Part shown: positions 1-33,904 of the stretch, in pieces
Numbering within the stretch: position 1 is the first letter of the stretch
How the letters are laid out: each line of letters begins with the position of its first letter
Assembly: GCF_015487465.1 (NCBI RefSeq)
Contig: NZ_WFPS01000053.1
Span: forward strand, 1 to 33,904
DNA: 33,904 nt
DNA from: Persephonella sp.
Lineage (GTDB): Bacteria > Aquificota > Aquificia > Aquificales > Hydrogenothermaceae
Direction: 5' to 3'
Program-made: the position numbers and the translations under genes
Notes under the pieces: model-generated
Seen by the model: only the letters and a program-made list of their open reading frames with translations
What the model was told of the DNA's origin: nothing
Database searches by the model: none

Positions 1-1460
1 AATGTTCCAACCTCCCTTGCTGTTCCACATGCTGAAGGCTGACCTGTGATTGAGAACGCACCATTTCCAGGCTGTGCCTGTTTTCCAAGAAGGTGATGGA
101 TCATGTATGCCTGTTCATTTACCCATGATCCTCTTGTGTGCTGGTTGAATCCCATTGTCCAGAATGTAACAACCTTTCTTCCTTTTTCAATGTAAAGCTC
201 AGCCATCTTTTTCAGTTTTTCTTTGAACTGCTCTAACGGCTCATCTGGATCACCTTTCGCTATTCTCGCAACGTAATCAAGTGTGTATGGTGCAAGTGCT
301 TTTTTGAAGTCTTCAAAAGATATAATCCAGTGCTTTCCAGCCTGCTTGGCATGTTTCATCTTAATGACATCACCTTCTTTGTATCCGTATACGCTGAGAG
401 CTGGTGCTTCAAGGGCTGACACTCTCTTAACAGCCTGTTTCATAATTGTCTGCATCTCTTTATCGCTGTATCCAAGTTTTTTAGCATGTTCTGGATTTCT
501 CATTCCATAACCGGTATCTATGTAACCTGTTGTGAACACGCAGTATTTGTTAACAAAATCCCAGTCTATAGCTTCAGGGTGATTATAAACGATCTCCCTC
601 GCAATATAGTTCATCATTGCAAGGTCTGTATTAGGTCTGAAAACTATGTCTATATCAGCCAGATCCATTGTTCTGTGTCTGAATGTTGAAAGAACAACAA
701 CCTTAACCCTGTCAGGATCAGAAAGTTTTCTGTCTGTCACCCTTGCCCAGAGTATTGGGTGCATTTCAGCCATATTTGAACCCCAGACCATAAATGTATC
801 TGTAAGCTCAATATCATCGTAACAACCTGGAGGTTCGTCTATTCCGTATGTCTGGATAAAAGCAGCAACAGCAGATGCCATACAGTGTCTTGCGTTTGGA
901 TCAATGTTGTTAGATCTGAAACCTGCTTTCATCAGCTTGGCAGCAGCGTATCCTTCCATAATTGTGTACTGACCAGATCCAAAAATAGCTACCCCTTCAG
1001 GTCCAAGCTCGTTATAAGCCTTTTTGAACTGCTGAACCATAACTTCGTAAGCCTTTTTCCAGCTTACAGGTCTGAACTTACCTTTCTTATCAAACTCTCC
1101 TCTGTCGTTCATTCTAAGGAGAGGTTTCGTTAAACGGTCTGCACCATACATGATTTTGGCTGTGAAGTAACCTTTGATACAGTTAAGACCTTTGTTGACT
1201 GGAGCCTTAGGGTCTCCTTTTACCGCAACAATACGGTCGTCCTTAACGGCGATCATAATACCACAACCTGTTCCACAGAAACGGCAAACCGCCTTATCCC
1301 ATCTCCATCCCGCCTCTGCATTTGAGGCTGCGGCAAGAGCTTCTTCAGGAACTTCCATTCCAACAGCAGCTGCAGCGGCTACAGCAGCACTGGTTTTCAG
1401 GAAGTCCCTACGGGACATCTCAAGTCCCGTTGACTGCTTCTTCTCTTCCTTTACCTCCAT
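1..1460 (-). CDS. napA: Periplasmic nitrate reductase catalytic subunit NapA (3' end cut by window edge)
   Basis: NapA is the periplasmic molybdenum bis-MGD enzyme that reduces nitrate to nitrite, usually fed by NapB/NapC/NapGH-type electron donors. I translated it from the reverse complement. It starts at ATG 1460 behind a purine-rich ribosome site (AGGAGAGGAG). Residues 16-22 are SRRDFLK, a twin-arginine signal followed by an Ala-rich hydrophobic stretch, so export is by Tat with the cofactor already loaded. Cys59, Cys62, Cys66 and Cys94 bind the N-terminal [4Fe-4S] cluster, with the conserved Lys96 just after. Cys193 (RHCMAS) is the expected Mo ligand. About 486 residues are visible of a family that is usually 800-950 residues, so the C-terminal part lies off the left edge. 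The other nap genes should lie further left if they are clustered. Confidence 0.95.
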
Positions 1461-1465
1461 GTTCT

Positions 1466-1580
1466 ACTCCTCTCCTGCAAGGCTCTATTTTTTCAGAACC
1501 CTGCAGGGCTGGGCTACTTCTATTCCGCCGTTTAAAAGGGATAGACAGACCCAGCTGGCGGTAATTTTGTCTATCCCGGA
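1466..1580 (-). promoter_or_regulatory. Candidate structured 5' leader RNA of napA
   Basis: The roughly 300 bases before napA hold no convincing gene. On the napA strand they contain a perfect 10-bp inverted repeat (1538-1547 with 1568-1577; GGGATAGACA) with a 20-nt loop, followed by a short U run (CTTTT). The loop has CCGCC (1557-1561) and GCTGGG (1550-1555). Both have exact partners downstream: GGCGG (1525-1529) and CCCAGC (1508-1513). A 10-nt palindrome (1499-1508) could pair through its CCTGCA with TGCAGG (1474-1479), which overlaps the ribosome-binding site. This looks like a regulated leader (attenuator or riboswitch). Pairings were found by eye without energy calculation. Confidence 0.5.
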
Positions 1581-1719
1581 AATATAAGATGATTTTATTT
1601 TTGACAATTCTGTTGTAGGTATTCTTTTGGTGCCTTTGTTTTTTTCTATTTTCATGATTTTTCTCATATTAATTTCATTTTTTCATTTATTAAGCTATTT
1701 ATTTGATCGTGATTAGTCA

Positions 1720-1733
1720 TTGATCAAGGTCAA
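1720..1733. promoter_or_regulatory. FNR/DNR-type operator upstream of napA (near-consensus)
   Basis: TTGATCAAGGTCAA matches the FNR-family consensus TTGAT-N4-ATCAA at 9 of 10 defined bases. A weaker relative, TTGATCGTGATTAG, lies at 1703-1716. The main site is about 260 bases upstream of the napA start, with a possible -10 (TTAATA on the minus strand, 1688-1693) in between, which would give a leader of roughly 220 nt. The likely ligand is the Crp/Fnr protein encoded at 3774-4406. Confidence 0.6.
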
Positions 1734-1758
1734 TAGGGCTATTTAAAAATTTAATACA

Positions 1759-2061
1759 CTAAATCATTCCCAGAGCCTTTTTAACCTCATCAGAAGCCAT
1801 ATCAATGCTCCATTTTGGTTCCCACACAAGCTGTATATCTACATCTTCAACCCCCTCTAAATTTCTGACGGCACTCTCTACCCAACTGAGAATTGTTCCT
1901 GAAAGGGGACATGACGGGGAAGACAGGGTCATTTTAATCTTAACCTTTCCGTCTTGCACATCAACGTCATAAACAAGACCCAGATCAACTATGTTAAAGC
2001 CTATCTCCGGATCTATCACATTTTTCAAAGCTTCATAAACATTCTCTTTTGTAACTCCCAT
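1759..2061 (-). CDS. MIP18/DUF59-family iron-sulfur (metal cluster) assembly protein
   Basis: This 100-residue protein belongs to the MIP18/DUF59 family (relatives: SufT, PaaD, FeS-assembly MIP18), which helps mature iron-sulfur enzymes. Family marks are DPEIGFNIVDLGLVYD near the N-terminus and SPSCPLSG in the middle, with the conserved Cys. The start is ATG 2061: a GGAGG ribosome site lies 7 bases upstream and the ATG follows the stop of the preceding gene by one base. A longer reading from 2109 adds 16 residues that lie inside the upstream gene and lack a ribosome site. It is the last gene of an operon with the NnrS-like and DUF2249 genes. DUF59 and DUF2249 proteins often occur beside denitrification and NO-response genes. 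The exact client protein is unknown. Confidence 0.85.
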   Translation of the reverse strand: MGVTKENVYEALKNVIDPEIGFNIVDLGLVYDVDVQDGKVKIKMTLSSPSCPLSGTILSWVESAVRNLEGVEDVDIQLVWEPKWSIDMASDEVKKALGMI

Positions 2062-2062
2062 C

Positions 2063-3325
2063 TCATTCCTCCAGCTTAAACTTGAGCACATAGATATACA
2101 CATAACCAAAAAGTAATGACCCTAAACCCATAATCAAAACAGAAACAGTAAATAGCTCTTCAAATTCTAGTAATATTGAGGCAATAAGAAGTAAAAATCC
2201 AAACACCGATACCGATATCTGCACATCCGGAATTTTTTTGGGAAGCATCTCATTAAGCATTGGAACTTTTTTCTTTCCAACCAGCGGGGAAAACCTGTGG
2301 AACCACGTTAGGAAGGGAACAATCTTGTAAAGGCTTCCATAAATAAGAAAATTTACAAAACCAAAAATCAACGTAATACCGAATAAAAAAATCCATTTTT
2401 GAGAAAAAGGAATAAGAACGCCAAAGAAAACAGATCCAAAGAGGAATAGATGACTGAAAAACATAATATCCATTCCAGTGTCTTTTGTTCTTCTTGGTCT
2501 TTTTCTATAAATCTCAAAAACCTGTATTAGATAAAAGATAAATGCAGAAAAGATAAGAAGAAAAACAGAGTAATACACAGGAGGGCTTTCTAAAACTAAA
2601 GCGAGAATGCCACCACCAAAGACAGACACTACCATTATGTAAAAACTTATATTTATGTAAATATCATTAAATTTGTGTGCAAGGCTGAACATGGGAAGAA
2701 GAACCATTGATACCCCCATTATTACCATAAAAACAAACCCAAAAAGTGTAAAAATAATGTGGGAAAGCAAAATGTGAAAAATATTCCCTGAATAAAAACC
2801 GTATACGAAGTTCAATGCCAGAAAAATACCGATTGATACTCCTGTAAAAAGGGATAGATTAGCAACAATAAGAAATTTTGAGGTTATATCAAATTTTTCT
2901 AACTTCCCCAAACTTGCAAAAAAGTTAAAAATGAAGATCAGTATGGAAATATACAAAAGTAAAGCCCCTAACGGAAGCAAAGGAAAAAAATCCCTGATTA
3001 ATAGGGAAACAACAAACAGGATTATTCCCACTATATACACATAAAACTGTATGTAACCAAGCTTGAAAGAATACACAGGTATCTCAAGGGCAACAGGAAT
3101 AAGCTGGTATAGTGCTCCAAAAATTATCATCATTACAAATCCAAGAAGAAAAAGGTGAACCTCTGCAACATATTGGAAAGAAAAAAAAGGTTCATTAAAT
3201 TCCCCAGATAACAAAAAAAGCGAAATTATACCTATTAGATTAAACAGAACGCCGGCAGTAAAGTAGTGGAGTACCAGACTAAAAGGAGGTGCTAATTTTG
3301 TGGCTAAACTACCGGCAACCCTCAT
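2063..3325 (-). CDS. Polytopic membrane protein, NnrS / heme-copper-oxidase-subunit-I-like
   Basis: 420 residues, almost entirely hydrophobic, with about 12 predicted membrane helices and a short positively charged loop near residue 270 (KRPRRTK). Regularly placed His residues stand in helix contexts: His20, EVHLFLLGF (His57), LLSHIIFTLFG, FFSHLFLFG and TWFHRFSP. The pattern of H followed by G-rich helices and a QLIP/LLPM segment resembles NnrS (a heme/copper membrane protein linked to nitric oxide) and, more distantly, subunit I of heme-copper oxidases and NO reductase. No full oxidase active-site set can be assigned, so catalytic activity is not claimed. It sits 3 bases after the DUF2249 stop and one base before the DUF59 start, so the three are co-translated. 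The FNR-type box at 3668-3685 should control it. A role in handling NO or nitrite stress is inference. Confidence 0.65.
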   Translation of the reverse strand: MRVAGSLATKLAPPFSLVLHYFTAGVLFNLIGIISLFLLSGEFNEPFFSFQYVAEVHLFLLGFVMMIIFGALYQLIPVALEIPVYSFKLGYIQFYVYIVGIILFVVSLLIRDFFPLLPLGALLLYISILIFIFNFFASLGKLEKFDITSKFLIVANLSLFTGVSIGIFLALNFVYGFYSGNIFHILLSHIIFTLFGFVFMVIMGVSMVLLPMFSLAHKFNDIYINISFYIMVVSVFGGGILALVLESPPVYYSVFLLIFSAFIFYLIQVFEIYRKRPRRTKDTGMDIMFFSHLFLFGSVFFGVLIPFSQKWIFLFGITLIFGFVNFLIYGSLYKIVPFLTWFHRFSPLVGKKKVPMLNEMLPKKIPDVQISVSVFGFLLLIASILLEFEELFTVSVLIMGLGSLLFGYVYIYVLKFKLEE

Positions 3326-3328
3326 TAT

Positions 3329-3616
3329 TTATTCCTTAATTTTAAAAATTATCCTGTATTTTCCATCTATCTCTTCTATTTGATAATCATACCTGTCTCC
3401 TATTCTGTCAAATAATCCCATAGGTTTCTTATGATTTATCATTACAACCCTTTTATCTGGAGAATCTAAAAGCCTTAAAACAGCAAGAGCATTAACCATA
3501 GGCTCAGGAGGACCAAGCTTTGATGTATCAAATTCATAATAGGTAATCCCGTTTTCGGTATATCTGTATACAGGGACGGTAGCACCTTCTACCTTTATTT
3601 CTTCTTTAACCGACAT
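3329..3616 (-). CDS. DUF2249-family small protein (TusA-like fold)
   Basis: 95 residues. The sequence from EFDTSKLGPPEPMVNALAVL through the DYQIEE region is typical of DUF2249, a small domain with a TusA-like fold found beside hemerythrins, DUF59 proteins and NO-responsive regulators. The start is ATG 3616 with a strong AGGAGGTG ribosome site 8 bases upstream. An 18-residue longer reading from 3670 would run back over the operator palindrome and has no ribosome site. It is the first gene of the operon with the NnrS-like and DUF59 genes and is divergent from the Crp/Fnr gene. Biochemical function is not established. Unlike TusA it has no N-terminal CPxP cysteine, so sulfur transfer by that route is unlikely. 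Confidence 0.75.
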   Translation of the reverse strand: MSVKEEIKVEGATVPVYRYTENGITYYEFDTSKLGPPEPMVNALAVLRLLDSPDKRVVMINHKKPMGLFDRIGDRYDYQIEEIDGKYRIIFKIKE

Positions 3617-3667
3617 AATGCACACCTCCTTTTTGAGATTAATTTTCATCTGCATTAACAAATTTTT

Positions 3668-3685
3668 CATTGATTATAATCAATG
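3668..3685. promoter_or_regulatory. Perfect FNR/DNR-type operator between divergent genes
   Basis: CATTGATTATAATCAATG is an exact 18-bp palindrome containing the full consensus TTGAT-N4-ATCAA (3670-3683). Its centre is about 60 bases upstream of the DUF2249 start and about 97 bases upstream of the regulator's ATG. A transcription start at -41.5 relative to the box would fall near 3635, leaving a short leader before the DUF2249 ribosome site, as expected for class II activation. It could also autoregulate the regulator gene. Confidence 0.85.
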
Positions 3686-3738
3686 GTGTTAGCTCTTACT
3701 AACCTATTGCCAGAAAAATTAATTTTCATACAATATGC

Positions 3739-3744
3739 TATAAT
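3739..3744 (+). promoter_or_regulatory. -10 element of the Crp/Fnr gene promoter
   Basis: A consensus TATAAT lies 30 bases before the ATG at 3774. No recognisable -35 hexamer sits 16-18 bases upstream, which suggests help from an activator. The FNR-type box centre is about 75 bases upstream of the implied start point. Confidence 0.4.
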
Positions 3745-3773
3745 TCTTTTAAGGATTGGAAGAGGGAAAAATT

Positions 3774-4406
3774 ATGATTGATGCTAAAGATATCTATCTT
3801 TTCAGACACCTTAGTGATGATCAGCTGAAAAAACTGCAAAGTATCTCTTTTGTAAAAGATTTTAAGAGAGGAGAACTCCTGTTTTACGAAGGTGAAGAAC
3901 CAAAATATCTTTATATTTTAATTGAAGGTGCTATCAGGGTTTATAAAACAGACTTTAAAGGAAATGAAATAACCCTGCACTATTTCCACCCTGTAAATAT
4001 GATCGCAGAAGTTGCCAACTTTGAAAACTTCCCATACCCTGCAACAGCAGAGTTTGAAACAGACGGGAAGGTTGTTGCGATAGATTTTGACAGATTTAAA
4101 AACCAGTTTCTCACAGACCCTGATGTTTCTTTTAACGTTATAAAATCGCTGGCTTATAAAATAAAAATACTAAACGACATTATTGTGCAGAACATGATGA
4201 TGGATGCTGTGTCAAGGGTTGCAAAATTTATTGATGAACATGAGGATCTGTTTAAAGAGCTAAAACACAATAAAATAGCCTCGCTACTTAACATAACACC
4301 TGAAACATTCTCAAGAATACTCAAAAAATTCAAAGATCAGGACATAATACAGAAAAAGGGAAAAGACATATACATAAACAGAGAAAAACTTAAAAAGTAT
4401 ATTTAA
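3774..4406 (+). CDS. Crp/Fnr-family transcriptional regulator (cysteine-free, DNR-like)
   Basis: A 210-residue protein with an N-terminal cyclic-nucleotide-binding-type beta roll (residues about 10-115, with GELLFYEGEEPKYLYILIEGAIRVYK), a long dimerisation helix and a C-terminal winged helix. The recognition helix reads TPETFSRILKKF. Glu177, Ser180 and Arg181 correspond to the Glu..SerArg triad with which FNR reads TTGAT half-sites. The protein contains no cysteine, so it cannot hold the FNR-type [4Fe-4S] oxygen sensor. DNR/NnrR-type NO sensing through heme, or another ligand, is more likely (inference). The start is ATG 3774 with AGAGGG 8 bases upstream; a TTG at 3756 would lie directly on its own AAGGA. 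The gene overlaps ccsBA tail-to-tail by 4 bases. Confidence 0.85.
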   Translation: MIDAKDIYLFRHLSDDQLKKLQSISFVKDFKRGELLFYEGEEPKYLYILIEGAIRVYKTDFKGNEITLHYFHPVNMIAEVANFENFPYPATAEFETDGKVVAIDFDRFKNQFLTDPDVSFNVIKSLAYKIKILNDIIVQNMMMDAVSRVAKFIDEHEDLFKELKHNKIASLLNITPETFSRILKKFKDQDIIQKKGKDIYINREKLKKYI

Positions 4407-7400
4407 ATACTTCTTATCTGCCGGTTTTTGTAAGCAAGTAGTATCACGATAGACACAATTCCAACAGCCCAGTAAACCCATGTGGGCACAGGAACAGGAT
4501 CACCAGATGCATAGGAATGTAGTCCTGAAAGGTAAAAATTAACGCCAAAATATGTCATTAAAACCGATGAAAACCCTACCACAGAAAGAACAGCAAAAAG
4601 GTAAGTTGATCTCATATAGTTTACAAATCTTGTGTGAATTATAAACGTATAAACAAGAATAGTAACAAGAGCCCATGTTTCCTTTGGATCCCAGCCCCAG
4701 TATCTTCCCCACGACTCATTAGCCCACACTCCACCTAAAAAGTTTCCTACAGTAAGAAGAGATAAACCTATTATCATTGACATCTCATTAATTCTTGTTG
4801 CTTCAAGAATTGATATTTCAATTTGTCTCTGTTTCTCGTCTTTTTTCTTCGGATTTCTTATAATGAAAAGCAACAGTGCGATAAACCCAAGAAGTGCAGA
4901 AAGACCTAAAAACCCATAGCTTGCTGTTATTACAGTGACATGAATTGTCAGCCAGTATGATTTAAGGACAGGAACTATACTTGTTATCTGGGGATCCATC
5001 CAGCTCAAATGGGCTACAAATAATGTAAGTCCAGACAGTATTCCTGTAGTTGCAACAGCAAAAGGGGACTGTCTTGCAAATATTATTCCTGCAAGTATAA
5101 CTGTCCATGCAATGTATATAAGAGATTCATAACCGTTGCTCCACGGAGCATATCCAGATATATACCACCTGAGTCCAAGGTTAAAGGTATGAAGAAGGAA
5201 GCCTATTACAAGAATTCCAGTTGCAACCTTTGTAGGTATTGAAAGGTTTAATGAAGGTTTTATAAGTTTTGCAAATATTAAAACAAGAAGAACAAAGCCG
5301 GAAAAGAGATATACAAATATTAATCGCTCAAAAATATTAAGTTTGTTATAAAGAAGTTCAGCCTTTATCTTTCTTTCTGACGGGTATATATCAGACCCTT
5401 CAGATTTCTGATATTCCCGAATTTTGTCCAGAACTTTATCAGCAAGGGACCAGTCACCGGTCTTTATTCCCCTTTCAGCAGAAGCAAAATAAGCTATTAA
5501 AAGCAACTTTATTTTTTCTGCTTTTTCTTTCGGGAATTTTTCAACAGCGTCCCTCGGGCTGAACCATGTATGATTTGGATCTCCTTTGAGGGGGAATATT
5601 CTGAAAATCTCACCTGTGAAGACCATATACAGAATATTTATCCTTTCATCTATCTTAAGAACCTCTTTATCAAACTGGTTTCTTTCAACAGGTCTTTTCC
5701 TTCCTGCAATCTCAACAGCTTCAAAAAGCTTGTATCTGCCTTCAGAATCAAAAGCATCTAAAAAGGAGAAGTATCTCTTATCCTGTGGAATACCCAGAAT
5801 TTTCTTAACAGCAGGGTGGGAAACTTTAATAACCGGAATTTTTTTCCAGTAGGAGGGTATAACAAGCATGCCCAGAACTATTTGATTGTGATTAAGTCCG
5901 TAAAAGGAAGTCCTTTTAGAAACTTTATTTAATACATCTATAGACAAGGTATCAATAGGTTCAAGCCTGCCGTCAAATGTCTGTGTTATCAGCCTGCCGA
6001 ACTTGTCTGCATGTTTTTTATTAACCTTTTTAACCTCCTGCAGTATCTTTTCAAAAGAGATATTTTGTGGATTTTCCTGTGAGTTAGCCTGTCCTGAAAA
6101 CAAAATCAGGAAAACTGCAGACACAGATAAAAGCTTTTCAACCTTCAATCTGGCAAGCCTTCCAAACCTTGAGTAAGGATTAAAAAGATTAAGAAACAGA
6201 CCCAACGCAAGCATAAAATAGCCTATATATGTGGGGATTTTCCCTGGATCATGGTTAACAGAAAGGACCGTTCCTTTTTCATCAGGATCATAAGATGACT
6301 GGAAAAACTTGTATCCTCCATACTCAAGTGTGTGATTCATGTATATTTTGTACTCAAACTCTTTGTTGTTAACAGGGTCTTTAACTATAACATCACTTTC
6401 GTAAGATGAGGGTTTCATTGATCCTGGATACCTTTTAACAATGAAATCTTTTAGATATACATAAAAGGGCAGGTTTATCATTTTTGATCCCCAGCTTAAT
6501 GTAAGTTCAAGATTATTCAGTTTAATATTGACAGGTTCACCAACCACATAAGATCTGAAACCTCCACCTAAAAGCTTAACAGTTTTTTTGATCCCGTCAT
6601 ACTCAACCTCAACAACAAGAACACTTTTTTGTAAGCCGTTTTCCATCTTTGATGTTGAGGGCATCAGATCAATTCTGCCGGAGGAGACAGCCTGCTTTAC
6701 AACAAATCTTTTATCCCCTACCATATACATTCTTTTTTCTACCAGCAGGCTGTCTGTTTTCTGGGGAATTTTTCCTGTTTTTTCAGTCTGCATCTGAAAG
6801 TAGTTTATTTCTTTGTCTGATTTAATGTAAAACTGACCGTCTTTGAGATAAACATAAACATACCCTTTTTTATCTACAGTTTTTCCAAAACTAAAAACCA
6901 ACCCTCCCAGATCAAAAACATCACCATACTTTAATACCTTTTCAACAGGTTGATCATCAATTAGATAAACCAGTGAAATATAAGGAATTCCTTCCTTATC
7001 AGGAACGATAACTTTTTCTGCGATAGGATAGTAATCCACATACCTTACAATCAAACTTTTACCGTTTATCTCAAAACTCTCCTCAAACCTGTTTATAACC
7101 CCTTTCCACAAAGCTGACAAAAGGATTTTCCTTTCTTCTTCAAGTTTTTTACCGTCTGATACAGCCTTCACTTGCAGATAAGCATCTGCCGAGATAATAC
7201 TGTTGGACTGGGAACCTTCCCTTATGTGTATTACACCTTCATAGCCAAAGTATCTTGTGAGAAAAGCTCCCAGAAAAATAACAAGAAAAGATAGGTGGAA
7301 CAAAAATGCAGGTAGTTTTCTGAACTGCCACATTCTGTATTTAATTATGTTACCGATAAGGTTCAAAGCTAAAAGAACCATCAGCACTTCAAGCCATTTA

Positions 7401-7549
7401 GCACCATAAACAACAGCCCATGCTGTTTCGCTACCAAAATCATTCTCAATAAATGTTGCAAAACCTATGGAAAAACCAAAAATAAACAATAGAAAAAGCA
7501 TAAAAGATATGGAAAAAAACCCGTTAATTATACTTTTAATAAATCCCAT
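4403..7549 (-). CDS. ccsBA: Fused cytochrome c synthase CcsBA (ResB-ResC, system II)
   Basis: A 1048-residue membrane protein that exports heme and attaches it to CXXCH (or variant) motifs of periplasmic c-type cytochromes. The N-terminal half (to about residue 470) is ResB/CcsB, with several membrane helices, a large periplasmic beta domain and a helix near YIGYFMLALGLFLNLF. A second hydrophobic stretch ending in FSGQANS leads into a periplasmic segment carrying DGRLEPIDTLS, typical of campylobacterial and Aquificota CcsBA. The C-terminal part is CcsA, with the tryptophan-rich heme-handling motif WGRYWGWDPKETWAL near residues 940-955 and flanking His residues. The start is ATG 7549 with AAGGAG upstream. 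Next to nap and NO-related genes it probably matures the cytochromes of that pathway. Its 3' end overlaps the Crp/Fnr gene by 4 bases. Confidence 0.92.
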   Translation of the reverse strand: MGFIKSIINGFFSISFMLFLLFIFGFSIGFATFIENDFGSETAWAVVYGAKWLEVLMVLLALNLIGNIIKYRMWQFRKLPAFLFHLSFLVIFLGAFLTRYFGYEGVIHIREGSQSNSIISADAYLQVKAVSDGKKLEEERKILLSALWKGVINRFEESFEINGKSLIVRYVDYYPIAEKVIVPDKEGIPYISLVYLIDDQPVEKVLKYGDVFDLGGLVFSFGKTVDKKGYVYVYLKDGQFYIKSDKEINYFQMQTEKTGKIPQKTDSLLVEKRMYMVGDKRFVVKQAVSSGRIDLMPSTSKMENGLQKSVLVVEVEYDGIKKTVKLLGGGFRSYVVGEPVNIKLNNLELTLSWGSKMINLPFYVYLKDFIVKRYPGSMKPSSYESDVIVKDPVNNKEFEYKIYMNHTLEYGGYKFFQSSYDPDEKGTVLSVNHDPGKIPTYIGYFMLALGLFLNLFNPYSRFGRLARLKVEKLLSVSAVFLILFSGQANSQENPQNISFEKILQEVKKVNKKHADKFGRLITQTFDGRLEPIDTLSIDVLNKVSKRTSFYGLNHNQIVLGMLVIPSYWKKIPVIKVSHPAVKKILGIPQDKRYFSFLDAFDSEGRYKLFEAVEIAGRKRPVERNQFDKEVLKIDERINILYMVFTGEIFRIFPLKGDPNHTWFSPRDAVEKFPKEKAEKIKLLLIAYFASAERGIKTGDWSLADKVLDKIREYQKSEGSDIYPSERKIKAELLYNKLNIFERLIFVYLFSGFVLLVLIFAKLIKPSLNLSIPTKVATGILVIGFLLHTFNLGLRWYISGYAPWSNGYESLIYIAWTVILAGIIFARQSPFAVATTGILSGLTLFVAHLSWMDPQITSIVPVLKSYWLTIHVTVITASYGFLGLSALLGFIALLLFIIRNPKKKDEKQRQIEISILEATRINEMSMIIGLSLLTVGNFLGGVWANESWGRYWGWDPKETWALVTILVYTFIIHTRFVNYMRSTYLFAVLSVVGFSSVLMTYFGVNFYLSGLHSYASGDPVPVPTWVYWAVGIVSIVILLAYKNRQIRSI

Positions 7550-7631
7550 CTTTTCTCCTTAAAAGGTCTAACAGGGTATTAATCTTATTACCAGAATATG
7601 AAAAGAAAGTGAAATCAAAATACTACCACCT

Positions 7632-7660
7632 TTGAAAAAAAGCAATAATCTGTTTATGAT
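7632..7660 (+). promoter_or_regulatory. Sigma-70-type promoter for the MTH1187-rad50 operon
   Basis: TTGAAA (7632-7637), a 17-base spacer, then TATGAT (7655-7660). Both hexamers match consensus at five of six bases, and the start codon lies 28 bases beyond the -10. Confidence 0.75.
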
Positions 7661-7687
7661 AGATATCTAAAAATTTGGAGGATAGCT

Positions 7688-8002
7688 ATGTCAGTTCTTG
7701 TGGAGTTTGCAATGTTTCCAACAGACAAAGGGGAAAGCGTAAGTAAATATGTTTCACGGATTATAAATATGATTGATCAGGCAGGTATCCCTTACAAACT
7801 TACGCCTATGGGAACAGTTTTTGAAACAGAAACAATGGAAGAAGCTTTAGAAATTATAAATAAGGCATATAAACAGCTTGAAGAAGATTGTAACAGGGTT
7901 TACTCTGTAGTTAAGTTTGACATTAGAAAGGGAAGATCTAACAGGCTGATACAGAAGATAAGATCTGTTGAAGAAAAATTAGGAAAACAGGTCAACAAAT
8001 GA
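7688..8002 (+). CDS. MTH1187/YkoF-family (DUF77) thiamine-binding-type protein
   Basis: A 104-residue protein matching the MTH1187/DUF77 family by its length and by marks such as EFAMFPTDKGESVSKYVSRII, TPMGTVFET and the C-terminal R-rich helix. Family members form tetramers with a ferredoxin-like fold, and some bind thiamine or HMP; no enzymatic activity is firmly known. The start is ATG 7688 behind GGAGGATAGCT. Its stop overlaps the rad50 start by 4 bases (ATGA), so the two are translationally coupled. This coupling is odd because no thiamine gene lies nearby. The family call is good; ligand and role here are open. Confidence 0.85.
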   Translation: MSVLVEFAMFPTDKGESVSKYVSRIINMIDQAGIPYKLTPMGTVFETETMEEALEIINKAYKQLEEDCNRVYSVVKFDIRKGRSNRLIQKIRSVEEKLGKQVNK

Positions 8003-10680
8003 TTCTCAAAAGATTAAGACTGGAAAATTTTTTAGCCCATAGAGAAACAGAAGTAGAGTTTTCAGAAAGAGGGATCACCGTTTTTATAGGTGAAAACGGA
8101 GCAGGCAAAAGCTCAATAATAGAAGGTATACTTTACGGACTTTTTGGCAAAACAGATAAAGGGAATACAGCAGACCTTATCTATTGGGGAAGAAATCAAG
8201 CAAAAGTTGAGCTTGAGTTTAAAAAGGGAAGCTCTGAATACAGAATTGAAAGGGTAATAACCCAAAGAGGAAAAAGAACCGTAACCTCATCAACAGTTTA
8301 CAAAAAAGAAAAGGGAAGATTTATACCATACTTCCAAAAAAATGTATCCAGAGAGATACCAAAACTTACCGGACTGACCCAAAAAACATTTTTATCATCA
8401 GTTCTTGTAAAACAGGGGGATATAGAAGGTCTCCTTGATCTATCTCCAAGGGAAAGGGCAAAAGTTCTTGAAGACATTCTTGATATGACCCTTTACCAGA
8501 TTATAGTTGAAAATGTTGCAAACATCAGAAGAAGCCTTCAATCAACAGTTGAAGCATTAAAAACAGCACTTCAGCCAGAAGAAGAAATCCAGAAAGAGTT
8601 AAAAGAGATTAATACACAGATCAGAGAATTAAATGAAGAAAAATCAAAAACAAAAAAATTCCTTCAGGAAAAAGAGAAAGAGATAAAAAAACTGAATGAA
8701 CATCTTGAATTTCTTATGTCAGAAAGGGAAAAAAATATAAAAAACAAAGCAAAGATAGAAAAATCAAAAGAGATTATTAAAATCTCCCAAGAAAATATAG
8801 ATCAGTTAAACAGCAAGCTGAAAGAGATAAACAGCCTGAAAACAAAAATACCAGAACTTGAAAAACAGATTTCAAAACTAAGAGAATATGAAGAAGACCT
8901 GAAGAAAATAAGTCAGCTATTATTGTTAGAGGAAAAGATCAGGTCTGTAAACGAAAAGATAAAAGAATACAAGGAAAAAAAAGAAAAGTATGAAAACTTA
9001 AAAACCACTGCACAAAAATATTCAGAATTAGAAAAAGAGTTAAAAGAGATCAAGGATAAAATAAAAAATGCTGAAAAGCTAAAAGGCGAGAAAAAAGCTG
9101 TTGAAAGACAGCTTAAAGCGTCAGAAAAAAAAGTTGAAAAACTTCTTTCAGATTTATCAAAAGTAGTTGAAAAACTTATCAATCTAAAAAAGTCCTACCT
9201 AATACTGAAAGATAATCCATTGATGATAAACCAGTTCTTACAAAACAATGAAGAAAAAATAAATGATCTAATCAGAAAAAAAGAAGAGATAGACCAGCAA
9301 AAAGGAAGTCTTAAAGCAGAAGGGGAACAGATTAAAAAGAAAATAAACGAACTGACAGGAATAAAAGGAGAATGTCCAACCTGCAGCAGACCTTTAGACA
9401 AACATACAAAAAAAGAGCTAATAAAACATTTAGAAAAAGAGCTTGATCAAAAAAGAGAACAGTTCAAACAGCTGAACAAAAAAGAAAAGGAAATTCTCTC
9501 CCAGCTTGAAATAGAAAAAAAATCAAAAGACTACCTTTTAGAGTTCCAAAAGCTGTTTCAGGACTTTACAGAAAACCAAAAAGAAAACAAAAAACTAAAA
9601 GCAAAATTAACAGCCCTGACAGGGGAGATAAATAAACTGTCAAAACTGTATGAAAAAGAAATAGAAATAGAACAGTTTTTAAAACAAAACAAGGAAAATT
9701 ACCATCTGTTTAAAGAGGCAGAAAGATACCTGAAAAACACAGATTTTAATAAACTTCAGGAAAACTTTTCCCAATTAAACAACAGCCTGAAAGAATTAAC
9801 AAAGCAGGTAAACCCATCTGAAAAAGAAAAAATAGAAAAAGAGATATCATCACTTAGAAACTCAGAAAAAGAATACACCAGAATAAAACAGATTATCTCA
9901 GAGGAAGAAAACATAAAATCAGAAATAGAAAAATTACAGAACGAAGTAAAGCTGAACCAGAAAATAATAGAGAAAACAGAAAAAGAGCTTACAGATCAGG
10001 AACTGATAGAAAAAAATATAGAAGAAACAAAAAAAAATCTATCCCAAATACAATCTGAAACTCAGAAAATAAGAGATGAACTTTCAAAATTAGAAGAATC
10101 GTTAGGAAAAGCTGAAGGAATAAAAGAAACACTGATAGAAAACTTAGAAAAAATAAAAGCAAACTTACACCAGATAAAAACGCTGGAAAGCAAAATAGAA
10201 AAATACCATAAGATTGAATTCGCCCTCGGACCTAAAGGAATTCAAAAAGTAATAAGGGAAAATGCCCTTTCTGAGCTTCCAAAGGTAACCAACATAATAT
10301 TTTCAGCATTCGGTTTTCCATTTCAGCAGATAAAATTTTCGGAGGATTTTGATATTCTCCTTCTTGCACCTACACTTGAAAGAACAGAAAGGTATGTTCC
10401 AGTTTCCTCAATAAGTGGAGGACAGAAAGTAGCTTTAGGACTTGCTTTAAGATTGGCTATCGGTAGATTTCTCTCAAACAAAGCAGACTTTCTGATACTG
10501 GACGAACCCACTATACATCTTGATCAGCAAAGAAGAAGCGATCTTATCAACATACTTATCAATCTAAAGGAAAAAAGGTTTGTAAATCAGCTGATACTCG
10601 TTACCCACGATACCGAAATTGAAGACGCAGCAGACAGCATATATTACGTAGAAGGGGGAGATGTGAAACCTATAACCTGA
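7999..10680 (+). CDS. rad50: Rad50/SbcC-family DNA double-strand-break repair ATPase
   Basis: An 893-residue SMC-like ATPase that tethers DNA ends together with the Mre11/SbcD nuclease. Walker A is GENGAGKSS (residues 31-39), the Q-loop is in VKQGDIE, the ABC signature is ISGGQKVALGLALRLAIG, and Walker B is FLILDEPTIHLD near the C-terminus. Between them runs a very long Lys/Glu-rich coiled coil broken in the middle by a zinc hook, CPTC (Cys459 and Cys462), which dimerises through Zn. Its size and hook resemble archaeal Rad50 more than E. coli SbcC (over 1000 residues). Translation is coupled to the preceding gene by an ATGA overlap. No mre11/sbcD partner lies next to it or elsewhere in the window. 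No terminator is visible after its stop. Confidence 0.92.
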   Translation: MILKRLRLENFLAHRETEVEFSERGITVFIGENGAGKSSIIEGILYGLFGKTDKGNTADLIYWGRNQAKVELEFKKGSSEYRIERVITQRGKRTVTSSTVYKKEKGRFIPYFQKNVSREIPKLTGLTQKTFLSSVLVKQGDIEGLLDLSPRERAKVLEDILDMTLYQIIVENVANIRRSLQSTVEALKTALQPEEEIQKELKEINTQIRELNEEKSKTKKFLQEKEKEIKKLNEHLEFLMSEREKNIKNKAKIEKSKEIIKISQENIDQLNSKLKEINSLKTKIPELEKQISKLREYEEDLKKISQLLLLEEKIRSVNEKIKEYKEKKEKYENLKTTAQKYSELEKELKEIKDKIKNAEKLKGEKKAVERQLKASEKKVEKLLSDLSKVVEKLINLKKSYLILKDNPLMINQFLQNNEEKINDLIRKKEEIDQQKGSLKAEGEQIKKKINELTGIKGECPTCSRPLDKHTKKELIKHLEKELDQKREQFKQLNKKEKEILSQLEIEKKSKDYLLEFQKLFQDFTENQKENKKLKAKLTALTGEINKLSKLYEKEIEIEQFLKQNKENYHLFKEAERYLKNTDFNKLQENFSQLNNSLKELTKQVNPSEKEKIEKEISSLRNSEKEYTRIKQIISEEENIKSEIEKLQNEVKLNQKIIEKTEKELTDQELIEKNIEETKKNLSQIQSETQKIRDELSKLEESLGKAEGIKETLIENLEKIKANLHQIKTLESKIEKYHKIEFALGPKGIQKVIRENALSELPKVTNIIFSAFGFPFQQIKFSEDFDILLLAPTLERTERYVPVSSISGGQKVALGLALRLAIGRFLSNKADFLILDEPTIHLDQQRRSDLINILINLKEKRFVNQLILVTHDTEIEDAADSIYYVEGGDVKPIT

Positions 10681-10720
10681 AAAATTAGCTTTGAATATTG
10701 AAAAATCAGGCTAAAAACAC

Positions 10721-10748
10721 TTGACATTCTGAAAAGTATTAATATAAA
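10721..10748 (+). promoter_or_regulatory. Strong sigma-70-type promoter for hup
   Basis: TTGACA (10721-10726), a perfect -35, then a 16-base spacer and TATAAA (10743-10748). The start codon is 90 bases further on, leaving a leader of about 80 nt. Confidence 0.75.
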
Positions 10749-10768
10749 TTAAAAGTGTCAATAACTTG

Positions 10769-10803
10769 CCCCGAAATTATTGAGAGGTAATAACCTCAAG
10801 GGG
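10769..10803 (+). promoter_or_regulatory. Hairpin in the hup 5' leader
   Basis: CCCC (10769-10772) pairs with GGGG (10800-10803). Inside, GAGGT-AATA-ACCTC (10784-10797) forms a hairpin, or alternatively TTGAG (10780-10784) pairs with CTCAA (10795-10799). There is no U run, so it is not a terminator. A role in mRNA stability or translational control is inference. Confidence 0.4.
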
Positions 10804-10837
10804 AAGAAAAAATTTATTATTTTAAGGAGGGTCAGAT

Positions 10838-11110
10838 ATGACAAAAGCAGAATTAGTTGCAAAAGTTGCAGCTCAAGCAGGCGTTACAAAAGCTTCAGCA
10901 GAAAGATGCGTTAACGCTTTCGTTGCTGCACTTACAGAAGCTCTTGAAAAAGGTGAGAGGGTTGCTCTTCCAGGTCTTGGAGTTTTCAACGTTAAGGAAA
11001 GAAAAGCAAGAAAAGGAAGAAACCCAAGAACTGGGGAAGTTATTGAAATTCCAGCAAGAAAAGTTGTTACATTCCACCCAGCTAAAGCTCTCAAAGAAAG
11101 AGTTAAGTAA
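10838..11110 (+). CDS. hup: HU/IHF-family nucleoid DNA-binding protein
   Basis: A 90-residue basic protein with the full HU fold: the N-terminal helices [15 protein letters not shown]..., the turn [14 protein letters not shown], the DNA-binding arm [19 protein letters not shown] and the C-terminal helix [12 protein letters not shown]. It acts as a dimer that bends and compacts DNA. The strong promoter, an AAGGAGG ribosome site 9 bases before the ATG, and the monocistronic layout with its own terminator fit a highly expressed gene. Whether it is HU or an IHF-type subunit cannot be decided from sequence alone; a homodimeric HU is the simplest reading. Confidence 0.95.
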
Positions 11111-11121
11111 TCAATATACAT

Positions 11122-11144
11122 GGGGGAGTTCCTCCCCCTTGTTT
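11122..11144 (+). terminator. Rho-independent terminator after hup
   Basis: GGGGGAG (11122-11128), loop TTC, CTCCCCC (11132-11138), then TTGTTT. It ends only a few bases before the next start codon at 11147, so the following gene must depend on read-through or on a promoter inside hup. Confidence 0.85.
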
Positions 11145-11146
11145 AA

Positions 11147-11884
11147 ATGAAAAAAATCAGATTAGATAGATACCTTTCTGAAGCAGGATTAGGTTCAAGA
11201 AAAGAAGTTAAAAAACTTGTCAAACAAAAAAGGGTCGCAGTAAACGGAAAAATAATTAATAATCCCTCAAAACATGTAGATCCTGAAAAAGATAAAATTT
11301 TTCTTGACGATCTTCCTGTTGAATACAAAAAACACCATTACTACATGTTTAACAAACCTTCAGGTTATATAACAGCAAAAGAGGATAAAAACTATCCTAC
11401 AGTTATGGAGTTTTTTGAAGATAACCCTTTTTACAACAAACTTTTTCCTGTGGGAAGACTTGATATAGACACAGAAGGTCTGCTTTTAATAACAGATGAC
11501 GGTCAGCTTGGACACAGGATATCCCACCCTAAATGGGAGGTTGAAAAGGAGTATTACGCTGTTGTAAAAGGAAACATATCAAATACCGATACAGATAAAT
11601 ACAAAAAAGAAGGTCTTAAATTCAAAAATTTCAAAACAAAGCCTTTTAATATAAAAGTTCTGTCCAGCTCTACTGAAAAATCAGAAATAACCATAACAGT
11701 AAAAGAGGGAAAATATCATATAGTTAAAAAAATAATGGAAAAATTAGGTCACCCTGTTCTTTATTTAAAAAGGATAAGAATTGGAAATCTTAAACTTGAT
11801 AAATCTTTGGAAGCTGGAGAATACAGAGAGCTAACACAAAGAGAGATTGAGCAGTTAAAAAAACTTGTTAATTTAAAGGCATAA
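11147..11884 (+). CDS. RsuA/RluB-family rRNA pseudouridine synthase
   Basis: 245 residues. An N-terminal S4 RNA-binding domain (residues 2-60, RLDRYLSEAGLGSRKEVKKLV...KQKRVAVNGK) is followed by the catalytic domain with GRLDIDTEGLLLI; Asp106 is the expected catalytic aspartate. It isomerises a specific uridine in 16S (RsuA) or 23S (RluB/RluE/RluF) rRNA. The target cannot be told from sequence alone, though the S4 start and insert-free length suit RluB-like bacterial enzymes. The start at 11147 is fixed by the S4 domain but lacks a ribosome-binding site: the upstream bases are the descending arm and tail of the hup terminator. It runs 2 bases before the following transporter gene. Confidence 0.88.
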   Translation: MKKIRLDRYLSEAGLGSRKEVKKLVKQKRVAVNGKIINNPSKHVDPEKDKIFLDDLPVEYKKHHYYMFNKPSGYITAKEDKNYPTVMEFFEDNPFYNKLFPVGRLDIDTEGLLLITDDGQLGHRISHPKWEVEKEYYAVVKGNISNTDTDKYKKEGLKFKNFKTKPFNIKVLSSSTEKSEITITVKEGKYHIVKKIMEKLGHPVLYLKRIRIGNLKLDKSLEAGEYRELTQREIEQLKKLVNLKA

Positions 11885-11886
11885 AA

Positions 11887-13035
11887 TTGAAAAAAATTCA
11901 GGCTGTTTCCTGGGCTCTTTTTGATTTTGCTGAAACAGTTTTTTCGGCAAATATAATATCCGTTTTTTTTCCTCTATGGATAATTAATATCCTTGGAGGA
12001 AGTTCTTATCATTATTCTTTTGTGTATTCCTCCTCAATTATACTTTCAATCCTTCTGGGAATTTTGACAGGTAAATTAGCCGATGAAAAAGGAATAAAAG
12101 ATATTTTTTTCAGATTTTTTGTTGTCGGTGTAATCTTTCTTCTTTTCTGCCTTTATTTTATTAGCTCTTTGACCTATGCACTTTTGCTGTTTTTCATAAT
12201 GAATATTTTGTATCAGCAGAGCCTGATCTTTTATAACTCTTTGCTAAAAGATGTTTCTGGAGACAAAGACAAAGGGTTGATTTCAGGTCTGGGCGTTGGA
12301 ATCGGTTACATAGGAGGTGTCTTCAGCCTTTTAATTGCCAACTACCTGTCAGACAGCCACTCTCAAACCTTTCTCATTACAGCCGTTATTTTCACTTTGT
12401 TTGCTTTGCCTTCTATCCTGTTTTTAAGATCAGAAAAAACAGAGCAGAAAAAAATAAAGATAAAAAACATTCTTAAAGAAAAAAAATTTTTGTTATTTTT
12501 AATCTCTGTTCTTCTCCTTACAGATGCCGCCCACGGTCTTATTATATTCATGTCTGTGTATCTAAACAAAGTTTTTAACATGACACAGGATCAGATAGTT
12601 AACACCATTGCTTTTGCAGGTATATTTGCAATTGTTTCTGCACCTATAATAGGTTATTCCCTAAAAAAATTAAAACCCTCTTTGTTTATGAAGTATATTT
12701 TTATAGGATGGATATCAGGGTTTATCCTCTTATTTGTTTCAAACACCACAACGATTTATGCTGTCGCCATATTTTTCGGGATACTGCTTGCTTCTTTATG
12801 GACTACGATGAGGGTTGTTTTAATTGAGATATCCCCACAATCACAACTAACAACGAGATTTGCGTTTATGGCACTTTCAGAAAGAATGGCAAGTGTGATA
12901 TCTCCCCTTACATGGGGAATAATAGTTTATGCTTTAGGTGAGACAGCATTTTCTTACAAAATAGCAGCTTTATTTTTAGGATTTTTTCCTTTGATAGGTC
13001 TTTTTATATATATCAAGTTTCTTAGAACTATCTAA
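11887..13035 (+). CDS. MFS transporter, UMF1/Atg22-like family
   Basis: 382 residues with 11-12 predicted membrane helices. The N-terminal motif SWALFDFAETVFSANIISVFFPLW matches the conserved start of UMF1 (unknown major facilitator 1, Atg22-like) proteins, and the loop GKLADEKGIKD is the MFS signature loop 2-3. Atg22 exports amino acids from yeast vacuoles, but bacterial members have no settled substrate. The start is TTG 11887, two bases after the previous stop, with AAAGG upstream. The 3' end overlaps the convergent cupredoxin lipoprotein gene by 8 bases. Confidence 0.8.
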   Translation: MKKIQAVSWALFDFAETVFSANIISVFFPLWIINILGGSSYHYSFVYSSSIILSILLGILTGKLADEKGIKDIFFRFFVVGVIFLLFCLYFISSLTYALLLFFIMNILYQQSLIFYNSLLKDVSGDKDKGLISGLGVGIGYIGGVFSLLIANYLSDSHSQTFLITAVIFTLFALPSILFLRSEKTEQKKIKIKNILKEKKFLLFLISVLLLTDAAHGLIIFMSVYLNKVFNMTQDQIVNTIAFAGIFAIVSAPIIGYSLKKLKPSLFMKYIFIGWISGFILLFVSNTTTIYAVAIFFGILLASLWTTMRVVLIEISPQSQLTTRFAFMALSERMASVISPLTWGIIVYALGETAFSYKIAALFLGFFPLIGLFIYIKFLRTI

Positions 13036-13405
13036 CATGTATCTCACCTTTTGTTGGGAATATCCCTGAACAGTAGGGACATGTATATAAGAAGTCTCCC
13101 GGATAAACCATTTTTACCTTAATCTCTTTAGTCTGACCCTTTTTTATATTCTTAACCATAACATCATAAGGGGGCATTATGTAAAAGCAGTGTCCGATAT
13201 TATCATCTCCGTAACCTGCACTAATACCATCGTCAAGAGCTGTTATCTTAAACAGAACAACCTCTCCCCTTTTCAAACTGATTTTATCGGGATTGTAACC
13301 GTCCTTTGATACCTTAATCTGAACAACTCTGTCAGGTTCTTCTTCTGTCTTTGTGCAGGATAGCAGAACAAAAATACTAACCAGTAGGAGGAGAGATCTT
13401 TTCAT
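13028..13405 (-). CDS. Cupredoxin-like lipoprotein with an unusual CxxC site
   Basis: 125 residues. The signal peptide ends in the lipobox LLSC (Cys17), so the mature protein is a membrane-anchored periplasmic lipoprotein. The rest looks like a cupredoxin beta-sandwich: VVQIKVSKDGYNPDKISLKRGEVVLFKI at the N-terminus, then GHCFYIMPP (His72, Cys73) and a C-terminal loop YTCPYCSGIFPTKGEI (Cys109, Cys112). Cupredoxins usually have Cys-x(n)-His-x(n)-Met, and CuA has Cys-x3-Cys. Here the second His and the Met are absent and the spacing is Cys-x2-Cys, so the metal, if any, is uncertain. It is the third gene of coaE, coiled-coil protein, cupredoxin, and overlaps the preceding gene by 29 bases. A periplasmic copper or electron-transfer role is inference. 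Confidence 0.7.
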   Translation of the reverse strand: MKRSLLLLVSIFVLLSCTKTEEEPDRVVQIKVSKDGYNPDKISLKRGEVVLFKITALDDGISAGYGDDNIGHCFYIMPPYDVMVKNIKKGQTKEIKVKMVYPGDFLYTCPYCSGIFPTKGEIHVR

Positions 13406-13655
13406 AATCTCTTAACACCCTCTCCAGATCTTCAATTTTTTTCTCTAAAAGTTTTATATGTTTTTTTATTAAAACCTTCTCATCTTTCTCAGATGAAACT
13501 TTATACATTTCTTTTAATTTTTCAATCTTTTTTTCATACGTTTTTATACGGGAGAGTATCTCTATTCTTACATCTGAATTTTTAATCTCAATGCTGTAGG
13601 AAAAGGAGACAAAACTAACCAGTATTAGAAAAGTTTTTAAGCTTTTTGTAAACAT
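13377..13655 (-). CDS. Small secreted coiled-coil protein of unknown function
   Basis: 92 residues. The N-terminus is a plain Sec signal peptide (KSLKTFLILVSFVSFSYS, likely cleaved near residue 21). The mature part is about 70 residues of charged, heptad-like helix (IKTYEKKIEKLKEMYK, LLEKKIEDLERVLRDYEK). I do not recognise a family. The start is ATG 13655 with GAGGTGG upstream, placed inside the last 41 bases of coaE. Its own end overlaps the start of the cupredoxin gene by 29 bases. Such double overlap suggests tight co-translation with both neighbours. It could oligomerise in the periplasm or help the cupredoxin lipoprotein; that is speculation. Confidence 0.6.
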   Translation of the reverse strand: MFTKSLKTFLILVSFVSFSYSIEIKNSDVRIEILSRIKTYEKKIEKLKEMYKVSSEKDEKVLIKKHIKLLEKKIEDLERVLRDYEKISPPTG

Positions 13656-14217
13656 TCTCCACCTCTTTTTTTAACTGGTCTATAGAACCGGTATTTTTTA
13701 TCACAATATCTGCATACTTTATCTTCTCATCAATAGGCATCTGTGATCTTATCCTTCTGAGAATTTCATCTTCTTTCATACCTTTTTTCTTTAATCTTTC
13801 TATCTGGATTTCTTCAGGAGCATAAACAACAATAACAATATCGTAATTTTTATAACTTCCTGTTTCTATCATCAAAGGAATTTCAGCTACAGCTACAGCA
13901 TCAGGATCCTTTTTATCAACACTCTTAAAAAAGTTTTCCAGTTCTTTAAAAACCTCCGGATGTATTATAGACTCAAGTTTTTTTCTCTTTTTTTCATCTT
14001 TAAAAACGATCTGTGCAAGTTTTTTACGGTCAATCTCGCCTTCAGAGGTAAAAACATTCCCAAACTCTTTTTTGATTTTTTCTTTTATATCTTTCCTTTT
14101 TAAAAGCTGATGAACGATCTGATCTGCACTTATTACATACGCCCCAAGCTCTTTAAACAGGTTCAAAACTGTGGTCTTTCCTGTTCCGATAGAGCCTGTT
14201 AAACCTACCTTAAGCAT
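13615..14217 (-). CDS. coaE: Dephospho-CoA kinase
   Basis: 200 residues, the usual family length. It phosphorylates the 3' hydroxyl of dephospho-CoA, the last step of coenzyme A synthesis. The P-loop is GSIGTGKT (residues 8-15), followed by GAYVISADQIVHQLL (conserved Asp in the substrate site), the LEx(I)IHPEV helix and the IPLMIETG segment. The start is ATG 14217 with a modest TTAGGT site. A terminator hairpin for the upstream AdoMet synthetase gene lies immediately before it, so its expression needs read-through or a weak internal promoter. Its end overlaps the coiled-coil gene by 41 bases. Confidence 0.93.
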   Translation of the reverse strand: MLKVGLTGSIGTGKTTVLNLFKELGAYVISADQIVHQLLKRKDIKEKIKKEFGNVFTSEGEIDRKKLAQIVFKDEKKRKKLESIIHPEVFKELENFFKSVDKKDPDAVAVAEIPLMIETGSYKNYDIVIVVYAPEEIQIERLKKKGMKEDEILRRIRSQMPIDEKIKYADIVIKNTGSIDQLKKEVENVYKKLKNFSNTG

Positions 14218-14225
14218 TATTTACC

Positions 14226-14249
14226 TAAAAAATAGGGGAAAATCCCCCG
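14226..14249 (-). terminator. Rho-independent terminator after the AdoMet synthetase gene
   Basis: On the minus strand GGGGA-TTT-TCCCC is followed by TATTTTTT. It begins a few bases after the stop at 14251 and ends 9 bases before the coaE start. Confidence 0.75.
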
Positions 14250-14250
14250 A

Positions 14251-15453
14251 TTAATAAAGCCTGAATTTTCTTTCAAGAAACTTCTGCCATGTATTTGGAA
14301 GATTGTGCAACTCCTCCTGAGCTATCTTTCTTACCTTATCTTCTATTCCTTTGATATCCCTGTTAACCCTAAGTTTTATGTCACACACCTGAGGCTCTGT
14401 TATAGGTTTTCCTATCTGGCTGACAAGATAAACATAAACCTCCTCTACCTCCTCTACTTCTGAAACTATCCTTTCTGCCATATCGGTTGCTGCTGTATTG
14501 TATATCTTTCCTATATGTGAAACAGGATTTTTTCCTGCTGCAGCCTCAAGACTCATAGGTCTGTAAGGTGTTATCAAACCATTTACCCTGTTTCCTCTCC
14601 CTATCTGTCCGTCGTCTCCAGCTTCAGCTGAAGTTCCTGTAACTGTGATATAAACAGAGTTGTTTTCAGGATCATCTGCTGTATTTACAAAGATATCAAC
14701 ATGTCTGTCTGTAAGCTTTTGAGCAATAGAATATGCATAATTAGAAACTATTTCTTTCTTATCAAGGTAATCTTTCACATCTTTTACATATTTATCAACA
14801 AATGCAGCGGCGATAGTTATTCTTATATTATCCCCGTTTCTAACACCCATAACTTTAATATCTTCACCAAGATAAGGATTGTCTTTTTTAAACTGTTTGC
14901 TGTTTAACCCCCTTTCAACCTCATATACAATTGTTTCAATATCATCAAAAGGAGCATGACCAACCCCAAATGAAGTATCATTAGCAAGGGGGATCTCTCC
15001 CTTTAGCTGAAACCTCTCAAAAAGCTCAACAAGATCCTTACTTCCAGGCTTTAGTTTTGGATGGATAATTACATGTTTTGTAACATCAAGGTTAGGGATA
15101 TTTTCTTTTAGCCAGTTGTGGGCTGTTTCTATCGCAATCTCCTCAACAGGTAGCCTTTTTCCGTTTATCTCATTTATAGCTCTCCCTGTAAGATATATCT
15201 CTATTGGGGAAATCATAGATCCGCCGCCAAAAGATGGCTCAGCAATGCCCCCGATAAGTAGAGCTTTATCAACATTGTGATGCATAATAGCTCCACATTC
15301 TTGTCTGTAAAGTTTTGATAGTGCTATTGATAATTCTTCTCCAAGAGCATCACAAATTGTGTCAGGGTGTCCAGTTCCTTTCCTTTCTACAATCTCAACA
15401 GGTTGCTCTGACACTTTGGGAAAATCCAACCTTCCGATAGAAATATTTGCCAA
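14251..15453 (-). CDS. mat: Archaeal-type S-adenosylmethionine synthetase
   Basis: 400 residues. It makes S-adenosylmethionine from ATP and methionine. The sequence belongs to the archaeal family (MAT type 2), not to bacterial MetK: VERKGTGHPDTICDALGEELS near the N-terminus, GGGSMISPIEIYLTGRA, the GVGHAPFDDIE segment and GTSAEAGDDGQIGRGNRVNGLI. The start is TTG 15453 (leading to ANISIGRLDFP), chosen because GGAGGT sits 7 bases upstream. An ATG at 15486 would read through that ribosome site and has none of its own. A terminator follows. Aquificota are known to carry this archaeal form in place of MetK. Its -35 region seems to overlap that of rpsT, so the two genes are divergent from a shared promoter region. 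Confidence 0.93.
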   Translation of the reverse strand: MANISIGRLDFPKVSEQPVEIVERKGTGHPDTICDALGEELSIALSKLYRQECGAIMHHNVDKALLIGGIAEPSFGGGSMISPIEIYLTGRAINEINGKRLPVEEIAIETAHNWLKENIPNLDVTKHVIIHPKLKPGSKDLVELFERFQLKGEIPLANDTSFGVGHAPFDDIETIVYEVERGLNSKQFKKDNPYLGEDIKVMGVRNGDNIRITIAAAFVDKYVKDVKDYLDKKEIVSNYAYSIAQKLTDRHVDIFVNTADDPENNSVYITVTGTSAEAGDDGQIGRGNRVNGLITPYRPMSLEAAAGKNPVSHIGKIYNTAATDMAERIVSEVEEVEEVYVYLVSQIGKPITEPQVCDIKLRVNRDIKGIEDKVRKIAQEELHNLPNTWQKFLERKFRLY

Positions 15454-15509
15454 CTTCTTACCTCCAATATTATTAATTGAAAACATTAGAATAATATAAT
15501 TTGCAGTCC

Positions 15510-15538
15510 TTTACAAGAGAACACATATCAGGTATAAT
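15510..15538 (+). promoter_or_regulatory. Sigma-70-type promoter for rpsT-tRNA-tilS
   Basis: TTTACA (15510-15515), a 17-base spacer, then a perfect TATAAT (15533-15538). A weaker minus-strand promoter for the AdoMet synthetase gene (TTGTAA at 15516-15511, TATTCT at 15493-15488) would share the same -35 bases. Confidence 0.75.
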
Positions 15539-15606
15539 ACATACCTTGAATTTTTGGTATTGATGTTATAAATTATTAAGTCCTTAAACGACAAAAGGAG
15601 GTTTAA

Positions 15607-15885
15607 ATGGCTCATACCCGTTCAGCAAGAAAAAGAATAAGACAGGCAGAGAAAAGAAGGCTTCTCAACAGATACCACATATCAAGAATGAAAACTGCGA
15701 TTAAGAGAATAAATGAAGCTCTCAAAAACAAAGATATAGAAACTGCAGAAAAATTACTTCCTCTTGCACAAAAACTCGCTTACAGAGCAGCTGCAAAAGG
15801 AGCAATCCACAAAAATGAGGCTGCCAGAAGAATATCAAGGGTTGCAAGGAAGATAAACACTGCAAAGCAATCCCTTTCCCAATAA
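15607..15885 (+). CDS. rpsT: Small ribosomal subunit protein bS20
   Basis: 92 residues, highly basic, with the hallmark start MAHTRSARKRIRQAEKRRLLNR and the AAAKGAIHKNEAARRISRVARK region of S20, a primary 16S rRNA-binding protein of the small subunit. The start has AAAGGAGG upstream. The stop lies 8 bases before a tRNA gene, with no terminator between, so rpsT and the tRNA are probably on one transcript that also reads into tilS. Confidence 0.97.
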   Translation: MAHTRSARKRIRQAEKRRLLNRYHISRMKTAIKRINEALKNKDIETAEKLLPLAQKLAYRAAAKGAIHKNEAARRISRVARKINTAKQSLSQ

Positions 15886-15893
15886 AAGAAAGT

Positions 15894-15970
15894 GGCGGTG
15901 TAGCTCAGCCGGTTAGAGCACGCGGCTCATATCCGCGGAGTCGCAGGTTCGAGTCCTGCCACCGCCACCA
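15894..15970 (+). tRNA. tRNA-Met (anticodon CAU), CCA encoded
   Basis: The cloverleaf folds fully: acceptor GGCGGTG/CACCGCC, D stem GCTC/GAGC, anticodon stem CGCGG/CCGCG with loop CTCATAT, T arm GCAGG-TTCGAGT-CCTGC, discriminator A and encoded CCA (15968-15970). The anticodon is CAU. Acceptor pairs 4-69 and 5-68 are both G-C, not the C-G pairs that in E. coli mark tRNA-Ile2 for TilS, so elongator tRNA-Met is the better call. A tRNA-Ile2 modified by the neighbouring TilS is not fully excluded. It is not initiator-like, because pair 1-72 is a true G-C. Position 38 is U, less usual than A. It sits between rpsT and tilS. Confidence 0.9.
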
Positions 15971-15975
15971 TTAAA

Positions 15976-17328
15976 ATGGTTGAGAAAAAATTCCTGAAAG
16001 CAGTCAAAGAGTTTGAACTTATCCAAAAAAACGATAGATTACTTGTGGCTTTTTCGGGGGGTGTTGATTCTGTTGTTCTCGCTTATCTTTTACTCAAGCT
16101 AAAAAATACTCTTAAAATATCAGAAATCGCACTTGCCCATCTCAATCACTCCTTAAGAGGAAAAGAGTCTGATAAGGATCAGGAATTTTGTCAGCAGTTT
16201 GCAAAAGAAAAAGGTCTGAGGATATTTTCAGAGAAAGTAAATGTCAAGAAAGTTGCAAAAAAAGAAGATCTTTCAATTGAAGAAGCTGCAAGAAAGGTTC
16301 GGTATGAGTTTTTAAGAAAAATTAAAGAAAAAGAAGGTTTCAATAAAATAGCAACAGGACATCATCTTTCTGATCTGATAGAGACAATGATCCTATGGTT
16401 TATTCAGGGCAACAAAAAAGGTATAAAAGGATTTAGACCAAAAGACAGCAGTCTAATAAGACCTCTTTATTACATAACAAAAGACGAGATAATCAGCTAT
16501 GCAGAAAAAAATAAACTTCCCTATACAGTAGACAAAACTAATTTCAAAACAGATATATTAAGAAACAAACTGAGGCTGAATGTGATACCTCTTATAAAAG
16601 AGATAAATCCCTCTGTTGAAAAATCTATGCTTATTGAATCCCAACTTTTACAGTTTGATGATGACTACCTTGAGATGGAAAGCGTAAGATTTTCACAAAA
16701 ATTTCCCAGTAAAGAGATAAAATTCTCCCAAATAAAAAACCTCCATGAAGCCTTACTTTATAGGATTTTGATAAACTGGATAAAAAGAGAAACTGGTATA
16801 TATCCTTCATACAGAAAAGTTTTAGAAATTTTAAAAACATTAAAAAAGAAAGGAGAAAAAAGAATAAGCCTTGGAAAAGGTTATGTTCTAATAAAAACTT
16901 ACTCAGGACTAATTATTGAAACAGAAAGGAAAAGCTGTCAAATTTTTTATAAAATAAAGCCAGGAGAAGAAATTTTAATAAAAGAAGCAGGTATAATGTT
17001 AAAAAGCTTTATAACTGAGAAGGTAAACTGGAGAAAAATGGAAGATGAAAAAAGGTTCGTATGCTTTGATATAAGTGAAGAAAATCCTGAATTCATAATC
17101 CGAAACAGAAAAGAAGGTGATAAGTTTTTACCCTTTGGGAAAAAAACAGAAAAGAAACTGAAAGATATCCTGATTGACCTTAAAATCCCAAAATATATGA
17201 GAGACACCATACCACTTCTTGAATTTAGGAATAAAATATTATGGGTGATAGGTCACAAAAGATCAGGCTATTACCCGGTAGATGAAAAAAGTAAAAAGGT
17301 TATCTGTTTTGAGATAAAGGAGGTTTGA
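15976..17328 (+). CDS. tilS: tRNA(Ile)-lysidine synthetase
   Basis: 450 residues. It adds lysine to C34 of tRNA-Ile(CAU), changing its decoding from AUG to AUA. The PP-loop is SGGVDS (residues 27-32), followed by [16 protein letters not shown], the [14 protein letters not shown] motif and a C-terminal domain with [13 protein letters not shown] and the [22 protein letters not shown] region typical of full-length TilS. The ATG lies only 5 bases after the tRNA's CCA, and no ribosome site is visible. No better in-frame start lies before the PP-loop. Maturation of the tRNA 3' end would leave a nearly leaderless mRNA. The stop overlaps the ftsH start (TTGA). Confidence 0.93.
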
Positions 17329-19217
17329 AAAAGGTGCAGCTTTCAAGAAGCATTCTAATATGGTTTTTGATTGGGGCTTTAATGATATTCGCCTTTAACA
17401 TGTTAGGCTCAAGGCAGATGGTTGAAAATAAACTATCTTTTACAGAGTTTATAGAACTGGTAAATGACGGAAAGGTTGAACAAGCCACAATAAAAGGTGA
17501 AGAAATTATAGCCATCACAAAAGACGGTAAAAAATTTGAAACCGTAATACCGGAAGGCTACAGCAAAATATACGACATACTTCAGGAAAACGGTGTAAAA
17601 ATCCATGTTGTTCCTGCAGAAAGATCAGGCTGGCTCACAACACTTTTGATCTCATGGCTTCCCATACTGTTGTTTATCGGTCTGTGGATATTTATGATGC
17701 GTCAAATGTCAGGGGGCTCTAACAGGGCATTCTCATTTGCCAAATCCAAAGCAAAGGTTTATCTGGAAGAAAAACCTAATGTTAAACTTGATGATGTGGC
17801 TGGAATGGACGAGGTAAAAGAGGAAGTTAAAGAGATCATAGAATATCTTAAAGATCCCCAAAGGTTCCAGAAGCTTGGGGGTAGAGCTCCAAAAGGGGTT
17901 CTGTTTTACGGAGATCCCGGCGTTGGAAAAACACTTTTAGCAAAAGCTATAGCAGGAGAAGCAAATGTTCCGTTTATATCCATATCAGGTTCAGACTTTG
18001 TTGAGATGTTCGTTGGGGTAGGTGCTGCAAGGGTTAGAGATCTGTTTGAGACAGCAAAAAAGCATGCTCCCTGTCTTGTTTTCATAGATGAGATAGACGC
18101 TGTAGGTAGAGCAAGGAGTGGCGTAGGTTTTGGTGGTGGACATGATGAAAGGGAGCAAACCCTGAACCAGCTCCTTGTTGAGCTTGATGGGTTTGAGTCA
18201 GGAGAAGGGATCATTGTGATAGCAGCAACAAACAGACCTGACATATTAGACCCTGCACTGCTTAGACCTGGCAGGTTTGACAGACAGATCTCTGTTCCAA
18301 AACCTGATGTAAAAGGAAGATACGAGATATTAAAGGTTCATGTGAAAAAGAAAAAGATACCCCTTGATAATGATGTTGATTTAATGGTAATTGCGAGGGG
18401 AACCCCCGGATTTTCAGGTGCAGACCTTGCAAACATAGTAAATGAAGCTGCCCTTCTTGCTGCAAGGAAAAGAAAAGACAAAGTTGGCATGAAAGAGTTT
18501 GAAGAAGCTATGGACAGAATAATGATGGGTCTTGAAAGAAAAGGAATGGCGATTACCCCAGATGAAAAAGAGAAGATAGCTTACCATGAGGTTGGACATG
18601 CCATTGTCAGTCTTATGTTTAAGGAAGCTGATCCCCTCCACAAAGTATCAATAATACCAAGGGGTATGGCTTTAGGTGTAACGGTTAACCTTCCTGAAGA
18701 AGACAGGCATATATACTCCAAAAAAGACCTTATCGCAAGAATACACCAGCTATTTGGTGGAAGAGCAGCAGAAGAAGTATTCTACGGTAAAGACGGGATA
18801 ACAACGGGGGCAGAAAATGATCTTATGAGGGCTACAGAACTTGCCTACAGAATTGTTGCATCTTGGGGTATGACAGATGAGCTGGGTCCAATCCATGTCC
18901 AGACAGCAAGGAACAACCCATTTATGCCCCAGCAGGGACCAGAGATAAGTGAAGAAACAGCTAAAAAGATTGATGAAGAAGTTAACAAACTTTTGAGAGA
19001 TGCATATGCCAGAACAAAAGAGATAATAGAAAGCTACAAAGACGCAATTACAGCAGTTGTTGAGCTACTTCTTGACAAGGAAACGATAACATGTGATGAA
19101 ATGGTTGCCATACTTGAGGAATACGGTGTTCCTGTAATTAATAAATGTAGAAAATCTATTGTGGAAGTTGTTTCTGACTCTTCAGCCCCTGAAGCACCGG
19201 CAGGAGCTATAGAATGA
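17325..19217 (+). CDS. ftsH: ATP-dependent zinc metalloprotease FtsH
   Basis: 630 residues. It is the membrane-anchored AAA+ protease that extracts and degrades misfolded membrane and short-lived cytosolic proteins as a hexamer. Two membrane helices (residues about 9-27 and 104-124) flank a small periplasmic domain. Walker A is GDPGVGKT (196-203), Walker B is FIDEIDAVG, the second region of homology contains [21 protein letters not shown], and the zinc site is HEVGH (His424, His428). The listed TTG start overlaps the tilS stop and sits very close to its AAGGAGG. A GTG at 17334 has better spacing from that site, so the protein may begin three codons later. It overlaps tatD by 4 bases. The tilS-ftsH pairing is common in bacteria. 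Confidence 0.97.
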
Positions 19218-19984
19218 TAGACACACATGCTCACCTTGATATGCTTAAAAGCGAGGAAGACCTTTACGAAAGTATAGAAAGCCTTGACTACATAATAACT
19301 ATAGGCTGTGATAAGGAAGAAATATTCAAGGCTGTAGAGATTTCAAACAGATTTGAAAATGTTTATGCATCTGTAGGCTACCACCCCTATGACATAAATG
19401 ATCTCACAGATAGAGATATAGAAATCCTTGAAGATATCTGTAGAAAAAACAGTAAAGTTGTTGCTGTAGGGGAAACAGGTCTTGATTACTACAGGGATAT
19501 AACCCCAAAAAAACTCCAGTGGGATTTTTTTGAAAAACAGCTTGAGCTTGCTAAAAAACTGAAACTACCTGTAGTTATACACTCAAGGAGTGCAAACGAA
19601 GACACAATAAATATCCTTGAAAACCACTCTCCATTTCCTGACTCAGGGGTGCTCCACTGTTTTGGCGGTGATCTGCCGATGATGGAAAAAGCTGTAGAAA
19701 TGGGATTTTATATATCATTTGCAGGGAATATAACCTATCCAAAAGCTGACAATTTGAGGGAGGTTTTGAGAAAAACTCCTTTAGACAGGCTTTTGCTTGA
19801 AACAGACAGCCCGTTTTTATCCCCCCAGAAAAAAAGGGGAAAATCTAACAAACCTTCATACATATTCTACACACTTGAGTTTGTTTCCCAGTTTTTAGAT
19901 ATCCCCAAAGAAGAGCTTGAGAAAATAACTGATCAGAACGCTTTGAAACTGTTTAAAAAAATAAAAAAAACCGCTAATGTATAA
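19214..19984 (+). CDS. tatD: TatD-family metal-dependent deoxyribonuclease
   Basis: 256 residues, a TIM-barrel amidohydrolase-like nuclease. Metal-binding motifs are DTHAHLD (residues 3-9), the [11 protein letters not shown] segment, VIHSRSA, LHCFGG and the late [12 protein letters not shown] Asp. TatD enzymes act as 3'-5' exonucleases or apurinic-site endonucleases in DNA repair and RNA quality control. Translation is coupled to ftsH through an ATGA overlap. The C-terminus ends in a Lys-rich tail ([11 protein letters not shown]). Confidence 0.92.
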
Positions 19985-20012
19985 TTAAATAAAAAAAACC
20001 GCAGGTATAAAA

Positions 20013-20213
20013 ATGCTTATTCTAATCATAGCCATTATTATGGTCATCATTTTCGCAACCATTTTTGCTGTTCAATACAAACTGGCATCTATGGAAGGTA
20101 AGCCTGATACAGGAAAAATACTTGAAAGCAGTATTATCTGGAGCATCATCTCCTATATTGTTATCGGTATTATAGTATTCGGTATCTCCTTTATAGTTTC
20201 CTTCTTAAGCTGA
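20013..20213 (+). CDS. Small two-helix membrane protein of unknown function
   Basis: 66 residues. Two strongly hydrophobic helices (residues 2-20, LILIIAIIMVIIFATIFAV, and about 43-64) are joined by a polar loop, YKLASMEGKPDTGKILES. I do not recognise a family. A weak ribosome site (GCAGGT) precedes the ATG, which is 28 bases after tatD. The stop codon TGA (20211-20213) directly abuts the stop codon of the convergent DNA ligase gene (20214-20216). The clean start, sensible topology and fit between genes support a real gene. Confidence 0.6.
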   Translation: MLILIIAIIMVIIFATIFAVQYKLASMEGKPDTGKILESSIIWSIISYIVIGIIVFGISFIVSFLS

Positions 20214-21962
20214 TCAGACCTTTATCTGGATCTGATTTTTATACATCTCAATAATCTCTTTTTCTGTTGTTGCATCTTCAGGTCTTTTATCAAACCTGTA
20301 TCTTCCTGTAAATCTTGGAAACCTCAAACCAAGTCCCCTGTTTAGCTTTATTTTGTCCCAGCCGCATGTGTGAACTGGAGACAAGGTAAGCTCAGCACCT
20401 GTTATCTCAAGAACAAGGTAAGGTTCAAACCACATATCTGCTGTAAGGATTGAGTTTACCCTTGGGTGCTTGTGATTAATCTGGTGTTTAGACAGAATTT
20501 CCTCAAGCTTATTAAAATCATCTTCAGTAAAACCTGTTCCTACTTTACACACTGTTTTAAACTGATCAGTCTCTGGATCATAACATGCCATAAGCAATGA
20601 TCCGAACTTTCCTGCCCTCTGACCTTTACCGTAAAAAGCACCGACAACAACAAGATCAAGAGTATCAGCAAGATGGGATTTGTAATCCCTTTTGTATTTT
20701 ATCCATAAAAAGCCTCTTTTACCTGCCTGATATATTGAGTCCGGTTGCAGAGATTTACACACAAGTCCTTCACACCCATTTTCAATAGCCTCAAGGAAAA
20801 AACCCTCAAGATCATCAACGTTATCAACAATTTTTCTGACAGCAAGGTTTATCCTGTCTGTTGTTTTTACAACCTTTTCAAGTGTCTGTCTTCTCTCAGG
20901 GTAAGGTTTCATTGTCAGATCTTCACCATTTAGATACATTATGTCAAAAAGGAAACCTGCTATCGGATACATCATAATATGAAATCTTGTTACATACTTC
21001 ACCCTTCTGTTCATAAGATCCTGAAAAGGTCTTATCGCTCCTGAAGAAGGATCTATAACAACAGCCTCAAGCTCAAGTATATATTCCTCAGGTGTTGCCT
21101 CTTTTAAAAATTCAATAAGGTCTGGAAATTGGTGTGTTATATTCTCAAGCCTTCTTGAAAAAAGATAAAATGTATCCCCTTTCCTGTGAACCTGTATCCT
21201 CTCCCCATCATATTTGTATTCTGCTCCAGCCTTTCCACCAAGTTTCTGAAGTATAAATGAAGGAATAGCCATTCTTTCTGCAAGCATAGGTCTGATAGGT
21301 CTTCCTATCTGTATTTTTATACTTTTTACACCATTAAGCCCCTCTTTAACCAGAACAGAGGCTACATAACCAAGATCTGATGTGATATTGTAAGCCCTTT
21401 CTATTATCTCCCTGTTTTCTTTGTTTCCTGTAAATGCAATAGCAAGGGCGTCCATTATTGTGTTATCACCTATACCAAGCCTTAGCCTTTCTGTTATTGT
21501 CCTGAGAAGGAACTTCACCTCAAGGGGCGACGCTTTTTTCAAAAGTGAAACAAACAGATCCATCTTTTTCTTTGTTGAGCCGTAACCTGTGGTTTCAGCT
21601 ATTTTTCTGAGGGTATTGTAAACCTCTTCAACAGTGAGTTTCTGAGAAGACTTTTTCCCTTTTTCTTCATATAAAACTTTTCCTGCATCTCCCAGATCTC
21701 CTGTTTCTATAAGTTTCTTCTGGATCTCATGCTCAGATACTCCTAAAACAGAAGAAAGGGCTTTAAGTGCTGACTTTTCACTAAAGTTATAATCAAGCCC
21801 TGTATACTCAGGGGCTATTCTTCCTATTGATAGGTATACAACTTTATCAATCAAATCCTTAGGTGTTTTTTTAAAAAGCTCAACAAGGGCATTTGTCATC
21901 TGAATTCTGCTTGTTGTTTTTTCGAGAAAATCGTAAAACTCTGCAAGTATCTGATACTCCAT
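20214..21962 (-). CDS. lig: Archaeal-type ATP-dependent DNA ligase
   Basis: 582 residues. It seals nicks using ATP. The N-terminal DNA-binding domain (to about residue 215) leads into the adenylation domain with motif I EYKYDGERIQVH (nucleophile Lys250), motif III FLFDIMYLNGEDL, motif IV GCEGLVCKSL and motif V LWIKYKRDY, then an OB-fold domain ending in GLGLRFPRFTGRYRFDKRPEDATT. Length and domain order match archaeal/eukaryotic ligase I, not the NAD-dependent bacterial LigA, which the cell should also have elsewhere. The start has GGAGG upstream. Together with Rad50 and the archaeal-type AdoMet synthetase it adds to the archaeal flavour of this genome. Confidence 0.93.
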   Translation of the reverse strand: MEYQILAEFYDFLEKTTSRIQMTNALVELFKKTPKDLIDKVVYLSIGRIAPEYTGLDYNFSEKSALKALSSVLGVSEHEIQKKLIETGDLGDAGKVLYEEKGKKSSQKLTVEEVYNTLRKIAETTGYGSTKKKMDLFVSLLKKASPLEVKFLLRTITERLRLGIGDNTIMDALAIAFTGNKENREIIERAYNITSDLGYVASVLVKEGLNGVKSIKIQIGRPIRPMLAERMAIPSFILQKLGGKAGAEYKYDGERIQVHRKGDTFYLFSRRLENITHQFPDLIEFLKEATPEEYILELEAVVIDPSSGAIRPFQDLMNRRVKYVTRFHIMMYPIAGFLFDIMYLNGEDLTMKPYPERRQTLEKVVKTTDRINLAVRKIVDNVDDLEGFFLEAIENGCEGLVCKSLQPDSIYQAGKRGFLWIKYKRDYKSHLADTLDLVVVGAFYGKGQRAGKFGSLLMACYDPETDQFKTVCKVGTGFTEDDFNKLEEILSKHQINHKHPRVNSILTADMWFEPYLVLEITGAELTLSPVHTCGWDKIKLNRGLGLRFPRFTGRYRFDKRPEDATTEKEIIEMYKNQIQIKV

Positions 21963-22065
21963 AATCCCCTCCTTTGTTTACTAATATTTAAACTTATGTA
22001 TTATGTATATCATCTTCAACTTATACCTATTCATCTATAATTTAAATAAAAAAAAGGAGGTAAAG

Positions 22066-22671
22066 ATGGAAAGATACGATGTGATAATAATAGGAGGAGG
22101 ACCTGCAGGACTTACATGCGGTATAACACTCGCCTCCTCTAAGGGAAAGTTTGATTTTGCAGAAAACAGAAAATACCTGATAATATATGGTGATTATTCA
22201 GACCTTGATAAAGCCCTTTTAAACAATGTTCCTGGAATAAATAAAGGAACAAAAGGGAAAGATCTTCTAAGACAGATCAGAAAACAGGCAGAAGGGTTTG
22301 AAAACTTAAAGCTGAAAAAAGGAAAGGTAGTGAAAGCTGAAGGGGAAAAGGGGAATTTCACAGTTTATCTTGAAAATGGAGAAAACTACAAAGCTGATTA
22401 CATCGTTATAGCAACAGGTTTCCACAGCTTTGACATACAGGGTCTAAATGTTGAGGTTATTCCCCATAAAAAATCCCCAAGACAGGGAAAGATCATGATA
22501 AAAAATGAAAACGGCAAAGTAAGGGAAGGTCTTTTTGTAGCCGGTCTTGTTGCAGGTGTTCCAACAATGTTTGCCTGTGCATCAGGATCAGGTGCAGAAG
22601 TGGCATGCGACATACTATCAGAATGGGCAGGTAAAACAGTTGTTGTACATGATGTTCCAGAAACTAATTAA
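22066..22671 (+). CDS. Reduced thioredoxin-reductase-like FAD protein lacking the NADPH domain
   Basis: 201 residues. The N-terminal dinucleotide site VIIIGGGPAGLTCG is that of FAD-dependent pyridine nucleotide-disulfide oxidoreductases. The C-terminal half has the YIVIATGF motif and a VREGLFVAGLVAGVPTMFACASGSGAEVA segment resembling the last FAD-binding part of thioredoxin reductase. The central NADPH domain and the CxxC redox pair are absent (normal enzymes are about 310 residues). The usual Asp of the GD motif is Leu (FVAGL). The start is ATG 22066 with AAGGAGG; a longer reading from 22003 adds 21 residues without a ribosome site. It may be an FAD protein that uses a different partner, or a non-catalytic relative. 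Function unknown. Confidence 0.7.
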   Translation: MERYDVIIIGGGPAGLTCGITLASSKGKFDFAENRKYLIIYGDYSDLDKALLNNVPGINKGTKGKDLLRQIRKQAEGFENLKLKKGKVVKAEGEKGNFTVYLENGENYKADYIVIATGFHSFDIQGLNVEVIPHKKSPRQGKIMIKNENGKVREGLFVAGLVAGVPTMFACASGSGAEVACDILSEWAGKTVVVHDVPETN

Positions 22672-22774
22672 GATAATCCTTATTCTTTTTCTTTTTTCCT
22701 CCTGCGGAGGAAAACTGAGGATAAATGGAAAAATCCAGTTTGATGATAGTTTTAGACTGGAGATAAGGAAGTAG
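22649..22774 (+). CDS. Putative tiny lipoprotein
   Basis: 41 residues: MMFQKLIKIILILFLFSSCGG, then 20 residues of polar, strand-like sequence ending in EIRK. The short positively charged start, hydrophobic core and FSSC at residues 16-19 look like a lipoprotein signal, so the mature part would be only about 23 residues anchored to a membrane. It begins inside the last 23 bases of the flavoprotein gene and its stop meets a terminator hairpin directly, which supports expression. The ribosome site is poor, so this remains a prediction. Confidence 0.45.
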   Translation: MMFQKLIKIILILFLFSSCGGKLRINGKIQFDDSFRLEIRK

Positions 22775-22794
22775 GGGGCATAAAAGCCCCTTTT
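22775..22794 (+). terminator. Rho-independent terminator after the flavoprotein-lipoprotein unit
   Basis: GGGGC (22775-22779), loop ATAAAA, GCCCC (22786-22790), TTTT. It starts at the base after the lipoprotein stop and its tail reaches the stop codon of convergent pepA. On the minus strand it has no U run, so it serves the plus-strand genes. Confidence 0.8.
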
Positions 22795-24286
22795 AATCTG
22801 TCTGATTTAACAAAAATGTTGTTATCGTTCTGACAGGAAATCCAGTAGCTCCTTTTGGGTGGTAATACCAGCCTTTTGTATTATGGGCAGGTCCTGCTAT
22901 ATCTATATGAACCCACGGAATTTTTTTATCAACAAACTTTTCAAGGAACAATCCTGCTGTTATCGCTCCTCCATATCTTGTTGTTCCTATGTTGTAAACA
23001 TCAGCAGAAGGAGCCTTTATATGTTCCCTCAGCATATCATTAAACGGAAGCTGCCACATCCACTCACCTGTTTTTCGTGTGGTATCTATAATCTGATCAA
23101 TAAGTTTCTGGTTGTTACCCATTACTCCTGCTGTATACTCACCTAAAGCAACTATACATGCACCTGTAAGAGTTGCCATATCTATTATTGCATCTGGCTT
23201 AAGCTCTGAGGCATAACAGAGTGCATCGGCAAGTGTAAGTCTTCCCTCAGCATCTGTATTTCCTATCTCTATGCTGATACCATTTTTTGCTTTTATAATG
23301 TCATCAGGTCTGTATGACTTTCCGTCAGGCATATTTTCGGCAGCCGCTATTATGCCGTGAACTGTGATTTCAGGTTTAAGTTCCCCGATAGCTTTAAAAA
23401 CACCTAAAACAGCACACGCACCTGCCTTATCTGACTTCATCCATCTCATATAATCTCCAGGTTTTATGTTGAGACCTCCGCTATCAAAAGTCAGCCCTTT
23501 TCCTATGAGAACCAGCTCTTTCTTTGACTTTTTTGGTCTGTAAGTCAAATGGATAAATCTGGGCGGGTTTGCACTTCCCTTTGCCACAGCAAGATAGGCA
23601 TTCATACCCATCTTTTCTATCTCGTCCTCATCGTATATCTTGACTTCAAAACCGTATTCTTTTGCGAGGTTTTCAGCTATCTCAGCAAGTTTTTGAGGAG
23701 TTATCACATTTCCCGGCTCGTTAACAATATCCCTTGTAAAGTTTTGAGCCTGTGCAAGTATCTTGCCTATCTCTGATCTTTTTTCGGACTGTGCCTTATA
23801 TTTCCTGCTTACCCTTATCTGAACTTCTTTTATCTGAAAACTGTCTTTTTTTGATAGATATTTATCAAATCTGTAATCTCCCAGTATAATACCTTCTGTT
23901 AGAGCCTGTGCTATCTCTGACTGTTCATCTTTTACACTTAGAGCCTCCCCATCAATCAGGAATTTGTCAATTTTCATTTCCCTCATTCTTCTGACAGCTG
24001 CAGCACCTAACCTTCTTGCTTTATCCAGATCAAAATCTTTTTTGTTACCTGCCCCTATGAGAACAACAAAATCTGTTTTTCCTTTACCTAAAGCTGGAAC
24101 TGTTATGATCTTCCCAAAACTGCCGTCAAATTTGAGATCCTTTTTTAGCTTTGATACAGAACCTCCTAAAATCTCATCAATCTCCTGAATGTCTGGAGAA
24201 AGTTTTTTCTGCTCTTTAAACATAAAAGAAATAACAGCTTTGGTTCTGGCATTTTTTAGACGACCGCTGGTTATCCTAATATCCAT
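22793..24286 (-). CDS. pepA: Leucyl aminopeptidase (M17)
   Basis: 497 residues, the usual length. It is a dimetal aminopeptidase that removes N-terminal residues in peptide turnover. The C-terminal catalytic domain carries the metal- and substrate-binding sequence GKGLTFDSGGLNIKPGDYMRWMKSDKAGA, then the family signature NTDAEGRLTLADAL and the MATLTGAC motif. The N-terminal macro-like domain covers roughly residues 1-165. The start has AAAGGAGT upstream. PepA proteins of some bacteria also bind DNA in site-specific recombination, but nothing here shows that role. Confidence 0.95.
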   Translation of the reverse strand: MDIRITSGRLKNARTKAVISFMFKEQKKLSPDIQEIDEILGGSVSKLKKDLKFDGSFGKIITVPALGKGKTDFVVLIGAGNKKDFDLDKARRLGAAAVRRMREMKIDKFLIDGEALSVKDEQSEIAQALTEGIILGDYRFDKYLSKKDSFQIKEVQIRVSRKYKAQSEKRSEIGKILAQAQNFTRDIVNEPGNVITPQKLAEIAENLAKEYGFEVKIYDEDEIEKMGMNAYLAVAKGSANPPRFIHLTYRPKKSKKELVLIGKGLTFDSGGLNIKPGDYMRWMKSDKAGACAVLGVFKAIGELKPEITVHGIIAAAENMPDGKSYRPDDIIKAKNGISIEIGNTDAEGRLTLADALCYASELKPDAIIDMATLTGACIVALGEYTAGVMGNNQKLIDQIIDTTRKTGEWMWQLPFNDMLREHIKAPSADVYNIGTTRYGGAITAGLFLEKFVDKKIPWVHIDIAGPAHNTKGWYYHPKGATGFPVRTITTFLLNQTD

Positions 24287-24309
24287 ATCTTTTTACTCCT
24301 TTTTAAAAT

Positions 24310-24338
24310 ATAATAGTCATTAAAAATTATTTTAACAA
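24310..24338 (-). promoter_or_regulatory. Sigma-70-type promoter for pepA
   Basis: On the minus strand: TTGTTA (24338-24333), a 17-base spacer, then TATTAT (24315-24310), about 24 bases before the pepA start. The -35 matches four of six bases and the -10 five of six. Confidence 0.55.
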
Positions 24339-24365
24339 AAGAGAGATACTTTAGGGAGGGACTCC

Positions 24366-25421
24366 ATGAGAGTTTTTATAGGGGATATTTTTAAAGTTCT
24401 GCCTGAAATCTACAGCACAGAATACCTCGTCCAGAAGGTATATTCCCCTGAAAGGGTGGGAGAAAAAACAAACAGATTTGTCCAAAGATATGTGAAAAGT
24501 CTGGGAATAAAGCAAAAACCGATAGTCCTTGATCTTGATAAACTTCCGGAAAAAAAGCTAAAAAAAGAGGACTACAGCCCTCTAAAATGGGGAGAAAAGG
24601 TTGTAAAAAGGTTTTCAAATAAATTAGGAAAAGAAAATATAGGCTTTTTATCTGTTTCTTACAACATATCCTATTATGAAGATTTCTTGCCTAATCTGGT
24701 TTCCAGAATAGTTGAAAATACAGATCTGAAGCTTGACACCTACCCTGAGGAGCTTCCATTCTACGGCTGTGCCTCAGGTTTGTTCTCTTTAAAAAGTGCT
24801 GTTGAATACTGTAAAAAACATAACAAAGCAGCCGTTGTTTTTATATTTGATCAATGCTCACACATCGGACATTTTACTTTTGACAGCAGTGATCCTGATT
24901 TTAAAAAAACATTAAAAACAAACTTTCTTTTTTCAGATGGAGGTGTAGGACTGCTGATAATTCCAGAAACAATGAAGGATCAATTTGATACAGCTGTTGA
25001 GGTTCTGGATATTAAACTTGATCACATTCCGGGAGATGAAATAAAAATACAAAGAGGGAAATTTATCTTAGGAAATAAACTTAAAGAGATTATACCTCCT
25101 ATAGTCTCAAGTCATGTTATAAAACCTTTACTAAAAAAGTATGATCTTGACATAAATGATATTAAAGAATGGGCTATTCATCAGGGTGGATATGCGATAT
25201 TAGAAAAATTTAAAGAAAAAGAGATTTTAGGTCTTTCCGACCTTCAGATAAAAAAAGCTGAGGAACTTTTTTCAATGTATGGCAATCTTAGCTCTCCAAG
25301 CTCTTTTTTTATCTTTGATAGCTTTTTCCACGAGAAAAAAGAAAAAAAAGAAAGCTTAGGTATGATAATAGGCTTTGGGGCAGGGTATTACATAGGTTCA
25401 GCCCTTTATAAATGGGTTTAA
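24366..25421 (+). CDS. Type III polyketide synthase / KAS III-like condensing enzyme
   Basis: 351 residues with the thiolase fold. The catalytic triad is visible: Cys135 in YGCASGLFSLKSA, His272 in AIHQGGYAILE and Asn307 in YGNLSSPSSFF, in the order and spacing of chalcone-synthase-like type III PKS and KAS III enzymes. The closing GFGAGYYIGSALYKWV matches the family C-terminus (GxGxG...). Such enzymes condense acyl-CoA or acyl-ACP starters with malonyl units. Substrate and product cannot be inferred. No methyltransferase, oxidase or acyl carrier gene lies beside it. The start has GGGAGGG upstream. It is divergent from pepA and followed 86 bases later by the superoxide reductase gene. Confidence 0.8.
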   Translation: MRVFIGDIFKVLPEIYSTEYLVQKVYSPERVGEKTNRFVQRYVKSLGIKQKPIVLDLDKLPEKKLKKEDYSPLKWGEKVVKRFSNKLGKENIGFLSVSYNISYYEDFLPNLVSRIVENTDLKLDTYPEELPFYGCASGLFSLKSAVEYCKKHNKAAVVFIFDQCSHIGHFTFDSSDPDFKKTLKTNFLFSDGGVGLLIIPETMKDQFDTAVEVLDIKLDHIPGDEIKIQRGKFILGNKLKEIIPPIVSSHVIKPLLKKYDLDINDIKEWAIHQGGYAILEKFKEKEILGLSDLQIKKAEELFSMYGNLSSPSSFFIFDSFFHEKKEKKESLGMIIGFGAGYYIGSALYKWV

Positions 25422-25429
25422 ACACATTA

Positions 25430-25473
25430 TGACAATTCTCATTTAATAATTTCAGATACAACAATATTATAAT
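25430..25473 (+). promoter_or_regulatory. Possible promoter/operator for the superoxide reductase gene
   Basis: A perfect TATAAT (25468-25473) lies 34 bases before the ATG but has no clear -35. An imperfect palindrome, TGACAATTCTCA (25430-25441), sits about 30 bases upstream and could be an operator for a redox or metal regulator. Tentative. Confidence 0.35.
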
Positions 25474-25507
25474 TTAAACAATTAAAAATAATCAGGAGGT
25501 ATGAAAA

Positions 25508-25915
25508 ATGCCAAAAATCAACAACTATGTTGATATTTCAACTGTAGAAAAGGAAGCAAAAAGGGACTACATTGACAGACACTCACCATTTGTTCATGTA
25601 GAAGGAAATGCTGTTAAAGGACAAAAGCTCAAAGTTAAGGTAAAAGTGGGAGAAGAATACTGCCACCCAGATGATTTTGACCATTACATAGCGTGGGTTC
25701 AGCTCTGGGACGGGGACACATTCTTAGGACAGGCTACTTTTGTTCCGGGAGTTCAGGGCAACCAGTGTTCTCAGGCTGAGGTTGATTTCTACATTGTGCC
25801 CACAAAAAATAAACTCAAACTTCAGGCGATGAGCTACTGCACAAAACATGGTCTTTGGCAGGGACCAGAAGTTGAGGTGGAAGTTCAGGAAGCACAGGCA
25901 CCTGCAGGTGCATAA
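25508..25915 (+). CDS. sor: Superoxide reductase (neelaredoxin type)
   Basis: 135 residues. It reduces superoxide to hydrogen peroxide without making oxygen, a defence used by anaerobes and microaerophiles. The non-heme iron ligands are in place: His25 (DRHSP), His53 and His59 (CHPDDFDHYIAW), Cys111 and His114 (YCTKHGLW), with the same 6- and 3-residue spacings as the Pyrococcus enzyme. The usual Glu-Lys two and one residues before the first His are Asp23-Arg24. There is no N-terminal desulfoferrodoxin Cys4 domain, so it is the single-centre class. Extra Cys52 and Cys87 are unusual. The C-terminal Ala/Pro-rich tail (AQAPAGA) is not part of the fold. The start has AGGAGGT and a terminator follows, so it looks monocistronic and well expressed. 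Confidence 0.88.
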   Translation: MPKINNYVDISTVEKEAKRDYIDRHSPFVHVEGNAVKGQKLKVKVKVGEEYCHPDDFDHYIAWVQLWDGDTFLGQATFVPGVQGNQCSQAEVDFYIVPTKNKLKLQAMSYCTKHGLWQGPEVEVEVQEAQAPAGA

Positions 25916-25918
25916 GAT

Positions 25919-25942
25919 AAAGCCCCTTGATGGGGCTTTTTT
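25919..25942 (+). terminator. Rho-independent terminator after sor
   Basis: AAAGCCCC (25919-25926), loop TTGAT, GGGGCTTT (25932-25939), then three more T. Confidence 0.9.
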
Positions 25943-25986
25943 AATTTGTGATAAAATAAAATCAAAACATACCGGCGGTGGGCAAA

Positions 25987-26415
25987 ATGCATAAAGATGA
26001 AGACCTTATGAAAAACCCATTTATGACGAATATGAAATTTCTTCAGCAGGCAGAGGAAGAAACAGAGTTTCAGAGAATTCTAAAAATCCTGACAGTCCCC
26101 TCAAAAAGTGGAATTTACATATCAAGGTATGATCTGAAAAAAATGGGCAGCCTTCTTGGTGTAGATATACCCATAAAAGAAAGAAAAGAGATGCTTAAGG
26201 ATCTTTTTATCTACGCCAAGCAGATGAACCAGCTAAAACAGTTTCTTGACATAATTATTGATTTTATAAACTACAGAATATCACAGTATCAGGAAATAAC
26301 AGAAAATTTCCCAAAGTCAGAAAAAATGACATCAAACTGGATAAAAAAGGCAAAATCCTTAATTGATTTTATTGAAAACATGAAAAAAGAGGTTGATATT
26401 TACAAAAATATTTAA
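25987..26415 (+). CDS. Hypothetical helical protein
   Basis: 142 residues from ATG 25987, with GGTGG as a possible ribosome site. A GTG at 25978 would add three residues but would consume that site. The protein looks soluble and mostly helical: a charged N-terminus, a central region GIYISRYDLKKMGSLLGVDIPIKERKEMLKDLF, and long amphipathic helices to the end. There is no signal peptide, cysteine or recognisable motif. I do not recognise the family. It stands alone after the sor terminator and overlaps convergent ribD by 4 bases. Confidence 0.65.
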   Translation: MHKDEDLMKNPFMTNMKFLQQAEEETEFQRILKILTVPSKSGIYISRYDLKKMGSLLGVDIPIKERKEMLKDLFIYAKQMNQLKQFLDIIIDFINYRISQYQEITENFPKSEKMTSNWIKKAKSLIDFIENMKKEVDIYKNI

Positions 26416-27509
26416 TCAGGATACAGCTCAAAATAAATATCCTGATCAAGCCCTTTTATGCTTTCTATCCTAAAGTTTACAGACTGTGATACATCTTCCA
26501 CCCCCAGACTACCGACAGATGACAAACCGTCCTCACCTATAAGTTTAGGTGCCTGAAAAAGTGATATTTTGTCGAACAGACCCCTTTCAATAAACTGTGT
26601 AATCAGATCCTTACCTCCCTCAACAAGAAGATGCATAACATTAAGATCATAAAGAGAGGATAGTATATCCTCAACTGCAAACCTGTTGTCTTTTAATGGA
26701 AGAAAGATAATATTTACACCTTTTTCTTTTAGCTTTTTAACCTTTTCTGAAGGTGCACTTTTTGAAGCAAAAACTATAGTTTTTGATGAGCTGTCAAATA
26801 TTTTGTAATTTTCAGGGGTTTTAAGATCTTTATCAATCAGAACCCTAACAGGCTGTTTTTTTGAAGGGTAATCTCTTACAGTAAGACTTGGGTTATCAGA
26901 TAAAGCAGTTCCAACACCAACCATAACAGCTGTTGCCTCTTTTCTGAGCTTGTGTGCATACCTTCTTGCTTTTTCCCCTGTTATCCATTTTGATGAGCCT
27001 GTTTTTGTTGCTATTTTTCCATCAAGGGTCTGGGCTATCTTCAGGTGAACAAAAGGTCTTTTTTCTTTTATGTAAACAAAAAAGTCCTCATTTATCTTTT
27101 CTGCTTTTTCCTTAAGAATGCCAACATCAACCTCAATTCCTGCTTTTCTCAGAGTTTGAACACCTTTCCCGGAAACAAGAGGATTTGGATCAAGTGCTGC
27201 CACAACGACCCTTTTTATCCTTCTGTCTATTATAGCCTGTGTGCATGGAGGGGTTTTGCCGTAATGACAGCAAGGCTCAAGTGTTACATACATGGTAGAA
27301 CCGGTTATATCAAAACCTTTTGAAACAGCATCTTTTATCGCCTCCCTTTCTGCGTGGGGAAGACCAGCTTTTCTATGGTAGCCTTTTCCTATTATTTTTC
27401 CATCTTTTACAATAACAGCCCCAACAGCTGGGTTTGGATGGGTGTATCCTTTCCCTTTCTCTGCAAGTTTTAGAGCCTCTTTCATATATCTAATATCTTC
27501 TTTTTCCAT
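26412..27509 (-). CDS. ribD: Bifunctional riboflavin biosynthesis deaminase/reductase RibD
   Basis: 365 residues. It carries out the second and third steps of riboflavin synthesis: deamination of the pyrimidine intermediate, then NADPH-dependent side-chain reduction. The N-terminal deaminase domain (residues 1-145) binds zinc through His52 (with Glu54, LPHAERE), Cys80 and Cys89 (EPCCHYGKTPPC). The C-terminal reductase domain begins near RPFVHLKIAQTLDGKIAT and includes the WITGEKARRYAHKLR, VGVGTALSDNPSLTVR and LLVEGGKDL motifs. Full length. It is isolated from other rib genes here. Its 3' end overlaps the convergent hypothetical gene by 4 bases. Confidence 0.95.
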   Translation of the reverse strand: MEKEDIRYMKEALKLAEKGKGYTHPNPAVGAVIVKDGKIIGKGYHRKAGLPHAEREAIKDAVSKGFDITGSTMYVTLEPCCHYGKTPPCTQAIIDRRIKRVVVAALDPNPLVSGKGVQTLRKAGIEVDVGILKEKAEKINEDFFVYIKEKRPFVHLKIAQTLDGKIATKTGSSKWITGEKARRYAHKLRKEATAVMVGVGTALSDNPSLTVRDYPSKKQPVRVLIDKDLKTPENYKIFDSSSKTIVFASKSAPSEKVKKLKEKGVNIIFLPLKDNRFAVEDILSSLYDLNVMHLLVEGGKDLITQFIERGLFDKISLFQAPKLIGEDGLSSVGSLGVEDVSQSVNFRIESIKGLDQDIYFELYPD

Positions 27510-27572
27510 ATTTGCATGACTTCCACAATAGTTTTATCTTTAATTTTACCTACAAAAATTTCAGAGGGAAAA

Positions 27573-29330
27573 ATGTATAACATAAACAAGGATCTTGCAA
27601 ACATTTTCAAAAAGATGGCTGCCATATACGAGTTCTTAGATGACAGGTTCAGGGCTATGGCTTACCAGAGAGCTGCCCATATTATTGAGGATCTTCCTGA
27701 TGATGTCAGGAACTATATGGCATCTGGAAAACTTTATATGATAAGAGGGATAGGATCAAGTATAGCCTCAAAAATTGAGGAGTATGTCAAAACAGGCAAA
27801 ATCCAGAAATATGAAGAACTGAAGAAAAAAGTCCCGGAAGATTTTATAGAACTTATAGATCTTCCAGGATTTGGTCCTAAAACATTAAAGAGAATATATG
27901 AAGAGCTTGGGATATCAACAAAAGAAGAACTGATTAAAGCTCTAAAAGATGGAAGAATAGAAAGACTTGAAGGGTTTGGTCCTAAAAAGGTTGAAAATAT
28001 GCTCAAAGGACTGCAGATGTATGAGATATCAAAAAGGAGAATTCTCCTGTGGGAAGCTCTGCAGATATCAAAATACATAGTTGATAAACTGAAAAAAAAT
28101 CTAAAGCAGATCCACAGAATAGAGGTTGTTGGAAGCACAAGAAGAAGAAAGGAAACTATAGGAGATCTTGATATCCTTGTTACAGCAGATGATAAGGACA
28201 GGCTACCGATAATGGATTTTTTTACATCTATTGAAGAAGTTTCTGAGGTTCTGGTAAAGGGTCCCAAAAAATCATCTGTTATCATGAAATTTGAGGGAAA
28301 AGAAAGGCAGGTTGACCTGAGAATATTCAAAGATGAGGAATGGGGAGCCGCTCTCCAGTATTTTACAGGATCAAAACAACACAACATACATCTGAGAGAG
28401 ATAGCGAAGGAAAAAGGGCTGAAGATTAACGAGTACGGGGTTTTTAAGGCAGACACAGAAGAAAAGATAGCAGGGGAAACAGAGGAAAGCGTTTACAGGT
28501 CAGTAGGTATGGACTGGATACCTCCAGAGCTGAGGGAAGACAGGGGAGAGATAGAAGCTGCAGTGGAGCATAAACTACCTATTCTTGTAGAGCTAAAGGA
28601 TATAAAAGGAGATCTTCACGTCCACTCAACATGGTCTGACGGGACTTTTTCAATCAAAGATCTTGTTGATTTTGTCAGGAAAAACTACAGGTATGAATAC
28701 ATAGTTATCACAGATCACTCAAAATCCCAGAGGGTGGCACACGGACTTGATGAGAACAGACTTATTGAAGAGATAAAAGAGATAAACCTTATAAACAAAA
28801 TGGTAGGTCTTGATTTTGTAAAAAAAGGAATAGAGGTTGATATACTTCTTGACGGAAGTTTAGACCTGTCTGATGAAGTGTTATCCCAGCTTGACTGGGT
28901 TGTTGCATCTGTCCATAGCCATTTTAATAGGGATAACACCGACAGAATATTAAAAGCGATGGAAAATCCATATGTAAATGCTATAGGACACCCCACAGGA
29001 AGATTAATAGGAATGAGGGAAGCATACCCTGTAGATATGGATGCAGTAATAAAAGCCGCAAAAGAAACAGGAACAGCTCTTGAGATTAATGCCCAACCTT
29101 CAAGAATGGACATAGATGAGATATGGGTTAGAAAAGCTGTTGAGGAAGGCGTAAAGCTGGTGATCTCCACAGATGCCCACAACACAGGGCATTTTGCTTT
29201 TATGGAGGTTGGTGTTTCTATAGCCAGAAGGGGATGGGCAACAAAAAGGGATATTCTCAACACAAAAAGCTGGAAAGAGATAAAAAAGTTTGTTGATGCA
29301 AAAAAGAAAAAGTTCGGCGTAAAGGTATAA
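27573..29330 (+). CDS. polX: Family X DNA polymerase with PHP exonuclease domain (PolX)
   Basis: 585 residues. It fills short gaps in base-excision and end-joining repair, with a 3'-5' exonuclease in the PHP domain. The N-terminal 8-kDa-like region and helix-hairpin-helix motifs (IRGIGSSIASKIEEYV, LPGFGPKTLKRIYEELG, LEGFGPKKVENML) come first. Then comes the polymerase active site GSTRRRKETIGDLDILV (Asp198, Asp200), followed by the PHP domain with DLHVHSTWSDG (His349, His351), ITDHSKS, ASVHSHF, GHPTGRL and STDAHN. The start is ATG 27573 behind AGAGGG; a reading from 27516 adds 19 residues with no ribosome site. It is one base from the following gene and heads a tight run through gltX. Confidence 0.93.
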   Translation: MYNINKDLANIFKKMAAIYEFLDDRFRAMAYQRAAHIIEDLPDDVRNYMASGKLYMIRGIGSSIASKIEEYVKTGKIQKYEELKKKVPEDFIELIDLPGFGPKTLKRIYEELGISTKEELIKALKDGRIERLEGFGPKKVENMLKGLQMYEISKRRILLWEALQISKYIVDKLKKNLKQIHRIEVVGSTRRRKETIGDLDILVTADDKDRLPIMDFFTSIEEVSEVLVKGPKKSSVIMKFEGKERQVDLRIFKDEEWGAALQYFTGSKQHNIHLREIAKEKGLKINEYGVFKADTEEKIAGETEESVYRSVGMDWIPPELREDRGEIEAAVEHKLPILVELKDIKGDLHVHSTWSDGTFSIKDLVDFVRKNYRYEYIVITDHSKSQRVAHGLDENRLIEEIKEINLINKMVGLDFVKKGIEVDILLDGSLDLSDEVLSQLDWVVASVHSHFNRDNTDRILKAMENPYVNAIGHPTGRLIGMREAYPVDMDAVIKAAKETGTALEINAQPSRMDIDEIWVRKAVEEGVKLVISTDAHNTGHFAFMEVGVSIARRGWATKRDILNTKSWKEIKKFVDAKKKKFGVKV

Positions 29331-29331
29331 A

Positions 29332-29730
29332 ATGGGAACATTAAGATCTTTTCTTTCTGAAAATGATCTTGACGGTAGAGTTTACACAATAATTCAGGAG
29401 ATAATCGGCAGGGATAAATTTGAAGAGTTGAAAGACTTTTTACATTTTTACAAAATAACGGCAGAGATAATAGATGACAAATTAGAGATAAAACAGTTTT
29501 CCCATGAAAAGAAAAAATGGATAATGATAGCCTCCTTTAACATCAAAACAAAAAATGTGGAAAAATCAATAAACAGATCAGATTTTCTGAAACTGCTTGA
29601 TGAAGAAAATGAATACATTTTAAGATCAACAGAAGAAGAGATAAAAAGAACAGCAAATATAATACTGGCACTTTTATTTCTTATCTTAGGTGCTATATTA
29701 TCCCTCCTGCTTATAAATGTAATAAAATAA
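29332..29730 (+). CDS. Hypothetical C-tail-anchored membrane protein
   Basis: 132 residues. A soluble charged N-terminal part (about 1-105) is followed by one strong membrane helix (NIILALLFLILGAILSLLLINVI, about 108-130) and a single Lys, so the protein should be tail-anchored with its bulk in the cytoplasm. No family is recognised. It starts one base after the polX stop and ends 22 bases before gltX, so it is co-transcribed with both. Whether it helps PolX work near the membrane is unknown. Confidence 0.6.
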   Translation: MGTLRSFLSENDLDGRVYTIIQEIIGRDKFEELKDFLHFYKITAEIIDDKLEIKQFSHEKKKWIMIASFNIKTKNVEKSINRSDFLKLLDEENEYILRSTEEEIKRTANIILALLFLILGAILSLLLINVIK

Positions 29731-29752
29731 TAAAAAACAGCAGGAGGACAAA

Positions 29753-31189
29753 TTGGTAAGAGTAAGGTTTGCACCAAGCCCAACAGGATATTTACATCTT
29801 GGAAATGCAAGAACAGCCCTTTTCAACTACATATATGCAAAACATACAGGAGGAAAAATAGTTCTCAGGATTGAGGATACAGACAGGGAAAGATCAAAAA
29901 AAGAGTATGAGGATATGCTTATAGATGATCTGAAATGGCTTGGTATAGAATGGGATGAGGGACCAGATGTTGGGGGTGAATACGCACCATACAGACAGTC
30001 TGAAAGAATAGATATCTACTACCAATATGTAGAAAAACTAAAAGAAACCGGTCATATATACAAATGTTTCTGCACACCTGAGGAGCTTGAGGAAGAAAGA
30101 AAAAAAGCTATGGTAGAAGGAAGACCACCAAGATACTCAGGAAAATGCAGAAATTTATCTCCTGAAGATATTAAAAAACTTGAGGAAGAAGGAAAGCCTT
30201 ACGTCTGGAGGTTTAGAGTTCCTGACGGTGAGTATATAGTTTTTGATGATCTTATAAAAGGAACTGTTGAGATAAATGTTGATGAGTTTGGGGATTTTGT
30301 TATAGTTAGATCAGACGGCTCACCTGTTTACAACTTTGTTGTTGTTGTAGATGATGCTCTGATGAAGATTACACATGTTATTAGGGGGGAAGACCACCTT
30401 TCAAACACCCCAAAACAGATACTTATCTACAGGGCTTTGGGATTTCAGGAGCCTAAATTTGCACATCTTCCTATAATACTGGGAGAAGACAGAAGTAAAC
30501 TGTCCAAAAGACACGGGGCTGTTTCTGTAAGAGCTTTTAGAGATGACGGGTATGTATCGGAAGCTATGTTCAACGGTCTTGCCCTTTTAGGCTGGCATCC
30601 AAAAGGGGATAATGAGGTCTTGTCAAAAGAGGAGATAATAGCCGAGTTTGATATTGAAGATGTCCACAATGCTCCTGCTGTTTTTGACAGGGCAAAGCTA
30701 AAATGGCTTAACGGGGTCTATATAAGGGAAAAATTAGATCTTGAAGATCTTACCAGAAGAGCTATTCCTTTTTTTGAAGGGTTTGGTTATAAAGCAGATT
30801 TTGATTATTACAAAAAGGTTATGGAGGCTATAAGGGACAGCCTTGAAACGCTTATGGATATAGAGGAAAGGGCTAAACCATTTTTTGTTGATGATTTCCA
30901 CTACTCTGAAGATGGAAAAAAATTCCTTGAAGATGAAAACGGATATAAAGTAGTTCAGCTGTTTTATGAAAAGATAAAAGATATGGACAATATTACAAAA
31001 GAGGATTTTAAGAAAATAACAAAAGAGATACAGAAAGAAACAGGTATAAAAGGAAAAGGACTGTTTATGCCTATCAGAGTGGCTCTTACAGGGGAAACAT
31101 CAGGGGTTGATATAGCTACTCTCGTTGAGGTTATAGGAATAGAAAGGGTAAAACACAGAATACAGAGAGCTCTGGAGTATTTTGGATGA
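29753..31189 (+). CDS. gltX: Glutamyl-tRNA synthetase
   Basis: 478 residues, class I aminoacyl-tRNA synthetase charging tRNA-Glu. The HIGH-type motif is HLGNARTAL (from residue 15) and the KMSKS-type loop is SKLSKRHGAVSV. The Rossmann core also shows RFAPSPTGYLHLG, LRIEDTDRERS and IRGEDHLSNTPKQILIYRALG, and the helical anticodon domain follows. The start is TTG 29753 with AGGAGGACAAA upstream. Whether it is discriminating or also charges tRNA-Gln cannot be told; many Aquificota rely on the amidotransferase route for Gln-tRNA. It overlaps the phosphatase gene by 4 bases. Confidence 0.95.
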   Translation: MVRVRFAPSPTGYLHLGNARTALFNYIYAKHTGGKIVLRIEDTDRERSKKEYEDMLIDDLKWLGIEWDEGPDVGGEYAPYRQSERIDIYYQYVEKLKETGHIYKCFCTPEELEEERKKAMVEGRPPRYSGKCRNLSPEDIKKLEEEGKPYVWRFRVPDGEYIVFDDLIKGTVEINVDEFGDFVIVRSDGSPVYNFVVVVDDALMKITHVIRGEDHLSNTPKQILIYRALGFQEPKFAHLPIILGEDRSKLSKRHGAVSVRAFRDDGYVSEAMFNGLALLGWHPKGDNEVLSKEEIIAEFDIEDVHNAPAVFDRAKLKWLNGVYIREKLDLEDLTRRAIPFFEGFGYKADFDYYKKVMEAIRDSLETLMDIEERAKPFFVDDFHYSEDGKKFLEDENGYKVVQLFYEKIKDMDNITKEDFKKITKEIQKETGIKGKGLFMPIRVALTGETSGVDIATLVEVIGIERVKHRIQRALEYFG

Positions 31190-31620
31190 TAAGATGGATA
31201 ACAGACTATCTTGGAGGAAGCAGGGTTCCTGAACCTGATGAGCTTATTTTATGGAAAGATGAAGGGGTTGATACTGTCATAAACCTTCTCAAAGGGGATT
31301 ACGGCGATTTTATAGCACAGAAACAGAAAGAGATTGGCTTTGAGGTGATAAGGATACCTTTTGATATGTATCAGATTATCCCAGAAGAAGATTTTCTTGC
31401 TGTTTACCATTACATTGATGAGATAAAAAACAATAAAAAGATTGTTGTTCACTGCAAATACGGTCAGGCAAGGAGCGGAACATTTCTGGCAGGATACCTG
31501 ATACATTCAGGTATTCCTTACGAAAAAGCGATTAATAAAGTTATGGAAAAAGGTTTTAACCCTCACACATTCCACCAGATAAACTTTTTAAAAAATCTTT
31601 CAGAAGGTAGATATGGTTGA
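31186..31620 (+). CDS. Dual-specificity-type protein phosphatase
   Basis: 144 residues. The active-site loop is HCKYGQARSGT, a clear HCx5R(S/T) with nucleophile Cys90 and Arg96. Upstream, FDMYQIIPEEDF can supply the general-acid Asp. The size and the start WITDYLGGSRVPEPDELILWKDEGVDTVINLL resemble small bacterial and archaeal DSP/PTP-like enzymes that remove phosphate from Tyr or Ser/Thr, or sometimes from lipids or RNA ends. It is coupled to gltX by an ATGA overlap and to the next gene by an 8-base overlap. The substrate is unknown; no partner kinase lies in the window. Confidence 0.85.
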   Translation: MIRWITDYLGGSRVPEPDELILWKDEGVDTVINLLKGDYGDFIAQKQKEIGFEVIRIPFDMYQIIPEEDFLAVYHYIDEIKNNKKIVVHCKYGQARSGTFLAGYLIHSGIPYEKAINKVMEKGFNPHTFHQINFLKNLSEGRYG

Positions 31621-32002
31621 CCCTTCAAAGCTAAAAAGACTGAAGATATTTTTAAAAAAAGAAGGAAAGATTTTATCACCTGACGATCTTGAAAAACTTT
31701 CTGAAAACTTGCAGGAAGAAAGCTTAAAAAATTTTTTAACAGGACTGAAACATATCACAGAGAAGCATTTCACAGAAGCGATAAAATGGTTCCAGCTTTC
31801 TGACTGCAAAGATGTTCCACTTATTATAGCCCTTTTATCTCTGAAAGTTGGAGATACCTTTTTGTATGAGGAATACATAAATGAACCTTATGAAAATGAA
31901 TGTCTTAAGAGATTAGAAATTGATATTTACTGCAAACTATTAGATAAAGAGATACTTCTCACAAAAAACAACCTTAAACAAATAATAGACCTGCTTAAAT
32001 AA
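31613..32002 (+). CDS. Hypothetical helical protein
   Basis: 129 residues, mostly helical and charged, with a central stretch ITEKHFTEAIKWFQLSDCKDVPLIIALLSLKVGDTFLYEEYI that could be a short helical-repeat (TPR-like) pair. No membrane helix or signal peptide. No family recognised. It starts inside the last 8 bases of the phosphatase gene, so it is translated with it, and ends by overlapping convergent cas2 by 8 bases. It belongs to the gltX run and not to the CRISPR genes. Confidence 0.6.
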   Translation: MVDPSKLKRLKIFLKKEGKILSPDDLEKLSENLQEESLKNFLTGLKHITEKHFTEAIKWFQLSDCKDVPLIIALLSLKVGDTFLYEEYINEPYENECLKRLEIDIYCKLLDKEILLTKNNLKQIIDLLK

Positions 32003-32261
32003 ACAGATCTTCGTGGGAAGGTTTATTTATTCCGATACTTTCCCTTTCATAATATTTCTTTGTTCTGAACTTATATATTAAAATACTGTCTTCATTTTCT
32101 TCCATTATTTCTTTAAGCTGATCTTTTAAAACTCTTAAGGTAGCTTCAGAAATTTCCCCTTCAAATACGCTGTTTTGTACCCAAGTTAGATATTTTTTGC
32201 AGGTTTTATGAAACTTTTGAACTCTTTTTTCATTTGCATCATAAACAAGGATAATAAACAT
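31995..32261 (-). CDS. cas2: CRISPR adaptation protein Cas2
   Basis: 88 residues, the normal size. Cas2 dimers form the core of the Cas1-Cas2 spacer integrase. The N-terminal beta strand and acidic residue are in MFIILVYDANEKRVQK (Asp8), with WVQNSVFEGEI and the C-terminal DSILIYKFRTKKYYE strand of the ferredoxin fold. It follows cas1 by 8 bases on the same strand and ends the cas operon in this window. Confidence 0.93.
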   Translation of the reverse strand: MFIILVYDANEKRVQKFHKTCKKYLTWVQNSVFEGEISEATLRVLKDQLKEIMEENEDSILIYKFRTKKYYERESIGINKPSHEDLFI

Positions 32262-32269
32262 TTTTTCCT

Positions 32270-33274
32270 CTAATTCATCAAAAAAGGCTGATAAATATTT
32301 TCCCTAAAAAGATGTTTATAAAGCTTATAACACTCAAGCCTGATAAGTTTCCGGTAAGAAACCTTACCTAAATTTCTATACTTTAAGGTTGTATTAAGTT
32401 TCTCCTCAAAAGATTTTATAAATATCTGTTTTCCCTTGTCACTTAGATAAACATAATCAATATCCTGATCAAAATGTCCTAACTGGATCTGTCTTTTGTT
32501 TATAAGGCCGAATATAACACGGTCAACTATGACAGGCTTAAAAATCTCTGCAATGTCCAGATTTAGACTAAAAGATCTTTGGTTCGTCTGGTGTAAATAA
32601 CCTATTCTTGGATCAAGATGTGTTCTGTAAATCTGTGCAAGAACCACCGTATAAAGCAAAGAATTGCCAAAACTTATAAGGGCATTAAGGGGATTTTCAG
32701 GTGGCTGTTTTGTTCTTTTATCAAAATAAAAATCCCCAATGTTTAAAATCACATTAAATGCCTCATAATACTTTTTCCTGATCTCTCCTTCAAGAGCCAT
32801 AAGTGATGGAATATCTTCTTTATTTTTTATCTCTTTTAGTTTCTGCTCTATTTCCTCAATGTAGGGTTTTATGTATTCTTCCTTTGATCTTTTGTAATAG
32901 TTTAAATTTTTTAGTATGTTTAGGACAGCTCCCTCAACAAAGCTTTTTGCAAGATACAGTCTCTCATTTTTGTCTAAATAAAACTCCGCCTGCTTCAAAA
33001 TGATAAATCCTGAATTTAGATACTCTCTTGGATAATAACTGCCTATATAATAGCCATAATGGTTATAAAAAAACAGCGGGATTTTGTTCTTTGTTAAAAA
33101 TTCTAATACCCTTTTGTTCAGATCAATCTCTCCAAAAACATGTATTTCAGAAATAGAATTCACAGGAATGTTTTTCTTTTGATTGTCTTTGATAAATAGG
33201 AGTGTGTTGTCTTTTCTCTTTAATTGTCCGTCATTAAAGATATAAATCGGTTTTTTCACTTTCAGCTCCAGCAC
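32270..33274 (-). CDS. cas1: CRISPR integrase Cas1 (type I-B-like)
   Basis: 334 residues. Cas1 integrates new spacers at the leader-proximal repeat. The N-terminal beta domain (KKPIYIFNDGQLKRKDNTLLFI) leads to the helical domain. Candidate metal ligands are Glu162 (ALEGEIRKKYYEAF), His228 and Glu243 (YLHQTNQRSFSLNLDIAEIFKPVIVDR). The start is GTG 33274, inside the last 13 bases of cas4, so it is coupled to it. Sequence style and the cas4-cas1-cas2 order fit subtype I-B, but subtype needs the missing effector genes. Confidence 0.93.
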   Translation of the reverse strand: MLELKVKKPIYIFNDGQLKRKDNTLLFIKDNQKKNIPVNSISEIHVFGEIDLNKRVLEFLTKNKIPLFFYNHYGYYIGSYYPREYLNSGFIILKQAEFYLDKNERLYLAKSFVEGAVLNILKNLNYYKRSKEEYIKPYIEEIEQKLKEIKNKEDIPSLMALEGEIRKKYYEAFNVILNIGDFYFDKRTKQPPENPLNALISFGNSLLYTVVLAQIYRTHLDPRIGYLHQTNQRSFSLNLDIAEIFKPVIVDRVIFGLINKRQIQLGHFDQDIDYVYLSDKGKQIFIKSFEEKLNTTLKYRNLGKVSYRKLIRLECYKLYKHLFRENIYQPFLMN

Positions 33275-33759
33275 ATCTCTTTATATGCACAGTTTTTGCA
33301 GTAAGGGATTTTGGTAGGAGATGGAGGTTTGTCTTTTTGAAGAATTTTTCTGGTATTTTCAACAGCTTTTTCTAGTTCATTTTCTATCTCTTTATTTAGG
33401 ATTACTTTTTCTCTTTTTCTTTCTTCAGGAAAGAGAAGTTCTCCCTCCATATTTATTCCTTTTTGTTTTAGGTAAAAAAGATAAAATGCAACCTGCATTC
33501 TTGCACTTTTTAAGAATTTAGATGATCTTTTTATTTCTCCTATTACTTTTTTATCAGGAAGTATATCTATTTTTATTGTGTTATCTATAATAAACTCTTT
33601 TTTTTGCCTTTTGTAGTAGATATCGTGTATATGACGCCCTAATACTAAAAAATCGTTTTCTTGATCTGATTCTATTGAATGTCCTATTAACCAGACTTCC
33701 CTCGGACAAATATAGTAATACCATATAAGCGTCCCGTTAATCCCTTCTAAATTTTCCAT
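33262..33759 (-). CDS. cas4: CRISPR-associated nuclease Cas4
   Basis: 165 residues. Cas4 trims prespacers and checks PAM and orientation together with Cas1-Cas2. Four cysteines for the [4Fe-4S] cluster are Cys18 (YYICPREVWL), Cys154, Cys157 and Cys163. The RecB-type nuclease site is Asp65, Glu75 and Lys77 (IDILPDKKVIGEIK), with the QxxxY motif at 89-93. The start is ATG 33759, chosen because the family begins about 15 residues before the first Cys. An open frame extends back to 33864 but would read through the terminal CRISPR repeat. No clear ribosome site is seen. It overlaps cas1 by 13 bases. Confidence 0.92.
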   Translation of the reverse strand: MENLEGINGTLIWYYYICPREVWLIGHSIESDQENDFLVLGRHIHDIYYKRQKKEFIIDNTIKIDILPDKKVIGEIKRSSKFLKSARMQVAFYLFYLKQKGINMEGELLFPEERKREKVILNKEIENELEKAVENTRKILQKDKPPSPTKIPYCKNCAYKEMCWS

Positions 33760-33808
33760 ATTTTTAAACTGGTTAACCTGAAAATGATTTTCAAGGGTGA
33801 AAAAAGCA

Positions 33809-33904
33809 TTTTCAATTCCTCGTAGGCACTCTAAAAACTGAAGAAAACATATACTCCGTAGCAAGATGGCAACCGTTTCAATTCCTCATAGGCACTCTAA
33901 AAAC
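33809..33904 (-). CRISPR. CRISPR array, trailer end (two repeats, one spacer visible)
   Basis: Two 30-base repeats: a complete one at 33875-33904 and a degenerate one at 33809-33838 (two substitutions, at its first and fourteenth bases on the plus strand), separated by a 36-base spacer (33839-33874). On the minus strand the intact repeat begins GTTTTTAGAGTGCC and ends ATTGAAAC, the usual 8-base crRNA 5' handle of type I/III systems. The array is therefore read leftwards, toward cas4, and the degenerate repeat is the leader-distal end. The rest of the array and its leader lie beyond the right edge. Confidence 0.92.

Follow-up and report, generated by a model that had tools for sequence, protein, structure and literature searches.

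The molybdoenzyme gene napA of Persephonella sp. is preceded by a structured leader, which raises the question of where this RNA came from and what it does for the gene. We analyzed the leader within a 33,904-nt stretch of DNA (the window), together with the corresponding regions of related genomes. An earlier note, made from the letters alone, had described competing pairings in this leader and had proposed a Moco-, nitrate-, or redox-responsive element, possibly of a new class.

The napA leader is a pseudoknot

The leader and its flanks have these features, in 5'-to-3' order on the napA strand (positions in the window):

1720-1733, minus strand (read 1733-1720): FNR/CRP-like box TTGACCTTGATCAA, found by eye; a candidate for DNA-level control
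1568-1577, minus strand (read 1577-1568): 5' arm of helix P0, GGGATAGACA; covaries across the family
1562-1567, minus strand: A-rich linker AAATTA, which joins P0 to P1; identical in the napA leaders that have P0
1557-1561, minus strand: 5' strand of P1, CCGCC; invariant in 17 napA leaders
1550-1555, minus strand: 5' strand of P2, GCTGGG, one nucleotide (A1556) past P1; covaries in napA leaders
1538-1547, minus strand (read 1547-1538): 3' arm of P0, TGTCTATCCC; covaries across the family
1525-1529, minus strand: 3' strand of P1, GGCGG
1515-1524, minus strand: A-rich loop L3, AATAGAAGTA; consensus AATANAANTA
1508-1513, minus strand: 3' strand of P2, CCCAGC; covaries in napA leaders
1474-1507, minus strand: P3, a 14-bp hairpin with a 6-nt loop (1507-1494 with 1487-1474), which closes just 5' of the Shine-Dalgarno sequence (SD)
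1467-1471, minus strand (read 1471-1467): SD of napA, AGGAG, unpaired
3-1460, minus strand: 5' part of napA, which extends beyond the window edge

A second piece of napA (G000, C22:10855-11373) is 99% identical (query 314-486) and lies at a contig end, so the two are probably one gene that was split by the assembly.

As the earlier note had seen, the leader contains a perfect 10-bp stem with a 20-nt loop (P0; 1577-1568 with 1547-1538), and both halves of the loop have exact complements downstream: CCGCC (1561-1557) matches GGCGG (1529-1525), and GCTGGG (1555-1550) matches CCCAGC (1513-1508). The 5' arm of P0 precedes P1 and its 3' arm lies between P2 and the 3' strand of P1; P1 and P2 cross each other, and P0 crosses both. 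To judge by this anatomy, an A-rich linker of 3-7 nt might allow stacking of P0 at the junction, and P0, P1, and P2 could then coexist. The region folds far better than its dinucleotide shuffles (z = -4.1 and -4.4; 0/200), and the claim that it is more than chance packing holds.

P1 and P2 are two crossing helices of which P1 is invariant and P2 covaries, as expected for an H-type pseudoknot. The napA leader is an H-type pseudoknot (P1, P2, and L3) with P0 threaded through it and with P3 before an exposed SD. So, the suspected pseudoknots are real, but we reject the idea that the pairings compete, since all of the helices are retained together in the same molecules. Two other features from the earlier note are present in the window but do not have the roles that they might suggest. 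The palindrome CCCTGCAGGG (minus strand) does pair toward the ribosome-binding region, but P3 ends ahead of the SD, which is free, so we reject sequestration of the ribosome-binding site. Similarly, a TTTT run (1537-1534, minus strand) does follow P0, but the run is not conserved in relatives and P0 is missing in three genera, so we reject an intrinsic terminator.

At gathering score, no Rfam family matched the leader in a search over the window. Over 1400-1800, with matches up to E = 5, there was nothing credible, and the weak matches were far below their families' gathering scores. The Moco RNA motif likewise forms a structured leader for a molybdoenzyme gene, but its covariance model did not match, so the leader does not belong to it or, by these searches, to another Rfam leader family. 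(At the end of the window, 33875-33904, there is an Rfam CRISPR-DR2 repeat.) Within the literature searched, no paper joins "transposon-adjacent motif" with "Shine-Dalgarno," and such a leader goes unmentioned in the passages covered of a study of noncoding RNAs in Aquificales (PMC4227106). Apparently, this leader family of heat-loving bacteria is undescribed so far, as the suggestion of a new class had it.

Selection on the fold upstream of napA

We searched 61 relatives and obtained 22 readable upstream regions of napA. Seventeen of these, from five genera of Hydrogenothermaceae (g1, g2, g3, g4, and g8), carry P1, P2, and L3 in the layout ACCGCC-n-P2-...-GGCGG-AATANAANTA-P2'-P3-SD-ATG. P1 and the A-rich loop are invariant across the 17 (the fixed positions of L3 are 100% conserved). 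P2 is GCTGGG/CCCAGC in most of the leaders, and its variants are GTATG/CATAC (L014), GTTCGGT/ACCGAAC (L015), and GCTAAA/TTTAGC (L020); the changes are compensated in three napA lineages. After excision of the long loop, ten leaders (nine of them distinct; rows not selected on P2) showed double changes at 5 of the 6 pairs of P2, with 99% of cells paired (0/500 shuffles). Neither shuffled nor slid versions approached the observed value. Thus, the related napA leaders do have the compensatory changes to which the earlier note had looked for a decision.

Other parts of the leader vary more. P0 is present in g1 and g3 and has been lost from the napA leaders of g2, g4, and g8. The sequence of P3 differs in each leader, and P3 always closes ahead of the SD, save in L020. 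The SD is unpaired in 11 of the 12 leaders that we folded; only in L020 does the minimum-energy fold reach it. So, we did not find the alternative, SD-hiding structure that is expected of a riboswitch that controls translation.

At four-fold degenerate sites of napA, the compared species are just 43-61% identical to the window copy, except for the closest relative (L002), which is 74% identical. Because silent sites of napA have diverged while P1 and L3 stayed fixed and P2 was compensated, we attribute the conservation to purifying selection on the RNA fold, and we are fairly confident that this selection acts in cis.

The napA genes of related species that lack the leader (L016-L019) have GGAGG as their SD. 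In genus g6 (L017-L019), another conserved stretch precedes napA, GTTGTACAA..TATTGTT..GGTTTGTAAACACTTA, without a pseudoknot.

The same fold at the right end of TnpB-carrying insertion sequences

To find other members of the family, we searched 136 Aquificota genomes with a core pattern and then with a covariance model (R1, which describes P1 only). The element was found in 84 of the 136 genomes. Six pattern matches without P2 (L087, L091, L115, L129, L130, and L133) were taken as chance. The element has two settings: it overlaps the 3' end of a TnpB-related ORF, or it stands alone ("solo"), roughly 40-60 nt before a gene.

Across the family, 7 of 7 pairs of P0, 4 of 5 of P2, and 1 of 5 of P1 covary. 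The covariation score is 0.643, versus 0.126 for shuffled and at most 0.11 for slid alignments; these rows were picked because they pair, so their 100% pairing is by construction. Tested separately from this count, the arms of P0 matched their own partners better (mean 9.7) than those of other copies (mean 5.8).

Many of the solo copies precede core genes, as judged by reading the translations by eye. These include translation genes (rpsT, rpmF, rpsU, rpsR, rpsK, rplQ, rplY, infC, and tsf) as well as rpoA, hfq, rho, hpf, ftsZ, ftsH, mreB, acpP, hsp20, grpE, htpX, nrdA, metE, ilvC, glyA, and others. Some leaders are kept in different genera: those of rpsT, rpmF, and a gene for a GYD-type protein are found in both G045 and G060, and a gene for a near-KaiC-type regulator is led in three genera (G003, G025, and G083; L042, L050, and L244, with a match to TIGR03879 for L042). 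The number of leader copies per genome ranges from none to 35 (in G045), with 17 in G060.

The other setting indicates how such leaders might arise. The linked ORF encodes 540-560 residues and matches TIGR01765 and TIGR01766 (both TnpB-related) above the cut-off. The right end of the insertion sequence (IS) has the same order as the napA leader: P0, linker, P1, 1 nt, P2, P0', P1', L3, P2', and P3. IS-linked copies terminate in ACCAGG, and in 32 of 35 measured copies, an ATG follows 1-9 nt later. The left end of intact copies starts directly after (A)AGGAGG or a close variant, and when the flanks are joined, they form ordinary SD-spacer-ATG sequences. In relatives, uninterrupted sites span the junction, both for trpS (G110 and G111, 99% identity) and for a ferredoxin-like gene (G052 and G056, 77-78% identity). 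These empty sites confirm that the insertion point of a TnpB-carrying IS family is immediately 3' of GGAGG in Shine-Dalgarno sites. Because the insertion falls there, the right end of the IS becomes the 5' UTR of the entered gene, which explains a possible origin of such leaders. This IS family is present in G084, G020, G035, G110, and others (L059, L062-L065, L150, and L157), and its terminal ACCAGG supplies the new SD.

The napA leader sits at an SD, where the IS inserts, and it shares the scaffold fold with the TnpB-linked copies. We conclude that the napA leader and the IS right end almost certainly belong to the same family.

Origin and role of the napA leader

Our best explanation, with a probability of roughly 55%, is that napA is led by a descendant (or cousin) of an IS end, devoid of TnpB and retained as a cis-acting, stabilizing pseudoknot in the 5' UTR. 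At the IS end, the fold presumably serves as the scaffold of a guide RNA (omegaRNA). Most likely, an IS end entered the SD of napA in an ancestor of the Hydrogenothermaceae and the rest of the IS was then lost; the pseudoknot would now be kept for a function in cis that is independent of TnpB. We infer that the descent ran from IS to leader, and it may instead have run the other way, with the leader first and the IS later. More broadly, we give even odds to the idea that SD-targeting TnpB transposons seeded the phylum with pseudoknot 5' UTRs, which were adopted as leaders of core genes, napA included, independently of TnpB.

The resemblance to the omegaRNA (or reRNA) at the right end of IS200/IS605 and IS607 elements is clear for the IS copies: within the same phylum, TnpB-related ORFs have a homologous fold at their 3' ends, and it extends up to a variable flank. 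In contrast, the napA copies have no TnpB match upstream, and lack IS ends or the ACCAGG terminus; the napA copy is a fixed 5' UTR, and it is without P0 in three genera. According to the part of the literature that we drew on, another conserved RNA motif, RAGATH-18, proved to be the guide scaffold of IS607 TnpB (its reRNA; PMC11061315). The napA leader differs in that it matches no Rfam family and that solo copies of its family lead host genes. Parts of TnpB transposons have been recruited for other roles, as in the TldR-type exaptation to which PMC13418256 refers. There, a protein was recruited with its guide, while in the case of napA, it would be the RNA end alone, in cis.

As to what the pseudoknot does, the free SD, the lack of an alternative helix, and the mixed gene set favor a passive role. 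A compact fold in the 5' UTR might protect the mRNA and hold the SD open at high temperature. We tentatively prefer such a stabilizer or insulator over a switch, at somewhat less than even odds. A TATAAT-like box lies 3-7 nt before P0 in 28 of 120 solos, versus about 5-6 expected from other offsets, and this enrichment (about five-fold) implies that for some of the solo copies, the RNA starts close to P0 or at P0 itself. We do not claim this position for all copies. For napA, a shield of the 5' end is less certain, because three genera lost P0, which is the part nearest to that end, and because the transcript may start well upstream of P0. Also, retention in cis must be weighed against the spread in copy number (none to 35) and against G045's dozen or so near-identical copies, which fit selfish spread as well. 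Another observation against our best explanation is the altered L3 in G009 (L022, from a 55% complete MAG).

An alternative that we consider unlikely is that the leader is a selfish guide donor. TnpB would bind the mRNA scaffold in trans, be guided by the opening bases of the host gene, and cut empty alleles at GGAGG; repair would then copy the leader in. This would account for the retention of the scaffold, including P0, in Persephonella-type leaders. Also, the insertion site GGAGG is a natural candidate for the TAM, many of the hosts have some TnpB, and G045 has its near-identical copies (L228-L239; P1 = GCGCC/GGCGC), which stand alone before unrelated genes and look as if they had spread recently without a linked tnpB. 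But G045's TnpBs are only distant relatives of the one that is linked to the element, and three genera have napA leaders that lost P0 yet keep P1, P2, and L3. Furthermore, G015, G060, and G041 encode no TIGR01766 protein, yet all three keep leaders (G015, whose genome is 100% complete, has a napA leader with P0), so leaders persist in the absence of TnpB.

Less likely still, the leader could be the site of a host RNA-binding protein that coordinates the leader-bearing genes. Dozens of leaders share L3 and P1, and many are on genes for translation and cell division, but such coordination fits poorly with the variation in copy number between relatives, and we identified no candidate protein.

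A riboswitch that senses Moco, nitrate, redox state, or another ligand and controls translation is improbable. By general knowledge, a compact, A-rich H-type pseudoknot beside an SD would resemble the small riboswitches in shape. But the responsive element of the earlier note is unsupported, as the same RNA precedes genes for ribosomal proteins, rpoA, ftsZ, acpP, htpX, and many others, which is a functionally mixed set. The SD is never within a conserved helix, we found neither a conserved alternative pairing nor a terminator, and Rfam has no match. Also, DNA-level control is already available through the FNR-like box: similar boxes stand upstream of napA in relatives (by eye), and a gene for a Crp/Fnr-type regulator is nearby (3756-4406), so regulation by oxygen or nitrogen oxides can operate on the DNA.

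Finally, a neutral relic of an IS insertion is the least probable, and although IS right ends are widely scattered and many solos may be recent, we reject it because in napA, P1 and L3 do not vary and P2 was compensated in three lineages, even though the silent sites have come close to saturation.

If our preferred reading of the leader as a retained IS end is correct, then cells recruit not only the protein of a TnpB system but also its RNA: guide-RNA scaffolds would have turned into gene leaders that are independent of TnpB, since the IS inserts at ribosome-binding sites and every gene that receives it thereby acquires the RNA end as its leader. Given the insertion site, GGAGG is a candidate TAM of these TnpB proteins and can be tested as such. 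As a defined set of structured RNAs, of which some genomes contain dozens of natural copies, the family lends itself to studying the protection and translation of mRNA at high temperature. It extends beyond the Aquificota: we also found the element in records from Thermosediminibacteraceae, Desulfobacterales, Thermodesulfobacteriota, and others.
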